Shown here: in pieces, positions 1 to 64,000 of the stretch
How positions within the stretch are numbered: position 1 is the first letter of the stretch
Layout of the letters: each line of letters starts with the position of its first letter
Assembly (NCBI GenBank): GCA_024102795.1
Contig: JAGFJK010000075.1
Span: 1 to 64,000 of the forward strand
Source: Pirellulaceae bacterium
Lineage (GTDB): Bacteria; Planctomycetota; Planctomycetia; Pirellulales; Pirellulaceae
Length of the DNA stretch: 64,000 bases
Direction: 5' to 3'
Translations under genes and position numbers: made by a program
The notes under the pieces: generated by a model
The model's input: only the letters and a program-made list of their open reading frames with translations
Database searches by the model: none
Told to the model about the DNA's origin: nothing

Positions 1-335
1 TGCAGCGGCACGGCTACCAGGTGGACGCCGACGTGGGCAATTCCCGCTTTCGCTGCGATCTGGCGGTGCGGTCGGCCGGCGACTCGCACTACCGCCTGGG
101 CATCCTGATCGATCACGATGCACACTATGGCCAGACGGATCTGCTGGAGCGGGAATGGCAGCGGCCGCGGCTGCTGGAACAGTTCGGTTGGCGGGTGGCT
201 CACGTCCTGGCCAAGGATTGGTACGATAACCCGCAGCGAGTGCTGGATGAAATCTTGACGCGATTGCGCGAGAACGCAACGGATTCCCTGACGACAGAGA
301 AAGAGAACTCAAATGGCCAAGAGAACGATTGCTGA
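1..335 (+). CDS. C-terminal part of a helicase-associated PD-(D/E)XK endonuclease domain protein (5' end outside window)
   Basis: The reading frame is already open at base 3, so only about the last 110 residues are visible. They read as the Vsr/MTES_1575-like nuclease domain that ends large DUF4011-type superfamily I helicases. The visible parts are a '[18 protein letters not shown]' segment with a candidate acidic residue, a strand '[11 protein letters not shown]', and the closing '[21 protein letters not shown]', which matches the family pattern of a Leu-rich helix, GWR, a strand and DW...P. In that family the domain probably cuts nucleic acid next to the helicase motor. The ATPase motifs would lie upstream, outside the window. 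The last 23 bases overlap the start of pgk in another frame. The assignment is by family resemblance and the helicase part is inferred. Confidence 0.6.
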
Positions 336-1500
336 CGTGGATGTGGCGGGCAAGACGGTCTTGATGCGGGTGGACTTCAACGTGCCGCTGGACGACCAGC
401 GGCGGATCACCGACGACCTGCGGATCCAGATGGCCCTGCCCTCGATCCGCTCGGTGCTCGACCGGGGCGGCAAGTTGATTCTGATGAGCCACCTGGGACG
501 GCCCGAGGGTGGCCCCGGCGACGAGAAATACAGCCTGCGGCCGACCGCCGTGCGGTTGGCGGAATTGCTGGGCCGCGAGGTGCGGTTCGCCACCGACGCG
601 GTGGGCGAGGACGCTTGCGCTCAGGCCAGCCAGTTGACCGAAGGCGGCGTGCTGGTGCTGGAGAACCTGCGGTTTTACAAGGGCGAAAAGAAGGGCGACC
701 CGGAGTTCGCCCGCAAGCTGGCGTCGCTCGGCGACATCTACTGCAACGACGCCTTCGGCACCTGCCACCGGACGGATGCCTCGATGGTCGCCGTGCCGCA
801 GGCGATGCAGGGCAAGCCCAAGGTGGTCGGGTTCCTGGTGGCCAAGGAGGTGCAGTACCTGAGCGATGCAATCGCCAAGCCGGCCCGCCCGTTCGTGGCG
901 GTGTTGGGGGGAGCCAAGGTGGCCGACAAGGTGAACGTCATTCAGAACCTGCTGGGCATTTGCGACCAGGTGCTGATTGGCGGGGCGATGGCCTACACGT
1001 TCTCGCTGGCTCAAGGCGGCAAGGTGGGCGGCAGCCTGGTGGAGCCGGACAAGGTCGAGCTGGCTCGCCATCTGCTGGCCCAGGGCGGCGACAAGCTGAA
1101 GCTGCCCGTCGACACGCATTGCGGCGACGCCTTCCGCGGCGACTGCCAGAAGCTGGTGGCCAGTGCCGGCGAAATCCCAGACGGCTACCAGGGGCTGGAC
1201 ATCGGTCCCCGCACGGCCCAGTTGTACGCCGACATCGTGCGGCAAGCGGGCACCGTGGTCTGGAACGGGCCGATGGGCGTGTTCGAAATGCCGCCGTTCG
1301 ACGCCGGCACGCGCGCGGTCGCGGAGGCGATTGCCGAGGGGAGCGGGACCAGCATCATCGGCGGCGGCGACAGCGCGGCGGCGATCGCCCAACTGGGCTT
1401 CGCCGACCGGGTGACGCACATCAGCACTGGCGGCGGCGCGAGCCTGGCGATGCTGGAAGGCCAGAAGTTCGCCGCCGTCGAGCTGCTGGACGATAAGTAG
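313..1500 (+). CDS. pgk: Phosphoglycerate kinase
   Basis: Cytosolic glycolytic enzyme that transfers the phosphate of 1,3-bisphosphoglycerate to ADP. The 395-residue length is normal for the family. Substrate-binding signatures are in place: RVDFNVP at residues 19-25, SHLGRPEG from residue 59, the GGAKVADK segment near residue 199, and the Gly-rich GGGDSAAA loop near residue 350 in the nucleotide domain. The ATG at 313 gives the usual N-terminus ([14 protein letters not shown]). It lies inside the end of the upstream nuclease gene, a 23-bp overlap that may couple translation. The next gene downstream belongs to an unrelated AT-richer patch, so pgk probably ends its transcription unit here. 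Confidence 0.97.
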
Positions 1501-1560
1501 AGGTGAAAAAACGCTTGCTCAGACGTGGCTGCCACTCCGAACAAGTGAGGAAGCCGAATC

Positions 1561-2160
1561 GTCATCGACGTTCCAGCAATTGTCGAACTGACGAGGTGTG
1601 CTTCGGGAGCAAAGGAGCAGGCTCGTATTGAGACCCTGACTCGCGAGGCCGCGAAAAGCCACATCGACGGGCGCTGGTGGCACGGCCTGACTTCGATTCT
1701 GCGAGACCCCGATGACGAGCCCGATCGGCACTGGGAATGGCGTGTGATCGTGGCCAAATTCCAGAACAAACCCTTCTACCGGTCGAAGTGTGTCGTAACG
1801 GAGGACAAGTTCATTCAGGCTGCAATGTTGTTCCGGGTGGATGCCCTCTCGGCTCTGTCGACGGGGAAACGGGCGGTATTTGTCGATCGGCTGGCTACCG
1901 CACCCCAAAACCGCGACAAGCTGGTCAAAGCCCCGGTTTTTCGGGGTGGCGGGACGGGACTGTTGGTCTATGCGGTCGCCCAGAGTTATTCCCTGGGATT
2001 TGAGGGCAGGGTAAACTTGTTTCCAGTGGCCAACGAACACTTCTACACGGGACTGGGATTCCAGCCGACGGACGTATCCGAAGGCCAGGATGTACTTTTC
2101 GAGCTTCCCGCGGCGTCTGCAATTCGCCTGCTGAAAGAAAGGGGACTGATCGATGGCTAA
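1561..2160 (+). CDS. GNAT-fold acetyltransferase-like protein, start codon uncertain
   Basis: The frame is open from 1549 to 2160. The protein has a GNAT-like core: a strand 'AVFVDRLATAP', an acetyl-CoA-loop-like 'FRGGGTGLLVYAVAQSY' and a closing 'NEHFYTGLGFQPTDV'. Residues before the first canonical start (GTG at 1744) still look coding, for example HIDGRWWHGLTSILRD. No ATG, GTG or TTG exists in frame between 1549 and 1744. The start given here (GTC at 1561, just after an AGGAAG at 1548-1553) is therefore a guess at a non-standard or mutated start; 1744 is the conservative alternative. The stop overlaps the next gene by 8 bases. Base composition is less GC-rich than pgk. It is probably an acetyltransferase or GNAT toxin relative; the substrate is unknown. 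Confidence 0.6.
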   Translation, partial: VIDVPAIVELTRCASGAKEQARIETLTREAAKSHIDGRWWHGLTSILRDPDDEPDRHWEWRVIVAKFQNKPFYRSKCVVTEDKFIQAAMLFRVDALSALSTGKRAVFVDRLATAPQNRDKLVKAPVFRGGGTGLLVYAVAQSYSLGFEGRVNLFPVANEHFYTGLGFQPTDVSEGQDVLFELPAASAIRLLKERGLIDG

Positions 2161-2434
2161 ACGAGTCAAACGTCAGATCGGCGACGCGACTCCGGTAACT
2201 GGCGGAGTTCCACTTCCCGCGCGCCTGGTCGACACGCTTCCCTGCGATGATGATGTTCCGAGCGACGACCTGGGACGGCAGGCGTATTGGTTGTTGAAGA
2301 TGAACGCGGACAAAGTCGCGCTGAAGTTTCGACAATCGGACCTGGTGGCAATGGATGACAATACCAAACGGCAGTTGATCGGCGACATTCAACGCGCGAT
2401 AGGTGTCGCGCCGTTCAACAGGGCCGTGCTGTGA
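2153..2434 (+). CDS. Small protein of unknown function between the GNAT-like and ImmA/IrrE genes
   Basis: 93 residues that I do not recognise. The N-terminus is basic (MAKRVKRQIGD), the middle has an acidic PCDDDVPSDDLG stretch, and the C-terminal half looks helical (MDDNTKRQLIGDIQRAIGV). It has no signal peptide or membrane segment. Its ATG overlaps the end of the GNAT-like gene by 8 bases, and its stop overlaps the GTG of the peptidase gene by 4 bases, so the three genes are almost certainly translated from one mRNA. Position and size would suit an antitoxin, adaptor or regulator. No DNA-binding motif is visible, so that role is speculative. Confidence 0.65.
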   Translation: MAKRVKRQIGDATPVTGGVPLPARLVDTLPCDDDVPSDDLGRQAYWLLKMNADKVALKFRQSDLVAMDDNTKRQLIGDIQRAIGVAPFNRAVL

Positions 2435-3369
2435 TATCGCGGAAAGCCGCGCTCCGCCTTACATCGGCTAGTTTTCCCAACGGCCCAGAGGCGTTGGCGA
2501 AGCATCTCTCTGTCGAAGTGTCGGCTTCTCCGTTAGTTGGCGTAGAAGGCTGGTGTGTTCGCGGGGTGAACACCATCGTTCGGTTGAACTCCTCGTCTTC
2601 CAAATCTCGGCAGCGGTTCACTTTGTCACACGAGCTTGCGCATCTTGTGCTGGGCACCGAGCCGGACATCGCGACTGAACCATTTCGGTCCGATCGACGT
2701 GAGGAACGCGATGCGGATCAGTTGGCGTCGGAGTTCCTAATCCCCAGTGCTCAACTGGAAGTATGTCTCCGTGGCCGCCTGCCAGTTGATGCGAAGACTC
2801 TCACTCGATTGGCAAAGGCCGCGAAGGTATCGCCTGTGATGGCCGCATGCAGAGTTGTCAGCGCGACGGAGGAACTTGGACTGCAAAACTCGGCCGTAGT
2901 CTTCTTTGTCAATGGTCGCGAGCAGTGGCGATATTCTCATGGTCTGCGTTTCGACGAAGACGATGCGCGTTCCCTCCTGAGTGAGGCACTCAATCACAAG
3001 CCGGATCTTGTTCGGGCAGCGAATCATGACCGGAACGTCGTTGTCGGTTCAATAATTGATGCGCCAGCGTACCAGGTGCTGTTCATACAGTTGCTTCCAG
3101 CAGACGACGCAGCACGGCAGACTTATGAGGAGAGGATGCGATCGCTGGCCAGCAAACTGTTTGGTGCCGACCACAGCTTTCGCCAAAGCGTCGCGGCGAG
3201 CCTGGGAATAGTCAAGAAAAAGTGTGCTGGCCAATCTCTAGGTCAGGCTTTCGGTTACTTCATGCAACACTATCCGGGAGTCAAATATCCAGGTGACAAG
3301 GGCAGCAGGCTTGAGAGTAAGTTAGGACGTGAATACATTCGTCTGTATCTGCAGCGATGGTTTCAGTAA
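2431..3369 (+). CDS. ImmA/IrrE family metallopeptidase
   Basis: 312 residues starting with GTG. Residues 67-71 are HELAH, the zinc-binding HExxH helix of the ImmA/IrrE (DUF955) peptidases, in the typical setting RFTLSHELAHLVLG. The third-ligand helix follows as ERDADQLASEFLIP. Characterised relatives cleave a repressor or antitoxin, such as ImmR in mobile elements or DdrO in Deinococcus, and so switch genes on. No Xre repressor is fused to it or adjacent; the unknown 93-aa protein is the nearest possible substrate or regulator. The C-terminal ~150 residues are not assigned. It is the third gene of a tightly overlapping AT-richer module that looks horizontally acquired. Confidence 0.88.
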   Translation: MISRKAALRLTSASFPNGPEALAKHLSVEVSASPLVGVEGWCVRGVNTIVRLNSSSSKSRQRFTLSHELAHLVLGTEPDIATEPFRSDRREERDADQLASEFLIPSAQLEVCLRGRLPVDAKTLTRLAKAAKVSPVMAACRVVSATEELGLQNSAVVFFVNGREQWRYSHGLRFDEDDARSLLSEALNHKPDLVRAANHDRNVVVGSIIDAPAYQVLFIQLLPADDAARQTYEERMRSLASKLFGADHSFRQSVAASLGIVKKKCAGQSLGQAFGYFMQHYPGVKYPGDKGSRLESKLGREYIRLYLQRWFQ

Positions 3370-3427
3370 GTGCATGTGATGACGTCACAAGAGAGGTCAG
3401 ACCCACAGAAATCGGACGGCTGGGAGG

Positions 3428-3631
3428 ATGAACCAAAAATCGACTGATTCGCCAATTGACGAAATCCATCGGACCGGTCGCGAAATATCGGACCGACTTG
3501 GCGGAGACATCTTTGCCATCGCAGAGGACGCCGCCCGTCGGCAAGCGGCGTCGAACCGCCCGATATGCAAACCGAAACGCGACCAGCAAACGGATGCACG
3601 CGAGCCGGAATACGTCTTGCGGAATGGCTGA
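3428..3631 (+). CDS. Small conserved-type hypothetical protein
   Basis: 67 residues. The N-terminal half, IDEIHRTGREISDRLGGDIFAIAEDAARRQ, resembles small bacterial proteins with the pattern 'I..EV..IRE..A..F.yDi.aI..D.....' that often lie near toxin-antitoxin or mobile genes. Their function is not established. The C-terminal half is basic and probably disordered. A GGGAGG sits directly against the ATG, closer than an optimal ribosome-binding site. The gene follows the ImmA/IrrE gene by 58 bases and shares its AT-richer composition, so it may be part of the same acquired patch. The similarity is from memory of the family pattern. Confidence 0.5.
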   Translation: MNQKSTDSPIDEIHRTGREISDRLGGDIFAIAEDAARRQAASNRPICKPKRDQQTDAREPEYVLRNG

Positions 3632-3694
3632 CTTACTTCCCGCCGCGCGATCCGCGCCGCCGCTTGAGACTCCCATGGAACCCCAACGTCAGGC

Positions 3695-5203
3695 TCATTC
3701 AGCCAGCAGGCGTTCCATTCGTTGAGCGACTTCGTCGGTCAAGCGTTCCAGGCAACCGGCGGCCAGGACCGCCACCGACTCCTGGTATAAACCCTGGCCG
3801 TAGCACCTGGCGGGCACCAGGTACGAAGGTCCCCAACTGTTGCACACCGTGCTGACCAGGATCGGTCGCGGGTGGAAGCGGCGGCGCAGTTCCTGCTGAA
3901 ACTGGCTGTACGGCTCGCCTTGGACGCCGACCCAGACGGCATCGCCCAGGCGCCCGACGACGATTTCCAGCGGATAGGATGGACCGGCGGGCAGGCCACC
4001 GATCCGGCTCAGCAGCCGTGTCTGCCGTTCGATCATCGCTCGGCAATCGGCGGCCCGCCGCGAGTCACCTTGTTCGCGGGCCGCATGTTCCTCGGCCAGC
4101 CAGCGGTCCCTTTCGGCCTGTACCTGGGCCGCTCTGGGCAATTCCGCTCGGTAATCCAGCGGGATCTCCTCCCGCAGCACGTTCCAACGGGCGATTTCCC
4201 GCAGGCGGCGGTCGTCGAGCGGCTGATAGTGCCAGGTGCCGATCGTCGCGCCCGAGATGACCGGGCCCGCGTAGTCGTAGCGCGTGGCTGGCGGCGGCAA
4301 AGCGGCCAGCGCCGCCAGCGCCGCGTGGCCCAACTGCTGTCCATTCCGGTCGGCCACGGACGCGTCGCCGACAAATCCTTCGCGAGGTCCCAGGTCGCCG
4401 GCGGCGCCTTGCAGGAAGACGCAGGCGGCGCCCGTTTCGCGTTCGATCACCTCGCGCATCGCGCCGGGATAGTCGGGACTGATCAAACGATTGTCCCAGG
4501 CCAGCGTCGTGGGGTGGCAGGCGTAGTTGACCAGCACGGCCAGCGTGCGTTGTCGCGAGTCGCTGGCCCGGACGACCAGCAGCGTATCGTCGGCGGGCTG
4601 AGCTGGATTGTAGCCGCAGACGAATTGCCGCCGATCGGCGTCCCAGTAGTCGCGGTTGGCCGCCAGGCCGCAGCGGCCTTGACCGAAAGCCAACGTGCAG
4701 GGAACCGCGTTGCTCACGGCTTCGGCCACCAGTTCGGCCGCCTGCTGGTACAGCCTGGCCAGATAGGGCGCGATCCGCTCGCCGCCGGGCAGCTCCTGGC
4801 GGTCGGGCAACATCAGGCCGGCCGCGTGCGTGTGGCTGAAGTGGACCAGGATCGCCGAGCGGGGCACGGCCACTCGCCGGCTGACCGCGTCGCGCACGGC
4901 GTCGATCGCCTCCGCTCCCAACAGGCAATGATCGATGGCCAGCAACACCTGCACCTGCCGGTCGCTGTCGCCAGCGGCGGCGGCATCGACGCTGGCGGCA
5001 TCAACGGCTGGTGCGGCGTCGAGCGGTTGCAGTACGACGGCCGTGGCGGTCAGCGGACGGTGGATGCCCTCGGCCCGATCGTGGCTGGCCGCGCCCCACA
5101 TGCGATGATAGATGTCGGCCGGCGGCGTGATGTCGGCCCGCGCGACGCCCAGCCGACAGGCCGCCTGGGGAAACTCCACGCTGGTGGGCGGCGTGCCGTT
5201 CAC
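3695..5203 (-). CDS. Neutral/alkaline non-lysosomal ceramidase-like N-terminal domain protein
   Basis: 502 residues. The family pattern starts at once with 'LGVARADITPPADIYHRMWGA'. It is followed by histidine-rich motifs such as HFSHTHAAG, the segment VNYACHPTTLAWDN, and a Gly-rich 'FLQGAAGDLGPREG' loop that in neutral ceramidases contributes to the zinc site. Family members hydrolyse amide bonds in ceramide-like lipids, but planctomycetes have many such paralogues with unknown substrates. No signal peptide is evident from the chosen start, so the location is uncertain. The start is the GTG at 5203, which overlaps the stop of the upstream MFS gene as GTGA. The longer open frame to 5269 would run 70 bases into that gene. 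The coupling suggests that the transporter imports this enzyme's substrate or product. Confidence 0.82.
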   Translation of the reverse strand: MNGTPPTSVEFPQAACRLGVARADITPPADIYHRMWGAASHDRAEGIHRPLTATAVVLQPLDAAPAVDAASVDAAAAGDSDRQVQVLLAIDHCLLGAEAIDAVRDAVSRRVAVPRSAILVHFSHTHAAGLMLPDRQELPGGERIAPYLARLYQQAAELVAEAVSNAVPCTLAFGQGRCGLAANRDYWDADRRQFVCGYNPAQPADDTLLVVRASDSRQRTLAVLVNYACHPTTLAWDNRLISPDYPGAMREVIERETGAACVFLQGAAGDLGPREGFVGDASVADRNGQQLGHAALAALAALPPPATRYDYAGPVISGATIGTWHYQPLDDRRLREIARWNVLREEIPLDYRAELPRAAQVQAERDRWLAEEHAAREQGDSRRAADCRAMIERQTRLLSRIGGLPAGPSYPLEIVVGRLGDAVWVGVQGEPYSQFQQELRRRFHPRPILVSTVCNSWGPSYLVPARCYGQGLYQESVAVLAAGCLERLTDEVAQRMERLLAE

Positions 5204-6588
5204 GCGGTCTTCTCCGTCTTGCTTGGGGATTCGAAGAACGTGCCGTTGGGATTCAAGAGCATCCAGCAAACCGCGGCAGCCAGCGTGATCACGATGAACA
5301 CCAGCAGCACGGAGTCCCAGTCGGGCGATTCAATTTCGGCGAACGAACCGCGGTTGGCGACGAAGGCGATGACGATCGGGCAGAGCGCGGCGCCGAAATT
5401 GCCCGACATGTTCATCGCTCCGAAGACCGGTCCCACAAACTGGCCGCTCTTCTCGATCGTGACCACGTAACCGCACGCTCCGGCCAGCGAAGCGAACAGC
5501 GAAGCCACGGCGATCAGGGCCACGGCCGGCACCGCTCCCTGCACGAACCAGGCCGCCGCCAGAAACAACGCGCAGCCCAGCATCGACGCCACTCCGACCG
5601 CTTGTCTGCTCACCCGGCGGCTGCGCGTCCGCTGCCACAAGCTGTCCACGATCAGGCCGCCCAGCACGCCGCCGACGACGAACGAGATCAGCGGCACTCC
5701 GGTCAGCACGCCCGACATCGACGTGGAGACGCCGCGCGCTTCCTGCAGGTAGGTGGGAAACCAGGTGGCGAAGATCACATAGCCGGCCGCTCGGAAGAAC
5801 TGCTGCCCGCAGACCAGCCACATGTCGCGATTGCTCAAGATGGCCAGCCAGGGAGTCGCGCTGGCGGGCCCGGTCGCCGGCAGGTCGCTGTGGATCAGTT
5901 CCAGCTCGGCGGCGTTCACCTCCGAGTGCTGTGCGGGTTCATCGCGGAACCAGAGGTAGAAACCCACCGCCCAGGCCAGCCCGGGAAGGGCAAACAGGGC
6001 GAACACAATCCGCCAGGAGATCGGCGATAGCCAGACCTGCGGTGGCGCGTCGCTCGCCTCGGCCGGCCAGGTGATCCCCGAGATCAGGATCCCGGTCAGC
6101 GCAGCGCCCAGGGCGCCGCCGATCGACATGAAACTGGTCAGCGCGCCGCTGGCCACCGCCCGCCGGGAAGTCGGCACCCAGCGCGCGATCGTGTTGGCAC
6201 AGCACGGAAAGATGCCGGCCTGGGCGATGCCGAACAGCAACCGGGCCAGCAGCAGACTCACCAGGCCGCCGGTCAGTCCCATCACGGCGGCGGCCAGCGA
6301 CCAGACCACGGCGTACAGCGTCAGCGCTCGGCGCGTGCCCCAGCGCTGTCCCAGCCAGCCCGTCGGAATTTGAGCCAGGGCATAGCCCCAAAAGAAAGCG
6401 CTCAGCACCCAGCCCATCTGCTGGACCGTAAGCTGCAGTTCGCCACGAATCGTCGATTCCGCGGCGCTGATCGAGTTGCGGCTGATGTAGGCGATCGTCG
6501 CCGCCACGCACAACCAGCCAAGCACACAGTACCGGACGCGCGAGGGCTGTGGTTCCTGCTCAATCGTAAACTGGGTCGGTTGGGTCAC
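5200..6588 (-). CDS. MFS transporter, anion:cation symporter (hexuronate/phthalate-type) family
   Basis: 462 residues with about 12 hydrophobic segments in two bundles. The first bundle has the 'GYALAQIPTGWLGQRWGTRRALT' loop, which carries the MFS motif between helices 2 and 3, followed by 'LLFGIAQAGIFPCCANTIARWVP', typical of the ACS family that takes up hexuronates, glucarate, phthalate or similar carboxylates with protons. A soluble loop of about 50 residues (near residues 215-265) separates the halves. It overlaps the following ceramidase-like gene by 4 bases, so the two form an operon. The substrate cannot be read from the sequence. Confidence 0.88.
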   Translation of the reverse strand: MTQPTQFTIEQEPQPSRVRYCVLGWLCVAATIAYISRNSISAAESTIRGELQLTVQQMGWVLSAFFWGYALAQIPTGWLGQRWGTRRALTLYAVVWSLAAAVMGLTGGLVSLLLARLLFGIAQAGIFPCCANTIARWVPTSRRAVASGALTSFMSIGGALGAALTGILISGITWPAEASDAPPQVWLSPISWRIVFALFALPGLAWAVGFYLWFRDEPAQHSEVNAAELELIHSDLPATGPASATPWLAILSNRDMWLVCGQQFFRAAGYVIFATWFPTYLQEARGVSTSMSGVLTGVPLISFVVGGVLGGLIVDSLWQRTRSRRVSRQAVGVASMLGCALFLAAAWFVQGAVPAVALIAVASLFASLAGACGYVVTIEKSGQFVGPVFGAMNMSGNFGAALCPIVIAFVANRGSFAEIESPDWDSVLLVFIVITLAAAVCWMLLNPNGTFFESPSKTEKTA

Positions 6589-6595
6589 GCGCGGG

Positions 6596-6745
6596 GCCTT
6601 TCGCTCCGCGGGCGGTGCGCGGCAAGGAGTGTCGGAGGGCGCCGGGAGTTTTGAGTCCGTCCTGGCCGGTTTCGCTACTTTCGCGGAGCGAAAGGCGACT
6701 ATTCAATTCGGCCCGCGCAACGTTCGCGGAGCGAAAGGCGACTAT
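6596..6745. repeat. Three copies of a short planctomycete-type repeat, one inverted
   Basis: The 19-mer cgcggagcgaaaggcgact occurs at about 6682-6700 and again at 6725-6743, exactly 43 bases apart, and the flanking bases also match. Its inverted core gcctttcgctccgcg lies at 6596-6610. The inverted copy can pair with either direct copy to form a stem between the stop of the TPR gene and the start of the MFS gene. The last copy contains the stop codon (6742-6744) of the TPR gene. It may act as a terminator or mRNA stabiliser, which is inferred. Confidence 0.7.
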
Positions 6746-7857
6746 GGTCGTACGGTGTGCGAGGCGAACTTCCAGGCAGTCGCCGACGGCTGCCCGGCCG
6801 GGGTCGGCCGCTGGGCCCACCGGTCGGCCGGCGCCGCCCGATTCCGCAGGAACACTTCCAGGTGCGTGGCGTCGCCGCCCGACAGGTCGGCGGCCCGCTG
6901 GAAAAACGCCCGAGCCCGCTCGACCTGCCCCTCGCCGTGCAGCAGCACGCCCAGCAGAAAGTGCAGATCGGCGTCGGCTTCGGCCTGCAACGCGGTGCCC
7001 GCCAGCATCTCGATGTGCGCGGTGGGCTGAGTTGCCTGAGCTCCGAATAGTTCGGATGACCGGAATCCCGACCGCAGATACTCGGCGTCCCGCCGCAGGC
7101 TGTCGCGCAGCGCGGCGGCCGCCAGCGAGTACCGCTGCAGCGCAAGCAGGGCGTAACCGCGGCGCACTTCGATCTCCGCCGCATGGTCCGTCAGCCTCGC
7201 CGCCGCGTCGTACTTCGCCAGCGCCTCCGCGTAGAACTCGCCGCGAAACAGCCGGTCGCCGTAATTCACCAGCCGCGCGGCGGGCGTTTCCCACGCCGGA
7301 TCGCTGGCCGCCTGCGGCAACGTGGCCCGATAACCGGCCAGCAGGGCGCTCCACGCCGCGCGATCCGCTCCGACATCTTGCCCGACATCCCGCCCGAATT
7401 CGATGATCTTGGATTGGTTGAACGTCCGCGCCCCGGGGACGGCCGACGCGTAACTGGAGCCGTAGTCGGCGCCAAGAGCCGGTTCGTTCGCGGCGCACAG
7501 CGGGTAGCCCGAGTACACCGGGCCCCAGTAGACCGGAGACGAATAGACCGGAACCGACCAGACCGGCGACGAAAAATGATAGCTGCCAGTGGGAAACACC
7601 ACGTGCCGCCGCACGACGCCGTGCCAGGGGAAACCAACGTGGCCGTGGAAATGCGGATGACGATAGACGAAGCTGCGAGCGTAACGGTGGTGGAAGTGGT
7701 GCCGAACCACCGGCCGGTACACCCAGTGGCGGTAGGCATGCCCGACGTGGCGGACATGCCCGAAATGATGGCCCACTCGGAACCAGCCCGCACTGGCCGG
7801 ACGAACCAGGCCCAGGCACAACACCATCAGCAGCGTCCACACAATCGCTCGGCGCAT
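6742..7857 (-). CDS. Exported His/Tyr-rich protein with TPR-like repeats
   Basis: 371 residues with a clear signal peptide (MRRAIVWTLLMVLCLGLVRPASA). Residues ~25-125 are a low-complexity histidine, tyrosine and arginine-rich region with many HH, HxH and PVYSSPVYWG-type motifs. From about residue 150 the sequence is Ala/Leu-rich and reads as helical pairs of the tetratricopeptide kind, for example 'LFRGEFYAEALAKYDAAARLTDHAAEIEVRRGYALLALQRYSLAAAALRDSLR' (shown in part: GEFYAEALAKYDAAARLTD). It is a common planctomycete exported protein type of unknown role. The His-rich part could bind metals or wall polymers, which is inference only. The gene is divergent from the giant surface-protein gene. 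Confidence 0.8.
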   Translation of the reverse strand: MRRAIVWTLLMVLCLGLVRPASAGWFRVGHHFGHVRHVGHAYRHWVYRPVVRHHFHHRYARSFVYRHPHFHGHVGFPWHGVVRRHVVFPTGSYHFSSPVWSVPVYSSPVYWGPVYSGYPLCAANEPALGADYGSSYASAVPGARTFNQSKIIEFGRDVGQDVGADRAAWSALLAGYRATLPQAASDPAWETPAARLVNYGDRLFRGEFYAEALAKYDAAARLTDHAAEIEVRRGYALLALQRYSLAAAALRDSLRRDAEYLRSGFRSSELFGAQATQPTAHIEMLAGTALQAEADADLHFLLGVLLHGEGQVERARAFFQRAADLSGGDATHLEVFLRNRAAPADRWAQRPTPAGQPSATAWKFASHTVRP

Positions 7858-8223
7858 CGCTCGCCCTCCGGTTCGTGGATCGATCGGTCTGTGCCGTTAT
7901 TTTGGCGCGGGACGCAGGTTCGTGCAAGCTCGCTCCCGGCAGGTTCGTCTCAGATGCTGAACATCAGACGCTTCAGCCGCTGAGCGTTTTGTACGGTCCT
8001 TGAAACACGTTTTCCGGCGGCCGCAAAGTTTGCGTGTTTTATCGATCTTGCCGGTTGTGCGGTCCGCGGGTGTAGACTACAGTCGCCTTGCGGGTGCCGC
8101 TTTGTTTGGTGGCCACCAGACCGCCAGAACGCGCGTCCCAGCCAAGCGGATACGACCAGCCGTTGCCGGCTGTTGCCCTGTCATTCTCGTACCGTCCTCT
8201 TCCGGTTGCCGAGGTTCCGTTCC
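7858..8223. other. Intergenic region between divergent genes
   Basis: 366 bases holding the promoters of the TPR gene (minus) and the giant gene (plus). A weak sigma70-like pair, ttgccg at 8048-8053 and tagact at 8073-8078, has a 19-base spacer that is longer than ideal, so it is only a candidate for the giant gene. I see no RNA gene, repeat or terminator here. The longer open frame that extends the giant protein upstream to 8173 lacks protein-like sequence. Confidence 0.5.
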
Positions 8224-11200
8224 ATGAAACGCCAAGCCGCCCGTCCGACCCGTCGCCGTGAACATCGTACGCTGCGCCGCCTGCTGCTGGAATCGCTGGA
8301 GGACCGGCAGTTACTGGCGACCATTAACGTGCCCTTCGATCAGCCGACCGTGCAGGCGGCCGTGAATGTGGCCAATCCCAACGACGAGATCGTGCTGGCC
8401 GACGGCGTGTACACCGAAAGCGTCAACCTGGACACGATGTTCATGGAGGGGAACATCACCATCCGCGCCCTCAACGCCGGCATGGCCACCATCGACGGCG
8501 GCGCCGGCAGCGCCATCAGCGCCTCGACCTTCAGCGGGAATATCACGATCGAGGACCTGGTGCTGGATCAGAATTTGGGCAACGTCGGCGGCGTGCTGAA
8601 CTTCGTCGACGTCAGCGGCACGATCACCGTGGATGGTAGCACGTTCGCTGCCGGCTTCGGCGGAGACGGCATTTACGTCGACGCGGGCAACAGCATCACC
8701 ACGGCGCTGGTTGTCACCGGCAGCACGTTCCTGGCGCAGGCGGACAGCGATGACATGGTTCTGGTGGAGATCACCGACAATCCCATGGTGACCGTGAATG
8801 TGAACAACAGCATCTTCACGGGCGGCATGGATGAAGTGGTACAGATTAATGTGCAGAACCCATCGGGTCCTGCCGGTCCGACGTTGATGGCATCGATCAC
8901 CGGCAACATGATCACCGGCGCTGCCGACAGCGGCGACGCGATCGCTATCGACCTGGGCGACGGCACAAGTGACGGGACGAACGCCAACATCACGATCGCC
9001 AACAACACAATCACAGACGCGATGGGCGACGCGATTTCTGTAGATCTCGAAGGGACTGGGACGAACGCGGTGGTGTCGATCACCAACAACACGATCTCCG
9101 GGGCGGACGACAACGGAGTCCGCGTTGAAGGTGGCAGTCCCAGCGTCGGAGTGTCCGCGGATGTGACCATCAGCGACAACATGATCACCAATTCCGGTGC
9201 CAGCGGCATTCGCGTCCTGGGCGATGGCGGGGTCGGCCCGATGAGCGACTACAACGTGGTCATCGATAACAATACGGTCACCACGGCGGCCGATCACGGG
9301 ATCGCCGTGGAAACCAACGCCAACGACAACTTCACTCTGACCGTGGAACTTGTCGACAATACCGTTGCAGGCACGATCGGCATGTCGGCGTATTTGATCG
9401 AGCAGGAGATGGCCAGTATTGTCAACCTCAAGCAAGGCGCGTCGGCCTCGCTCGATCCGGCCACCGTGATCGCCGACAACAACAACACGGGCGCGCCGAT
9501 CACCATTATGGGCACCGTGAACGTCCTGATTCCGATCGAGACCGACATCGCACTGGTCGGCGACGTGCTGACCATCACGGACAGCGATGGGGCCGACAGC
9601 GACGATACGCTGACCATCCAGTCCGACGTCCCCAACAGCCGGTTCATCATCAGCGACCCCAACAACTTGCTGGGAACCAGCATCGCGGGCTCGACCGGCA
9701 ACGGCACGAACACGGTCACGATCCCGTTTGCCGGAATCAACTCCGTGGTGGTCAACACGCTGGGCGGCGACGACACGCTGACCGTCAGCTACGCGCTGGG
9801 CAACTTTGGCGTGCCGCTCTCCTACAACGGCGGCACTCAGAACACGATGCCCAATGGCGACACCCTGGTCCTGGCCGGCGGCGGGCTGTTCGCCCTGGCC
9901 ATCTACAACTTCGCCAACGCCAACGACGGCACGGTGCAAGTCAGCGGCAACGGCCTGCTCACCTACACCGGGCTGGAACCGATCAGCAGCACGATCACCG
10001 CCTCCGACGTCACGCTGAACTACAGCGCGACTGGCGAGACACTGACAGTCACCAACCCCGGCGGCGGGATGACCACGGTGACGTCCGACGTGGCGGCCGA
10101 GACGATCACCTTCAACAATCCCAGCGGCACGCTGACAATCAACGCCGGCGACACGGGCGACGACATCATCAACATCAGCAGCCTGGCGGCCAACTATCCG
10201 GCGGCCATCGTGCTGGACGGGCAAGGCGGCAACGACACGGTCAGCATCAACGCGGCGGGCGGCTTGAGCTTGACCGACCTGCTGGACATCCGGGCCGAGA
10301 ATGTCCTGCAGTCGCAGCCGATTTCGGGCACCGGCCCCGTGCGGCTCGTGACCAGCACGGCGCTGTTCAACCAGAACAACAGCTACACGGCCGGCACCAC
10401 GCTCAGCCAGGGAACGCTGATGGTGACGCAAAACAACTCGCTGGGCACGGGCCCTGTGACCCTTGGAGACTCCAGCAGCGGCAGCGCGGCGATCACGCTG
10501 GTCACGGCTCACGGCGGCGGCGATGTGATCATCAACGAACCGATCACGGTCAGCGCGATGGGCACCGGCACGGTGACGATTGGCGGCCAGCATACGGGCG
10601 GCCGAGCCTTCTATGACGGGTTGGTCACGCTGAACCGCGACGTGACCTTGCGCGGCGCGGGCAACGACCGCACGCAGTTCCGCGGCGGCATCACGGGTAC
10701 CGGTAACGTGACCGTCGATGGCGGTGGGCGGGTTACGTGGAGCACGACGACGGCGACGGCCGAGGCGGGCGACGGAGCGGCGCCGTACGATTTTGTCGGC
10801 AGCGTGACGATCACCGGTAGTTCGCGGCTGCAGACCAACAGCAACTTCACCGCCGGTTCGTCGTCGCTGGCCACCAAGGACTTCACGATCAACGCCGGTT
10901 CGCGGCTGATCATGGCCTACGATACCGACGTCACGATCGACGGACTTTCCGGCAACGGCCAGGTCGACGCCACGGCCTCCAGCGGCTTTCCCGATCCCAG
11001 CGTTTTCACCGTGGGAGCGGACAATGGCAGCTCGACCTACAACGGCACCATCCTCAACGGCGACCGGCAGATCTCGCTGGTCAAGACGGGCAGCGGCACG
11101 ATCACGCTGGCCGGCGGCGCTGGCAACAACACGTACACGGGGCTGACCCACGTCCAGCAAGGCCTGTTGGCCGTCGGCGGCGCGTTTGGGGGCGACGGCG

Positions 11201-14200
11201 CGATCCGGGGCAACATCACGGTGGAGAGCGGCGGCACGTATCGCATGCTGCAGGACAACGTGATCAACAACACCTCGCTGATCACGCTCAGCGGCACCGG
11301 CACGCTGGACCGCAACGGCCGCACGGACGTGATCGGAGCCCTGGCCGGCAGCGGCCAGGTGATCGGCGGCGGCACGCTGGTGATGGCCCTGGTCAGTGGC
11401 ACGCAGCAGACCTTCTCCGGCACCGTGACCGGTGGTTCGCTGAGTGTCCGCGGGGACAACGACAACGGCACCAGCGCCAGCCAGATCCTGACCGGCACCA
11501 GCACCGGGCTTGGTTCCCTGACCGTGCAGCGGGGCAACAGCGCCAACGACGTCCCGCTGCTGGTCCTGGCCGGCGGCGGCTCGACCACCACGGGCTCGGT
11601 TGCCGTGGGGCAAACCGGCAGCGGCCAGGGGATGGCCACGATGAACATCCAGGACACGCACACCCTGAACACGGGCACGTTCTTCCTGGGCGAGCAGAAC
11701 GGGCACGCGGGGTTCGTCAACCAGACCGGCGGCACCGTCAACGCCAGCGGCCACATGCGAGTCGGCCATTGGCCGAACGAGACCAGCGTCTACACGCTGG
11801 ATTCCGGTTCGATCAGCATCACGGGGACACCAGCGGGTGGCACCGAGCAGAATGGCGGGCTGTATATCGGCATCGACGGCACCGGCATCTTCAACCACAA
11901 CGGCGGCGACATCAGTACCCGCTTCCTATGGCTGGACAATCGCGGCGCCACGACGGGCACCGACGAATACAACATGACGGGCGGCCTGCTGGTCTTGACC
12001 CACCCCATCGGCATCGGCAGCAGCAACCCCGGTTCGATGCAGATCAACCTGGGTGGCGGCACCATCCGCACCGACGTCAATACCCAAATGACGGCTCCCG
12101 GCATCCTGACCGGAACCAATGGCGATACCACCTTCAACACCAACGGCAACAGCTTCAACGTCACAGGCTCGCTGTCCGGCGGTGGCGGGCTGGTCAAGAC
12201 CGGCGGCGGCACGATGACGCTTGGCGCCGCCAACAGCTTTATGGGAAGCGCGGTGATCAACGGCGGCACGCTGCTGGTGAATGGCAGCACGGCGGCCGCC
12301 AGTCCGATCATGATCAACGCCACCGGCACCCTGGGTGGCACCGGCAACGCGGCTGGCACGGTCACTCTGAACGGCGGCACGATCGCTCCCGGAACCAGTC
12401 CCGGCATTCTCAGCACCGGCAGCGTCGACATGTCGGCCGGCGGCGTGTTCTCCGTCGAGCTGGAAGGGGCCAGCGCGGGCAATGGAGCCGGCTTCCATGA
12501 CCAGCTTGCCGTCAGCGGCACGGTCGCCCTGGGCAACGGCGCCGCGACGCTCAGCCTGTCCGGAGCACACGTCCCGGCGCCCGGCGACGACTTCGTGATC
12601 ATCGCCAACGACGGAGCCGAGGACACCACGGGCTTCTTCGCGGGCCTGCCGGAAGGGAGCGAGCTGACGTTTAACGGCGTCAAGCTGTACATCACCTACA
12701 ACGGCGGCGACGGCAACGACGTGGTGCTGAACACGGGCCCCGTGGTCAGCGGCACCAGCGGCAGCGACACGCTGGAGGTCACTCCGCTGCCCGGCGGCGA
12801 TCTGCAGTACCAGTTCCTGCCCGGCGGCCCGATCGTGGTGCTGGACAACCCGACCAGCTTCACTTTCAACGGCCGCGGCGGCGACGACGTGATGATCGTC
12901 CAGGCCAATGGCAATCCGTACGCACCGCTCAATTTCAACGGCGGCGGCCAGGACTTCACCAATCCGCCCACGCCCAGCAATGGCGACCTGCTGCAGGTGT
13001 TCGGCAGCGGCCAGGACGCCGCGTACTCGCCTTCGTCCAGCACGACGGGCGACGGTACGGTCGCCGTCTCGGGCGGCGGCACGATCATGTTCACCGGACT
13101 GGAACCGGTCGATATGAGCGGCTTCGGCCTGGTCACCTTCAGCCCGGCCGGCGCCAACGACATCCTGGCGATCGACAACGGCTTCGACGCGGGCACGGGG
13201 CTGATCCCGGCCCTGGTGGTTAGCGGCACGACGGGCGGAGTGCCGGTCGAGGCCCTGCACGCTTGGAACAACACGACGCTGGCGATCGACACCTCGGCCA
13301 ACGACGGCACGGACGCGGTAACGATCAACAGCGCCAGCAACGCCAACGTCCACACGAACCTGCAAGTGTTGACCGGGCTGGGCGCGGACACGGTCACCGT
13401 GTCCGGCAACACGACGTTTCCCGGCACGGTCACGCTGAATTCCGGCACGATCAACGTGAACGCGCCGATCACGGCCGGCCCGCTGGTGGATCTGGATGCC
13501 AGCGTGGCCATCACCACTTCGGGTCCGGCGACCGACATCGTGGCCACGCTGCTGCAAGCCAACTCGGCTGGCGGCATCAACCTGGACACCAACGTGGACA
13601 CAATCGAAGCCGCGGGCAGCGGCCTGGTGACGCTGGACGAATCCAGCGCCGTGACGCTGACCAACGTGACCAGCAACAACAATCCGATCGCCATCACGGC
13701 CGGCGGCACGGTCACGGTCGAGAACGCCGATGCGGGAACCTCGCTGATTTCCATCTCGGTCTCCGGCGGCAGTATCGTCAGCGGGCCCGCCGATCCGGGC
13801 GTGGCCGATATTGTCGGCGCCACAATGAACTTGACGCTCAACACAGCCGGCAACAACCTGGGCGTCAGTCCCGCCAACCGCTTGGAAATCAACGCCGACG
13901 TGCTCACGGCGTCGACCAACGGAGCGGCCCTGAACAACGCCTTTATCGTCGACACGGCAGGCGGCTTGCAGATGCACGATAGTTCGGTCGGCGGTCAGAT
14001 TGGCGCGACCTTCGACCTGCTGGTTCTGAACGGCAACCTGACCAGCGTGGTGGGCGGCCCGCGCGACATCGGTGGCGATATCATTGAGCTTCAGGTTACG
14101 GGCGTCGGGACGATCGGCACCAGCACGGCCGCCGCGCTCGAGATCAACGCCCTCAGCTCGACCACCGCCACCACCGCTGGTGGCAGCATCTGGATGCGCG

Positions 14201-17200
14201 ACACGATCACAGACTTCCCCGTGGCGCTGATCAATGCCAATGGCGGCAACGTGGACCTGCGAGTCAACGCCGGCGACTTGCTGAGCGTGGCCGGCGATCC
14301 GGGCGTGGCCGACGTGGTGGGCAACGTCGTCGTGCTGCGGGTGGACGCGGCGGGCAACACGATCGGCGTCAGCGCGGCGAATCGCTTCGAGCTGGACGCC
14401 AACATCCTGCAGGTCCAGGCTCTCAACAGCAGTGCGTTCCTGGTCGACACGGCGGGCGGCCTGGCTCTGCGCGATTCAACGGTTGGACCGGGCGTCAACG
14501 TCTACGACTTGCTGGCCATCAACGGCGGCATTGTCAGCGAAGTGGTCAACGGCGTGCGCGACGTGGGCGCGGGGATTCTGATCCTGGAGACCACCGGCAT
14601 CGGCGGCATCGGCATCAGCACGGTCGCTCCCCTGGAAATCAACGCCGAGACGCGCTTCGACGCCACGACCAACAACGAAAATATCTTCGTGTTCGATCCG
14701 GTCAGCCCGTTGCCGCTGGGCATTGTCACCGCGGGCACGGCCAACGTCGATCTGCGAGCGACCGGGCCGATCAACGACGCGAACGGGGTCGCCAATAACC
14801 TGGTGGCCAACGCCGCGTCGCTGCGGGCCACCGCCGGAATCGGCAGCGGCAACGCGCTGGAAACCCAGATCAGCATGCTGGCGGCCAGCAACACGGGCGG
14901 CGGCAATATCGAGATCCTGAACAGTGTCGGCGGACTGCTGACGATCGGCATGGCCAATGGTTTCTCAGGCATCACCAACACGGGCGGCGCGGTGAGTGTC
15001 ACGAACCTCAGCCCGCTGACCATCGCCGCCAACATCACGGCCGCGGGACCGATCACGCAGACCGCCACCGATTCGGCCGCGCCGGGCGACGACCTGACCG
15101 TCAACGCCGGCGTCACGATCAACTCCACCGGCAGCAGCGTGACGCTGAACGCCGGCGACGACGCCTTGATCGACGGCAACCTGTCGGCGGCGACCATCGT
15201 CACCATCAATGGCGACGACGGCGACCTGGATCTGGGCGTCGGCACCACCGTGACCATCAACGGCGTGGTCACTACTTCGGGCGGAGCCTTCGTCAACGGC
15301 AATCCCGACAACGACACCTTCAACCTGGCGATGCAGACCACCAGCAGCTTCACCGTGGACGGCCGAGCGCCCTCGTTCGGCGCGGGCGTGCCGCCGGCGG
15401 TGGGCGACACGTTGAACCTGGCATTCGGCGCGGCGACCGATCCGACGCTGACCATTGATGGGGTCACCGCCGGTTCCGGGACCTTCACGACCAGTTCGGG
15501 CGAGCAGCCGGTCACGTTTACGGACATCGAGCAGTTCGATACCAGCGGGCCGTTCCACTTGGTGGTGGACCGCAGCGCGGTCGGACTGGACGGCGACGTG
15601 ATCGACGCGCAGCTCAATGGTGCCGACCTGGAAATCCGCGTCAACGGCGGGCTGGTGCTGAGCGCTCCGCAAGTCGACATCCTGTCGCTGACCATGATCG
15701 GTTCCAGCAATGACGAGACGTTTTCGATCACCGAGACGGCCAGCGGGCTGCCCAGCTTCCTGACCACGCCGCCCAGCTTCATCCCCGGTTCGAACGGCGG
15801 GCATTTGAACCCGACGGCCTCGCTGCGGATGACCGGGGCCTTGGGAGCGCCGCCAGCGCTGACTGACGTTTCGGTGCATATCGACGGCGGCAACGCCGGG
15901 GATCTTGACGACCTGCTGATTACGCTGATCAGCGGCCACGACGTGCTGTACGCCTCGGACACGCTGGACTCGGCCAACAGCGGCAACATCGGCATCGTCT
16001 CGCCACCGTTTGCTGGTCCCGCGCAGAACCTGGACCTGCTGTTGTCGTTCGCCAACCTGGAACCGATCACGCTGGTCGGCGCCGGTGGCGGATTGCTGCT
16101 GGATGCCTCCAGCACCCCGGCCACCACGGCGCTGATGATCGCCGATGCGGGCGCGCCCGGCGACGGCGTGTCGATCGTGACTGGCAATGGCGGATTCGAG
16201 GACACGACGTTCAGCGGGTTCAATGTCCTGGCGGTGGTCAGTGGCACGGGCAGCGAGACCGTGACGTTGGCCAGCGTCGATCCGGCTCCGTCCAACGGCG
16301 TTGCACTGGGGCTGATCTTGATCGACACCGACAATGCAACAGGTACCGACACGGCGGCGGATGTGATCAACGTCTGGAGCCTGCCGGCAACGGTTTCCTT
16401 GCAGGCGTTCGCTAGCGCCGGCGACGACAGCTTTAACCTGTTCGATCCCGGCTCCACGGTGGACAACATCGCGGGGCCCGTGCAGCTCGATGGCCAGTCG
16501 GGCAGCGATACGCTGACGGTGCTCGACACGGGCGACGCCACGGGCGATACCGTGCTGATCACGGAAACCACCATCGAGGGCATGACCAGCCATGCCGGCA
16601 TGCCGGACATCATCTATGCCGGTATCGAACAACTGGACGTGACCACCTCGTCCGGCAACGACCAGGTCACGATCGACATGACCAGCGGCGGCAGCTCGCT
16701 GATGAACGCCGTGATCAGCGCCGCCGCGGGCGACGACCAGTTGCGGCTGGAGAGCTTCATCACCGGCCTGTCCACGATCACGCTCAATGGCAATGCGGGC
16801 AACGACACGTTTAACGATCCGACGGGTCCGCCCAACCCGAACCCCAACACGGATCCGCGCGGGAAGCTGGAACCGAGCTTGACCACGACGATCTTCGTCA
16901 ACGGCGAGTCGGGTCCGACCGGGTCGGGCAACCCGACCAACCCGCCCGACGGCGATCGGGATACCTTCAACCTGGATGTGACCGTGCTGGTCGCTCCCGT
17001 GATTGTCGACACGGTGGCGGGCATCGCCACCAGCGCCGGCCCGCATCAGAACGTGCACTTCAGCGGCATGGAGGACCTGTGCCTGGACGACGTGACTCGC
17101 GACGACGTGAACATCAACATCGGCGAGCTGTACGTGCGGACCACCAACGATCGCGAGCGGATCACGTACACGTCGTGGAACGACACGGGCGTCAAGCTGC

Positions 17201-18099
17201 GGATCGATAACCTGGATCTGGGCACCTCGACCACCTTCCCCGAACACTTCGGGCTGGCCGGCGGAGTGCAGATGCTGCAGCGGATCGTCACGTTTGCCCA
17301 GGGGGGCGACGACCTGGTCAGCATTGCCGCCCACGTGGTGGATGGCAATAACGATCCGATTCCGGTGGAGTTCCACGGCGAGGACGGCGACGATTACCTG
17401 ACGGGAGCCAACGGCGACGACATCCTGGTCGGCGGTCCCGGCCGGGACCGCGTGCTGGGCGGCGAGGGCGACAACCAGTTGTACGGCGACGGCAACGTGC
17501 CGGACCCGGATGGCATTCCGATCGAGCTGCCCACCGACGGCAACGACAATGTCAGCGGCCGCGGCGGCAACGACATCATCTTTGGCGGCGGCGGCATCGA
17601 CCAGCTATTCGGCAGCGACGGGGACGATTACATCCACGCCGGCAGCGGCAACGACCTGGTCGATGGCGGCCTGGGCGATGACGTGCTGATCGGCGCCGCC
17701 GGCAACGACAACCTCAGCGGCAACTACGGCAACGACATTCTGCTGGGCGGCGCGGGCGATGATCAACTGCTCGGCCGGCAGGGGGACGACGTGCTGCTGG
17801 GTGGCAGCGATCTGGACCGCGTGCGGGGCGACGCCGGCAACGACCTGATCGTGGGCGGCAACGCCGCGAACGTCAGCGACGCCACCACGGACGCAGCTCT
17901 GCGATCGATCCTGGCCGACTGGGTGATGTTCCGGCCCGCCGTGCCCGCGGGCCTGGGTACGCTGTTGACGGATGGTTTCCGGGACCTGTTGATTGGCGAT
18001 CAGGGCGCGGACGCCTTCCACCGCAGTATGTTGCCGGATCTGCTGGACGAGGACCGGGTCTACGACTTCCGCGCCGGCGACGGCGATTCGCTGCTGTAG
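8224..18099 (+). CDS. Giant exported surface protein: LEPR-XLL-type N-terminus, beta-helix, autotransporter-type repeats, RTX C-terminus
   Basis: 3291 residues. The ATG at 8224 puts a basic stretch before RRLLLESLEDRQLLA (residues 18-32), the planctomycete LEPR-XLL-like sorting signature. Residues ~33-430 look like a right-handed beta-helix with many NNTI- and TGN-type turns. Autotransporter-associated strand repeats of the pattern VKTGSGTITLAG...YTG...GLL occur near residues 715-745, 955-990 and 1320-1355. A 168-residue unit is duplicated in tandem (about residues 1850-2190). A stretch near 2545-2600 (VSVHIDGGNAGDLDDLLITL) recalls a P/Homo B-like beta-sandwich. Residues ~3050-3215 are calcium-binding RTX nonapeptides (GGxGNDxLxG). 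It probably forms a long adhesive or cell-surface fibre. It is Gly, Thr, Asn and Asp-rich with almost no Cys. Nothing indicates an enzyme. Confidence 0.9.
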   Translation: MKRQAARPTRRREHRTLRRLLLESLEDRQLLATINVPFDQPTVQAAVNVANPNDEIVLADGVYTESVNLDTMFMEGNITIRALNAGMATIDGGAGSAISASTFSGNITIEDLVLDQNLGNVGGVLNFVDVSGTITVDGSTFAAGFGGDGIYVDAGNSITTALVVTGSTFLAQADSDDMVLVEITDNPMVTVNVNNSIFTGGMDEVVQINVQNPSGPAGPTLMASITGNMITGAADSGDAIAIDLGDGTSDGTNANITIANNTITDAMGDAISVDLEGTGTNAVVSITNNTISGADDNGVRVEGGSPSVGVSADVTISDNMITNSGASGIRVLGDGGVGPMSDYNVVIDNNTVTTAADHGIAVETNANDNFTLTVELVDNTVAGTIGMSAYLIEQEMASIVNLKQGASASLDPATVIADNNNTGAPITIMGTVNVLIPIETDIALVGDVLTITDSDGADSDDTLTIQSDVPNSRFIISDPNNLLGTSIAGSTGNGTNTVTIPFAGINSVVVNTLGGDDTLTVSYALGNFGVPLSYNGGTQNTMPNGDTLVLAGGGLFALAIYNFANANDGTVQVSGNGLLTYTGLEPISSTITASDVTLNYSATGETLTVTNPGGGMTTVTSDVAAETITFNNPSGTLTINAGDTGDDIINISSLAANYPAAIVLDGQGGNDTVSINAAGGLSLTDLLDIRAENVLQSQPISGTGPVRLVTSTALFNQNNSYTAGTTLSQGTLMVTQNNSLGTGPVTLGDSSSGSAAITLVTAHGGGDVIINEPITVSAMGTGTVTIGGQHTGGRAFYDGLVTLNRDVTLRGAGNDRTQFRGGITGTGNVTVDGGGRVTWSTTTATAEAGDGAAPYDFVGSVTITGSSRLQTNSNFTAGSSSLATKDFTINAGSRLIMAYDTDVTIDGLSGNGQVDATASSGFPDPSVFTVGADNGSSTYNGTILNGDRQISLVKTGSGTITLAGGAGNNTYTGLTHVQQGLLAVGGAFGGDGAIRGNITVESGGTYRMLQDNVINNTSLITLSGTGTLDRNGRTDVIGALAGSGQVIGGGTLVMALVSGTQQTFSGTVTGGSLSVRGDNDNGTSASQILTGTSTGLGSLTVQRGNSANDVPLLVLAGGGSTTTGSVAVGQTGSGQGMATMNIQDTHTLNTGTFFLGEQNGHAGFVNQTGGTVNASGHMRVGHWPNETSVYTLDSGSISITGTPAGGTEQNGGLYIGIDGTGIFNHNGGDISTRFLWLDNRGATTGTDEYNMTGGLLVLTHPIGIGSSNPGSMQINLGGGTIRTDVNTQMTAPGILTGTNGDTTFNTNGNSFNVTGSLSGGGGLVKTGGGTMTLGAANSFMGSAVINGGTLLVNGSTAAASPIMINATGTLGGTGNAAGTVTLNGGTIAPGTSPGILSTGSVDMSAGGVFSVELEGASAGNGAGFHDQLAVSGTVALGNGAATLSLSGAHVPAPGDDFVIIANDGAEDTTGFFAGLPEGSELTFNGVKLYITYNGGDGNDVVLNTGPVVSGTSGSDTLEVTPLPGGDLQYQFLPGGPIVVLDNPTSFTFNGRGGDDVMIVQANGNPYAPLNFNGGGQDFTNPPTPSNGDLLQVFGSGQDAAYSPSSSTTGDGTVAVSGGGTIMFTGLEPVDMSGFGLVTFSPAGANDILAIDNGFDAGTGLIPALVVSGTTGGVPVEALHAWNNTTLAIDTSANDGTDAVTINSASNANVHTNLQVLTGLGADTVTVSGNTTFPGTVTLNSGTINVNAPITAGPLVDLDASVAITTSGPATDIVATLLQANSAGGINLDTNVDTIEAAGSGLVTLDESSAVTLTNVTSNNNPIAITAGGTVTVENADAGTSLISISVSGGSIVSGPADPGVADIVGATMNLTLNTAGNNLGVSPANRLEINADVLTASTNGAALNNAFIVDTAGGLQMHDSSVGGQIGATFDLLVLNGNLTSVVGGPRDIGGDIIELQVTGVGTIGTSTAAALEINALSSTTATTAGGSIWMRDTITDFPVALINANGGNVDLRVNAGDLLSVAGDPGVADVVGNVVVLRVDAAGNTIGVSAANRFELDANILQVQALNSSAFLVDTAGGLALRDSTVGPGVNVYDLLAINGGIVSEVVNGVRDVGAGILILETTGIGGIGISTVAPLEINAETRFDATTNNENIFVFDPVSPLPLGIVTAGTANVDLRATGPINDANGVANNLVANAASLRATAGIGSGNALETQISMLAASNTGGGNIEILNSVGGLLTIGMANGFSGITNTGGAVSVTNLSPLTIAANITAAGPITQTATDSAAPGDDLTVNAGVTINSTGSSVTLNAGDDALIDGNLSAATIVTINGDDGDLDLGVGTTVTINGVVTTSGGAFVNGNPDNDTFNLAMQTTSSFTVDGRAPSFGAGVPPAVGDTLNLAFGAATDPTLTIDGVTAGSGTFTTSSGEQPVTFTDIEQFDTSGPFHLVVDRSAVGLDGDVIDAQLNGADLEIRVNGGLVLSAPQVDILSLTMIGSSNDETFSITETASGLPSFLTTPPSFIPGSNGGHLNPTASLRMTGALGAPPALTDVSVHIDGGNAGDLDDLLITLISGHDVLYASDTLDSANSGNIGIVSPPFAGPAQNLDLLLSFANLEPITLVGAGGGLLLDASSTPATTALMIADAGAPGDGVSIVTGNGGFEDTTFSGFNVLAVVSGTGSETVTLASVDPAPSNGVALGLILIDTDNATGTDTAADVINVWSLPATVSLQAFASAGDDSFNLFDPGSTVDNIAGPVQLDGQSGSDTLTVLDTGDATGDTVLITETTIEGMTSHAGMPDIIYAGIEQLDVTTSSGNDQVTIDMTSGGSSLMNAVISAAAGDDQLRLESFITGLSTITLNGNAGNDTFNDPTGPPNPNPNTDPRGKLEPSLTTTIFVNGESGPTGSGNPTNPPDGDRDTFNLDVTVLVAPVIVDTVAGIATSAGPHQNVHFSGMEDLCLDDVTRDDVNINIGELYVRTTNDRERITYTSWNDTGVKLRIDNLDLGTSTTFPEHFGLAGGVQMLQRIVTFAQGGDDLVSIAAHVVDGNNDPIPVEFHGEDGDDYLTGANGDDILVGGPGRDRVLGGEGDNQLYGDGNVPDPDGIPIELPTDGNDNVSGRGGNDIIFGGGGIDQLFGSDGDDYIHAGSGNDLVDGGLGDDVLIGAAGNDNLSGNYGNDILLGGAGDDQLLGRQGDDVLLGGSDLDRVRGDAGNDLIVGGNAANVSDATTDAALRSILADWVMFRPAVPAGLGTLLTDGFRDLLIGDQGADAFHRSMLPDLLDEDRVYDFRAGDGDSLL

Positions 18100-18207
18100 A
18101 CTTGCTGCTGCCGATCCTGGGGAGCTTTCCCCGCGGCGGACCGGCTGCGATAATGGCCGGAGCCTGAAGTGAAGCCCGTTCCCGCCACGCATCCTCGGAG
18201 CGCTCGC

Positions 18208-19296
18208 ATGTCGCATCCTTCCCGCAGTTCGCTCGATCGCCGCCAGTTTCTGGGAGCGACCGTGGCCGGTGCGGCCGTACTGGCCGCGCCCGCGGTGGTC
18301 ACCGCCAGCAAGACCGACTCGAAGACCATCGTCGGCCAGGGCGACTACCGTTACGAAGTGCTGCACGACTGGCCGCAACTGCCGGACAAGTATACCTGGC
18401 AGACGACGCACAACGTGGCCGTGGACAAGGCCGGCAACCTGTACGTGATCCACGAGGGGCGCGAGGAGTTGAAGGACCATCCGTCGATTTTCGTGTTCGA
18501 CGCGGATGGCAAGTTTGTGCGCGCCTTCGGCAGCCAGTTCCAAGGCGGCGGGCACGGCATCGAGGTGCGGCAGGAAGGCGGCGAGGAGTACCTGTATGTT
18601 TGCGCGTACCAGCAGGTGAAGAGCTTTGCCAAGCTGACACTGAAGGGTGAAACGGTCTGGCAGCAGTTCGCTCCGATGCAGTCGGGCGTGTACGCGGAGG
18701 GCGAGGATACCAATCCGCAGAAGGTCTGGGGTCGGAACCGCTTCATGCCCACGAATTTCGCGTTCCTCGACGATGGCGGTTTCCTGCTGGCCGACGGCTA
18801 CGGTTCGTTCTATATCCATCGCTACGACCGGGACGGCAAGTGGCTTTCCTGCTTCGGCGGGCCGGGCGACGGCCAGGGAAAGTTCAATACGCCGCACGGG
18901 ATCTGGATCGACCGGCGGCCCGGCCGCGAGCAGCAGGTGGTGGTCTGCGATCGGGCGCATCACACGCTGCAATACCTGACGCTGGACGGCCAGCACGTCG
19001 AGACGCTGTCGGGGTACGGCCTGCCGGCCAACGTCGACACCTGGCGCGACTTGCTGCTGGTCCCGGAGCTGCACGCGCGAGTGACGATTTTGAACGACCA
19101 GAACCAGGTGGTCGCAAGGCTGGGCGAGGATGTCAAGCGAGTGACTTCGGTGCAAGGTATTCGCAACGATCGCGCCCAGTGGCTGGATGGCCGGTTCGTG
19201 CATCCGCATGACGCCTGCTTCGGCCAGAACGGCGACATCTTCGTGGCCGAGTGGGTGGCGACCGGCCGCGTCAGCAAGCTGCAGCGGCTGGCGTAA
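18208..19296 (+). CDS. Exported NHL-repeat beta-propeller protein
   Basis: 362 residues. The ATG at 18208 gives a Tat-like signal (DRRQFLGATVAGAAVLAAPA), so the longer frame from 18169 was not used. After it come repeated units of the form 'N-V-A-V-D-x-A-G-N-L-Y-V', 'IFVFDADGKFVRAFG' and 'GKFNTPHGIWID', typical of six-bladed NHL propellers. Relatives include peptidylglycine-lyase-like and uncharacterised planctomycete proteins, which bind ligands or act as lyases. I cannot assign a reaction. It is followed 100 bases later by a sulfatase on the same strand, with which it may be expressed. Confidence 0.8.
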   Translation: MSHPSRSSLDRRQFLGATVAGAAVLAAPAVVTASKTDSKTIVGQGDYRYEVLHDWPQLPDKYTWQTTHNVAVDKAGNLYVIHEGREELKDHPSIFVFDADGKFVRAFGSQFQGGGHGIEVRQEGGEEYLYVCAYQQVKSFAKLTLKGETVWQQFAPMQSGVYAEGEDTNPQKVWGRNRFMPTNFAFLDDGGFLLADGYGSFYIHRYDRDGKWLSCFGGPGDGQGKFNTPHGIWIDRRPGREQQVVVCDRAHHTLQYLTLDGQHVETLSGYGLPANVDTWRDLLLVPELHARVTILNDQNQVVARLGEDVKRVTSVQGIRNDRAQWLDGRFVHPHDACFGQNGDIFVAEWVATGRVSKLQRLA

Positions 19297-19354
19297 GTCC
19301 TGGAGGCTCGGGCGGTGATGGGCCGCCGGAGCGTCGTCGCCCGAAGCGTTGTCG

Positions 19355-19371
19355 CCCGAAGCGATAGCGAG
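19355..19371 (+). repeat. Copy of dispersed short repeat (cccgaagcg-cagcgag family)
   Basis: The sequence cccgaagcgatagcgag is one base pair of differences away from the consensus cccgaagcgtcagcgag seen at four other places in the window. It is preceded by a half copy (cccgaagcgttg, from 19340). It lies between an NHL gene and a sulfatase gene. The role is unknown. Confidence 0.55.
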
Positions 19372-19396
19372 TTACCACCATCCGCGAGGCCAACTC

Positions 19397-20887
19397 ATGC
19401 GAACTTGCCTGCTTGTGCTGCTGGCGCCGTTTCTGTTAGCGCTCGGTTCCACCTCGCCGGCGGCGGAAGGGTTGGCCGGGTCGAAGCCGAACATCGTGCT
19501 GGTGATCACCGACGACCAGGGGTATCCGCCACTGGGTCGGCACGGGCATCCGTGGCTGCAAACGCCGAACCTGGACCAGTTGCACGACCAGAGCCTGCGG
19601 TTCACCCGGTTTCTGGTCAGTCCCACCTGTGCGCCGACGCGGGCGGCCATGATGACGGGCCGGCATCCGATGCGCAACGGCGTGACGCACACGATTCTGG
19701 AGCGGGAGCGGATGACGCTGGACGCGATCATCCTGCCCCAGGTCTTGAAGTCGGCCGGCTACACCACGGGTATTTTCGGCAAGTGGCACCTGGGCGACGA
19801 GGAGCCGTATCAGCCGCACAAGCGGGGCTTTGACGAGTCGTTCATTCACGGCGCGGGCGGGATCGGGCAGGCGTACGATTGCAGTTGCGCGGACGCGCCG
19901 AACAACAAGTATTTCGACCCGGTGGTTCGGCATAACGGTTCGTTCGTCAAGACGGAAGGGTTCTGCACGGACGTGTTCTTCACGGCGGCGCTGGGTTGGA
20001 TTCGCCAGGCCAGCCGGAACGATCGGCCGTTTTTCGCCTACATCTCCACGAACGCGCCGCACGGGCCGTTTATCGCGCCGCCGGCGAACACCGAGCGATT
20101 CACGAAGCTGGGGTTTGGCCCACAGCAGGCGGGCTTTTACGGCATGATCGAGAACATCGACGAGAACATGGGGCGGCTGCTGGGGAAGCTTGGCGAGTGG
20201 AAACTGCTGGACAATACGCTGGTGATCTTCATGTCGGACAACGGGATGACGGGCGGCGGATCGGGCCAGGCGGTGATCGGTCGAGCGGCGGACGGGACCG
20301 AGATGCGATTCTACAACGCCCGCATGAAGGGCTTGAAAGGTTCGGCCGACGAGGGCGGTGTGCGAGTGCCGTTTTTTGTCCGCTGGGACGGGCGGGTCGA
20401 GGCGGGGCGCGAGGTGGATCGGATCGCGGCGCACATCGACCTGTTGCCGACGCTGGCGGAGCTGGCTGGGGCCGAAACTCCGGAGGGCCAGGTGGAAGGC
20501 CGCAGTCTGTTGCCGCTGATCGAGGACCCGCGGGTGGACTGGCTGGACCGCTACCTGTTCACGCACGTGGGGCGTTGGCCGACGGGGGCGGACCCGGACG
20601 AGTATCAGTGGAAGAACTTCGCTGTCCGGAATCAGCGGTTCCGGCTGGTGGGGGAGACGGCGCTGTTTGACATGGAGGCGGATCCGGGTCAGACGAACAA
20701 CGTGATCGCCCAGCACGCCGAGGAGGCGGCGCGGATGCGCCGGGCGTACGACGCCTGGTGGCAGGCCACTCGTCCGCTGATGGTCAACGAAGCGGCCCCT
20801 CTCTCGCCCGTGCGACCGTTCCACGAGCTGTACCGCGCTCAGTTGAACTCCACCGGCATCCCCCGCTGGCAGCCGCCGGACCTGTAG
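19397..20887 (+). CDS. Secreted type I sulfatase (arylsulfatase family)
   Basis: 496 residues with the signal peptide MRTCLLVLLAPFLLALGSTSPAAE when the ATG at 19397 is used. The alkaline-phosphatase-fold metal site begins with NIVLVITDDQG. The catalytic formylglycine motif is CAPTR in the context SPTCAPTRAAMMTGRH, which is the Thr variant of CxPSR. GKWHLG and the second metal motif SDNG follow. It needs a formylglycine-generating enzyme, which is not in this window. Such enzymes remove sulfate from polysaccharides or glycans, and planctomycetes carry dozens of them; the substrate is not readable. A run of A's follows the stop. Confidence 0.93.
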   Translation: MRTCLLVLLAPFLLALGSTSPAAEGLAGSKPNIVLVITDDQGYPPLGRHGHPWLQTPNLDQLHDQSLRFTRFLVSPTCAPTRAAMMTGRHPMRNGVTHTILERERMTLDAIILPQVLKSAGYTTGIFGKWHLGDEEPYQPHKRGFDESFIHGAGGIGQAYDCSCADAPNNKYFDPVVRHNGSFVKTEGFCTDVFFTAALGWIRQASRNDRPFFAYISTNAPHGPFIAPPANTERFTKLGFGPQQAGFYGMIENIDENMGRLLGKLGEWKLLDNTLVIFMSDNGMTGGGSGQAVIGRAADGTEMRFYNARMKGLKGSADEGGVRVPFFVRWDGRVEAGREVDRIAAHIDLLPTLAELAGAETPEGQVEGRSLLPLIEDPRVDWLDRYLFTHVGRWPTGADPDEYQWKNFAVRNQRFRLVGETALFDMEADPGQTNNVIAQHAEEAARMRRAYDAWWQATRPLMVNEAAPLSPVRPFHELYRAQLNSTGIPRWQPPDL

Positions 20888-21020
20888 AAAAAAACGACCT
20901 CTGGGGTCGATTTGGCGAACTCGGAGGGCCGGGGAGTCTGGGAAAGTGCGGATTGCCGCGTACTGCCAGTGGCGAAGCGGCAGGGGCTGGCAGTTATCAT
21001 GTGAGGGAGGGGAGACTCGC

Positions 21021-21665
21021 ATGAGCGGCACGAACAAGACGGACGCCACCAGCGCCACCCACGACACGCAGCGGCTGGTCGAACTGGCGGCCGGCGGCGA
21101 CGAAGCGGCGCTGGGCCAGTTGCTGGTTCAGTACCGGGAGCGTCTGTTGCGGGTGGTGGGATTCCGCATGGACGGGCGGTTGCGAGGCAGGATCGACCCG
21201 GCGGACGTGGTCCAGGAAGCCTACCTGGAAGCCGCCGGCCGTTTTGCCGAGTACGTTCGCGATCCGCGGATGCCGTTCTTCCTCTGGCTGCGGTTTCTCA
21301 CGGTGCAGAAGCTGCTGCAGTTGCACCGGCACCACCTGGGCTACAAGATGCGCGATGCCAGCCGCGAGGTCTCGCTGTACAACGGACCGCTGCCCGAAGC
21401 GACATCGGCGGTCCTGGCGGCGCAGTTGCTGGGACGCCAGACCACGCCCAGCCAGGCGGCGGTCCGGGCCGAAGTCAAGTTGCGGTTGGAACAGGCGTTG
21501 AACGAGATGGAAGCCACCGACCGGGAAGTGCTCGCGCTGCGCCACTTCGAACATCTGACGAACGTCGAGACGGCGAAGGTGCTGGGCTTGACCGAATCGG
21601 CCGCCAGCAACCGTTACGTGCGAGCGGTCAAGCGGCTCAAGCGGATCCTGGACGATCCGGCCTAG
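21021..21665 (+). CDS. ECF-type RNA polymerase sigma factor (planctomycete class)
   Basis: 214 residues. Region 2 is visible as LGQLLVQYRERLLRVVGFRMDGRLRGRIDPADVVQEAYLEA (in part: IDPADVVQEAYLEA). Region 4 is EMEATDREVLALRHFEHLTNVETAKVLG followed by the helix-turn-helix ESAASNRYVRAVKRLK (in part). The ATG at 21021 follows a GGAGGGGAGACTCGC ribosome-binding site, so the longer frame from 20946 was rejected. No anti-sigma gene is adjacent. Instead a Ser/Thr kinase gene lies downstream, the usual partner of planctomycete STK-linked ECF groups. Repeat R1 separates the two genes by 778 bases. Confidence 0.92.
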   Translation: MSGTNKTDATSATHDTQRLVELAAGGDEAALGQLLVQYRERLLRVVGFRMDGRLRGRIDPADVVQEAYLEAAGRFAEYVRDPRMPFFLWLRFLTVQKLLQLHRHHLGYKMRDASREVSLYNGPLPEATSAVLAAQLLGRQTTPSQAAVRAEVKLRLEQALNEMEATDREVLALRHFEHLTNVETAKVLGLTESAASNRYVRAVKRLKRILDDPA

Positions 21666-21708
21666 TGGGACACCGCCACCTGGGGCGTACGTTGTTGGTG
21701 CATTGTAA

Positions 21709-21725
21709 CCCGAAGCGTCAGCGAG
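21709..21725 (+). repeat. Copy of dispersed short repeat cccgaagcgtcagcgag
   Basis: Exact consensus copy 44 bases after the sigma-factor stop. Other copies are at 19355, 44743 (inverted), 50327 and 56718, all next to gene ends. Confidence 0.65.
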
Positions 21726-21867
21726 GCACTTGTTGCCACCTGGGATGTTGGTCGTAACCTCCTCCCTCGTTTACGTTTTTGAAGTTGCGATTTTGTTGCT
21801 GAAATTATGCCGACGGGAGGGCTCCTATATCTCATATAACAGTCCGTCGGGCCGTCGCCCCGGAAGG

Positions 21868-22330
21868 AGATCGTGCAGCTTTCAAGTTGTTTTGGCGAGG
21901 GAGTTTGGCGCGACAAACGAGACAGACTTGAAACTGCCTCCGCTTCGGTGAGCACTCCCCCCCTTGAGATCCCTCTGGCTCCCTCCCCGCTTCGGGGAGG
22001 GTTGGGGAGGGGCCTGCCGGGTTAGAGTGGACGACGTGATGTTTCACGCGCGCAATGGCCTGCGGTGAACGCGGATTCCGAGCGATTCATGTTCGGTATA
22101 TGGACCTCGATGAATGCATCCAGTTGGGAGTTGAGCGGATTCTGCCGATGCTTGTTGAGTTTGAATTTAGAACAAGTGCAAAAGCCCCTCCCCAACCCTC
22201 CCCGGAAGCCGGGGAGGGAGCCAGAGGGATATCAAGGAGGGAGCGCTTGCTGAGGCGGAGGCCGTCCAAGTTTCCCTCGGTTGTAACGCCAAATTCCCTC
22301 GGCAAGACAACTCAATACCTGCACGACCTC
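21868..22330 (-). repeat. Modular inverted-repeat element R1
   Basis: The element begins at gatcgtgcagctttcaag and ends at ctgcacgacctc, which are inverted copies of each other. Next inward on each side are a GAGGGA-rich segment and then a very GC-rich block that is itself a hairpin (ctccctccccgcttcgggg on the left, ccggaagccggggagggag on the right). Between the blocks is an asymmetric ~165-base centre (about 22014-22183). The reverse complement of this centre closely matches the plus-strand centre of R4, so R1 is inserted in the opposite orientation. Both arms are the 'A' type. I see no transposase. It fills most of the gap between the ECF sigma factor and its kinase. Confidence 0.8.
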
Positions 22331-22443
22331 AAAGCCGGCGAGGGTGCCAGTACGGCTTTGACTGCTACGTGTTGCCTGTCTTGATACCGATCCCGCCAGT
22401 TCCAACTGATAACTGACAACTAACCACCAACAGGAACCCCACC

Positions 22444-25400
22444 TTGGCCAACCCGCAATCGGTATCGCGCGGCGACTCGCTGGACGGCCGTCCCGAGTCG
22501 CGCAATCCGATCGATCGGCTGGCCGATTCGTTTGTGCAGCGATTGCGGCAGGGCGAACAACCGGCGATCAGCGAATACGCGGCAGCGCACCCGGAGTTGG
22601 CCGACGAGATCCGCGAGTTGTTTCCGACGCTGGCGATGCTGGAGCAATTCGGGCCGGGGGAATCGGCGGACGACGCGGGGCGGCGCGAGCAGGCAGCGGC
22701 CAGCGTGCCGAGCCAGCTTGGCCCCTACCGGATTCTGCGCGAGGTGGGCCGGGGCGGGATGGGAGTGGTGTTCGAGGCCGAGCACGAGGCGTTGCGGCGG
22801 CATGTGGCTTTGAAGGTGCTGCCGCTGGGCGTGACGGCCAGCGGAACGCATCTGGAGCGGTTTCACCGCGAGGCGCGCGCGGCGGGTCGGCTGCACCACA
22901 CGAACATTGTCCCCGTTTTCGACGTCGGGTCGCACGACGGGGTCTATTACTACGCGATGCAGTTTATTCGCGGCCAGAGTCTGGAGCAGGTATTCGATGA
23001 ACTGCGGCGGTTGAAACGGCGGAGCGAACGTCCGCCGGTGGCGACGACGCAGGCCGACCCGCGGCAGTTGGATCAGACCTGTGCGCGGACGATTGCCACG
23101 GGACTGCTGACGGGCCAGTTTCCGCGGCAGTTTGCCTTGGTCGAGGAGCCGTTGATCGAAGGGCCGGCGGCCGAGGAGCCGGCGGCTCCGGAACCGCCAC
23201 GGCCAGTGGTTGCCAGCAGCCAGGACGTGTTGCCGTCGCCAGGTTCGAATGCCAGTGGTTCGTCGGGCGCTGTGGCGCGGGCCGCGAGCGAACTGTCGGA
23301 GCCTTGCAAGGACGACTACTTCCGTCGCGTGGCCGGGATCGGACTGCAGATTGCCGAGGCGCTGGCGTACGCGCACGGCCAGGGGATCATTCACCGCGAC
23401 ATCAAGCCTTCGAACCTGATCCTGGACACGGCGGGCGTGGTCTGGATCACCGATTTCGGCCTGGCCAAGAACGAAGGTGACAATTTGACTCGCACCGGCG
23501 ACATCGTCGGCACGCTCCGCTACATGGCTCCGGAACGCCTGCAAGGTCGGGGCGACGCGCGCGGCGACATCTATGGTCTGGGTCTGACGCTGTACGAATT
23601 CTGCACCTTGCGGCATGCCTTGGGGGAAACCGACCGCGGGCGGCTGATGCACGAGGTGGCTCATGGCGAGCCGCCGCGGCCTCGGAAGCTGAACCCGCAG
23701 ATTCCCCGCGACCTGGAGACGATCGTACTCAAGGCGATCGACAAGGATCCCGCTCGCCGCTACGCCACGGCCCAGCAACTGGCCGACGACTTGCGGCTGT
23801 TCCTGGCCGATCGCCCGGTGCAGGCGCGCCGTGTGTCGACGGCCGAGCGGGTGTGGCGCTGGTGCCGGCGGAATCCTCGGCAAGCGTCGTTGTCCGCGCT
23901 CGTGCTGCTGCTGCTGCTGGTCGTGTTTGGCGGCGCGTTGGCGTTTGCCTACCACGCTCGCCAGCAGGCCGCGGCGCTGGCCGACGAGTCGCTCAAGTCC
24001 AACCGCTGGCTGTACCACTACTGCTTTGGCCAGGCGGAAGCGGGGCGCGGCAGCGGCCGCCCCGGCCAGCGGCTGCGAGGACTCGAAGCGATCGAACGGG
24101 CCGCGAGCCTGCTGCCGGACCTGCAGTTCTCCGCCGCGCAGGAAGCCGAGCAGCGCGTCAAGCTCCGCAACGAAGCGATCGCCTGCCTGGCGCTGTGCGA
24201 TCTCCGCACGCTGAAACAGTTCACCGCACTCGACCAGGATTCAGGGGCCGTGGTGTTCGATGCGCCGTATCGGCGGTACGCGATCAGCGACCCGCACGGC
24301 AACATCACGTTGCGGGACGCCGCCAGCGACCAGGAGCTGGCCTATCTGCCGGGGCCGGGCCAGCGGGCCTGGGTGCTGCTGTTCAGCCCCGATGGCGACT
24401 ACCTGGCCGCCAAGTACCATCCGGAACACGGGCCAGCCGAGATCAAGATCTGGCACCTGGCCACGGCCAGCCCGGTCGTCCATCTGGAAGGCCACCATCG
24501 CCAGGCGCCGCTGGCCTTCGCTTCCCAGTCGCCGCACGTGGCCGTCGGGGTCCAGCAGAAACAGGTGCGAGTCTACCGTTTGCTGGACGGTGCCCTGCAG
24601 CGGACGATCGGCCTGGCTCGGCCCGCCACGTGGCTCGATTTCGACGACCATGGCAACCTGGCGGTGGCGGATCAGAGCCCGGAGGTGCGGATCATCGACG
24701 CCGACCGGGGCTCGGACGACGTGCGCGTGTTGCCATGCCCCGCCGGCGTGATGACGCTGTGCTGGTTTCCCGGCCGCGAGCGGCTGGTGCTGGGCGGAAG
24801 CGACGGGCGGATCTACCTGGCCGATGACCTGGAGACCGGCCAGCCATCCTTTGAGAAACTGGAAGGCCATCGCGCCCCGGTCGTGCAACTGCAGGTGAAC
24901 CATGCCGGCACACGACTGGCGTCGTCCGCCTGGGACGGGACGAGCCGGATCTGGAACCTGGTGGACCGCGAGCAGATGCTGCGGATCGACATGACCGAGC
25001 TGGGGCTGTCGCCGTTCAGCCCCGATGACCGCCTGCTCTCGTTCCGTTCGCGACTGAGCGGTTTCGGGATCTGGCAACTGGACGAAGGTGGTCCGCTGGC
25101 GATCTGCCAGGAACCAGAGTCGAGCGGTGGGCGGTGGTGTGTTTCGTTCAGTCCCAGCATCCCCTGGTTGCTGGTCTGCGGCACGGATACCGGACTGGAA
25201 TTCTGGGACGCCGAGCGGGTCGCAAAGCTGGCAGCCGTGCCGTGGGACCAGGTGCGGTCGGTGAAGTTCTCCGCGGATGGCGGCGAACTGCTCAGCAGCG
25301 GCGCCCGCGGTATCCACCGTTGGCCGTTGACCGTCGACGATGCCGGCCAGTTGCGGATCGGCCCACCGCGGGCGATTCGTTCGGACTATGTCGAACGAAT

Positions 25401-26088
25401 GGACGTTTCAGCCGACGGCCGGCTGATGGCGATCGACCTGGGTCCTATGACCGGACAGATTGCCTGGCTCGACGACAGCCAGCCAGCTCGCCAGATTACG
25501 CATGCGAATCTGGACCGGATGAACCTCAGCCCCGACGGCCGGTGGCTGGTGACGGCCACCTGGATCGGCCGTGGCATTCGGGTCTGGGATACGGCGACGG
25601 GCAGAAGTATCTGCGAACTGCAGCCGGACGCCAGCAGTTCGACGCCCGGTTTCAGCCCCGACGGCCGCCTGCTGGCCACCTCCGGCGGCGAGGAACATTG
25701 CCTGTGGGAGGTTGGCACCTGGAAGTGCCTCGAGAAGTGGCCGCGCGAATTGCCGGACGGCTGGCCCGGCCCCGTGGCTTTCTCGCCCGACAGCCGCCTG
25801 CTGGCCCTGGCCCGTTCGCGGCAGATGCTGCAACTGATCGACACGCAAACCGGCCAGCAACTGGCCATTCTTGACGCCGGCCGCTCCGCCACGCTGGGCG
25901 ACGCCCAGTTCTCAGCCGATGGTTCGCGGCTGGCCGTCGCCATGCGGCAGGATCTGCATCTGTGGGATCTGGCCGCGCTGCGCGAGCAGTTGCGCCGGCT
26001 GCAACTGGACTGGGATCTGCCGGAGTACCCCGAGCGCCAGGCGCCGGCGGAACCGGCACCACGCGCACTGCAAGTCGTCATCAACTGA
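22444..26088 (+). CDS. Transmembrane Ser/Thr protein kinase with C-terminal WD40-like propeller
   Basis: 1214 residues starting with TTG at 22444, after an AGGAACCCC stretch. The PknB-type kinase has the glycine loop GRGGMG at 102-107, the ATP lysine at 124, the catalytic HRDIKPSN from 317 and DFG at 337, followed by an APE segment. An unusual insertion of ~100 residues rich in Pro, Ala and Glu (about 190-288) splits the N-lobe region from the catalytic helix. One membrane segment lies near 485-505 (VLLLLLVVFGGALAFAY), after a juxtamembrane WRWCRRNPRQA stretch. Residues ~600-1190 are WD40-type repeats (FSPDGRLLATSGG and similar), probably extracytoplasmic. It is the likely signalling partner of the upstream ECF sigma factor. 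Confidence 0.92.
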   Translation: MANPQSVSRGDSLDGRPESRNPIDRLADSFVQRLRQGEQPAISEYAAAHPELADEIRELFPTLAMLEQFGPGESADDAGRREQAAASVPSQLGPYRILREVGRGGMGVVFEAEHEALRRHVALKVLPLGVTASGTHLERFHREARAAGRLHHTNIVPVFDVGSHDGVYYYAMQFIRGQSLEQVFDELRRLKRRSERPPVATTQADPRQLDQTCARTIATGLLTGQFPRQFALVEEPLIEGPAAEEPAAPEPPRPVVASSQDVLPSPGSNASGSSGAVARAASELSEPCKDDYFRRVAGIGLQIAEALAYAHGQGIIHRDIKPSNLILDTAGVVWITDFGLAKNEGDNLTRTGDIVGTLRYMAPERLQGRGDARGDIYGLGLTLYEFCTLRHALGETDRGRLMHEVAHGEPPRPRKLNPQIPRDLETIVLKAIDKDPARRYATAQQLADDLRLFLADRPVQARRVSTAERVWRWCRRNPRQASLSALVLLLLLVVFGGALAFAYHARQQAAALADESLKSNRWLYHYCFGQAEAGRGSGRPGQRLRGLEAIERAASLLPDLQFSAAQEAEQRVKLRNEAIACLALCDLRTLKQFTALDQDSGAVVFDAPYRRYAISDPHGNITLRDAASDQELAYLPGPGQRAWVLLFSPDGDYLAAKYHPEHGPAEIKIWHLATASPVVHLEGHHRQAPLAFASQSPHVAVGVQQKQVRVYRLLDGALQRTIGLARPATWLDFDDHGNLAVADQSPEVRIIDADRGSDDVRVLPCPAGVMTLCWFPGRERLVLGGSDGRIYLADDLETGQPSFEKLEGHRAPVVQLQVNHAGTRLASSAWDGTSRIWNLVDREQMLRIDMTELGLSPFSPDDRLLSFRSRLSGFGIWQLDEGGPLAICQEPESSGGRWCVSFSPSIPWLLVCGTDTGLEFWDAERVAKLAAVPWDQVRSVKFSADGGELLSSGARGIHRWPLTVDDAGQLRIGPPRAIRSDYVERMDVSADGRLMAIDLGPMTGQIAWLDDSQPARQITHANLDRMNLSPDGRWLVTATWIGRGIRVWDTATGRSICELQPDASSSTPGFSPDGRLLATSGGEEHCLWEVGTWKCLEKWPRELPDGWPGPVAFSPDSRLLALARSRQMLQLIDTQTGQQLAILDAGRSATLGDAQFSADGSRLAVAMRQDLHLWDLAALREQLRRLQLDWDLPEYPERQAPAEPAPRALQVVIN

Positions 26089-26099
26089 CCCCGCGCGGT

Positions 26100-26447
26100 T
26101 CAAATGACCCAGTAGCGGGCCAGCAGTTCGTTCAGGGCCTGGGCGTATTCCTGCTGCGTCCTCAGCCCTTCAATCCGCTCGACCACGCGGTCGTTCTGAA
26201 ACAGCAGCACCAGCGGCGTGCTGCGGACGTCGAACTGCTGAGCGGTCTGCCAGTTGGCGTCGGCGTCCACCCGGCCGACGACCACTTTGTCCGCGTAGCG
26301 CTGGGCCACGTCGTCGATGATGCCCGACAGTTCGCGGCAGGCATAGGATCCCTCCGACCAGAATTCGACCAGCACCGGCTGATCCCGGCCGAAAACCTCG
26401 TCGTCGAAATTTTCATAGTCCAGGTCAATCACGTTCTCGGAACCCAT
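26100..26447 (-). CDS. Thioredoxin-fold protein with incomplete active site (SxxC)
   Basis: 115 residues, full thioredoxin length, and colinear with thioredoxin: PVLVEFW, then an active-site helix, then VVGRVDADANW, then the cis-proline loop DVRSTPLVLLF. The usual WCGPC is replaced by GSYAC (residues 33-37), so only the second cysteine (Cys37) remains. It therefore cannot act as a standard dithiol reductase. It may be a chaperone-like or monothiol variant. It has no signal peptide. It converges on the kinase gene, only 11 bases from its stop, and diverges from the PQQ-propeller gene. Confidence 0.85.
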   Translation of the reverse strand: MGSENVIDLDYENFDDEVFGRDQPVLVEFWSEGSYACRELSGIIDDVAQRYADKVVVGRVDADANWQTAQQFDVRSTPLVLLFQNDRVVERIEGLRTQQEYAQALNELLARYWVI

Positions 26448-26487
26448 CTGGATCCTCCCTCCTGGTAAGCTGGCCTGGTGGTCGAGC

Positions 26488-26520
26488 CGAGGGCCTTCCT
26501 GGGTAGGCGGAAGGCCTTCG
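26488..26520. promoter_or_regulatory. Strong inverted repeat between divergent genes
   Basis: The arms cgagggccttcc (26488-26499) and ggaaggccttcg (26509-26520) pair with one mismatch around a 9-base loop. It sits in the 150-base region between the thioredoxin-like gene (minus) and the PQQ-propeller gene (plus), so an operator or attenuator role is possible. No regulator is identified. Confidence 0.4.
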
Positions 26521-26597
26521 ATTGCGTTATCTTACCCTGTGGGTGGCGGCAATCAAAACCGGCTGACGACGGCCTTTAGCTTCCGGAGACTCGGACC

Positions 26598-27854
26598 ATG
26601 CGCAGCACATCGCGGATCGCTTTCGGAGTTGCCTGGCTGGTGGCGCTGCTGGTCCAGCGCGCGCCTGCCGCCGACTGGCCGCAGTTCCGCGGCCCCGGCG
26701 GACAAGGCGTGGCCCGCGAGAACAATCTGCCGCTGAACTGGAACGAGCGGGAGAACGTGTTGTGGAAGACCGAACTGCCCGGTTCGGGAGCGTCCAGCCC
26801 GATCGCTCTGGGCGAACGCTTCTATGTGACCTGCTACAGCGGCTACGGCGTGCCGGGAGCCGGCGGCAGCATGGAAGACCTGCTGCTGCACGTGGTGTGC
26901 GTCAAACGAGCGGACGGCGCGATCGTCTGGGACAGGCAAGTCCAGCCGCGTCTGCCGGAATCCGAGCGGGTGCGTGATCACGGCTACGCGGGTCCCACGC
27001 CGGTCACCGACGGCCAGGCGATCTACGTGTTCTTCGGCAAGACGGGAGTGCTGAAGTTCGACCTGCAAGGCAATCAGCTCTGGCACACCCCGGTCGGCGA
27101 CGGACTGAACGGTTGGGGTTGCGGCACGTCGCCCGTGTTGTATCGGAACCTGGTGATCGTCAACGCCAGCGTGGAAAGCAACTCGCTGGTGGCCCTGGAC
27201 AAGGAGAGCGGCCAGGAAGTGTGGCGCGCCGGCGGCATCCGTTCGTCCTGGAACACGCCGCACCTGGTGGATGTGGATGGCCGTCAGGAGCTGGTGGTCA
27301 GTGTGCGGGGCAAGATCCTGGGCTTCGACCCGGCCAGCGGCAAGGAGCTGTGGAACTGCGAGGGGATCCAGGATTACGTCTGTCCCAGCATCGTGTCCCA
27401 GGCGGGAGTGATTTACGCCCTGGGCGGGCGCCAGTCGCGGGCGATCGCCGTCCGCGCCGGCGGATCGGGCGACGTGACGGCGACCCACCGGTTGTGGGAA
27501 GCCCGGGCCGGCGCCAACGTCTGTTCGCCGGTCGTGCACGAAGGCCATTTGTATTGGGTCAGCGATCGCAACAAGACGGCGTACTGCCTGCGGCTGGAAG
27601 ACGGCGAGATCGTGTACGCCGAGCGATTCCCGGAACAGCCCTACGCCTCGGCCCTGCTGGCCGCTGGCAAGCTGTATGTCGTGACGCGTTGGGGCGGCAC
27701 CTTTGTCCTGGCGGCTGGCCCGAAGTACGAACAACTGGCCCACAACCAGTTGGACGACACCAGCACGTTCAACGCCAGCCCCATCGCCACCGACGGGCAA
27801 CTGCTGCTGCGCAGCGAGAAGTACCTGTACTGCATCGGCCGGCCCGGCGCGTAG
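26598..27854 (+). CDS. Exported PQQ-binding-like beta-propeller protein
   Basis: 418 residues with the signal peptide MRSTSRIAFGVAWLVALLVQRAPA and then the planctomycete hallmark ADWPQFRGPGGQGVA. Repeated blades have the pattern 'LDKESGQEVWRAGG' and 'FDPASGKELWNCEG', the AxDxxTGKxxW motif of quinoprotein-type propellers. Canonical PQQ ligands cannot be confirmed by eye, and most planctomycete members are annotated only by fold. It is probably periplasmic. It is transcribed alone, with convergent small genes behind it and hairpins at 27892-27971 between them. Confidence 0.87.
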   Translation: MRSTSRIAFGVAWLVALLVQRAPAADWPQFRGPGGQGVARENNLPLNWNERENVLWKTELPGSGASSPIALGERFYVTCYSGYGVPGAGGSMEDLLLHVVCVKRADGAIVWDRQVQPRLPESERVRDHGYAGPTPVTDGQAIYVFFGKTGVLKFDLQGNQLWHTPVGDGLNGWGCGTSPVLYRNLVIVNASVESNSLVALDKESGQEVWRAGGIRSSWNTPHLVDVDGRQELVVSVRGKILGFDPASGKELWNCEGIQDYVCPSIVSQAGVIYALGGRQSRAIAVRAGGSGDVTATHRLWEARAGANVCSPVVHEGHLYWVSDRNKTAYCLRLEDGEIVYAERFPEQPYASALLAAGKLYVVTRWGGTFVLAAGPKYEQLAHNQLDDTSTFNASPIATDGQLLLRSEKYLYCIGRPGA

Positions 27855-27891
27855 CAGTCGGCCTCGCCCCACCCCGCCCTCGTCGTGAATG

Positions 27892-27971
27892 GGCAAGGAT
27901 TGTTTGCGCCGTTGGTCGGCCGCGAGCAATCCTTGCCTCCAGCATCTCGCGAATCCCGGAATCCTCCGGGA
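27892..27971. terminator. Two hairpins between convergent genes
   Basis: The first hairpin pairs ggcaaggattgtttgc (27892-27907) with gcgagcaatccttgcc (27922-27937), 14 of 16 bases matching. The second is a perfect 7-bp stem with a 4-base loop (27954-27971). They lie exactly between the ends of the PQQ-propeller gene and the small membrane-protein gene, fitting a bidirectional terminator. No long T-run follows, so the role is inferred from position. Confidence 0.45.
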
Positions 27972-27976
27972 TAAGT

Positions 27977-28174
27977 TCAGTTGTCACGCTTTCGGTGACG
28001 ACTTACCGCAACGAGCACTGTACCCAGACTGAGGAAAACCACTGCGACACCGAGCTGTAGTTTTTCTCCGAGTCTCGCCCAACCATCGAGTTGGATGACA
28101 ACCATCAGGATGCCACACAAGAGAACGAAGATGCCCGCGGCAAGGAGCATCTTGTTCGATTTGCGATCAACCAT
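27977..28174 (-). CDS. Small two-helix membrane protein
   Basis: 65 residues with two hydrophobic segments (MLLAAGIFVLLCGILMVVIQ and LGVAVVFLSLGTVLVAV) joined by a short charged loop and ending in a basic tail (SRHRKRDN). The ATG at 28174 was chosen because the residues before it in the longer open frame (to 28480) read as the antisense of the SUKH gene. The function is unknown. It lies on the same strand as the SUKH gene, in a less GC-rich patch that also holds 54-bp repeats and a broken toxin gene. Confidence 0.6.
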   Translation of the reverse strand: MVDRKSNKMLLAAGIFVLLCGILMVVIQLDGWARLGEKLQLGVAVVFLSLGTVLVAVSRHRKRDN

Positions 28175-28260
28175 TATTCGCTCCGCAAGAACGACCGGTG
28201 TTGCCCTGAACGAAACCGACGCGAGTTCTCCAATCGGCCGGACATCAGGACCATGCGGTC

Positions 28261-28314
28261 GGGAGCACGCTTTGCCGAGCGACACGAGCCGGCCGGCCTG
28301 TTCCGGCTCGAGTT
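28261..28314. repeat. 54-bp repeat, copy alpha, flanking the SUKH gene
   Basis: Begins gggagcacgctttgccgagc and contains the internal inverted repeat cgagccgg / ccggctcg. Copy beta at 28802-28856 is nearly identical. The SUKH stop codon touches this copy, so the gene lies exactly between the two repeats. Confidence 0.75.
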
Positions 28315-28763
28315 CATCCGAGTGTCTCGTCGGCGTCAGGGTCCAGTTCATCATATCGCGCGTAGTCCTCGCGAAAGACCTGCACGATTTCACTGCCGAC
28401 GATTTCGTAATGATCTTCCATCTGATGGTGAAAAGCAATGATCTCATCCGGCCGCCGCAGGTTGATTCCCCAGCAGGCATCAGCGCTGGAAGACCCGAAA
28501 AACAGAAACGGACGGAGATCCGGCGTCTTCCATGCGGTCCACAGGTGTCTTGTGACGCTCACCAGCGACCCGATGAAATCCTCGTCGGTCAGCGAGAAGA
28601 GGTACTTTGCGTTGCCCTTGTCTTCGCGGAAACCGTCACAGATCAGGTAGAGCTCGCGCAGTTGGGCGGGAAGCCGAACGCCAAGTTGCGACTCGGCATC
28701 GGTGATCGCAGCCTCCGTAGCGGGAGGCGAGAATCGGGCGTGCGGAAAGAGTGTTCGGAGCAT
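28314..28763 (-). CDS. SMI1/KNR4 (SUKH) family protein
   Basis: 149 residues. The SUKH pattern is visible: ITDAESQLGVRLPAQLRELY near the start, the LYLICDGF turn, a central 'FLFFGSSSADACWGINL' and the closing acidic strand. SUKH proteins are often immunity partners of secreted or contact-dependent toxins, but many are orphans of unknown role. No toxin gene is intact next to it. The gene is bounded by two 54-bp repeats and lies upstream of a small membrane-protein gene on the same strand, which gives it the look of a mobile cassette. Confidence 0.85.
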   Translation of the reverse strand: MLRTLFPHARFSPPATEAAITDAESQLGVRLPAQLRELYLICDGFREDKGNAKYLFSLTDEDFIGSLVSVTRHLWTAWKTPDLRPFLFFGSSSADACWGINLRRPDEIIAFHHQMEDHYEIVGSEIVQVFREDYARYDELDPDADETLG

Positions 28764-28801
28764 CGATTCTTGAGCCGACGAACGACAGCGGTAACGGGGC
28801 C

Positions 28802-28856
28802 GGGAGTACGCTTTGCCGAGCGACGCGAGCCGGCTGGCCCATTCCGGCTCGCGTTT
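28802..28856. repeat. 54-bp repeat, copy beta
   Basis: Begins gggagtacgctttgccgagc, matching copy alpha with a few substitutions. It also has the internal cgagccgg / ccggctcg stem. An outer pair, gcggtaacg just upstream (28789-28797) and cgtttaccgc (28851-28860), extends the palindrome. That extension is not seen at copy alpha. Confidence 0.7.
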
Positions 28857-28877
28857 ACCGCAGACTTCAGTCCGTCG

Positions 28878-28981
28878 CTATCGACGTCGTTTCCAGTACC
28901 CCGGACGGCGCTTCGCATGTGCGATGGCAATGACGTACAGACGCTCACCGTCCTCACGATTGGATGAAAGTCAACTCGCAT
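28878..28981 (-). pseudogene. Remnant of a ParE/RelE-type toxin gene
   Basis: On the minus strand an ATG at 28981 encodes MRVDFHPI, a typical start of ParE toxins. The frame then breaks. About 24 bases on, in another frame, the last 26 codons read [20 protein letters not shown] and end YWKRRR, the classic ParE C-terminus. The middle ~60 codons are missing, so the gene is an internally deleted remnant. Just upstream, a short overlapping frame ends VRKRLRDRVGLDDAS with its stop across the toxin ATG, as expected for an antitoxin gene end, but it too is interrupted upstream by a stop codon. The rest of 28764-29376 holds copy beta and no further gene I can support. Confidence 0.7.
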
Positions 28982-29376
28982 CATCGAGTCCAACTCGATC
29001 ACGAAGCCGTTTGCGTACTTCTGACCAGGGTTACGTCGTCACTGCGCCGGTATCAAGTCGATTAGCGACCGAGAGTTTAGCTGCAGCAGTCCTGACGGAA
29101 GTGTAGTCAGACATTTTCACAATCCTCCGGCTGCATTGGAGCGGGCCGAACATATATTACACCAACCGCTGCCTGATCCGCAGCTTGAATAGACGCAGGC
29201 ATTCTGCGGTGCCGCACGCTGGAAAGTCAAGTTTTTTTCCCGGTGTTGTCGCTCGGGCGGCGGCTGGGATGCCGGGCCGGTTGCCGCTAAACTGAAGGAT
29301 TCCGCGGAGGAGGCCTGCGCCCGCTCAAAGGGCGCCGGCGCCTTCCACAGGCACAGGCTGGGATTCGAGGTGCGAT

Positions 29377-32298
29377 ATGCAGCGGACGAACGTGGCCGCC
29401 ATGCTGGTGCTGGTCACCGCTCTGACGGGAATCACCGCGGCCGAAGATCCCGGCTCGCCGGAGTTCTTCGAAGCCCGCATCCGGCCAATGCTGATCAAGC
29501 ATTGCTACGAATGCCACTCGGCTGAGTCCCAGGAGCTGAAGGGTAACCTGCGCGTCGATTCGGCGGCCGGGTTGCGGCGGGGCGGCGATTCCGGTCCGGC
29601 CGTGGTTCCCGGCAAACCCGAGGAAAGCCCGCTGCTCGACGCCCTGCGGTACGACGGCTTTGAAATGCCGCCGGCCGGCCGGCTGCCGGAGGCGATCGTG
29701 CGCGACTTCGAACAGTGGATCAAGTCGGGCGCTGTCGATCCGCGACCCGAAGCGGCCGACAACGCTCCGCCCAAGGTCCAGCAGACGATCGACCTGGAGG
29801 CGGGCCGGCGGTTCTGGGCCTTCCGCCCCGTGGTGCGCCACGAGCGGCCGGTGGTCCGCGACTCGGACTGGCCGGCCAGCGACATCGACGCCTTTGTGCT
29901 GGCCCGGCTCGAAGCCGCCGGCCTCGCGCCGGCACCCGATGCCGACCGCCGCACGTTGATCCGGCGGCTGTACTTTGACGTCGTCGGTTTGCCGCCCACA
30001 CCGGAGGAAGTGCGGGCGTTTGTCGAGGACGAATCGGAGGGAGCGATCGAGCGGGTCGTGGACCGGTTGCTCGGTTCGCGCGAGTTCGGCGTGCACTGGG
30101 GCCGCCACTGGCTGGACGTGGCCCGCTACGCCGACTCCAACGGTGGCGACTTCAACGCCACCTTCCACGACGCCTGGAAGTACCGCGATTATGTGATCCG
30201 CTCGGTGAACGAGGACAAGCCGTTCGACCAGTTCGTGCGCGAGCAGATCGCGGGCGACCTGCTGCCGGCCGAGAGCGACGTGCAGCGCGAGGAGCAGCTC
30301 GTGGCCACCGGCTTCCTGATGATCGGCGCCAAGATGCTCAGCGAACGCGACAAGCAAAAGCTGACCATGGACGTGGTGGACGAGCAGGTGAACACGGTCG
30401 GCCAGGCGTTCCTCGGCCTGACGCTCGGTTGCGCCCGCTGCCACGATCACAAGTTCGACCCGATCCCGACGCGCGACTATTACGCCCTGGCCGGGATCTT
30501 CCGCAGCACGGAAACCTTGCGCGGCGAAAGCCAGGAGTACGTCTCGACCTGGCCCCGGCGAGCGTTGCCGGCGCCGCGGGAGCAGGTCGCCGCGCTGGAA
30601 GCGCACGAAGCCGCCAAGAAGCAGTTGCAGGCCGAGATCAAGCAATCCCGGCTGCGGCAGGACCAGCTTGCCAAGCAGGTGGCCGCGCTGCGGGCGGGCG
30701 AGCGGGCCGTGGTCGTGGACAATGCCCAGGCCCGGCTGACCGGTGTCTGGAAAGCCTCGACGTTCTCGCCCACCTTCGTCGGCGAAGGCTACATCCACGA
30801 CGACCAGTCGGAGAAGGGCGAGAAGTTCGCCGAATTCACGCTGGCCGTTCCCGCCACCGCCACCTACGACGTGCAGTTGTCGTATACCGTCGGCGGAAAC
30901 CGGGCCACCAACGTGCCGATCAGCATCAAGCACGCGGAGGCCGAGGTGGAGGTGCAGTTGAATCAGCGCCAGCAGCCGCCGATCGACAACCTGTACGCCT
31001 CGGTCGGCCAGTTTCCCTTCCGCCAGGACCAACCGGCGGTGGTGACGATCGCCACGCGCGACACCGAGGGCTACGTGATTGTGGACGCCGTGCGGCTGGT
31101 CGAGTTGGACGAGAACGGCAAGCCGGTGATTGCCGAGGCCAGCGAGCCGAGCGACGAGATGAAGTCGGCCGAGGAAGCCCAGCGACAGAGTGCCGCGGAA
31201 CTGAAACAATTGGAAGCCGACCTCAAGCAACTCGAAGCGGCCGCCCCGCCGCCCTTGCCCACGGCGTTTGCGGTGACGGAGGCCGAGTCGATCGGCGATT
31301 GCGAGATCTGCGTTCGCGGCGAGCACCAGAATCTGGGGCCGAAGGTGCCGCGCGGCGTGCTGCAAGTCGCCGCGTCGAACGACCCGCCGCAGTTCAGCCC
31401 GAGCGAGAGCGGTCGCCGCGAACTGGCCGACTGGCTGGCCAGCCCCGACAACCCGCTGACGGCGCGGGTCTACGTCAACCGGGTCTGGCATCATTTGCTT
31501 GGCCGAGGCATCGTGGCCAGCGTGGACAACTTCGGACAGCTTGGCGACCGGCCCACGCATCCGGAGTTGCTCGATCGCCTGGCGGCCGACTTCATCCGCG
31601 ACGGCTGGTCCACCCGGCAACTGGTCCGCCAGATCGTGCTCAGCCGCGTCTATCGTCTCAGCAGCCGGCACGACGAAGCGGCCTGGAACGCCGATCCCGA
31701 AAACCGGCTGCTCTGGCGCGCTCATCGCCGCCGCCTGCCCGCCGAGGCGATTCGGGACGGTATGCTGGCGATCAGCGGCCGGTTGGACCTGTCGCCCGGC
31801 GGTTCGCCCGTGCCGGGACTCGGCACGCTGGTGACGCAGAACACGTCGGAACAGGAGAAGTTCGCGCCGGCGGGATCGCTGCGGCGCAGCGCCTACTTGC
31901 CGATCATCCGCGCCGAGCTGCCGGCGATTCTGGCCGTGTTCGACTTTGCCGACCCCGACCTGGTCACGGGACGCCGGGCCGTGACCAACGTGCCCGCTCA
32001 GGCGCTGCTGCTGCTGAACAGCCCGTTCGTGATGGAGCAGGCGGAGAAGGCGGCCGCCGAGGTGCAGCGGGCCGCGTCCGATCCGCGACAGCAGGTGGTC
32101 GCAGCGTACGAGCGCGTGCTGTCGCGTCCGCCCACGGACGACGAACTGCTGCGTGCCGAGCAGTTCCTGCAAGCGGCGGCGAACGAGGTGGCCGCCCAGA
32201 ATGCGGCCGAAGGCGCCGGGCGGCAGGATCGGCCCGAACCGCTGGCCCAGTTGATTCACACTCTGTTTGCTTCCACCGAATTCCGGATGCTGAACTGA
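29377..32298 (+). CDS. PSD1-type cytochrome c protein with DUF1549 and DUF1553 domains
   Basis: 973 residues with an N-terminal signal ([23 protein letters not shown]). A planctomycete cytochrome c heme site is CYECH at residues 43-47. The DUF1549 domain follows ([31 protein letters not shown]) with a second CxxCH ([11 protein letters not shown]) near residue 351. About 260 residues with a helical stretch and a carbohydrate-binding-like beta segment (near 440-580) come next. The C-terminal DUF1553 domain contains [21 protein letters not shown] (in part) and the [12 protein letters not shown] helix. These large exported proteins are a planctomycete and verrucomicrobial hallmark; the reaction is unproven. 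The DUF1501 gene starts 4 bases after the stop, forming the standard pair. Confidence 0.92.
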
Positions 32299-32302
32299 TC
32301 CC

Positions 32303-33685
32303 ATGAAACGCACAACTTCCCGCCGCGACCTGTTGAAACTTTCGGCCTTGGGACTGGGCGGACTGACACTCAGCGGTCTGCCTGCCGCGCTGGTGCGCGC
32401 CGCCGGCTCCGCGGCACCTCAGCAGCCGCATCATGCGCCGCGAGCACGACGAGTGATCTTTCTGTTCATGCACGGCGGACCGAGCCAGGTGGACCTGTTC
32501 GATTACAAGCCGAAACTGCAGGAGGACGACGGCAAGCAGTTGCCGTTCGAACCGGCCAAGAATATCAACGCCAAGCCCAAGCTGCTCAAGAGCCCCTGGA
32601 AGTTCGCCCAGCATGGCGAGTCCGGGCTGTGGGTCTCGGAGCTGTTGCCGCACATTGCCCGGCACGCGGACGACTTGTGCGTCATCCGCTCGATGCACAG
32701 CCGAGGCCAATCGCACGGCCAGGCCGTGTCGATGCTGCACACGGGCAGCGATAACCTGGTGCGGCCTTCGGTCGGCGCCTGGGTGTCGTTCGGACTGGGA
32801 ACCGACAACCCGGACCTGCCGGCGTTTGTCTCGATCAGCCCGGCCAGCGGCCACGGCGGTCCGCGCAACTACGGCAGCGCGTTTCTGCCGGCCATGCACC
32901 AGGCCACCACGATCGGCCACTCGGGCACGCTGGGCAACGCCCGCATCGACTACCTGGGTAACCCGCGGCTGGCCGCGGACGATCAGCGGCGGCAGATCGA
33001 GCTGCTGCAGGCGATGAACCGGGACCATCTGGAACGAACCGAGCGGGACGAACAGATCGAGGGGGCGATCGAGTCGGTGGATCTGGCTTATCGCATGCAG
33101 AACGCCGCTCCCGAAGTGCTGGACCTGCAGCGCGAGTCGAAGCAGGTTCACGAACTGTACGGCATCGGCCAGCCGAACACGGACAATTTCGGCCGCCAAT
33201 GCCTGCTGGCTCGCCGCCTGATCGAAAGCGGCGTGCGGTACGTCGAGGTGTCCACCGGCAACAAGTGGGACCAGCACGGGAATCTGAAATCGGGCCACGA
33301 AAAGAACGCCCTGCTGACCGACCAGCCAATCGCCGGACTGCTGGCCGACCTGAAGGCCCGCGGCATGCTCGAAGACACGCTGGTCGTCTGGGGCGGCGAA
33401 TTCGGCCGCACGCCGATCGCCCAGGGCGACAACGGCCGCGACCACAACCCGCAAGGCTTCACGATGTGGATGGCTGGCGGCGGTGCGAAGGCCGGGTTTG
33501 CCTATGGCAACACGGACGAGTACGGATATTACGCCGTCGAGAACCGCGTGCACATGCACGACCTGCATGCCACGATGCTCTGGCTGCTGGGGCTGGACCA
33601 CGAACGATTGACGTACCGCTACGCCGGTCGCGATTTCCGGCTGACCGACGTCTATGGCTCCGTGGTCCACGACCTGATGGCCTGA
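32303..33685 (+). CDS. DUF1501 family exported protein
   Basis: 460 residues with a twin-arginine-like leader ([20 protein letters not shown]). The body matches DUF1501: [55 protein letters not shown] and [20 protein letters not shown] (in part). The fold is related to sulfatases and phosphatases (HGGPSQVD and the GRDH segment hold candidate metal ligands), but there is no formylglycine motif. It is always found beside PSD1/DUF1549 genes, here 4 bases downstream, so the two products probably act together in the periplasm. The biochemical role is unknown. Confidence 0.92.
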
Positions 33686-33822
33686 AACGGGGTGCGAACA
33701 TTTTGCCAGACCCTTGGCAAAACCTTCCAGCCCGCCGTCCAGACGGACAACAACGGCTGCGGCGACTGCAGATTCTGCTGCTGCGTGAAATAGGGAATAT
33801 CCGCTACCTTTAGTGAGTACCC

Positions 33823-34336
33823 CGCAATCTCCTTCTGGCTCCCTCCTCGCGTCGGGCTCGTGCAGCTTATAAGTCTTTCGCCAGCAAGATTCAGGATCTT
33901 TTGGTTGACTATTCGATCCGGTTTCCGAACCGGCGCGGGACACCCCACAAATCACTTCTGGCTCCCTCCCCGCTTCGGGGAGGGCTGGGGAGGGGCTCTT
34001 CTGGCACTTCCAAACTCAACCCGCGCTCAACAGTTCCGCTCAATTATCAGCTGAACGCATACATACGGTCCCGGAATCCAAACCCGAATCACGACGCGTT
34101 CGCGTGCCTTCCAGTCCATTCTGCGCGTTGAACACTTGGTTGACCGGTCTAACCCCGCAGGCCCCTCCCCAGCCCTCCCCGAAGCGGGGAGGGAGCCAGA
34201 GGGATTTCAGGGGGGGCTCGCTCGCCGAAGCGGAGGCCGGAGTAAGCTTCCCTCGCTTGTAGCGACAAATTCCCTCGACAAAACAACTTATAAGCTGCAC
34301 GACCTCGAAGCGGGGAGTGAGCCAGAGGGATCAAGG
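33823..34336 (+). repeat. Modular inverted-repeat element R2
   Basis: The left end is a partial GC block, then ctcgtgcagcttataag. The left arm is of the 'B' type: it runs through gattcaggatc, ttgactattcgatccgg and ccccacaaatcacttctgg to the GC-rich hairpin block near 33960-33997. The asymmetric centre (~34000-34157) has the same orientation as in R4. The right arm is of the 'A' type and ends aacttataagctgcacgacctc (34287-34307 region), followed by another short GC block. The element lies between the DUF1501 gene and the 3' end of the Lgt-like gene. The rest of 33686-34453 holds no gene I can support. Confidence 0.8.
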
Positions 34337-34453
34337 TGGATTGCTCCGCAGTCGCCGCATCCGCTCTTTTGTACTTGCTAGTTTGCTACAAGCAGTTGCA
34401 ACTTCAAAACTCGTGCTTCGGGCTACATTTGAATCCCAAGTTGCGAAGAGACC

Positions 34454-35215
34454 CTACGTCGCGGGCGATCCGTCGCTGTTCACTTTCGCCTGCAGCACCA
34501 GGTGCTCTCGTTTCAGCGCCCGGGCGTCGCGCAGCCAGAGCGCGGCGAACAGGACGGCCAGCAGCAGCGCGGCCCACTGGTATCCGGTCAGGCCCCACAG
34601 CAGCCGAGCTTCGGGCCGGATAAACTCCGTGGCGAAGCGGTATGCCAGGTAGCTCAGCAGATAGAGTTTGATCAACTGCCCGCGAAACCAGCCGCCGCGC
34701 GCGAGCCCAACCAGGACCAGCGCCGCGGCGGCGTGAAACGCGGCTTCGTACAACTGCGTGGGATGGCGAGCGGCCAGCGGGTCGTCGGCGGCCGTGGGAA
34801 ACGCCACGCCCCACGGCAGCGATGTGGGTGTGCCGTAACAGCAGCCGGCCTGGAAGCAGGCCAGCCGCCCGATCGCCACCGCCACGGCGACCGGTACCGC
34901 GAATGTGTCGCCCGTGCGGACGCGAATGTCCAGCGCCCACTTGGCCAGTTCGACGCCGAAGTAGCCGCCCACGATACCGCACATGATCGTCTTGCCGTGC
35001 GAAAGCCAGGCGGCACCGCTGAGCAGGCCTTCCCAGTCCGACAGGACAAACGGCAGCTTGGCTCCGATCATCGCGCCGCAGAACGCTCCCACCCCGATCC
35101 CCAGCTTCTGCCAGCCCGCCAGCGGCAGCGACCTTTGCGACCGCCGCAACAGCACGGTGCAGGTCGCCAGCGCGACGAGCATGGTCACGGTGTATGGCAG
35201 ATCAACGGCCGGCAT
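34454..35215 (-). CDS. Lgt-like (prolipoprotein diacylglyceryl transferase family) membrane protein
   Basis: 253 residues with about seven hydrophobic segments. Lgt landmarks are present but modified: SHGKTIMCGIVGG (His73, normally HGG), the signature GRLACFQAGCCYG (residues 116-128, where Lgt has GR..NF.N.E), HPTQLYEA (151-158) and RFATEFIRPE. The Asn of the signature is replaced by Cys, so this is a divergent subfamily and may not make lipoproteins. The start is the ATG at 35215, which overlaps the radical SAM gene by 14 bases; the longer frame to 35284 adds an Arg-rich antisense-like tail. It likely moves or modifies a glycerolipid group together with the upstream radical SAM enzyme (inference). 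Confidence 0.78.
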   Translation of the reverse strand: MPAVDLPYTVTMLVALATCTVLLRRSQRSLPLAGWQKLGIGVGAFCGAMIGAKLPFVLSDWEGLLSGAAWLSHGKTIMCGIVGGYFGVELAKWALDIRVRTGDTFAVPVAVAVAIGRLACFQAGCCYGTPTSLPWGVAFPTAADDPLAARHPTQLYEAAFHAAAALVLVGLARGGWFRGQLIKLYLLSYLAYRFATEFIRPEARLLWGLTGYQWAALLLAVLFAALWLRDARALKREHLVLQAKVNSDGSPAT

Positions 35216-36701
35216 GTTCGCTCGCCGCTTTCCGCAGCGCCGGCAACGCCACGTGGCCCGGGCGGTACAGCGTGTTATAGGCACAGAAGGGAATCACGTG
35301 CCCGCTGGGCAGCACGTGATGCGTACAGCACTTCATCAGCCGCCGCACGTCGAAGTTGTAGGCGTCCAGGAACGAGGTGATCGTCAGCCGGAACAGGTCG
35401 GTGGCGCCCAGTTGTTCGGCCAGCACACCGGCGAAGAACTGCGAGCCGTCCGCCGCCGCTTCACGTTCCGCTTTCGCGTCTCTTTCCACCTCCGGCCCAC
35501 ACACTGCCTCCGCGCCGCTCACGATCTGCAGGCCGCCCACTGTCTCCGGGCCACACTGGCCGCCGCAGCAGGCCTGGCGGCTGAGATACTGCGCGATCAA
35601 CCGGCGGGCCTGGCCGCGAGTGAAACAGATGCCGTTGGCCAGCAGGTCGAAGTTCTGGCGAGCGTCGATGAAGCGGTTCAGCGGCACGACCGTGCCGCCG
35701 GTTCGCCAGGCCAACGCGATGCTGTGGCAGTTGGGATGAGCGCACGGCAGCGGCAGGAAATCATCCGGCTGGAACAGCCCGGCGGTTTGCCGAGCGATCC
35801 CCTGGATGACGTCGGGAAACGTGATCCGCCGCTCCAACTGCTGCGGCAGGTAGTAGCGGCCCGAATAGGTCGCCGGCTGGAAGTTCATGCCCGTGATCCA
35901 CGGCCGCTCGACGGCCAGTTGCACCAGCGGTCCCAGTTGGTCGTCGTTCACGCCGCCCTGCAAGGTGACGGCCAGCGTGACGTGCAGGTCGGCCTGGCCG
36001 AGCAGTTCCAGGGCGCGGAGCTTGGTCTCCAGCAACCGCTCGCCGCGCAGTTGCAGCGACACGTCGTCGTTCAATCCATCCAGTTGAAAGTAGATCTCCA
36101 GCCGCTGGCGATGGCGGGCCAGCGACTCGACCAGCGCCGGGTCGTGGGCCAGGCGGATGCCGTTGGTATTGATCTGGACGTAGTCGATCGGCTGCGCCAG
36201 GGCGTACTCCAGCACCTCGCTGAATTGCGGGTGAATCGTCGGCTCGCCGCCCGACAACTGCAGCACTTCCGGCCGCCCCTCGACCGCCACCAGCCGGTCG
36301 ATCGCCCGCCGGCAGTCGTCCAGCGAAACGTGCTGGCCGCCGGGCGAACTGGCGGCGTAGCACAGCGGGCAGGTCAGGTTGCAGGACGACGTCAGCTCGA
36401 CCAGCCCGATGCAGGTGTGCTGTTCGTGCTCGGTGCACAATCCGCAGTCGAACGGGCAGCCGCGATCCGGGTCGATGCCGTGTTCGACGGGCTCCTTGGC
36501 CGGCACCGCGTACTCGTTCCGGTCGTAGTACGCCACGTCCGAACAGACAAAATCTTCCCGTTCGCCGTGTTCCGGGCACCGCTTGCGAAAGTACACTCGG
36601 CCGCCGCGGCTGATGATCTTCGCCGGCACCAGCCGATGGCAGTCGGGACAGAGGCTCTGCGTGGTGCCCAGGAAACTGTAGTCGCGAAGCTGCATGGTCA
36701 T
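35202..36701 (-). CDS. Radical SAM enzyme of the Tes / MJ0619 type
   Basis: 499 residues. The radical SAM cluster motif is CNLTCPLC (Cys107, 111, 114). The N-terminal Cys-rich zone is diagnostic: SLCPDC (18, 21), RCPEHGE (42), GCPFDCGLC (82, 86, 89) and HTC (97), preceded by the family's 'VYFRKRCPEHGEREDFVCSD'. This zone matches archaeal MJ0619-like proteins, one clade of which is the tetraether lipid synthase Tes. More cysteines near the C-terminus (PCAHPNC, ACCGGQC, KCCTHHVLPSGHVIPFC) could hold auxiliary clusters. It starts at the ATG at 36701, overlapping the previous gene's stop as ATGA. The substrate is unknown; a lipid or cofactor C-C bond or methylation reaction is possible. Confidence 0.85.
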   Translation of the reverse strand: MTMQLRDYSFLGTTQSLCPDCHRLVPAKIISRGGRVYFRKRCPEHGEREDFVCSDVAYYDRNEYAVPAKEPVEHGIDPDRGCPFDCGLCTEHEQHTCIGLVELTSSCNLTCPLCYAASSPGGQHVSLDDCRRAIDRLVAVEGRPEVLQLSGGEPTIHPQFSEVLEYALAQPIDYVQINTNGIRLAHDPALVESLARHRQRLEIYFQLDGLNDDVSLQLRGERLLETKLRALELLGQADLHVTLAVTLQGGVNDDQLGPLVQLAVERPWITGMNFQPATYSGRYYLPQQLERRITFPDVIQGIARQTAGLFQPDDFLPLPCAHPNCHSIALAWRTGGTVVPLNRFIDARQNFDLLANGICFTRGQARRLIAQYLSRQACCGGQCGPETVGGLQIVSGAEAVCGPEVERDAKAEREAAADGSQFFAGVLAEQLGATDLFRLTITSFLDAYNFDVRRLMKCCTHHVLPSGHVIPFCAYNTLYRPGHVALPALRKAASEHAGR

Positions 36702-37309
36702 TTCCCGCGCTTGTTGATCCAAGTTACGGCGACGACGATGGCGGCAAGAACTCCGCCGCAAAATGTGATACACAAGAGGAGTATCGAAGCGGGAACAGGA
36801 TCCCTGCTGGGACTCGCCATCTCCACAATTGCCAGGCAGGCAAAGAAGAGTGTGATCAGCAGCGCCACGCCGATCAGGACGACAAACCCCAGGCTGGCCA
36901 GGAACGTGGTCAGTTTCTCTCCCACCGACAACGGCTGCCCTTGCGCCTTGCGGCGCAACTGGACGACAACCGTGCGGACCAGCGCCGGTGTGGACAGCAC
37001 GGCCAGCAGGATACCCAGGCCAGGCACCCACACTCCGACGCTCAAGCAGACCGCCACCAGCGTGACGACCAGCATCAGGGATTCGAGGCTGAAGGTGCGA
37101 GCCGCTTCCGCGCGCATCGGCCAGGTGACTGCGGGCGGGTCGGCGTCGTTCCGCGGCGGAGGAGGCGCCCAGCCGCAACCCGGACAGGCCGCTTCGATCG
37201 CTTCCCGCCTGGCGCCGCACTGCGGGCAAGGATTGAAAGCGGTGCGCACCGGCGGCAGTGTTGGTTCAGGAATTGCAGACTCCTGTTCGCCCGCGGAATC
37301 GTCGTTCAT
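36698..37309 (-). CDS. Zinc-ribbon membrane protein
   Basis: 203 residues. The N-terminus has a zinc ribbon, CPQCG...CPGCG (Cys28, 31, 42, 45), in a Pro-rich cytosolic region. Two helical hairpins follow, giving about four membrane segments (LMLVVTLVAVCLSVGVWVPG, FLASLGFVVLIGVALLITLF, ASILLLCITFCGGVLAAIVV). It is a common planctomycete small membrane protein type without assigned function. It overlaps the radical SAM gene by 4 bases and is the first gene of this three-gene operon. It diverges from a sulfatase gene across a 64-base promoter region. Confidence 0.7.
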   Translation of the reverse strand: MNDDSAGEQESAIPEPTLPPVRTAFNPCPQCGARREAIEAACPGCGWAPPPPRNDADPPAVTWPMRAEAARTFSLESLMLVVTLVAVCLSVGVWVPGLGILLAVLSTPALVRTVVVQLRRKAQGQPLSVGEKLTTFLASLGFVVLIGVALLITLFFACLAIVEMASPSRDPVPASILLLCITFCGGVLAAIVVAVTWINKRGK

Positions 37310-37373
37310 GTTATAACGCCCTGGGGAACAACATCAAACAACAGAGTTTGCCACCTTGGTGAACGGTGAAACC

Positions 37374-38777
37374 ATGCAGCTTCGCACGACCATTGTAGCG
37401 GCAGTTGCGGCCTGTGCGCTCCTTCCGCTACCAGTGCGAGCGGCGCCTGCCCAGCAGCCCAACATGCTTGTGGTATTTATCGACGACCTGGGCTGGGGCG
37501 ACTTTTCCTGTTTCGGGAATCCAGATATTGCCACTCCGCACATCGACCGGCTGGCGCGCGAAGGGCTTCGTTTCGAGCAGTTTTACGTCAATTCGCCGAT
37601 CTGCTCGCCGTCGCGCGTGGCGATCTCCACGGGACAATACCCGCAGCGCTGGCGGATCACTTCGTACTTGAATAACCGGCAGAGCAATCTGGATCGGGGC
37701 ATGGCTCAGTGGCTCGACCCGCAGGCTCCCATGCTGGCCCGTTCGTTGCAACAGGCGGGTTACGCCACGGGACATTTTGGCAAGTGGCACCTGGGCGGGC
37801 AGCGCGACGTGGGCGACGCTCCGCTGATCACCGAGTACGGTTTCGACGCTTCGCTGACGAACTTCGAAGGGCTCGGTCCGCGCGTGCTGCCGCTGTGCGA
37901 CTCCCACGACGGGCAGCCTCCCCGCCGCCACGCCTTGGGGTCGGACCGCCTGGGCCGCGGCGCCATCACCTGGCAGGATCGATCGCAGGTAACGGCCGCG
38001 TTCGTGGCCGCGGCCCGCAAGTTCATCGAGCAGGCCGTTGCCGGCGGGCGGCCGTTTTACGTCAACCTCTGGCCCGACGACGTGCACGGGCCGTGGCATC
38101 CGCCGCGCGAGCGGCGAGGAGACGGCTCGCGGCGAGCGTTGTATCTGGGCGTGCTGCAAACGATGGACGAACAACTGGGCGAGCTGTTCGACTATATCCG
38201 TTCCGACCAGCGTCTGCGGGAGAACACGCTGATCCTGATCTGTTCCGACAACGGGCCGGAACCTGGAGCGGGCCAGGCCGGTCCGTTTCGAGGCCACAAG
38301 ACGATGCTGTACGAAGGCGGCATCCGCTCGCCGCTGGTCGTCTGGGCGCCTGGCATGATCGCGGCCGACAAGCGGGGCGGCGTCAATACGCAGTCGGTTC
38401 TGGCGGCGATCGACCTGGTCCCCAGCCTGCTGGAGTTGGCTGGCGCGCGTTTGCCAGACAATATCACGCTGGACGGCGTTCCGCTGCCCGACGTGCTGTT
38501 GGGCCGATCCACCGCCTCGCGCGGCCAGCCGCTGTTTTTCCGCCGGCCGCCAGACCGCGACCGATTCTATGGCGATGACGATTTGCCCGACCTGGCCGTG
38601 CGCGACGGCCGCTGGAAACTGCTTTGCGAATACGACGGCGCGGACATCCAGTTCTATGATCTGGTTGCTGACCGGGGAGAAACGACCAACCTGGCCAGCC
38701 AGCATCCCGATCGGGTCGGCCAATTGCGCGCCGCGCTGCTGAATTGGCATCAGTCGCTGCCCCCCGACGGTAAATAG
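37374..38777 (+). CDS. Secreted type I sulfatase
   Basis: 467 residues with the signal peptide MQLRTTIVAAVAACALLPLPVRA from the ATG at 37374; a GTG 18 bases upstream is a less likely start. The metal-site motif is MLVVFIDDLGWGD and the formylglycine motif is CSPSR in NSPICSPSRVAISTG. GHFGKWHLGG, the ICSDNGPEPG segment and a C-terminal DLVADRGETTNLA complete the family pattern. Substrate candidates are sulfated glycans. It is not closely similar to the sulfatase at 19.4 kb (different length and a CSPSR rather than CAPTR site), so the two probably have different targets. Confidence 0.93.
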   Translation: MQLRTTIVAAVAACALLPLPVRAAPAQQPNMLVVFIDDLGWGDFSCFGNPDIATPHIDRLAREGLRFEQFYVNSPICSPSRVAISTGQYPQRWRITSYLNNRQSNLDRGMAQWLDPQAPMLARSLQQAGYATGHFGKWHLGGQRDVGDAPLITEYGFDASLTNFEGLGPRVLPLCDSHDGQPPRRHALGSDRLGRGAITWQDRSQVTAAFVAAARKFIEQAVAGGRPFYVNLWPDDVHGPWHPPRERRGDGSRRALYLGVLQTMDEQLGELFDYIRSDQRLRENTLILICSDNGPEPGAGQAGPFRGHKTMLYEGGIRSPLVVWAPGMIAADKRGGVNTQSVLAAIDLVPSLLELAGARLPDNITLDGVPLPDVLLGRSTASRGQPLFFRRPPDRDRFYGDDDLPDLAVRDGRWKLLCEYDGADIQFYDLVADRGETTNLASQHPDRVGQLRAALLNWHQSLPPDGK

Positions 38778-38819
38778 TCGCCTTTCTGAGTTACGAAACG
38801 CCACGAACGGTTACCCACG

Positions 38820-39575
38820 ATGTCAGACAGCGAACCAGCGCAGCGTTCCGCCACGCCCGACTTCGAGTTCCTGGACCGCACGTCGCGGCGAGTCGGGTTC
38901 CTGTACGAGGATCCCTGGCGGGTGCTGCGGATTCAAAGCGATCTGATTCAAAGCGTCGAGACGATGGCTCGCGCGCTGGAAGGCGTCGAACGGGTGATCG
39001 CCGTGTTCGGCAGCGCTCGGCGGCCGGCGACGGACGAATACTACGCGCTGGCCCGCGAGACCTGCCGGTTGCTGGGGAAGCGCGGCTTCGCGGTGCTGAC
39101 CGGGGGCGGGCCGGGCATCATGGAAGCGGCCAACCGCGGCGCGCAGGACGGCGGCGGCCTGTCGATCGGGCTGAACATTCACCTTGCTCCCGCCCAGAAG
39201 CCCAATCCGTATCTCGACCACCATTACCAGTGCATGTACTTCTTCGTCCGCAAGATGATGTTCGCCAAGTACGCCCACGGATTTGTCATCTTTCCCGGCG
39301 GGTACGGGACGCTGGACGAATTGTTCGAAGCGCTGACGCTGATTCAAACCCGCAAGCTGGCCGACTTTCCCGTCATCCTGTTCGGCACCTCCTACTGGCA
39401 GCCTCTGCTGGATTGGATGCGGGACACCCTGTTTGCCCAGGGGAGTATTTCGCTGGAGGATCTCAACCGGATCGTGCTGACGGACGAGCCGGCCGAGGTG
39501 GTCCGCTGGTTGGAGCAGGTTGGCCCCGCAGTCCGCGAACGGAACACGGACGCGACAGGGCAAGGCGAGGAGTGA
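38820..39575 (+). CDS. LOG family protein (lysine-decarboxylase-like / nucleotide 5'-monophosphate phosphoribohydrolase)
   Basis: 251 residues. The two LOG signatures are present: VLTGGGPGIMEAANRGA and FPGGYGTLDELFEAL (PGGxGTxxE). A Rossmann-like core begins VIAVFGSARRPATDEYY. LOG proteins cleave the base from nucleoside monophosphates; plant members activate cytokinins, while bacterial roles are usually nucleotide housekeeping. Some annotations still say lysine decarboxylase, which is not supported by function. It begins 42 bases after the sulfatase stop and is cytosolic. Confidence 0.92.
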   Translation: MSDSEPAQRSATPDFEFLDRTSRRVGFLYEDPWRVLRIQSDLIQSVETMARALEGVERVIAVFGSARRPATDEYYALARETCRLLGKRGFAVLTGGGPGIMEAANRGAQDGGGLSIGLNIHLAPAQKPNPYLDHHYQCMYFFVRKMMFAKYAHGFVIFPGGYGTLDELFEALTLIQTRKLADFPVILFGTSYWQPLLDWMRDTLFAQGSISLEDLNRIVLTDEPAEVVRWLEQVGPAVRERNTDATGQGEE

Positions 39576-39646
39576 CTGGCCGGAGGCCCGTCAGCACCAG
39601 TCGTATTCTTCTCGCCGAGAAACACTGGTGGCTTTAGAATATTGGC

Positions 39647-39850
39647 ATGAAACACACGCTGGCCACGCTGCTGGAACTGGAACTGGCCAGCGGGATGACG
39701 GCGCCGCATCGTCCCCGCGACCTGGATGATGTGATTCAACTGATTCGCGCCAACGGGTTGCCTCGAACCTATGCCGAGCGGCTCGATCCGTACGTGCGGG
39801 CGAAATTTGAGGAGCTGTGGGACGCCGCTCAGTACCGGGATGAGGAGTGA
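39647..39850 (+). CDS. Short protein resembling the C-terminal end of a larger family
   Basis: 67 residues, ATG start. The sequence ELELASGMTAPHRPRDLDDVIQLIRANGLP then RTYAERLDPYVRAKFEELWDAA (shown in two parts) matches what I know as the C-terminal segment of ~200-aa nucleotidyltransferase-like hypothetical proteins (..KLASGM....R.KDLADV.ELI...). The expected N-terminal catalytic part is not present upstream. It is therefore either a truncated remnant or a genuine stand-alone small protein. It is 71 bases from the LOG gene and followed by the MoxR cluster. Confidence 0.45.
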   Translation: MKHTLATLLELELASGMTAPHRPRDLDDVIQLIRANGLPRTYAERLDPYVRAKFEELWDAAQYRDEE

Positions 39851-39978
39851 CTGGCCGGGGCCTTGTCACCATCGAGTTCGTCTGGGACCCATCCCGCGGC
39901 GGCCGGGCGGTGGCACGGCCCGGTGCCGGGTGGTAGTCTGACAACCTGTCCGTTTTCGTAATTTCCTGCCTTGGCTGG

Positions 39979-41022
<1,044 letters not shown>

Positions 41023-41028
41023 TCCGCC

Positions 41029-41952
41029 ATGACCGACCGCCGCGCCGCGCTGGACCTGATCGAACGCTTCGACCCGCACATTTTGACCGCGCTGGGCGGA
41101 TTGGATCTGAAGGCCCGGTACATCGTCGAGGGGTTTCTGCACGGGCTGCACAAGAGCCCGTTCCACGGGATCAGCGTGGAGTTCAGCGAGTACCGCGATT
41201 ATCAGAAGGGCGACGATCTGCGGCACCTCGACTGGCGGCTGTACGCGCGGTGCGACCGGCTGTGCGTGAAGAAGTACACTCAGGAGACCAACGTCCGCAT
41301 CTACCTGGTGCTCGATACCAGCGGATCGATGGATTACCGCGGCGCGTCGGCCTGGGGATCGAAGCTGGAGGTGGCGCGAGTGCTGGCCGCCGCGCTGACC
41401 TCGATGATGCTGGGCCAGAACGATGCCGTCGGGCTGCTGGCGCTGGAGGACGGCGAGTCGGGCGCGGACTTTATCCGCCCCTCGCAGAAGCCCAGCCAGT
41501 TCGGGATCGTGCTGCAACATCTGGAACGGCTGCGGCCCGCGGGCGGCGCCCGGCTGGCCTCGCTGCTGGACCACGCCAACCGCCTGCTGCATCGGCGGAG
41601 CGTGCTGCTGTTTTTCTCGGACCTGCTCGAGCCGGCCGAGAGTATTCGCCGGGCGTTCCAGCAGTTGCGGTTCATGGGCCACGAGTGTCTGATTTTTCAG
41701 GTGCTGGACCGCGACGAGATCGAGTTTCCGTTTGACGCGGCCACGGTCTTCGAGGATCTGGAATCGCCCACTCGCCGCTCGGTCCATCCGGCGTCGGTGC
41801 GCAGGCAGTATCTGGAGCGGTTCGAGCGGTTCATGGACGAGCACCGCCAGATGTTCCGCGGGCTGGAGATGCCGCACTGCGTGCTGCGGACCGACGGCGA
41901 TCCCTGGCTGGCTCTCTCCACCTTTCTGCAACAACGACAACGGATGCCTTGA
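41029..41952 (+). CDS. DUF58 / VWA-like protein
   Basis: 307 residues. DUF58 hallmarks are VEFSEYRDYQKGDDLRHLDW and the following RLYARCDRLCVKKY, then a von Willebrand A-type metal site LVLDTSGSMDY (DxSGS). It lacks a membrane segment, so it is probably a cytosolic partner of the MoxR ATPase, whose stop lies 6 bases upstream. The pair is one of the most conserved gene neighbourhoods in bacteria, with roles in envelope stress or complex assembly in the few cases tested. Confidence 0.92.
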   Translation: MTDRRAALDLIERFDPHILTALGGLDLKARYIVEGFLHGLHKSPFHGISVEFSEYRDYQKGDDLRHLDWRLYARCDRLCVKKYTQETNVRIYLVLDTSGSMDYRGASAWGSKLEVARVLAAALTSMMLGQNDAVGLLALEDGESGADFIRPSQKPSQFGIVLQHLERLRPAGGARLASLLDHANRLLHRRSVLLFFSDLLEPAESIRRAFQQLRFMGHECLIFQVLDRDEIEFPFDAATVFEDLESPTRRSVHPASVRRQYLERFERFMDEHRQMFRGLEMPHCVLRTDGDPWLALSTFLQQRQRMP

Positions 41953-41975
41953 GCCACTCCGGGCGTACCGCGCCG

Positions 41976-44024
41976 ATGATCTCGTTCCTCTATCCGTTGA
42001 TGTGGCTGGCCGTGCCGCTGCTGGGCATTCCGCTCTGGCTGCATCTGCAGCGGCGCAACGACTCGCGCACCGTGCGTTTCTCGGCCATGCAGTTCCTGGA
42101 CGACCAGCCGCTGGCCCGCCAGCGCCCGCTGCTGCCGCGCGACCTGCCGCTGCTGCTGCTCCGACTGCTGCTCGTGCTGCTGATCATCGCCGCTTTCGCC
42201 TGGCCTTACGTGGTGGCCGAGGACGAAGTGCTGATCCAGGAGAGCCGCGTGTATATCCTGGACAATACGCTCAGCAACCAGGCCGCTGACCGTTTCGCGC
42301 AGTCCCGCCAGGCGGTGGCCGACGCGCTGGGCAGCGCCGGGATCGAAACCCAGATCGCCGTGGTGGAGCTGGCTGGCGAGCCGCGGGTGGTGGTTCAGTT
42401 CGGCGACGACCGGGCCACCGCCGCTCGCCGAGTGGCCGATCTGCAGCCCAGTCATGGCCGCGGCTCGTACGCCTCGGCCGTGCGAATGGCGCAATCCTTG
42501 CTCGCTCAGGCGCTTGGCGAGCGCCGCCAGGTCGTGCTGCTGGGCGACAGCCAGCAGAACCAGTGGGCCGATGATGCGGGGCTGGCGGCCTTTCTGGAAG
42601 CGGTGGAAGTCGAGCTGCCCGAACCGCCGGTCGCGGAGCTGGACAACCTGGCCGTCCGCCCGCCCGAAGTCCGCCGGCTGGCAGTGGGCACGCAGTCGGT
42701 CGTGCAATGTTCGCTGCGGCTGTATCGCCAGGGGCGCGCGCGACTGCGGGCGGCCAGCGTGCTGGTTAACGGGCGGGAACTGCTGCGGGAACAGATCGAG
42801 ATGCCCGCCAGGGCCAGCGAGCAGACGCTGCTGGTGGAATTGCCCGACCAGCCCGACGCCTGGCTGCATGGCCAGGTGCGACTCGAAGTGGACGGCGATG
42901 CGTTGGAAGCCGACAACCAGGCCTATTTCTCGCTGCCCCCGGTGCGAGTTGGCAGCGTGGCCTGGCTGGCCGATTCGGTTTACCTGCGCACCGCGTTGGC
43001 GCAACAGGTGATCTCCGGCCGCTGGGACACCCGGCAGCTCGAACCAACCGACCTCGCCGCACATCAGCCGGCCGACGTGCTGGTTGTGGAAAGCGGTTAC
43101 CTGGCCGAGCGGTCGGCGCGGGAGCTGGTCCAGCGGTATCTCGAGGCGGGCCGGGGAGTGGCCTTGCTGGTGGGCGACGCCAGTCCCGCGGCCAGCGGGC
43201 TGTTGAGGGAATACGGCGTCGAGCTGCGGGCCGACGAACCGGCCGAGACCGCGCCGTTTCGTTATGTGTTCCAAGAACACCCGATTTTCCAGCTCTTCGG
43301 CTCGGCCGACACCGGCGCCCTGTCGGACATCCGGCTGCAGCGATTCCGCCGCCTGCAGGTCGGCCAGGGCACGCCGCTGGCCTACGCTATCACCGGCGAT
43401 CCCGTGCTGGTGGATCTGACCGTTGGCCGGGGACGTTTGCTGGTGTTCGCCTTCCGGCTGGACCGCGACGACACCAACTGGCCGTTGCAAGCCAGTTTTC
43501 TGCCGTTCCTGGACGGTTGCCTGAAGCATTTGCAGGCGCCGAGCGAGCCGCCGGCCAGCGACTATCTTCCCGGCGAGGCGTGCGTCTGGGCCGTGCCAGC
43601 CGCCGACCTGCGACCCGGAACCGGCGAAATGCACCTGGAACTGACGCGCCACGGCCAGGCGGCCGGCACCGTGCGCGTGCCGATCCGCGACGGCCAGGCT
43701 CGCTTCGCGCTCCCCGACATGCCCGGCAGTTACGACTTGCGGCTGGCGGGCGACGACCGCCTGCAACTGGTGCTGAATGTGAACCCGCCGGCGGATGAGT
43801 CGCAGTTGACGTTCGCCAGCGGATACGAGACGCTGGAAGGCTGGCGGCGCGAGCCGATGGCGAACAACGACACCTCGGCGGAACCGCTGGGACTGTCCGA
43901 TCTTTCGCGGCAGCAGATCTGGCGGCAGCGGCTGTGGTGGTGGCTGGTGGCAACCGGGCTGCTGGCGCTGCTGGTGGAGACGTTCTGGGTGACGCGCAGG
44001 CTTCGGCAGGGCGCGCCCAGGTAA
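41976..44024 (+). CDS. BatA-type N-terminal domain membrane protein
   Basis: 682 residues. The ATG at 41976 gives the BatA N-terminus MISFLYPLMWLAVPLLGIPL followed by WLHLQRRNDSRTVRFSAMQF (in part). A second membrane helix follows (LLLLRLLLVLLIIAAFAWPY). A long extracytoplasmic region holds a VWA-like fold (VYILDNTLSNQAADR..., where the MIDAS serines are largely lost) and ends in a third helix (WWWLVATGLLALLVETFWV). The open frame from a TTG at 41949 overlaps the DUF58 stop but adds nothing BatA-like. It is translated with DUF58. Element R3 separates it from the rest of the cluster. Confidence 0.85.
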   Translation: MISFLYPLMWLAVPLLGIPLWLHLQRRNDSRTVRFSAMQFLDDQPLARQRPLLPRDLPLLLLRLLLVLLIIAAFAWPYVVAEDEVLIQESRVYILDNTLSNQAADRFAQSRQAVADALGSAGIETQIAVVELAGEPRVVVQFGDDRATAARRVADLQPSHGRGSYASAVRMAQSLLAQALGERRQVVLLGDSQQNQWADDAGLAAFLEAVEVELPEPPVAELDNLAVRPPEVRRLAVGTQSVVQCSLRLYRQGRARLRAASVLVNGRELLREQIEMPARASEQTLLVELPDQPDAWLHGQVRLEVDGDALEADNQAYFSLPPVRVGSVAWLADSVYLRTALAQQVISGRWDTRQLEPTDLAAHQPADVLVVESGYLAERSARELVQRYLEAGRGVALLVGDASPAASGLLREYGVELRADEPAETAPFRYVFQEHPIFQLFGSADTGALSDIRLQRFRRLQVGQGTPLAYAITGDPVLVDLTVGRGRLLVFAFRLDRDDTNWPLQASFLPFLDGCLKHLQAPSEPPASDYLPGEACVWAVPAADLRPGTGEMHLELTRHGQAAGTVRVPIRDGQARFALPDMPGSYDLRLAGDDRLQLVLNVNPPADESQLTFASGYETLEGWRREPMANNDTSAEPLGLSDLSRQQIWRQRLWWWLVATGLLALLVETFWVTRRLRQGAPR

Positions 44025-44157
44025 TGCCCCGATGAAATGAAACCCGAAGCGCAAATTCTGAAGTTACGCGCTTATGTTCCACAACCACAAGTGCATTGGG
44101 TACTCAAGTAAAAACATGCGATTGGGCATTCAGGCGGGCAACAAGGAAACAACTAAA

Positions 44158-44672
44158 ATCCTTTTGGCTCCCTCCCCGAAGAGGTCGTGCAGCTTTCAAG
44201 TTGTTTTGCTGAGGGAGTTTGGCGTTGCAACCGAGGGAAAACATGGATGGTTCCCGTGTCGGCGAGCGCTCCCCCCTGGAAATCCCTTTGGCCCCCTCCC
44301 CGGCTTCCGGGGAGGGCTGGGGAGGGGCTCTTGTGCACCCTGTTTTGGCGCAGTTGGCACCCGATGGAATCACCTAACACCTGACGCACCCATGAATTCA
44401 GATCCTAAATTGATGCTCGACTCGTCCGAAGGCCGCGTCCCGCGAGTGGCCATGCGCGGATTGAGCGAATCGCTTTGATCCATAGTCCCGCAGGCCCCTC
44501 CCCAACCCTCCCCGGAAGCCGGGGAGGGGGCCAGAAGTATTGTGAGGGGGGGACGGCGAAGTCGATCTGACCATTGGTTCGTCATCCCAAGTTCCATAAC
44601 CAAATCAACTTAAAAGCTGCACGACCTCGAAGCGGGGAGGGAGCCGGAGGGATATCAAGGGGGAGCGCTCGC
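44158..44672 (+). repeat. Modular inverted-repeat element R3
   Basis: The left end has a GC block followed by aggtcgtgcagctttcaag, the inverse of cttaaaagctgcacgacct near 44612-44630. Inside are the GC-rich hairpin blocks (about 44295-44330 and 44493-44528) and an asymmetric centre (~44331-44492) in the same orientation as R2 and R4, but more diverged. A further GC block and a partial A-arm sequence (gagccggagggatatcaagg) follow the right end. The element lies between the BatA-like and Gln-rich genes. The remaining bases of 44025-44898 hold short repeats and no gene I can support. Confidence 0.78.
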
Positions 44673-44742
44673 CAAGAAGGATCCCATAAGAAGCGCAACA
44701 TCAAGAAGCGTAAGCGAGTGGCACACCGAGTCCCGAAATCGC

Positions 44743-44759
44743 CTCGCTGACGCTTCGGG
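44743..44759 (-). repeat. Inverted copy of dispersed short repeat cccgaagcgtcagcgag
   Basis: Exact consensus on the minus strand. A degenerate plus-strand partner (gaagcgtaagcgag, 44705-44718) lies 24 bases upstream, so the two can form a stem. Confidence 0.6.
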
Positions 44760-44898
44760 CCACAAGAATGGCGCAACTTCGAGACTTACGATTCGGGTTA
44801 CATGAAAACCGCGTTGACGGGCCGGAGGCCCATCAACACTGACAACGGACAACTGACAACTGCCTACTGACACCTTCCCACCCGGAGCGTCACGTTCC

Positions 44899-47800
44899 AT
44901 GTCGGACCATCATGTGGAAGAGCACCTGAGGCGGGCGGAGCGCGCGTGGCGAGGGCGGCTGCTGGTCCGCCGCGTCTCGATCATTGCCGTGGCGGGACTG
45001 CTGGCCGTGTTGGCGGTTGGCGGCGTGATGTACGGCGGCCTGTTTTCGACGGCTCTGGCGCCGGGCTTGTTGCTGGTGTTCATTGGCACGGCGGCGCTGC
45101 TGTCGGTGTGCGTGGTGCTGGTGGTGACGGTGGATCAGCGGTTGGATAAGCGGCTGCTGGCGTCGGCGCTGGAGCGGTCCAGCGAGCCGCTGCAGGATCG
45201 GCTGCATGCGCTGGTGTATCTGGAATCACGCGAAGACCTGGCGGCCCGGCAGTTGCGGCCGTGGATCGAACGGCAGGCGAGCGACGTGTTGCAGGCGGCG
45301 CCGACCAGCGGCACCTTCCCGCGGCTCGGAGTGCGGCGGCACCTGGCCGCGACGCTGGTCGCGCTGCTGCTGACGGTGGGGTTTTTCGCCTGGTTTCAGC
45401 CTTGGAAGTCCTTGGGCAAACTTGCTCCTCCCGGCGAGGTTGTCCAGGGCGATGAGGACCTGGAGCTGCCGCCGCTGACCGAGACGTCCACGGAGGATTC
45501 GCTGGACGCGCTGAACCAGGAGCCCTGGACGGACGTGCGGATCAGCGAGCCAGGCAAGGATCTGCGCGTGACGCAGCACGAAGTGGTGCCGCTGCGGATC
45601 GAGGCGGCGTCGAATCGGGGGCTGAAGAAGGTCGAGTGGTTGATGTCAATCAACGGCGGCGACCCGCTGATTCGCCCGCTGCCCGCGCCGGAAGATCCGC
45701 GCTACGCGGCCTACGACACGCAGTTGCTGCTGGAGGATCAAGGACTGCAGCCGTGGGATGTGGTGGGGTACTTCGCGCGGGCGACCACGTCGGACGGCGC
45801 GGTGCACGAGTCGCAGTTGTATTTCCTGCAGCTCATCCCCTACGGCGAGCAGCTTGACGAACTGCCGGGCGGCGAGCGGGGGGAGGCGCTGCGCGAGTTC
45901 GCCAACGTGACGGAGCTGGTCGAGCGGCAGCAGGAGGTGATCCGCCAGACGCAGCAACTGGCGGAACCCGGCGCGGGGCAGTCGCCGGCGGGCGGGAAGC
46001 AACCGCCAGCGAGCGGCCAGCAACCGCAAGCCGGTGCGAAGCCGGCGGACAAGGCGACCAGGAGCCGGCTGGAGACGTTGGCCGAGGACGAAGCCCGGCT
46101 CGGCCGCGATATCCAACTGTTCGACGCGGCACTCGGCGGGATGCTGGACGATCAGCAACTGCACGACTTTCAGCAAGCCAGCCGGCAAAGTCTGGAGCGA
46201 CTGGCGGCGGCCGAACGGGAGCTACGCGAGGGCGATGCCGGCGGGGCGCTGCGTGCCGAGCGGCAGGCGCTGGCGTCGCTGGTCGAGCTGCGGCAGCAGT
46301 TGCAGCAGCTTGTCGAACGGCACCCGGAAGCGTTCCAGCCCGATCCGCTGCAACAACTTGCCGAACACGATCTCGGCTCGGCGGATGCGGAGCAAGGCCA
46401 GCCGCTTTCGCTTGATGAGTTGCTCGAACAGGCGCCGCCCGAGCAGCGGGCAGCGCTGCGCGAGCTGTTCGAGAACCATCAGTTGGAACAGCGGCTGCGG
46501 CAGAACGCCGAACAGTACGCCGGAATTCAGCAACAACCCGAAACGGCCACTCAGGAACAGGTCAGCCAGGCCGTCGAGGAAACGCGGGAGATCGCCCGCG
46601 AGCATCCGCGCGAGCTGGACAGCGACCAGCGGCGGCAGTTGGGCGCCAAATGCGACCAGTTGGGACAGGCCTCGGCCGCTCCCCAGCGCCAGGCACTGGC
46701 GGGCGACATGCGACAGCAGTTGGAACAACTGGCCGACCAACTGGCTCAGCAGCGGTCCGAGCGGATCGATCAGATGCAGGCCGAGGAGCAGGCCAACCAG
46801 ATGCAGCGGATGCAGGCCCGACGGGACGAGCTGGGGGCGGCCAGGCAGTTCCTGCAGGATACGCTGGAGCGGCAGCGGAATCTGCAACGCGCGATCCCCG
46901 ATCAGCCGCAGTCGCCACTGCAGGACCAGGCTCGGCAGCAACTCGAGCTGCAGCAGGCGCTGGAAGATTTCGCTCGGCAGAACCCCGATCCGTTCCAGCA
47001 GGCGACCGAACAGCGACAAGCCTGTTCCTCGGCCATGCGGCACGCCACGCAGTCGATGCAGCAGGGCAGCCCCGATTCGAAGCAGCGCACCGAACAGGCC
47101 GCCGACGCCCTGCAGAAGCTGGACAGCGCGCTGGGCCAGCAGCAGCAGCGCAACGAGCTGGCCGATGCGATGCGGATGCAACGCTCGCTGGAACAACAGA
47201 TCGAACGGCTGCAGCGCTTCGAACAGCAACCGCAGTCGGCTTCCGCCAGCCAGTGCCGCAACGCGGGCGGGCAGGCTCAAGCGGCCGCCGGGCAACTGCA
47301 GCAGATGGCGCAAGCGGCCTCCGCCGATTCCCCCTTGGGCTCCCAGTTGAAGCAGCAGATGGAGGGTGGAGCCAAGCAGCGGGTGGACGAGGCCGCCGAA
47401 CAGTTGTCGCGGGCCGAAACGCCCGGTGACAAGGGCCAGGCCGCCCGGCAGTTGCGCGAGCAGTTGCAGCCGCTGGCCGACCTGCTCCAACAGCAGACGG
47501 GTCAGCAGCCCGGACAGCAGTCAGGCCAGCAGCCGGGTATGCAGCCTGGGCAGCAGCCGGGCCAGCAGCCGGGCGACGCACCCCAGCCTGGCAGCTCGTC
47601 CCAGCCTGGTTCCCAGCGCTCGTTGCGCAGCGAGGGCTGGCAGGCGATGGAGCATGGTCTGCGGCAACTCGACAGTCTGGCCCGCCGCCAGCAGCTTGGC
47701 CGCTCGTCGCCCGACTCGCGGCAACCTCTGTCGCGCGAAGCTCTGCGAAGTTTCAGCGAAGCGATCTCGGGATTGTACGGCCATAACGAACGTTCCGAGG

Positions 47801-48039
47801 CGGTGCTGGCGCGGATGCGGGACCAGTTGCAGGAGCAGGCCACGCCGGTGGATCAGGCGACGTTGCAGGAGCTGGTGCAGCAGATGCAGTTGCTGCGGCG
47901 CGAAGCGCCGGCCGAGCAGCCGCAGGTGCCGCGGACCGGGAGCCTGCTCGGCAACGATCCCGATCGCATCGCGCCCGAGTACCGCGACTGGGCCCGCAAG
48001 TATTTCGAACAGCTTTCGCGTCAGCCCGCAGCGCCTTGA
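44899..48039 (+). CDS. Large Gln-rich coiled-coil membrane protein (DUF4175-like)
   Basis: 1046 residues. Two N-terminal helices (VSIIAVAGLLAVLAVGGVMY, APGLLLVFIGTAALLSVCVV) and a third near residue 155 (LAATLVALLLTVGFFAWF) anchor it. From ~340 to ~1000 it is dominated by Gln, Glu, Arg and Ala heptads and low-complexity runs, including GQQPGQQSGQQPGMQPGQQPG-like repeats near 870-895. The layout matches DUF4175-type proteins found in MoxR clusters. The coiled coil is probably periplasmic and may span or organise the complex. The function is unknown. The start is the ATG at 44899, 74 bases from the following VWA gene's partner position at the other end (48089 is 49 bases after this stop). Confidence 0.82.
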   Translation: MSDHHVEEHLRRAERAWRGRLLVRRVSIIAVAGLLAVLAVGGVMYGGLFSTALAPGLLLVFIGTAALLSVCVVLVVTVDQRLDKRLLASALERSSEPLQDRLHALVYLESREDLAARQLRPWIERQASDVLQAAPTSGTFPRLGVRRHLAATLVALLLTVGFFAWFQPWKSLGKLAPPGEVVQGDEDLELPPLTETSTEDSLDALNQEPWTDVRISEPGKDLRVTQHEVVPLRIEAASNRGLKKVEWLMSINGGDPLIRPLPAPEDPRYAAYDTQLLLEDQGLQPWDVVGYFARATTSDGAVHESQLYFLQLIPYGEQLDELPGGERGEALREFANVTELVERQQEVIRQTQQLAEPGAGQSPAGGKQPPASGQQPQAGAKPADKATRSRLETLAEDEARLGRDIQLFDAALGGMLDDQQLHDFQQASRQSLERLAAAERELREGDAGGALRAERQALASLVELRQQLQQLVERHPEAFQPDPLQQLAEHDLGSADAEQGQPLSLDELLEQAPPEQRAALRELFENHQLEQRLRQNAEQYAGIQQQPETATQEQVSQAVEETREIAREHPRELDSDQRRQLGAKCDQLGQASAAPQRQALAGDMRQQLEQLADQLAQQRSERIDQMQAEEQANQMQRMQARRDELGAARQFLQDTLERQRNLQRAIPDQPQSPLQDQARQQLELQQALEDFARQNPDPFQQATEQRQACSSAMRHATQSMQQGSPDSKQRTEQAADALQKLDSALGQQQQRNELADAMRMQRSLEQQIERLQRFEQQPQSASASQCRNAGGQAQAAAGQLQQMAQAASADSPLGSQLKQQMEGGAKQRVDEAAEQLSRAETPGDKGQAARQLREQLQPLADLLQQQTGQQPGQQSGQQPGMQPGQQPGQQPGDAPQPGSSSQPGSQRSLRSEGWQAMEHGLRQLDSLARRQQLGRSSPDSRQPLSREALRSFSEAISGLYGHNERSEAVLARMRDQLQEQATPVDQATLQELVQQMQLLRREAPAEQPQVPRTGSLLGNDPDRIAPEYRDWARKYFEQLSRQPAAP

Positions 48040-48088
48040 GCGCCGGGGACTGCCGGGAACCACTTGTACCGCCAGCCGGGCTGATACG

Positions 48089-50305
48089 ATGCACCTTGAG
48101 TTCGAAGCTCCCGGAATGTGGTTGTGGGCCGTGCCCCTGGCCCTGGCCGCGCTCGGCCTGTTCGGCTGGTCGTTGGCCGCTCGCGGCTATGCGATCCGCC
48201 GGGTGTTGATCCTGGTGGCGCTGCGCGGACTGACCGGCGTGCTGCTGCTGTTGCTGCTGGCCCGGCCCGTCTGGGTCGCTCAGCGGGACGAAGAACCGCG
48301 GCAGCGCAAGGTGGTGGTGCTGCTGGACCGCAGCGCCAGCATGTCGCTGACCGAGGGCGGGCAGTCGCGCTACGGGCAAGCGGTCGAGTTTCTCCGCGAC
48401 CGGCTGCTGCCCGAGTTGAAGGGCCGCGAGCTGCGGACCGAGGCGATGTTGTTTGCCGAGGAGGCGGAGGATGCCGACGGCGCGCGGGTCAGCTCGGCCC
48501 GGCCCGACGGCCAGCAAACCGACCTGGCGGCGGCCATCGTGCACGCGGTCGGCAGCCGGCAACCGCCGCCGCTGGCCATCGTCGCGCTGACCGACGGCGC
48601 CGTGACGCGCACCGAGCTGAACCGGCGCGCGGTTTCCGCGCTGGTCGACAACGGGATTCCGCTGATCGCCGTCGGGTTCGGCAGCGAAACGGGCAGCAAC
48701 GTCCTGTCATTGGAACGGATCGACGCTCCGGCCACCACGGCCGCCGAGCAGCAGTTCCAGATCGCCGTCCAATTGCAGGCTACCGGCCAGGGCGCGCTGC
48801 CGCCGTTTGACCTGGTGCTGACCCGCAACGGTCTCTTCGTGGAACGCCGGCGGATCGAAGCGGTGACGGCGCCGCGTTACTGGCAGGAGAGCTTTGAGGT
48901 GACCGAAGCGGACGAAGGGCTGGTCAGCTTTTCCGTGCGGCTGTTGCCGCCCAACGATCCGGCGATCGTCTGTCCCAGCCAGGAACTGTCCGCGGGCGTG
49001 CGGGTGACCGAGGAACGCGACCTGCGCGTGCTGTTCGTCCAGGGCGGACTGACCTGGGATTACAAGTTCGTGCGGCTGGCCGTCGGTTCCGATCCGTCGA
49101 TCCGCCTGTCGGCACTCAGCCGCTCGGCCAACCGCTCGTCGATGTTCCAGAACATTCAAGGAGACGCGGACCTGGTCGGCGGGTTTCCCAGCTCGTTGCA
49201 GCAGTTGGCCCGTTACCGCGTGATCGTGCTCTCGAACCTGGGGCCCGCGGATCTGAACGAGGCGCAGCAGCAACTGCTGGATCGGTTCTGCGGCGAGTTC
49301 GCCGGCGGCGTGCTGTTGATGGGCGGCACCGATACGATCAATGCCAACTGGCAAGGCACGCGGCTGGAACAACTGCTGCCGGTGACCGTGGCCCCGGGCG
49401 GCCAGGCCAGCAGCCAGGCCGGCGTCCGGGTGCGGTTGACCGAGGCGGCGCTGCGCCATCCGGTGCTGCAGATCGCGGACGACGGAAACACCACGGCCGC
49501 CTGGTCCCGGCTGCCGCAGTTCACCGGGTTCGCCCGGGTGCAAGGTGTGAAACCTGGCGCCGAAGTCTGGCTGGAAGCGGCCGGCAATCCGGCCAGCCGG
49601 CAGCCGCTGATGGTCGTGCAGCGTTACGGTCGCGGCGTCTCGGCCGTGCTCTGTCTGCAGAACTTCTGGCGGTGGCGCCTGGCCAAGGAAGTCGACACGG
49701 CTCAGTTCGATCGCTTCTGGCGGCAGTTGCTGCGATTCCTGTCCGAAGGCAGTCGCGACACGCTCTGGCTGGCGATCCCCAACCAGCCGCTGGAGCCGGA
49801 CCGGGACCTGCGCGTGGAGCTGGAGCTGCGGCCCGATCCGGAGGCCAAGACGGCCGGCACGGCGGGTTTCGCCCTGCAGGTACTCGACCCGCAGCAGCGG
49901 GAAGTCAGCCGGCAGAACATCCAGCTTCGCTCCGGCCAGACCAGTGAACTGACGTTTCGCACGACCGAAGCCGGGTTGCATCAACTGAACGTGCTGGATG
50001 CGAACCAGGTCGTCCGAGCCTCGCGGAGCGTCGAGATTCGCCGCGTGCCATACGAGTTTATCAACACTTCCCGCGACATCGAGAACCTGAGACAATGGGC
50101 TCGGCTGAGCGGCGGGATGGCGACCAAGGTGGAGGATTGCCTGGACGCCAGCCAGCTTGTGGATCGGTTGAGCGAATCGCTCGAACAGTTGCACCAGCAG
50201 CGTCCGCGATCGCTACCGGCGGCGGTCAACGGCTGGGTGTTGCTGTGCGTGCTGGCGGGTGTTTGCGGGGAGTGGTTTTTGAGGAAGCGCTGGGGATTGG
50301 CGTGA
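48089..50305 (+). CDS. VWA-domain membrane protein (BatB/CoxE-like position in MoxR cluster)
   Basis: 738 residues from the ATG at 48089; the longer open frame to 47366 is antisense-like overlap of the previous gene. Two N-terminal helices (MWLWAVPLALAALGLFGWSL and ILVALRGLTGVLLLLLLARP) precede a VWA domain with the metal site LLDRSASMS (DxSxS) near residue 80 and ALTDGAVTRTE further on. A long beta-rich extracytoplasmic part follows (a glutamine-amidotransferase-like 'VLFVQGGLTWDYKFVR' and 'GGVLLMGGTDT'), then a C-terminal helix (WVLLCVLAGVCGEWFL). It likely binds divalent metal and partners with MoxR. Confidence 0.87.
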   Translation: MHLEFEAPGMWLWAVPLALAALGLFGWSLAARGYAIRRVLILVALRGLTGVLLLLLLARPVWVAQRDEEPRQRKVVVLLDRSASMSLTEGGQSRYGQAVEFLRDRLLPELKGRELRTEAMLFAEEAEDADGARVSSARPDGQQTDLAAAIVHAVGSRQPPPLAIVALTDGAVTRTELNRRAVSALVDNGIPLIAVGFGSETGSNVLSLERIDAPATTAAEQQFQIAVQLQATGQGALPPFDLVLTRNGLFVERRRIEAVTAPRYWQESFEVTEADEGLVSFSVRLLPPNDPAIVCPSQELSAGVRVTEERDLRVLFVQGGLTWDYKFVRLAVGSDPSIRLSALSRSANRSSMFQNIQGDADLVGGFPSSLQQLARYRVIVLSNLGPADLNEAQQQLLDRFCGEFAGGVLLMGGTDTINANWQGTRLEQLLPVTVAPGGQASSQAGVRVRLTEAALRHPVLQIADDGNTTAAWSRLPQFTGFARVQGVKPGAEVWLEAAGNPASRQPLMVVQRYGRGVSAVLCLQNFWRWRLAKEVDTAQFDRFWRQLLRFLSEGSRDTLWLAIPNQPLEPDRDLRVELELRPDPEAKTAGTAGFALQVLDPQQREVSRQNIQLRSGQTSELTFRTTEAGLHQLNVLDANQVVRASRSVEIRRVPYEFINTSRDIENLRQWARLSGGMATKVEDCLDASQLVDRLSESLEQLHQQRPRSLPAAVNGWVLLCVLAGVCGEWFLRKRWGLA

Positions 50306-50326
50306 GGGGAGATGTTACCATTGAAG

Positions 50327-50343
50327 CCCGACGCGTCAGCGAG
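50327..50343 (+). repeat. Copy of dispersed short repeat (cccgacgcgtcagcgag)
   Basis: One mismatch to the consensus cccgaagcgtcagcgag. It lies 22 bases after the VWA gene stop, before the DUF4159 gene. Confidence 0.5.
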
Positions 50344-50484
50344 GAGAGCACCCGCGCGGGACGTTGCGCAAGGAATCGGCGCATGGCAGGTGAGCGCCTG
50401 GCGCTTCGCTGTCTGACGCGCGGGAATACGCCTGCCAACGACTTACGTTCAAAGTGGCGCTGTCCAACTGAGAGGACTCGACCG

Positions 50485-51189
50485 ATGTGGCTGCATCTCC
50501 GAGCGACTCGCGCAAGCTGTCACTTGCTCTGGGGTATTGTTTCGCTCGCCTGGCTGGCGATGACCGCGGCACAGGCGCTGGCCCAGACGACCGACCAGCA
50601 GCACGCTTACTTCTTCATGGGGCGAGTGCAGTACAGCAAGAACGACGGCAAGGACTGTGCCGGCGTGGGGCTGAACATGGCGCGGCTGGTCTCCGAGGTC
50701 TCGTCGATTCACATTCGCGACGAGAAGAAGGTGGCCTTGACCGATGACGCCCTGTTCGAGACGCCGTTTCTGTTCATGAACGGGCATAACGATTTCACGC
50801 TTACCGACGAGGAGCTGGCCAACCTGCGGACGTACCTGCAGCACGGGGGGTTCCTGTTTGGATCGGGTTGCTGTACGAACCCGGCTTTCCCCAAGGCCTG
50901 GCGGCGCGAGATGCAGCGGTTGTTTTCCCAGCCGGTGAAGCGGCTGGAGTACGGGCACCCGATCTACGAGTGCTTTTACAAGCTGGGAGAGATCCGCAGC
51001 CTGCACCGAAATACCACCGTGTATGTCGAGGGGTTGTACCTGGAGGACCGGCTGGTGGCGGTGCTGTGCGAGGATGGCCTGTGCTGCGCGTTCAGCGCGG
51101 ACAACACGTGCAACGTCGGCCGGGGCATCCGGCCCGAAGAGGGCAAAAAGCTGGCCCTGAACATCGCCGTCTACGCGATGACGCACTGA
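50485..51189 (+). CDS. DUF4159 domain protein
   Basis: 234 residues with a signal peptide (LLWGIVSLAWLAMTAAQALAQ) from the ATG at 50485. DUF4159 features are visible: YFFMGRVQYSKNDGKDCAGV, LFETPFLFMNGHNDFTLTDEE and 'LRTYLQHGGFLFGSGCC' (in part). It closes the MoxR/VWA cluster as in other bacteria. The domain has a ThuA- or glutamine-amidotransferase-like fold without known activity. The Cys-rich GSGCC and LCEDGLCC segments are notable. It is separated from the VWA gene by 179 bases that contain a dispersed repeat. Confidence 0.88.
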   Translation: MWLHLRATRASCHLLWGIVSLAWLAMTAAQALAQTTDQQHAYFFMGRVQYSKNDGKDCAGVGLNMARLVSEVSSIHIRDEKKVALTDDALFETPFLFMNGHNDFTLTDEELANLRTYLQHGGFLFGSGCCTNPAFPKAWRREMQRLFSQPVKRLEYGHPIYECFYKLGEIRSLHRNTTVYVEGLYLEDRLVAVLCEDGLCCAFSADNTCNVGRGIRPEEGKKLALNIAVYAMTH

Positions 51190-51306
51190 AAGAGTGCCGG
51201 GGAACACGGCCGAAAAAAAATCTCGCGGGCGCCGAAACGCGGACGATCCAGCAGGGTTGAATCCTCTTGTTGCGGAAACCACGTCTCTTTGGATCAGGAA
51301 ACTTCG

Positions 51307-53736
51307 ATGAGCCGCTGGTCAATGCGGATTGCCCTGTACTGGGGAATGTCGTTGGCTGGGTTGGGTGTTGCCGCGCCCGCCCTGTTCGCTCAAAGCGGTT
51401 CCGAGGCCGAGCGGATGGCGTTTTTCGAACGTCACATCCGGCCGGTGCTGGTGGCCGAGTGTTATTCGTGCCACTCCGCCCAGGCGGACGAGATCGGGGG
51501 CGGTCTGACGTTGGATACGCGGGACGGTATTCGCCAAGGGGGCGATACCGGCCCGGCGGTCGTGCCGGGCAGCGCCAGTCGGAGTTTGCTGGTCAAGGCG
51601 ATTCGGCAAACGGATCCGAACTTGCAGATGCCACCCGACAAGAAGCTGCCTGCCGAGGTGATCGCCAATTTCGAGCGGTGGATCGCTCAGGGTGCCGACG
51701 ATCCGCGGGACGGTGAGGCCGCGGTCGCTCGGAAGTACGAGATCGACATCCAGCAAGGCCGGCAATACTGGGCTTTCCAGGTCCCGTGCGACACCGTGCC
51801 GCCGCCGGTTCGGGCGACCGACTGGCCGCGGAGCGACATCGATCGGTTTGTGCTGGCCGCAATGGAGGCTCAGGGCGCGCATCCGGTGGCCGACGCCGAC
51901 CCGCACTCGCTGGTCCGGCGGCTGTACCTGGACTTGATCGGGTTGCCTCCGTCGCCGGACGACGTGAGCCAGTTTGTCGCGCTGCACGCCCAGGACGCTC
52001 AGGCGGCCGTGGCGGCGACGGTGGACAAGCTGTTGGAGAACCCCGGTTTTGGCGAACGGTGGGGCCGGCACTGGCTGGACGTGGTCCGTTATGCCGAATC
52101 GTCGGGCCAGGCCACGAACTTCGCCTTTCCCCACGCCTGGCGCTACCGCGACTGGGTGATCGAGTCGCTGAATGCCGACACGCCCTACGATCAGTTCATC
52201 CGCCAGCAGTTGGCCGGCGACTTGTTGCCCGCCGAGGACGAGCGGCAGCGGGCGGCGAACATGGTGGCCACCGGGTTCCTGGCGATCGGACCCAAGTCGC
52301 TCAGCGAACGCAACCGGCAGCAGTTCCAGGCGGACGTAGTGGACGAGCAGATCGACGCCACGTTCCAGGCCTTCCAGGCGTTGACGGTGGCTTGCGCTCG
52401 CTGCCACGATCACCGCTTCGATCCGATTCCGCAAACGGATTACTACGCGCTGGCGGGCATCTTCCGCAGTACCGAGACCTGTTACGGGACGATCCGGGTG
52501 GTGCAGAGCAACCATCCCAGCCCGCTGCTGGAGCTGCCGCGCGAGGCCGACGCGACGCAGCCCTATCCGCCGCTGACCGCCGCTCGCCGCGAGCTGATCG
52601 AACGGCAGATCGAATCGCAGCAGGAGCAGATGGCGGAGTTGACCAGCCGCGACCAACTGATTCGCCGCATCTTCATGGCCTCGCGGGTGACTCAGCTTCG
52701 CAGCCAGCTCGACCTGTACGACGGCGACGGCATGCCCCGGCCGCTGGCGATGGGCGTCCGCGAGAGCCGGCAAGCGGCGGACAGCCCGCTGTATATTCGG
52801 GGAGAGATCAACCAGCCGTCGGATCGGGTGGAGCGAGGTTTTCCGCAAGTGCTGACCGTCCGGCAACCGGCGATCGGTTCGCGGAGCAGCGGTCGGCGCG
52901 AGCTGGCGGACTGGATCGCCTCGCCCGACAACCCGCTTACGGCCCGCGTGATGGCCAACCGCGTCTGGCTGCACCTGATCGGTCGCGGCCTGGTCGCCAC
53001 GCCGGACAATTTCGGCGCGTCGGGGCAGCCGCCCAGCCACCCGGAACTGCTGGACTACCTGGCGGTGCGGTTCGTCCAGGACGGCTGGTCGATCAAGCGG
53101 CTGATCCGTTCGATCGTGCTCAGCCGCACCTACCAGCTCAGCTCGCAGTTCGACTACGAGAACTTCGAGAAGGATCCGGAGAACGTGCTGGTCTGGCGGA
53201 TGCCCAAGCGGCGGCTGGAGGCCGAGGCGCTGCGGGACTCGATGTTGCTGCTGGGCGGCAACCTGAACCTCCAGCCCCCGGCCGGCAGCCTGGTCGCCCG
53301 CGGCGGCGAGGGCAACGTCGGCTTCCGGATCACCGGCGATCCGGCGGCCACCGAAACCAACCGTTCGGTCTATCTGCCGATCGTCCGGGACCAGTTGCCC
53401 GAAATGCTCACCGTCTTCGACTTCCCGGACCCCAGCCTGATCGTGGGCGAACGGGCGGCCACCACGATTCCGGCCCAGTCGCTGTACTTGATGAACAATC
53501 CGTTCGTGCAGCGGCAGGCCGATGGGTTGGCGTCGCGCGTCATGCAGGCCAGCGAGGATGACGTCGAGCGGATCAAGCAGGCCTGGCTGCTCGGCTACTC
53601 GCGGCCGCCGACCGACAGCGAGATCAACCTGGCTTTGAAATTCCTGGACGACTACGGCGTTCAGCATTCGGTCCGGGCGACGTGGGCCGCGTTCTGCCAG
53701 GCGATTCTGGCCAGCGCGGAGTTTGCGCAGCGTTAG
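51307..53736 (+). CDS. PSD1-type cytochrome c protein with DUF1549 and DUF1553 domains (second copy)
   Basis: 809 residues, shorter than the copy at 29.4 kb because it lacks that protein's ~160-residue middle insert. The leader is MRIALYWGMSLAGLGVAAPA and the heme motif is CYSCH (Cys52, Cys55, His56). DUF1549 shows RRLYLDLIGLPPSPDDV and HWLDVVRYAESSGQ, with CARCHDHRFDP as a second CxxCH. DUF1553 has [20 protein letters not shown] and RRLEAEALRDSML. The ATG at 51307 was preferred over the upstream TTG; a further ATG at 51322 is also possible. It is paired with the following DUF1501 gene (28 bases apart). Confidence 0.92.
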   Translation: MSRWSMRIALYWGMSLAGLGVAAPALFAQSGSEAERMAFFERHIRPVLVAECYSCHSAQADEIGGGLTLDTRDGIRQGGDTGPAVVPGSASRSLLVKAIRQTDPNLQMPPDKKLPAEVIANFERWIAQGADDPRDGEAAVARKYEIDIQQGRQYWAFQVPCDTVPPPVRATDWPRSDIDRFVLAAMEAQGAHPVADADPHSLVRRLYLDLIGLPPSPDDVSQFVALHAQDAQAAVAATVDKLLENPGFGERWGRHWLDVVRYAESSGQATNFAFPHAWRYRDWVIESLNADTPYDQFIRQQLAGDLLPAEDERQRAANMVATGFLAIGPKSLSERNRQQFQADVVDEQIDATFQAFQALTVACARCHDHRFDPIPQTDYYALAGIFRSTETCYGTIRVVQSNHPSPLLELPREADATQPYPPLTAARRELIERQIESQQEQMAELTSRDQLIRRIFMASRVTQLRSQLDLYDGDGMPRPLAMGVRESRQAADSPLYIRGEINQPSDRVERGFPQVLTVRQPAIGSRSSGRRELADWIASPDNPLTARVMANRVWLHLIGRGLVATPDNFGASGQPPSHPELLDYLAVRFVQDGWSIKRLIRSIVLSRTYQLSSQFDYENFEKDPENVLVWRMPKRRLEAEALRDSMLLLGGNLNLQPPAGSLVARGGEGNVGFRITGDPAATETNRSVYLPIVRDQLPEMLTVFDFPDPSLIVGERAATTIPAQSLYLMNNPFVQRQADGLASRVMQASEDDVERIKQAWLLGYSRPPTDSEINLALKFLDDYGVQHSVRATWAAFCQAILASAEFAQR

Positions 53737-53764
53737 AGTGAACCAGGCTTGGGGAGAATCGACG

Positions 53765-55192
<1,428 letters not shown>

Positions 55193-55240
55193 GCGCCCGA
55201 TGGTATTTGGTCGCTTGGTCGGTCCAGTTTCGAGCCCGTC

Positions 55241-55740
55241 GAGTAGAACCCCACAAATCGCTTCTGGCCCCCTCCCCGGCTTCCGGGGAGGGCTGGGGAG
55301 GGGCTTTTGGCACTTGGTCTAACCTCGACCCACACTCGCCACTTCCACTCAACTACCAACTGGACGCATCCATCCGGACCCGGATGCAGAACACGAACCA
55401 CTCCAAATCCGCGTTCACCGCAGGCCATGGCTCACGTTAAACATCGCGTTGTCCACTCAAACCCGGCAGGCCCCTCCCCAGCCCTCCCCGAAAGCCGGGG
55501 AGGGAGCCAGAGGGATCTTAAGGGGGGCGTCTGCCGCAACGGACGCCAACCCTATTGTGCCTGGTCTGTCGGGCTAAAATCCCTCAGCAAAACAACTTAA
55601 AAGCTGCACGGTCTCGAAGCCGGGGAGGGAGCCAGAAGTGATTCATGGGGTTTCCCAGGCCGGTTGGGATGCCGGATCGAATAGTCAATGAAAAGGTCCT
55701 GAATCTTGATGGCAAAACAACCCATGACCTGCACGACCTC
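55241..55740 (+). repeat. Modular inverted-repeat element R4, with extra B-type arm
   Basis: The left side is a partial B arm (ccccacaaatcgcttctgg) leading to a GC-rich hairpin block (~55270-55305). The asymmetric centre (~55306-55469) is the best match, inverted, to the centre of R1. The right A arm ends aacttaaaagctgcacggtctc (~55596-55617). A complete B arm is then added in tandem (GC block, cagaagtgattcatgggg, gccggatcgaatagtcaatg, aggtcctgaatcttgatgg) and ends ctgcacgacctc at 55740. The last part overlaps the start of the WD40 gene. The region 55193-55708 holds no other gene. Confidence 0.8.
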
Positions 55741-56686
55741 CTCTCCCGCTGCGGCGATGCTGGCGGCCGCGTTTTGCCTGGCGGTGATCCCGCTCAGCTC
55801 GGCGCGAGCCGCAGAACCGCCAGTTACGGCGGCGTGTTTTAGCGCGGACGGGACGACGGTCGTGGTCGGTTCCCAGGCCGGACTGCAGTGGCGGGATTGG
55901 CCGGCGCTGACGGTTCGCCGGCAGTGGAAGACGAAGCTGGTGCAGATCCACCATCTGGCGCTCGAACCGGCCAGCGGTCGGCTGGCGGTCAGCGGGGGCA
56001 GCCCGGCGGAAGCTGGCGGGGCGGAGATTTACCGTTGGCCGCCGAAGGGCGAGCCGACGCGGAGCGTGCGCGGGGGAGAAGACGTCTGGTACCAGTTCGC
56101 CTGGGACGAGCTGGGAGCCGGTTGGGTGGCGGCATCTGGCGACGGCAACTTGTATCGCGGAAGAGAGGATGGCGGCGAGCTGACGGCGGTCGGCGGCCAT
56201 TCCCGCGGAGTGCTTACAGTGGCGCCGGCGGGCGAAAGCTGGTGGTGCTCTGCCGGGATGGATCGCAGCCTGCGGGTCTGGCGGGGCGAGCGGTTCGAGG
56301 CGGTACGGTCGCTGGACAACCACTCCGGCGTGGTGCACGATCTGGCGTTGCGACCGGTGGCGGCCGGACAGGCGGCGGGCCTGAGGATGCTGGCGTCGGC
56401 CAGCGAGGACCGGACGGTGCGCTTCTGGCAGCCGGCGATTGGCCGGTTGGTCCGTTTCGCTCGGTTGCCCAGTCCGCCGCTGGACATCGACTGGTTGCCC
56501 GACGGTTCGCGGCTGGTCGCCGCCTGTGCGGACGGCCGCTTGCGGATCGTGGATCCGGACTCGGCCGAACTGGTGGCGGAACTGGCGGGCGTGGCGGCGT
56601 GGGCTTACACTCTGGTCGTCGCGCCGTCGGGTCGCGAAGCCCTGGTGGGCGGCGCGGACGGCCAGGTGCGTCGCGTGGCCCTTTGA
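55709..56686 (+). CDS. Exported WD40-repeat protein
   Basis: 325 residues from the ATG at 55709. WD-type repeats are visible, for example 'GGHSRGVLTVAPAGESWWCS' then 'LRVWRGERFEAVRSLDNHSG' and 'LASASEDRTVRFW'. A hydrophobic leader, MLAAAFCLAVIPLSSARAAE, starts at an internal ATG (55757). If 55709 is used, the first ~10 residues come from the tail of repeat element R4; 55724 and 55757 are possible starts that depend on it less or not at all. It is probably a periplasmic scaffold without catalytic role. The neighbours are unrelated. Confidence 0.78.
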   Translation: MAKQPMTCTTSSPAAAMLAAAFCLAVIPLSSARAAEPPVTAACFSADGTTVVVGSQAGLQWRDWPALTVRRQWKTKLVQIHHLALEPASGRLAVSGGSPAEAGGAEIYRWPPKGEPTRSVRGGEDVWYQFAWDELGAGWVAASGDGNLYRGREDGGELTAVGGHSRGVLTVAPAGESWWCSAGMDRSLRVWRGERFEAVRSLDNHSGVVHDLALRPVAAGQAAGLRMLASASEDRTVRFWQPAIGRLVRFARLPSPPLDIDWLPDGSRLVAACADGRLRIVDPDSAELVAELAGVAAWAYTLVVAPSGREALVGGADGQVRRVAL

Positions 56687-56717
56687 TGGAACAACGCCAA
56701 TCCAGAGTCAAATCGGG

Positions 56718-56735
56718 CCCGCAAGCGTCAGCGAG
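56718..56735 (+). repeat. Copy of dispersed short repeat (cccgcaagcgtcagcgag)
   Basis: One-base insertion variant of cccgaagcgtcagcgag, 31 bases after the WD40 stop and reaching the 3' end of the small minus-strand gene. Confidence 0.5.
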
Positions 56736-56928
56736 GGACGGGGTGTGCGGCGCTCAGTAGCCGCAAAAACTGCTCAACCAACTGCTGCCGATCGGCGGCT
56801 TGATAGGGAATCCGGCCTTGAGTGACTTCGCGCGCGCCGGCGGCCGAGAAGCCCAAAATTTGCAACTGCCGATCCAAAGTGCCGACGTTGACGTGAATCT
56901 TCGTCCGTTCAAACCGATCCTTTGCCAT
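56728..56928 (-). CDS. Small protein whose N-terminus copies that of elongation factor Tu
   Basis: 66 residues. The first 17, MAKDRFERTKIHVNVGT, are almost identical to the start of EF-Tu, whose next residues would be the IGHVDHGKT P-loop. Here the sequence continues instead with LDRQLQILGFSAAGAREVTQG and a short helical tail, with no GTPase motif. It therefore cannot be a translation factor. It may be a recombination product between tuf and another gene, or a real small protein that borrowed the leader. The open frame extends 11 codons upstream, but the ATG at 56928 matches EF-Tu exactly. It faces the WD40 gene's end. Confidence 0.55.
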   Translation of the reverse strand: MAKDRFERTKIHVNVGTLDRQLQILGFSAAGAREVTQGRIPYQAADRQQLVEQFLRLLSAAHPVPR

Positions 56929-57082
56929 GACATTCCCCACATGGACAGGTGTTGTGGCCACTGATCATCCGACGCTGGTTGGCGACCAGGCCGCGTTGCC
57001 GGATAATCAATAAATGGCAGTCGCGTGAGAAACCTTTCAGGGAATTTTCCATCACCTGAACCCCTGCCGGAAGAAACCCACC

Positions 57083-57430
57083 ATGACCACGGACCTCCCG
57101 CTGCCGCGGACCACTTCCCGCACGCTGCAATTCGAGCAGGGAACGGCGATCGGCATCAGCAATCGCTGGCGCGGGGGCCAGTATTGTTCGATTCTCACGC
57201 CGCTGGGCATTGTCGGCTGCGGGATCTACGACTTGCGGACACCGGCCGAGTTCGGGCAGGCGATCGCCATCGCCAAGGGGACTCCCAGCGACCCGCTGGT
57301 GGAACCCGAAGACCTGCTGGAAGCCCGGATCGTCGGCGTGACGCCCCAGGCCGCCGAACTGGGGATCGAACCGGGCATGACGGGCCGCCAGGCAGTGGAA
57401 ATCATGCTGGCCGCCGCGAAGACGAGCTGA
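57083..57430 (+). CDS. DUF1805 family protein
   Basis: 115 residues. The DUF1805 pattern (as in Bacillus YunC) is visible: 'GGQYCSILTPLGIVGCGIYDL', then AEFGQAIAIAKG, then VEPEDLLEARIVGVTPQAAELGIEPGMTGRQAVE (in two parts: EDLLEARIVGVTPQAAELGI and EPGMTG). The family is small, single-domain and of unknown function; the conserved Cys-Gly (GCG) lies in the second strand. It has no signal peptide. It stands alone between divergent and convergent neighbours. Confidence 0.82.
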   Translation: MTTDLPLPRTTSRTLQFEQGTAIGISNRWRGGQYCSILTPLGIVGCGIYDLRTPAEFGQAIAIAKGTPSDPLVEPEDLLEARIVGVTPQAAELGIEPGMTGRQAVEIMLAAAKTS

Positions 57431-57464
57431 GACGGGGGCAGCCCGAACGCTTGCGACGGGATCC

Positions 57465-58445
57465 TTACTCGCCCCGGCCCTTGGGCCGCACGACGTCGCG
57501 GACCAGACCCAGACGCTCGAGCCCGCGGATCGCCAGCCAGGTCAGGTCGAATTCCGACCAGCGGTGGCCGTGAGCGGCCGATCGCTGCTCGGCATGATGG
57601 TTGTTGTGCCAGCCCTCGCCATGCGCCAGCAACGCCACCAGCCAGTTGTTGCGGCTGCTGTCGGTCGTTTCATAGTTGCGATAGCCCCAGAGGTGCGTCA
57701 GCGAATTGACCGACCACGTCACGTGCCACACAAACACCGTCCGCACGAACACGCCCCACACCAGCAGGCTCAGGCCCAACTGCACTCCGCCCGCGTAGCT
57801 GCCCGTGGTCGCCCAGCCCAGGGCCAGGCCGGCCAGGAAGAACAGCGCGGCGTGAGCGATGTAGATCCAGAGCCAGAGCAAGTGGCGTTCAAGCCGCAGG
57901 TAAAACGGGTCCTTCAGCAGGTCGCGGGCGTAGTGGTCGTAGAACGTCGCCGTGCTGGTCTCGCGGTTGCGGAACAGCAGCCAGCCCAGATGGCCCCAGA
58001 AGAATGTCACCAGCGGCGAATGCGGGTCGCTCGGCTCGTCCGAATACTGGTGATGCCGGCGATGCAGGGCCACCCAGCGAGCGGGCGAATCCTGCAGGCA
58101 GCAGACACCCAGAATCGCCAGAAACCGCTCGAACCACCGCGGGCAGGTAAAGCCCCGGTGGGCGAGCAGGCGATGGTAGCCCAGCGTCATCCCCAGCAAG
58201 CCAAAGAAATAATGGCCCACGATGGCCAGCACCAGGCCCGTCCAACTGAAGAACCAGGGGACCAGCGCCAGCAGGCTCAGAGCATGGACCAGCCCGATCG
58301 AGATCGTGTAGCCGGGCAGCAGCCGCAGCGGCTCCGCTCCGGCGGGCCGCGGGATCCGGCCCGCAGTCGCCTGCCGCTGGGCATTTCCGCCGCCCGAAAC
58401 GGCCGTCTGGCAAGGATCCGCGGGCCGAGAGGAGGCGCTGCTCAT
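57465..58445 (-). CDS. Acyl-CoA / fatty-acid delta-9-type desaturase
   Basis: 326 residues with four hydrophobic stretches. The three histidine boxes of membrane di-iron desaturases are all present: HRLLAH (in LGYHRLLAHRGF), HRRHH and HNNHH (in GWHNNHHAEQ). The enzyme introduces a cis double bond into fatty acyl chains using oxygen, changing membrane fluidity. A variable Pro/Ala-rich N-terminus of ~40 residues precedes the domain; a slightly later start cannot be excluded. The neighbour on the same strand is the DNA glycosylase 217 bases upstream. Confidence 0.93.
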   Translation of the reverse strand: MSSASSRPADPCQTAVSGGGNAQRQATAGRIPRPAGAEPLRLLPGYTISIGLVHALSLLALVPWFFSWTGLVLAIVGHYFFGLLGMTLGYHRLLAHRGFTCPRWFERFLAILGVCCLQDSPARWVALHRRHHQYSDEPSDPHSPLVTFFWGHLGWLLFRNRETSTATFYDHYARDLLKDPFYLRLERHLLWLWIYIAHAALFFLAGLALGWATTGSYAGGVQLGLSLLVWGVFVRTVFVWHVTWSVNSLTHLWGYRNYETTDSSRNNWLVALLAHGEGWHNNHHAEQRSAAHGHRWSEFDLTWLAIRGLERLGLVRDVVRPKGRGE

Positions 58446-58662
58446 GGGTGGGGAGGTTTCCGCGTGGGTCGTGTCGAGCGCGGTCGTGTCGAGCGCCTTG
58501 GGGGGGGCCGCAATCGGACTTCGCTCTCAAACATTCACCAAATCCTGGTCTGGTGCAACCCCAAGATTGGAGCATGCGCCCTGGAAATTCGCACAAGATG
58601 GTCAGTGTGAGATATCTGCGAAGACTTTTCAAGCTGGTCAAACAGTTGCCGGACTGGCGTTC

Positions 58663-59244
58663 TCAGCCGGAATCCGCCAGTCGTGCATGCCGAAAGCAGT
58701 CGACCAGATGGTCGTTCACCAGGCCGGTGGCCTGCATGTAGGCGTAGCAGATCGTGCTGCCGACGAACTTGAAGCCGCGCCGCTTGAGGTCTTTGCTCAG
58801 CGCGTCGGATTCCGCTGTTTTCGCGGGAACGTCGCCGAGCGAGCGCCAGCGGTTCTGGATGGGCCGCCCGCCCACGAAGGGCCACAGGTACTGGTCGAAC
58901 GTCCCGAATGCACGCTGGACATCGAGAAACGCCCGGGCGTTTTGGATGGCGGAGTCGATTTTCAGCCGGTTGCGGACAATGCCGGGGTTGGCCAGCAACG
59001 CGACTCGCTGCCGCTCGCCGAACCGGGCCACGCGGACCGGGTCGAACTGTGCGAATGCTTCCCGGTAACTCGCCCGTTTGCGGAGGATGGTTTGCCAACT
59101 GAGTCCGGCCTGCGCGCCTTCGAGGATCAGCAGTTCGAACAGCAGGCGATCATCGTGTACCGGGACGCCCCATTCCAGGTCGTGGTACTGGATGTATTGT
59201 TCTCCCTGGGCCCAGGGGCAGCGAACGATTGGCGACGAATTCAT
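58663..59244 (-). CDS. tag: DNA-3-methyladenine glycosylase I
   Basis: 193 residues from the ATG at 59244, normal Tag length; the longer frame to 59373 adds non-homologous residues. The family pattern is clear: RCPWAQGEQYIQYHDLEWGV (zinc ligands Cys9 and His21), LLFELLILEGAQAGLSW with the conserved glutamate, LKRRGFKFVGSTICYAYMQA and the closing NDHLVDCFRH, which supplies the second His and Cys of the zinc site. It removes 3-methyladenine from alkylated DNA in base-excision repair. No adaptive-response regulator is adjacent. Confidence 0.95.
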   Translation of the reverse strand: MNSSPIVRCPWAQGEQYIQYHDLEWGVPVHDDRLLFELLILEGAQAGLSWQTILRKRASYREAFAQFDPVRVARFGERQRVALLANPGIVRNRLKIDSAIQNARAFLDVQRAFGTFDQYLWPFVGGRPIQNRWRSLGDVPAKTAESDALSKDLKRRGFKFVGSTICYAYMQATGLVNDHLVDCFRHARLADSG

Positions 59245-59381
59245 GGTCCCCTCCCGCGGTGCGCGTTCCAGGCTGATTGTGGCCGATTTGGGACCGCCGT
59301 CGATCCGGCATGCGGCTGGTCCGTGAAAATTCCGCAGCGCGCCGTTGACAACCGGCCCGGCCGCGGCTAACAAATACAGAT

Positions 59382-59394
59382 ACTGAGACTCAGT
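59382..59394. promoter_or_regulatory. Short palindrome actgagactcagt
   Basis: A 13-base palindrome (6-bp arms, one central base) in the divergent region between the tag and DUF1559 genes. It extends into a weaker tgagactcagtttca symmetry. It may be an operator; metal-repressor boxes have similar forms, but no regulator is identified. Confidence 0.35.
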
Positions 59395-59461
59395 TTCATC
59401 AGTCTCCCGGACGCAGCCAGCCCGACCGCCCTCCGGCGGAGCCAGCCACGCCCCGTAAGTG

Positions 59462-59488
59462 ACGCCCCATAAACGGTTTATGGGGCGT
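59462..59488. promoter_or_regulatory. Perfect 27-base palindrome upstream of the DUF1559 gene
   Basis: acgccccataaac and its exact reverse complement gtttatggggcgt surround one base. It lies 31 bases before the chosen ATG (59520). The near-zero loop makes an operator more likely than an RNA hairpin, although in mRNA it would also form a strong stem. Confidence 0.55.
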
Positions 59489-59519
59489 GTAAGGGTGTCT
59501 TGTGGCTGGAGGTCGCATC

Positions 59520-60416
59520 ATGCGTCGTTCTTCGAGGTTTTCTGCTTGCCGCTGCCCAGGCGGCATCCGTCGCGCGTTCACGCTGGTCGAACTGCTGGTG
59601 GTGATCGCCATCATCGGCATCCTGGTGGCCCTGCTGCTGCCCGCCGTGCAGGCGGCCCGCGAGGCGGCTCGCCGCATGTCCTGCACCAACAACTTGAAGC
59701 AGATCGTGCTGGGGATGCACAACTACCACGACACGTTCGGCGCGTTTCCGGCCGGCTGCGTATCGACCGAGAACTTCGTCAGCGGTTTCGCCTCGGTCCT
59801 GCCCTACCTGGAATCGGGCAACCTGTACCAGGCCTACGACTTCAACCTGTACTACACGGACCCTCACAACGTGGCCGTTTCGGAGCAGCGGATCCCCGTC
59901 TATCTCTGCCCCTCGATGCCCCTGTCCCGCGAGGTGCCCGACACCGTCTGCGGCGAAACGGGCGGGCCCAGCAGCTACCTGTTGTCGGAAGGGTCGGACG
60001 ACTACATGCAGCAAGGGGACGGCGTGTTCAACCTGGTCTGGCCGCGCTACGGTTACCGCAACCGGCAGGTGGCGTTCCGGGACATCCTGGACGGAACCAG
60101 TCATACGATTGCCATCGGCGAGACCACGTACCACATGAAGGACTATCTCTGGACCAGCGGACCTTGCGTGGGACAGATCAAGTGGGGCACGGCCCGCTGG
60201 GCGGTTGGATATCCGAAGATCGCGCTGGGCACCACGCTGCTGCCGTTCAACCTGCACGCGGCGGCGGGCAACGGCGGCTACCAGAGCCATCATCCGGGCG
60301 GAGTGAACTTCGCCTTGTGCGACGGCAGCGTGCGGCTGATCCACGACACGATCGAACCGTCCGTCCTGCGGGCGCTGGCCACGCGCGACGGTGACGAAGT
60401 CGTGAGTCTGGACTGA
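59520..60416 (+). CDS. DUF1559 protein with type IV pilin-like N-terminus
   Basis: 298 residues from the ATG at 59520. The N-terminus carries the prepilin cleavage and methylation motif [20 protein letters not shown], followed by the planctomycete-typical [18 protein letters not shown]. The body is DUF1559 ([20 protein letters not shown] and the C-terminal [16 protein letters not shown] with its H-x-DGSVR signature). It is exported through a type II-like system and is among the most duplicated families of planctomycetes. The function is uncertain (pseudopilin or surface protein). It is co-transcribed with the lipoprotein gene 14 bases downstream. Palindromes upstream suggest regulation. Confidence 0.94.
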
Positions 60417-60430
60417 GGGGGCATGGCAAG

Positions 60431-60898
60431 ATGAAATCGGCCCCGACCGCCAAACCAACTTCCAGAGCTGCCCGGTGCTGGTTCTTGTCCCGGGCGCTTG
60501 CTTGTCTGTTGCTGGCGGCCGCATGCGCGGCGTGCGGCCGTTCGGGTCCGTCCCGCTACGCGGCTTCCGGCAGCGTCACGCTGGGCGGCCAGCCGCTCGA
60601 TCAGGCCTCGATCATTTTCGAGCCGCGTGGCAAGGGCGGCCTGGTCGTCGCCGCTCCGGTGGTCAACGGCCAGTTTGCCTGGACCGAGCGGAACGGTCCG
60701 GCCGCGGGCGAGTACGACGTGCGGGTCAATCCGCACGGCGTCGACGAAACGGAGGCGAGGCAAATCGTCCAGCAGAATACGGGCCGGCCAATCGAAAGTG
60801 TTTCGGTGCCGGCGCGCTACCAGCGACCCGGCGAGCTGACCGCCACGGTCACCCCGGCGGGTCCCAACCAGTTTGAATTCGATTTAGAATCCCGGTAG
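60431..60898 (+). CDS. Small lipoprotein partner of DUF1559 protein
   Basis: 155 residues. A basic N-terminus and a hydrophobic stretch end in LLAAACAACGRSG, a plausible lipobox with two candidate cysteines (CAAC). The mature part reads as one carboxypeptidase-regulatory-like beta-sandwich: YAASGSVTLGGQPLDQASII, then GPAAGEYDVRVNPHG. Such lipoproteins regularly follow DUF1559 genes in planctomycetes. The role is unknown. Confidence 0.8.
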   Translation: MKSAPTAKPTSRAARCWFLSRALACLLLAAACAACGRSGPSRYAASGSVTLGGQPLDQASIIFEPRGKGGLVVAAPVVNGQFAWTERNGPAAGEYDVRVNPHGVDETEARQIVQQNTGRPIESVSVPARYQRPGELTATVTPAGPNQFEFDLESR

Positions 60899-60927
60899 GC
60901 GTAAACCTTCCTTGAACGAGGTGTGGC

Positions 60928-62658
60928 ATGTCGATTCGAATGGTCTTGTGTCTGGCAACGATCCTGGGGGCCCAACTGCTGGCGTCGCCGGCATCCGCCC
61001 ATTTTCTGTGGCTGGTGCGCGGCACGGACGCGGGCCAGCCGCGGCTGAACCTGTACTTCGGCGAGTTGGCCGAGGCGGACGATCCGGATCTGCTGGACCG
61101 CGTGGCGAGCGCCACCGCCTGGCAGCTTCACCAGGGTGGCTCGGCGCGGCAGCTCAGCTTTACCAAGTCGTCCGACGCGCTGACGGCGAAGCTCGGCGAT
61201 GATTCGTCCGCTTCCCTGTTCGCGCTGGCCCACGACCTGGGCGTGATCGAACGGGGCGGCGAGGCGTTTCTGTTGAAGTACTACGCCAAGACGGGGCCCG
61301 CGCTGGGCGACCCGGCCTGGGAGAAGATCGAGTGCGGCAAGCATCTGGCGCTGGACCTGGTTCCTCGCCGCGACGGCAATCGCCTGCAGCTCAGCCTGCT
61401 CTGGCAGGGCCAGCCGCTGGCTGGCGCCGAGGTCAAGGCGCACGGGCCGGGGCTGGCGGAGTTCGAGGCGGTGACGGACGACCAGGGACAAGCCGGGCTC
61501 GTGCTGGGCAAGCCGGGCACCTATTCGATCCGAGCCCGCTATATTGAACCGCGGGGAGGCAAGTCCAATGACCGTTCGTACGCTTCCACCCGGCACTATG
61601 TGACGCTGGCCTTGCAAGTGAATGAAAACCCAGCCGACAAACCGTCGACCGAATCGTCCGAGGCGTCCGGGGAGTCCAAGGATTCTAATAAGTCCAAGGA
61701 GTCCGAGGGGAGCAAGACGGCCAAGGCTCCCCAGGCATCCCAGCCGGCCGACGCGCTGCCGGCCATTCCGCGGATGGTGACCAGTTTCGGAGCGGCGGTG
61801 CTCGACGGGTCGCTCTACATCTATGGCGGCCACACGGGCCGGGCCCATTCGTATTCGGACCAGACGCAGGCCCGCACGCTGCACAGGTTGAACCTGGCTC
61901 AGCCCAAAGCCTGGGAGTCGCTGGGCGACGGGCCGGGATTGCAGGGTCTGGCGCTAGTCGCTCACGGCGGCCGGCTGTACCGGATCGGCGGCTTCATGGC
62001 TCGGAACAAGGAGGGCCAGGAGCACGATTTGTGGTCTCAGGCGGAAGTGACCAGCTACGACCCGGCCAGCGGCAAGTGGACCGAAATCTCGCCGCTGCCC
62101 GAACCCCGCAGTTCTTTTGACGCGGCCGTGCTAGATGGCAAGATCTACGTGGTGGGTGGCTGGCAACTGGCGGGCGAGGCGGAATCGAAGTGGCATCAGA
62201 CGGCGTACGTCCTGGATCTGGCGGCTGGCGCGCCGAGTTGGCAACCGTTGCCCGCACCGCCGTTCCAGCGGCGGGCGCTGGCGGTGGCTGCTCACCAGGG
62301 TCGGATCTATGCGATTGGCGGGATGCAGCGCGAGGGTGGTCCGACGACGCGCGTCGACATCTTCGATCCGGCCAGCGGCAAGTGGACCGAGGGTCCCGCG
62401 ATCCACGGCGAGCCGATGGACGGTTTCGGCCCGTCGGCCTTTGCCACGGGCGGCCGGCTGTATGTGAGCACGTACGGCGGCAGCCTGCAGCGGCTGGCCG
62501 AGGACGGCCAGAGTTGGACTCTGGTCCGCAAGCTGGACCGGGCCCGGTTCTTTCACCGCATGCTGCCGCTGTCCGAACGGCGGTTGCTTTCGGTGGGCGG
62601 CGCGAGTATGACCGAAGGCAAGTTCGATCAGTTGGACGTGCTGGAAGTCGGGCCGTAG
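60928..62658 (+). CDS. Exported DUF4198-like / Kelch-propeller fusion protein
   Basis: 576 residues. The signal peptide is MSIRMVLCLATILGAQLLASPASA. Residues ~25-235 look like DUF4198 (AHFLWLVRGTDAGQPRLNLY..FGELAE.., then GQPLAGAEVKAHGP), a domain often linked to nickel or cobalt transport. A Ser/Lys/Glu-rich linker (ESSEASGESKDSNKSKESEG, ~245-270) follows. Residues ~285-576 are Kelch blades (SFGAAVLDGSLYIYGG, SSFDAAVLDGKIYVVGGW, ALAVAAHQGRIYAIGG). It is probably a periplasmic binding protein. It starts 29 bases after the lipoprotein gene, perhaps in the same operon. Confidence 0.83.
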   Translation: MSIRMVLCLATILGAQLLASPASAHFLWLVRGTDAGQPRLNLYFGELAEADDPDLLDRVASATAWQLHQGGSARQLSFTKSSDALTAKLGDDSSASLFALAHDLGVIERGGEAFLLKYYAKTGPALGDPAWEKIECGKHLALDLVPRRDGNRLQLSLLWQGQPLAGAEVKAHGPGLAEFEAVTDDQGQAGLVLGKPGTYSIRARYIEPRGGKSNDRSYASTRHYVTLALQVNENPADKPSTESSEASGESKDSNKSKESEGSKTAKAPQASQPADALPAIPRMVTSFGAAVLDGSLYIYGGHTGRAHSYSDQTQARTLHRLNLAQPKAWESLGDGPGLQGLALVAHGGRLYRIGGFMARNKEGQEHDLWSQAEVTSYDPASGKWTEISPLPEPRSSFDAAVLDGKIYVVGGWQLAGEAESKWHQTAYVLDLAAGAPSWQPLPAPPFQRRALAVAAHQGRIYAIGGMQREGGPTTRVDIFDPASGKWTEGPAIHGEPMDGFGPSAFATGGRLYVSTYGGSLQRLAEDGQSWTLVRKLDRARFFHRMLPLSERRLLSVGGASMTEGKFDQLDVLEVGP

Positions 62659-62686
62659 GTCGCCGGGCTTCCACTCCGGGAAGCCC

Positions 62687-63355
62687 ATGAATCCATCCGC
62701 GTCTGAGCCACCGCCCGAGCCGCAGTCCGAGCCACAGTTCAAGCCGCTATCGGGCGAACCACCGGACGGCCACGAGCGGCCGGTGCCGCTGGTGAACGTC
62801 CCGAACCTGCTGAGCGCCGCGCGTCTGGCCGGTTCCCCGCTGCTCTTGCCACTGGCCTGGTACGAGCAGCGGGGAGCCTTTCTGGGCCTGTTCGTGCTGC
62901 TGATGTTGACCGACTGGCTGGACGGCAAGCTGGCCGTGGCCTGGCGGCAGCGGACCGCCTTTGGCGCTCGGCTGGACAGCGTGGCCGACGCGCTGATGTA
63001 CGGCGGTCTGCTGGTCGGCGGCTGGCTGCTGATGCCGCAGTTCGTGGCCCGGCATGCGGCCTGGATCGGGGCGGCGCTGGCCAGCTTCGCCCTGACTTCG
63101 CTGGTGGGTCTGATCAAGTTCGGCAGGCTGCCGAGCTACCACACGCTGGGAGCGAAGGCCGCCTGGTTCTTGAGCAGCACGGGCGCGCTGATCGTGCTGG
63201 CGGGCGGTCCGACGTGGCCGTTCTGCGTGGCCATGGTGGTGGTCACGGCGACCAATCTCGAAGCCACGGCGATCTCGCTGGTCCTTCCCCGCTGGCAAGC
63301 CGACGTGCTGTCGATCTATCATGCGTGGAGACAGCAGCGGCCCGGCAAGGCGTGA
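62687..63355 (+). CDS. CDP-alcohol phosphatidyltransferase family protein with altered active-site motif
   Basis: 222 residues. The N-terminal ~35 residues are Pro/Glu-rich. Six hydrophobic helices follow. The CDP-OH motif is DWLDGKLAV...GARLDSVAD with exact family spacing (D-x2-D-G-x2-A-R-x8-G-x3-D-x3-D), except that the conserved Arg of 'AR' is Val. Family members join CDP-diacylglycerol to an alcohol such as glycerol phosphate, inositol or serine. The substitution may lower or change activity. A phosphatidylglycerophosphate synthase-like enzyme is the default guess, not a firm assignment. Confidence 0.82.
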   Translation: MNPSASEPPPEPQSEPQFKPLSGEPPDGHERPVPLVNVPNLLSAARLAGSPLLLPLAWYEQRGAFLGLFVLLMLTDWLDGKLAVAWRQRTAFGARLDSVADALMYGGLLVGGWLLMPQFVARHAAWIGAALASFALTSLVGLIKFGRLPSYHTLGAKAAWFLSSTGALIVLAGGPTWPFCVAMVVVTATNLEATAISLVLPRWQADVLSIYHAWRQQRPGKA

Positions 63356-63395
63356 GCGGGCCGACTTCCGCAATGCCGCCGCGGGTACGAAGCAA

Positions 63396-64000
63396 GTGGC
63401 CACGATTCTGCACATTTCCGATCTGCATTTCGGACCGCCGTTCGTCGAGCGGGTGGGCGAGGCGCTGCTGCGCATCGTGCCGCGGCTGGAACCGGATGTG
63501 ATCGTGGCCAGCGGCGATTTCACTCAGCGGGCCAAGGTCGAGCAGTTCGAGCTGGCCAGGCAGTTTCTCGATCGGCTGCCCGACGTGCCGCTGGTCGTGG
63601 TGCCCGGCAACCACGACGTGCCGCTGTACCGGATCCGCGAGCGGTTATTCGAACCATACCGGCTGTACCGGCAGTACATCGCGCCGGAGCTGGATTACAA
63701 GGTGGAACTGGATGGGCTGGTGATTGTGGCGTTGAATTCCACTTCGCCCGTGCGGACCATCGTCAACGGGCGGATCGACGAGGAGCAACTGGAGTATTGC
63801 AGCCGAGCCTTCGCCGACGCGCATCCGGAGGCGGCCAAGATCGTGGTCGCTCATCATCACTTCGCGCCGGCTCCCGACTTCGTGCGCGACCAGGTGATGC
63901 CCAAGGCGAAACGGGCCATGGACCGCTTTGTCAGCCTGGGCGTCGACGTGGTGCTGGGCGGCCATCTGCACCGGGCCTATATCGGCAATTCGCTGGACGT
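63396..64000 (+). CDS. Calcineurin-like metallophosphoesterase (3' end outside window)
   Basis: At least 201 residues are visible, starting with GTG at 63396 (VATILHISDLHFGPP); no ATG lies close by. All metal-binding blocks are present: HISDLHFG, VIVASGDFTQ, VVPGNHDVP, VVAHHHFAP and GGHLHRAY. The type resembles class III cyclic-nucleotide or nucleotide phosphodiesterases (CpdA-like family), but the substrate is not defined. The start is 41 bases after the phosphatidyltransferase stop, so the two could be co-transcribed. The C-terminus lies beyond the window. Confidence 0.9.
   Translation, partial: MATILHISDLHFGPPFVERVGEALLRIVPRLEPDVIVASGDFTQRAKVEQFELARQFLDRLPDVPLVVVPGNHDVPLYRIRERLFEPYRLYRQYIAPELDYKVELDGLVIVALNSTSPVRTIVNGRIDEEQLEYCSRAFADAHPEAAKIVVAHHHFAPAPDFVRDQVMPKAKRAMDRFVSLGVDVVLGGHLHRAYIGNSLD

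Follow-up and report, generated by a model that had tools for sequence, protein, structure and literature searches.

What might a radical SAM protein of the Tes/TrsS superfamily do when it is encoded together with an Lgt-like enzyme and a small membrane protein? Three genes of this kind lie in the stretch of DNA analysed here (the window, 64,000 nucleotides from a Pirellulaceae bacterium, contig JAGFJK010000075.1), for which a sequence-only reading had proposed either a pathway for C–C-linked or tethered membrane lipids or the modification of a lipid-anchored product. Published counts of enzymes that may make membrane-spanning lipids already include hundreds of bacterial Tes homologues, of unconfirmed activity (PMC8941075; PMC11868695), and such counts bear on palaeoclimate proxies. 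No description of an Lgt/radical SAM unit was found in the mostly open-access literature searched.

Layout of the three-gene unit

The three genes share the minus strand and overlap one another (Table 1). The ATG of the radical SAM gene overlaps the TGA of the membrane protein gene upstream by 4 bases (ATGA), and the start of the Lgt-like gene overlaps the stop codon of the radical SAM gene by 14 bases, so that the ORF coordinates bear out the arrangement described in the sequence-only reading; the motifs it had listed (CPDC, CPEHGE, GCPFDCGLC, CNLTCPLC and CFQAGCCYG) are likewise all present. The Lgt-like gene has an alternative, longer GTG start at 35284. A Pfam search returned Radical_SAM (E 4e-21) and the HMPTM zinc ribbon PF23545 (E 1e-20), both in the radical SAM protein, as well as LGT (PF01790, E 3e-29; 102.4 bits against a gathering score of 24.9) in the Lgt-like protein, while no Pfam family matched the small membrane protein, P0003. 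Given these E-values, and the recurrence of the gene pair across phyla described below, the unit is not a product of chance.

Table 1 Coordinates of the three genes and their features within the window
Feature	Position	Strand	Basis
Small membrane partner protein (P0003), 203 aa	36698–37309	−	ORF call; proposed lipid-acceptor protein
Radical SAM protein, Tes/TrsS superfamily, 499 aa	35202–36701	−	Family, fold and Pfam matches
Lgt-like membrane protein, second Lgt paralogue in the genome, 253 aa from ATG	34454–35215	−	Pfam LGT, alignment, model
Cys158 codon of P0003, end of third helix (LLITLFFAC-LAIVE)	36836–36838	−	Aligns with the F-x-x-C-x-G cysteine of partners in other loci
Rubredoxin/zinc-ribbon domain (PF23545), residues 10–54 at the N-terminus of the radical SAM protein	36540–36674	−	Pfam; ligands kept
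Radical SAM cluster motif CX3CX2C (C107, C111, C114)	36360–36383	−	Sequence, alignment
C-terminal cluster domain of the radical SAM protein (TITSFLDAYNF...MKCCTHH...FCAYNTLYR)	35262–35396	−	Alignment to Tes; PMC9433317
Lgt-like signature GRLACFQAGCCYG (R117 = E. coli R143; C120 = E. coli N146)	34832–34870	−	Alignment
Short intergenic stretch up to a divergently oriented sulfatase gene; putative promoter of the unit	37310–37355	none	Gene positions only

The radical SAM and Lgt-like genes form a widespread pair

To define what the radical SAM gene travels with, we compared 120 loci (80, with 40 added), calling ORFs by simple rules and clustering all of them. The only widely shared neighbour was the Lgt-like gene, present in 81 of the 120 loci. 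Among 392 Planctomycetota genomes, 58 carried the radical SAM gene, and in 39 of these an Lgt-like gene lay within 4 kb; counted from the other side, the radical SAM gene adjoined the Lgt-like gene in 39 of the 50 genomes with a clear Lgt-like match. Some of the unpaired genomes represent contig ends or paralogues located in fatty-acid clusters. The pair also occurs outside Planctomycetota, on a Mycobacterium avium plasmid and in Nonomuraea (both Actinomycetota), in Persicobacter (Bacteroidota), and in the phylum of a further genome (G392), probably Myxococcota, so that the unit occurs in three bacterial phyla at the least and probably in a fourth. Cultured planctomycetes that carry it include Lacipirellula limnantheis I41 and Rhodopirellula baltica. 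The pair is therefore real and widespread. The sequence-only reading had suggested counting co-occurrence in Planctomycetota, and had named separation of the two genes in related genomes as evidence against itself; since the neighbourhood is conserved, in 39 of 58 genomes, this is not the situation encountered.

The radical SAM protein has the Tes fold but lies outside the Tes branch

Among family profiles, the best NCBIfam match of the radical SAM protein was TrsS (NF045646, 333.6 bits), followed by Tes (NF045702, 287.2 bits). Both scores fall below the respective cut-offs of 490 and 450 bits, the former of which was reached in none of the genomes searched. The sole close solved structure was that of Tes (7TOL; E 2e-71, or 7e-97 with a family profile), and an AlphaFold2 model built with 36 relatives (pLDDT 83.7) could be superposed on Tes 7TOM over 424 residues (VIA Z 45.1, rmsd 3.6; Foldseek E 5.5e-39). 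The protein appears soluble and cytosolic by sequence, and is predicted to hold three FeS sites besides a rubredoxin-like one. The ligands of the radical SAM cluster (CX3CX2C), the rubredoxin site (C-C-C-H) and the N-terminal cluster (C-C-C-H) are kept in 18/18 members of the window's clade, and alignment shows that the SAM-contacting residues Gln268 and Arg275 of Tes (numbering of PMC9433317) are retained in the window protein.

At the same time, two positions described as unvarying across 1,000 archaeal Tes homologues, Met439 and Tyr459 (PMC9433317), are changed. Met439 corresponds to Thr442, with threonine in 18/18 members of the window's clade. Tyr459 corresponds to His462, a position occupied by His, Phe or Asn across that clade. 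The M439A variant of Tes keeps activity in vitro (PMC9433317), and the change at this position by itself thus leaves Tes chemistry possible. In a tree of 97 rows, which included one archaeal Tes row, the window protein grouped with other Lgt-linked planctomycete proteins, and a branch with SH-aLRT support of 99 set it apart from Tes and the bacterial proteins next to Tes. We therefore rejected orthology to Tes on three grounds: the score below the cut-off, the absence of Met439 and Tyr459, and the position outside the Tes branch. The earlier assignment to a Tes/MJ0619-like group stands as far as fold and metal sites are concerned, but the same three observations speak against reading the protein directly as Tes.

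Set against Tes itself (GDGT-MAS, MJ0619), the window protein shares the whole-length fold, the rubredoxin-like site, the FeS-cluster motifs, Gln268 and Arg275; it differs in its separate branch, an identity of about 30%, the two substitutions (Met439 to Thr and Tyr459 to His), an extra CC-G-C linker, and the Lgt-like and cysteine-bearing membrane proteins encoded next to it. TrsS, in turn, is the best family match, but the DVU_1556-type methyltransferase TrsM (NF045667) is encoded neither in the window nor in any Lgt-linked locus. Judging from the loci of TrsM-linked relatives, TrsM appears to be a defining partner of TrsS; these relatives lack both the Lgt-like gene and the membrane partner with its cysteine.

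The Lgt-like protein is a second Lgt paralogue with intact catalytic residues

The genome encodes a further, stronger Lgt elsewhere, its housekeeping enzyme (187 vs 103 bits), and the Lgt-like protein of the window misses the NCBIfam Lgt equivalog cut-offs (90.5 vs 334 and 46.7 vs 118.9). Its predicted structure (pLDDT 92.3) nevertheless matched E. coli Lgt over 234 residues with Z 13.0, the next row scoring 7.2; likeness to receptors and rhodopsins (VIA Z <8) was set aside as common helix packing. Arg143 and Arg239 are both essential in E. coli Lgt. By alignment they correspond to R117 and R193, and they are kept in 93/93 sequences of the group, together with Asp129 (92/93), Tyr235 (93/93), Glu202 (91/93) and, in most cases, Glu243 (80/93, with Asp in 11).

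Two departures from the E. coli enzyme proved to be shared with the housekeeping Lgt of the same genome. Asn146 is replaced by Cys in all 93 Lgt-like sequences, and the sequence-only reading had used the resulting CFQAGCCYG, in place of the catalytic Asn motif, as an argument for a diverged Lgt. This argument fails, because the housekeeping protein carries GRLGCLLNGCCWG, with the same Cys and GCC; CxxxGCC is thus not diagnostic, and we rejected it as a mark of changed Lgt chemistry. Likewise, His103 is absent from the Lgt-like group and from the housekeeping Lgt. What does distinguish the Lgt-like protein from Lgt (PF01790, PDB 5AZB), whose fold and residues it otherwise shares, is its status as an additional paralogue, the lack of E. 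coli His103, the scores below the NCBIfam cut-offs, the linkage to a radical SAM gene and, among planctomycete members, a family-specific GKT with Glu89 and Lys92, the latter two being invariant.

Small membrane partners share a cysteine at a helix end

P0003 combines an N-terminal CxxC...CxxC ribbon (C28, C31, C42, C45) with about four predicted transmembrane helices. Its Cys158, preceded by FFA, sits at the end of the third of these and aligns with the cysteine of its nearest partners in other loci; no N-terminal signal peptide with a lipobox was found in P0003, the protein having a ribbon head and its cysteine at the third-helix end. The partner proteins, mostly 58 to 240 residues long, hardly align with one another, and their heads vary from CxxC ribbons to NPY-type sequences to little beyond two helices; their weak Pfam matches were to generic zinc ribbons only. 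The feature they have in common is the helix-end cysteine.

Of 95 non-redundant pair loci, 82 had a membrane neighbour and 13 had none. A cysteine following at least 12 apolar residues was present in 78 of these 82, compared with 21 of 63 control membrane ORFs taken from distant positions in the same loci, with hydrophobicity serving as the proxy for membrane prediction (p = 3e-16, Fisher test; 6e-10 when loci without a membrane neighbour are counted as negatives). The third gene, recurring across loci with this cysteine, could accordingly be rejected as a spurious or merely local neighbour. The cysteine comes in two forms, lying either 3 to 20 residues from the C-terminus (42 loci) or ahead of one more helix (36 loci, P0003 included). 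In the second, two-helix form, Phe occupies position −4 in 27/40 and Gly position +2 in 22/40. A net positive charge precedes the helix in 38/47 proteins of the short-tail type, for which the cysteine end is accordingly predicted to be periplasmic; the same signal is weaker, at 22/40, in the two-helix type to which P0003 belongs. Examples from other phyla include two such proteins in the Mycobacterium unit, ending SAGYCTGLNP.. and TAGICTGLNP.., the Nonomuraea partner with the end SAGICTGINPSLYG, and a Persicobacter partner of just 58 residues ending GTGICGSLLS.

The cysteine is frequently linked to the Lgt-like gene. A stricter version of the motif was detected in 60/90 Lgt-linked loci, but in 0/6 TrsM-linked and 0/23 fatty-acid-cluster relatives, although a few of the latter also match a looser version. 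It was additionally present in 10/27 loci without a nearby Lgt-like gene, all 10 of which belong to the window's clade; here the Lgt-like gene may lie elsewhere, and in one locus (L017) it lies 3.5 kb away. Conversely, 11 Lgt-linked rows have no neighbour with a membrane-end cysteine under the ORF rules used. When the association between the cysteine and the Lgt-like gene was corrected for phylogeny, 7 independent pairs were available, of which on average 3.7 agreed, 0.1 disagreed and 3.2 were tied (median p 0.125).

A putative membrane protein lipidation unit

We tentatively favour, with somewhat less than even confidence, a reading of the three genes as a membrane protein lipidation unit consisting of an Lgt-like enzyme, a Tes-like enzyme and a cysteine-bearing partner. 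In the first step, the Lgt-like enzyme would take a diacylglyceryl-type group from a phospholipid and attach it to the partner's helix-end cysteine thiol (Cys158), the active site presumably facing the periplasm, as that of E. coli Lgt does, and the cysteine lying at the outer end of its helix. Cys158 would thus resemble a lipobox cysteine, while being internal or, in other partners, near the C-terminus rather than behind an N-terminal signal peptide. Cysteine lipidation is the simplest account of an Lgt fold with its catalytic arginines, a predicted outer-face cysteine in a dedicated partner, and the frequent linkage between the two. The second step is more doubtful: the radical SAM enzyme might attack an alkyl chain, either in the donor lipid or in the one already attached, by hydrogen abstraction and so form an unusual bond, e.g. 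C–C or C–S. We place its action on the lipid because its architecture is that of an alkyl-chain enzyme, but free lipids or the partner protein could possibly be its target instead. An extension, which would amount to a new kind of protein lipidation dispensing with signal peptide and lipobox, has the Tes-like enzyme join a lipid chain of the lipidated helix-end cysteine to another lipid or to the protein; the resulting covalent protein–lipid structure may span the membrane. This extension seems to us distinctly unlikely. Of the two proposals in the sequence-only reading, modification of a lipid-anchored product is the better fit and a C–C-linked or tethered lipid pathway the poorer one, because the third gene encodes a conserved partner with a membrane-end cysteine.

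Several observations count against lipidation. The cysteine could have another role, as a metal ligand or in a disulfide; few independent changes underlie its association with the Lgt-like gene after phylogenetic correction; some pair loci lack a membrane neighbour, and some Lgt-linked rows a neighbour with such a cysteine; the charge signal is weaker in the type to which P0003 belongs; His103 of E. coli Lgt is absent; and by sequence the radical SAM protein belongs in the cytosol, across the membrane from the predicted location of the cysteine.

This last point also weighs on the proposal that the radical SAM enzyme acts on the cysteine directly, or that the cysteine belongs to an Fe–S/thiol relay; the unit would then mature a membrane redox protein, and the Lgt-like protein would do no more than place or anchor it. 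A small protein encoded alongside is a frequent target of radical SAM enzymes, many of the partners have zinc-ribbon heads, and thiol-redox genes adjoin related TrsS/TrsM units, all of which would suit such a role. Just one cysteine is constant, however, and the Lgt-like protein has kept its catalytic residues, and we regard redox maturation as improbable.

Somewhat more credible, albeit still unlikely, is a free membrane-lipid pathway, in which the radical SAM enzyme would join or modify the acyl chains of phospholipids, the Lgt-like enzyme would move glyceryl or diacylglyceryl groups between lipids, and the small protein would serve as chaperone or anchor. The Tes fold and metal sites agree with it, E. 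coli phospholipids bind in the Tes active site (PMC9433317), and a part in making brGDGTs has been suggested for bacterial homologues of Tes (PMC8941075; PMC11868695). It leaves unexplained, however, why small proteins that are otherwise unrelated carry a membrane-end cysteine; the radical SAM protein falls outside the Tes branch, without Met439 and Tyr459; and the substrates of known Lgt enzymes are protein thiols.

The two forms of the partner bear on a further alternative, in which signal peptidase II would cut before the lipidated cysteine and release a diacylglyceryl-cysteinyl peptide of 4 to 20 residues for tailoring by the radical SAM enzyme, in the manner of DAG-RiPPs. About half of the partners do end 3 to 20 residues past the cysteine (42 loci), and enzymes of the lipoprotein pathway have been co-opted for RiPPs elsewhere (PMC12636315), but about half, including P0003, have a helix behind it (36 loci), the tails are not conserved, and TrsS and Tes, rather than RiPP maturases, are the families that the radical SAM protein matches best. 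Such a lipopeptide route therefore appears very doubtful.

Relation to known systems and implications

With DAG-RiPPs, which are RiPP–lipoprotein hybrids (PMC12636315), the proposed lipidation unit would share a metalloenzyme and Lgt-type lipidation of a ribosomal product. DAG-RiPPs depend on the ordinary lipoprotein pathway, an N-terminal signal peptide and an MNIO enzyme, whereas in the window the Lgt paralogue is a dedicated one, the cysteine sits at a membrane end and the metalloenzyme is Tes-like. If the lipidation reading is true, it would add a way of lipidating proteins that signal-peptide predictors miss, and, naming one residue and three genes, it can be tested by mass spectrometry. 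Bacterial Tes homologues can now be split by their partner genes into Lgt-linked, TrsM-linked and fatty-acid-cluster types, the first of which probably serves a protein cysteine.

Additional observations

A scan of viral contigs with the radical SAM protein as query led nowhere. In-frame TGA codons in two loci (L084 and L085) were rejected as selenocysteine candidates, being stops at the end of the match. In the radical SAM gene of one relative (G115), the linker cysteine position coincides with an in-frame TGA. TrsS has been listed as a selenoprotein, its function not being stated (PMC13188914), and related TrsS/TrsM units lie next to genes of thiol redox.

Gene neighbourhoods and relatives of the unit

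Radical SAM genes of the Tes-like kind, frequently arranged as runs of two or three, also occur in planctomycete loci L140-L146 and in loci L192, L194, L195 and L198 from a phylum that is probably Myxococcota, where they are accompanied by genes for a ketoacyl synthase, a short-chain dehydrogenase/enoyl reductase, a nitroreductase and further radical SAM proteins. None of these clusters contains an Lgt-like gene, and their Tes-like proteins form a separate clade (SH-aLRT 99, 25 rows). They look like lipid or polyketide pathways and are perhaps the better candidates for unusual membrane lipids.

The window's own unit is flanked by common planctomycete genes. In Pirellulaceae-type loci (the two tabulated and 26 others), a protein of 220 residues with about five helices, matching no Pfam family, is often encoded at a distance of one gene from the unit; the window lacks it.

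Features around the unit and in related loci
Feature	Location	Strand
DUF1501 protein	window 32303-33685	+
Sulfatase	window 37356-38777	+
Protein with about five helices	L026:4737-5423	
Protein with about five helices	L002:4782-5450	
Complete unit, Mycobacterium avium plasmid pS2b	L227:2222-5542	
Persicobacter radical SAM protein	L225:4001-5395	

A probable selenocysteine and plasmid-borne relatives

In one planctomycete (G115; loci L078, L111 and L091), a TGA lies in frame at the third cysteine position of the radical SAM protein's CC..C linker, which reads CCAPGES-TGA-G where its sister L112 has ESCG. Because the same genome encodes SelB, scoring above the cut-off, this codon is probably read as selenocysteine.

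The complete unit on pS2b carries two TM-Cys proteins in tandem, and a Mycobacterium branderi plasmid bears the same Lgt-like gene plus a radical SAM gene. The radical SAM protein from Persicobacter (Bacteroidota) groups with planctomycete row L120 (SH-aLRT 99), which suggests gene transfer. On plasmids of Mycolicibacterium, Salinirubellus and Haloarcula (L226, L228 and L229), a TrsS-like radical SAM gene overlaps or abuts a DVU_1556-type (TrsM) methyltransferase gene, with DUF547, peroxiredoxin or CcdA/thiol-disulfide genes close by.

Follow-up and report, generated by a model that had tools for sequence, protein, structure and literature searches.

An EF-Tu-like leader in front of an orphan tail: a small open reading frame that may be a one-off recombination chimera

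A 66-residue open reading frame (ORF) begins with 17 residues that resemble the start of EF-Tu and continues into a tail that has no convincing relative in the collections searched. The ORF is most likely a one-off recombination chimera and not an established gene family. In the favored reading, which is held with middling confidence, the chimera is lineage-specific, the 5' end of tuf from a lineage outside the sample having been joined in frame to unrelated DNA. Both the recombination event and a foreign or lost donor are proposed from sequence comparison.

The ORF and its surroundings

The window analyzed is a stretch of 64,000 nucleotides within a contig of 65,624 bases (C132), part of a draft genome of 8.56 Mb in 519 contigs. 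The source looks like a planctomycete; a family search of nearby genes found the planctomycete-type domains PSCyt1, DUF1549/DUF1553, DUF1501 and DUF1559. The ORF product is MAKDRFERTKIHVNVGT followed by LDRQLQILGFSAAGAREVTQGRIPYQAADRQQLVEQFLRLLSAAHPVPR (Table 1). Use of the GTG at 56961, 33 nt upstream of the ATG, would give a product of 77 aa. The repeat that holds the stop codon, CGTCCCTCGCTGACGCTT, occurs three times in the genome; with its first 23 bases as the pattern, two more copies besides the one over the stop were found, with 3 mismatches. No Rfam match was found in 50000-64000 and no tRNA in the window, and the predicted fold of the ORF region is less stable than those of shuffled sequences (z +2.0).

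Table 1. Coordinates of the ORF, its parts and its neighbors in the window
Feature	Position	Strand	Remark
ORF, 66 aa	56928 to 56728	minus	ATG at 56928, TGA at 56730-56728
EF-Tu-like leader, codons 1-17, MAKDRFERTKIHVNVGT	56878..56928	minus	EF-Tu comparison
Orphan tail, 49 codons, three predicted helices (low to moderate confidence)	56731..56877	minus	
TGA stop codon, within dispersed repeat	56728..56730	minus	
Dispersed repeat CGTCCCTCGCTGACGCTTGCGGGC	56717..56740	minus	Repeat search of genome
Possible GTG-started upstream extension, 11 codons, outside EF-Tu similarity	56929..56961	minus	
Neighbor, WD40 repeat protein, convergent with ORF	55706..56686	plus	
Neighbor, DUF1805 protein, divergent from ORF	57083..57430	plus	

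The DUF1805 neighbor is present in 30 other genomes, and gene order was compared at 29 loci (L044-L072). At none of the 29 does the WD40 gene, the desaturase or the ORF stand beside the DUF1805 gene; two chance-level rows (E 0.26 and 0.46) fall in L050. The neighborhood of the ORF is not conserved across these loci.

The EF-Tu-like leader

The original prediction described the leader as the EF-Tu start almost residue for residue, followed by unrelated sequence from the P-loop on, and both observations hold. The leader is identical at 15 of 17 positions, from Met1, to the EF-Tu of many relatives, a level reached by 24 of the 74 tuf loci examined, some of which are copies of the same gene. At position 11 the ORF has Ile, where all 74 loci have Pro. 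The similarity stops at Thr17, just before the P-loop; the next residues are LDRQLQIL, and the P-loop motif GHxDHGKT is absent after the leader. The family profile of EF-Tu, TIGR00485, gives the ORF 13.7 bits over residues 1-19 only, against a curated cut-off of 522.4 bits, and the ORF is thus not a full-length EF-Tu. In a tblastn search of positions 54501-60000 with 30 EF-Tu proteins, the 30 best rows, which extend to E 0.005, cover residues 1-18 only.

The boundary is equally sharp in the DNA. With the ORF aligned to tuf at the ATG, mean identity to 30 loci is 0.74 over nucleotides 1-51 and falls to background on either side, with 0.23-0.28 over the 60 bases upstream of the ATG and 0.23-0.32 downstream of the leader (27 loci for the last bin). 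A leader match far beyond chance, homology confined exactly to codons 1-17, and flanks at background support a chimera. The lack of tail relatives, a neighborhood unconserved at the 29 DUF1805 loci, and a stop in a dispersed repeat support it as well. Illegitimate recombination would have put a tuf start, the ATG and 16 further codons, ahead of unrelated DNA, in the gap that separates the WD40 gene from the DUF1805 gene. The donor would be a tuf from an unsampled or lost lineage, not the present tuf of the genome, and the join would have stayed in frame by chance for 49 more codons, ending in the repeat.

The tail and its coding signals

Searches with the tail returned little. No relative was found at E<=0.001 in 97 other genomes. 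Across 241 family genomes searched at E <= 10, the better rows are nearly all tuf leaders and the remainder cover the tail weakly. The sole match at E<=0.01 other than a tuf leader, among those listed from these genomes, is L030, which reads antisense to another GTPase gene and was rejected as a tail homologue for that reason. L040 was also rejected; on inspection its reading frame appears to be antisense to a long gene resembling the DUF1549/DUF1553 type. A further weak match, in L081, is a frame of 272 aa. When the tail alone was the query, matches at E<=0.01 came from 2 of 395 other order-level genomes, a number no greater than expected by chance. In the GTDB-220 contigs nothing matched but the tuf leader of a single Chloroflexi bin, carried by two contigs, and phages yielded matches to the leader only. 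On plasmids, the ten rows listed, beyond which the search matched 56 further records, are tuf leaders except for two (E>=4) whose alignments extend into the tail. IMG/VR gave no tail match, and Pfam and PHROGs gave no convincing one. The search for the tail elsewhere therefore did not reveal a conserved small-protein family. Apart from the genome of the window itself, the genomes searched yielded none from another species or strain of its genus.

The main rival to a chimera of this kind is a young functional small gene. The start of tuf would have been captured as a ready-made translation start for a helical tail, existing or newly formed, and the product would be made and kept by selection. 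This explanation is unlikely but far from idle, and the coding signals that bear on it are mixed. The tail is open in frame, and the ORF has a codon score of 0.14 bits per codon, the best of the six frames. However, this score is below that of 99% of equal-length stretches of nearby genes, and 3% of wrong-frame stretches exceed it. The GC content of the tail by codon position (0.73/0.45/0.69) is coding-like, with a permutation P of 0.0016 for a statistic picked after viewing the values, and is better explained by a real gene than by random intergenic DNA, which counts against the chimera. The GC3 of the ORF is nevertheless only 0.65-0.69, versus 0.85 in nearby genes, and no sigma-70-like promoter was found on the minus strand at the scan threshold. 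An AlphaFold2 single-sequence model has helices at residues 15-24, 29-36 and 44-61, in keeping with a helical tail, with a mean pLDDT of 67 and a pTM of 0.34. A PDB fold search with this model gave no significant match (best E 2.6), and the lack of relatives likewise speaks against a young gene.

Probability of a chance match

An EF-Tu-like peptide could also have arisen by convergence, selected or by chance, with no descent from tuf DNA. At the nucleotide level it is no more similar to tuf than any synonymous encoding of the same peptide would be. A weaker chance resemblance is present in the same genome (64% over 14 residues, E 1.11), and many windows combined with many motifs offer a reader many chances. 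Against this stand a match that begins exactly at Met1 and the odds from a profile of the distinct leaders of the tuf loci then collected. Scored against the background composition of the window in all six frames, the profile gives p = 9e-21 for a single position, 1.2e-15 for the window and 1.6e-13 expected matches per genome. These odds leave aside the number of motifs a reader might recognize, which would need to be extremely large to matter. Even if many motifs and many genomes are generously allowed for, the expectation per genome stays small. Chance is therefore very unlikely, in agreement with the original prediction that convergence over 17 residues is improbable, and convergence of either sort is given a low probability. 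Standard searches return weaker E-values for the leader because the match is so short, 0.005 with NCBIfam and 0.0057 with PDB (BLOSUM-based); a leader query tuned to the ORF gave 3.1e-5 in its own genome.

The source of the leader

The genome has one recognizable tuf (C173:32269-33462; also L003, 1498-2694, minus strand), the leader of which is MAKETFARGKPHCNVGT. This leader is itself unusual in having Ala, Gly and Cys where Glu, Thr and Val are usual. The ORF leader shares with it 11 of 17 residues, 31 of 51 nt and 4 identical codons. Random synonymous encodings drawn with local codon usage share 32.3 +/- 1.6 nt of 51 (P 0.86 for the observed 31). The proposal that the ORF is a scar from the tuf of this genome is unsupported because 31 of 51 nt shows no sign of shared DNA beyond this null. 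The original prediction thus fares unevenly. A recombination scar is consistent with a leader beyond chance and a break before the P-loop, whereas the genome's own tuf, with which it proposed a comparison, is unsupported as the source; the leader is no closer to that gene than chance, yet no unbroken non-EF-Tu family emerged either, because no homologues were found. Its other candidate, use of the leader by another small protein, would leave the same sequence pattern as a chance-born chimera.

The own tuf protein is 91.5% identical to its nearest fetched relatives, and its divergence is moderate along the whole length and not in the leader alone; the gene therefore looks ordinarily inherited. 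A swap of leaders between it and the ORF is unsupported, since the own tuf is diverged throughout, not just in the leader.

It is very improbable that the ORF is what remains of a second copy of the own tuf after decay. In favor of a remnant, the ORF leader is slightly closer to the two nearest tuf genes (39-40 of 51 nt) than the own tuf leader is (37 of 51), and 9 of 89 related genomes have a second, divergent EF-Tu. The chance-level identity to the own tuf stands against it, as does the failure to find any further tuf sequence near the ORF among the 30 best rows from 54501-60000. According to PMC1780047, two tuf copies in one genome are usually nearly identical, through gene conversion, which speaks against a recently arisen second copy of this tuf as the donor.

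The second EF-Tu proteins of the nine relatives (G008, G011, G018, G024, G032, G047, G052, G064 and G079) score lower than the main copies, 524-618 bits compared to about 650-697. Eight of the nine matches begin at profile position 5 or later; most therefore seem to lack the standard leader, which also argues against a remnant.

No donor was detected among the 74 fetched tuf loci. The best match to the ORF leader has 40 of 51 nt, no better than the 40.7 +/- 1.2 of 51 obtained with random synonymous encoding against 43 loci. This random-encoding level weighs against the chimera, and DNA-level descent from tuf is therefore undemonstrated. Among the tuf leaders themselves, nearest neighbors share 40 to 51 of 51 nt. 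The mean same-codon rate is 0.50 between the ORF and tuf and 0.52 between tuf genes, an equality that fits a tuf of an unsampled lineage. By these comparisons, the ORF leader looks like either the tuf leader of a lineage outside the sample or a re-encoded peptide.

An assembly artifact, in which a false contig join set the end of a tuf beside unrelated DNA, is less probable still. The genome is a draft, and tuf loci are often at contig ends in related assemblies. However, the DNA to either side of the 51-nt leader is not tuf, ordinary genes surround the ORF within its 65.6 kb contig, and the assembly contains no other similar tuf leader. The least probable reading is a selection-kept mimic of the EF-Tu N-terminus, in which a helical body would present the tail and first strand of EF-Tu, for example as a decoy for an EF-Tu binder; a conserved peptide with randomized synonymous sites would fit such a mimic, but fits an unsampled donor equally.

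Relation to known systems

The chimera, as the preferred reading, has precedents in kind. Illegitimate recombination yields chimeric or gene-fragment ORFs in which a short piece of a known gene is fused to unrelated sequence. The ORF likewise consists of a short gene piece and unrelated sequence, in a fusion that has no relatives. Unlike such ORFs generally, it carries a gene piece of just 51 nt, for which no donor was found. The ORF resembles the N-terminal segment of EF-Tu at residues 1-17, but unlike EF-Tu it has no P-loop, GTPase domain or further EF-Tu sequence, and the Pro11 that is invariant in the tuf loci is replaced. The elf18 epitope consists of the first 18 residues of EF-Tu. The ORF leader spans nearly the same residues, a likeness in sequence only, which implies no link to plants or recognition.

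Should the ORF be expressed, it would illustrate cleanly how a new bacterial small protein can arise by capturing the start of one of the most strongly translated genes. Should it not be, it would be a scar left by ectopic recombination, and a warning against identifying a gene from 17 conserved residues at a start codon. Among the titles and abstracts from a literature search, none describes an EF-Tu leader joined to a different small protein, which is weak evidence.

Other occurrences of the leader

No second orphan leader was found among the matches listed from the family search and the search of 297 class-level genomes, 278 of which were matched by the leader. Nine clearly short-frame leader matches among those listed from the class-level genomes all run into contig ends. 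The candidates among the listed matches of the family search were L029, which is a contig end, and G250, which is an interrupted tuf. In G250 two overlapping frames, of 93 and 305 aa, divide the gene between them (L082, 1356-1637 and 442-1359, minus strand), through either a frameshift or a sequencing error. The listed leader matches also include a 307-aa frame in G116.

PHROG 27465 and 17 phage records match the leader. The three of the 17 records that were inspected are a full-length tuf (one) or bacterial loci (two), and an att site or tuf-targeting element is unsupported. In the Moraxella phage Mcat7 record, a full-length tuf lies behind the leader match; from position 2355 of this locus (L076), a fusA-like end and the tuf, which is unannotated, lie between attL and the integrase. 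Either the record has misplaced boundaries or host DNA is part of the prophage. The two other records are Acinetobacter contigs with bacterial rpsL-rpsG-fusA loci, in which about 840 and 40 bases, respectively, separate the leader match from the end of the record. Both (L077 and L078) are filed as Acinetobacter phage MD-2021a, with these bacterial genes near the contig ends.
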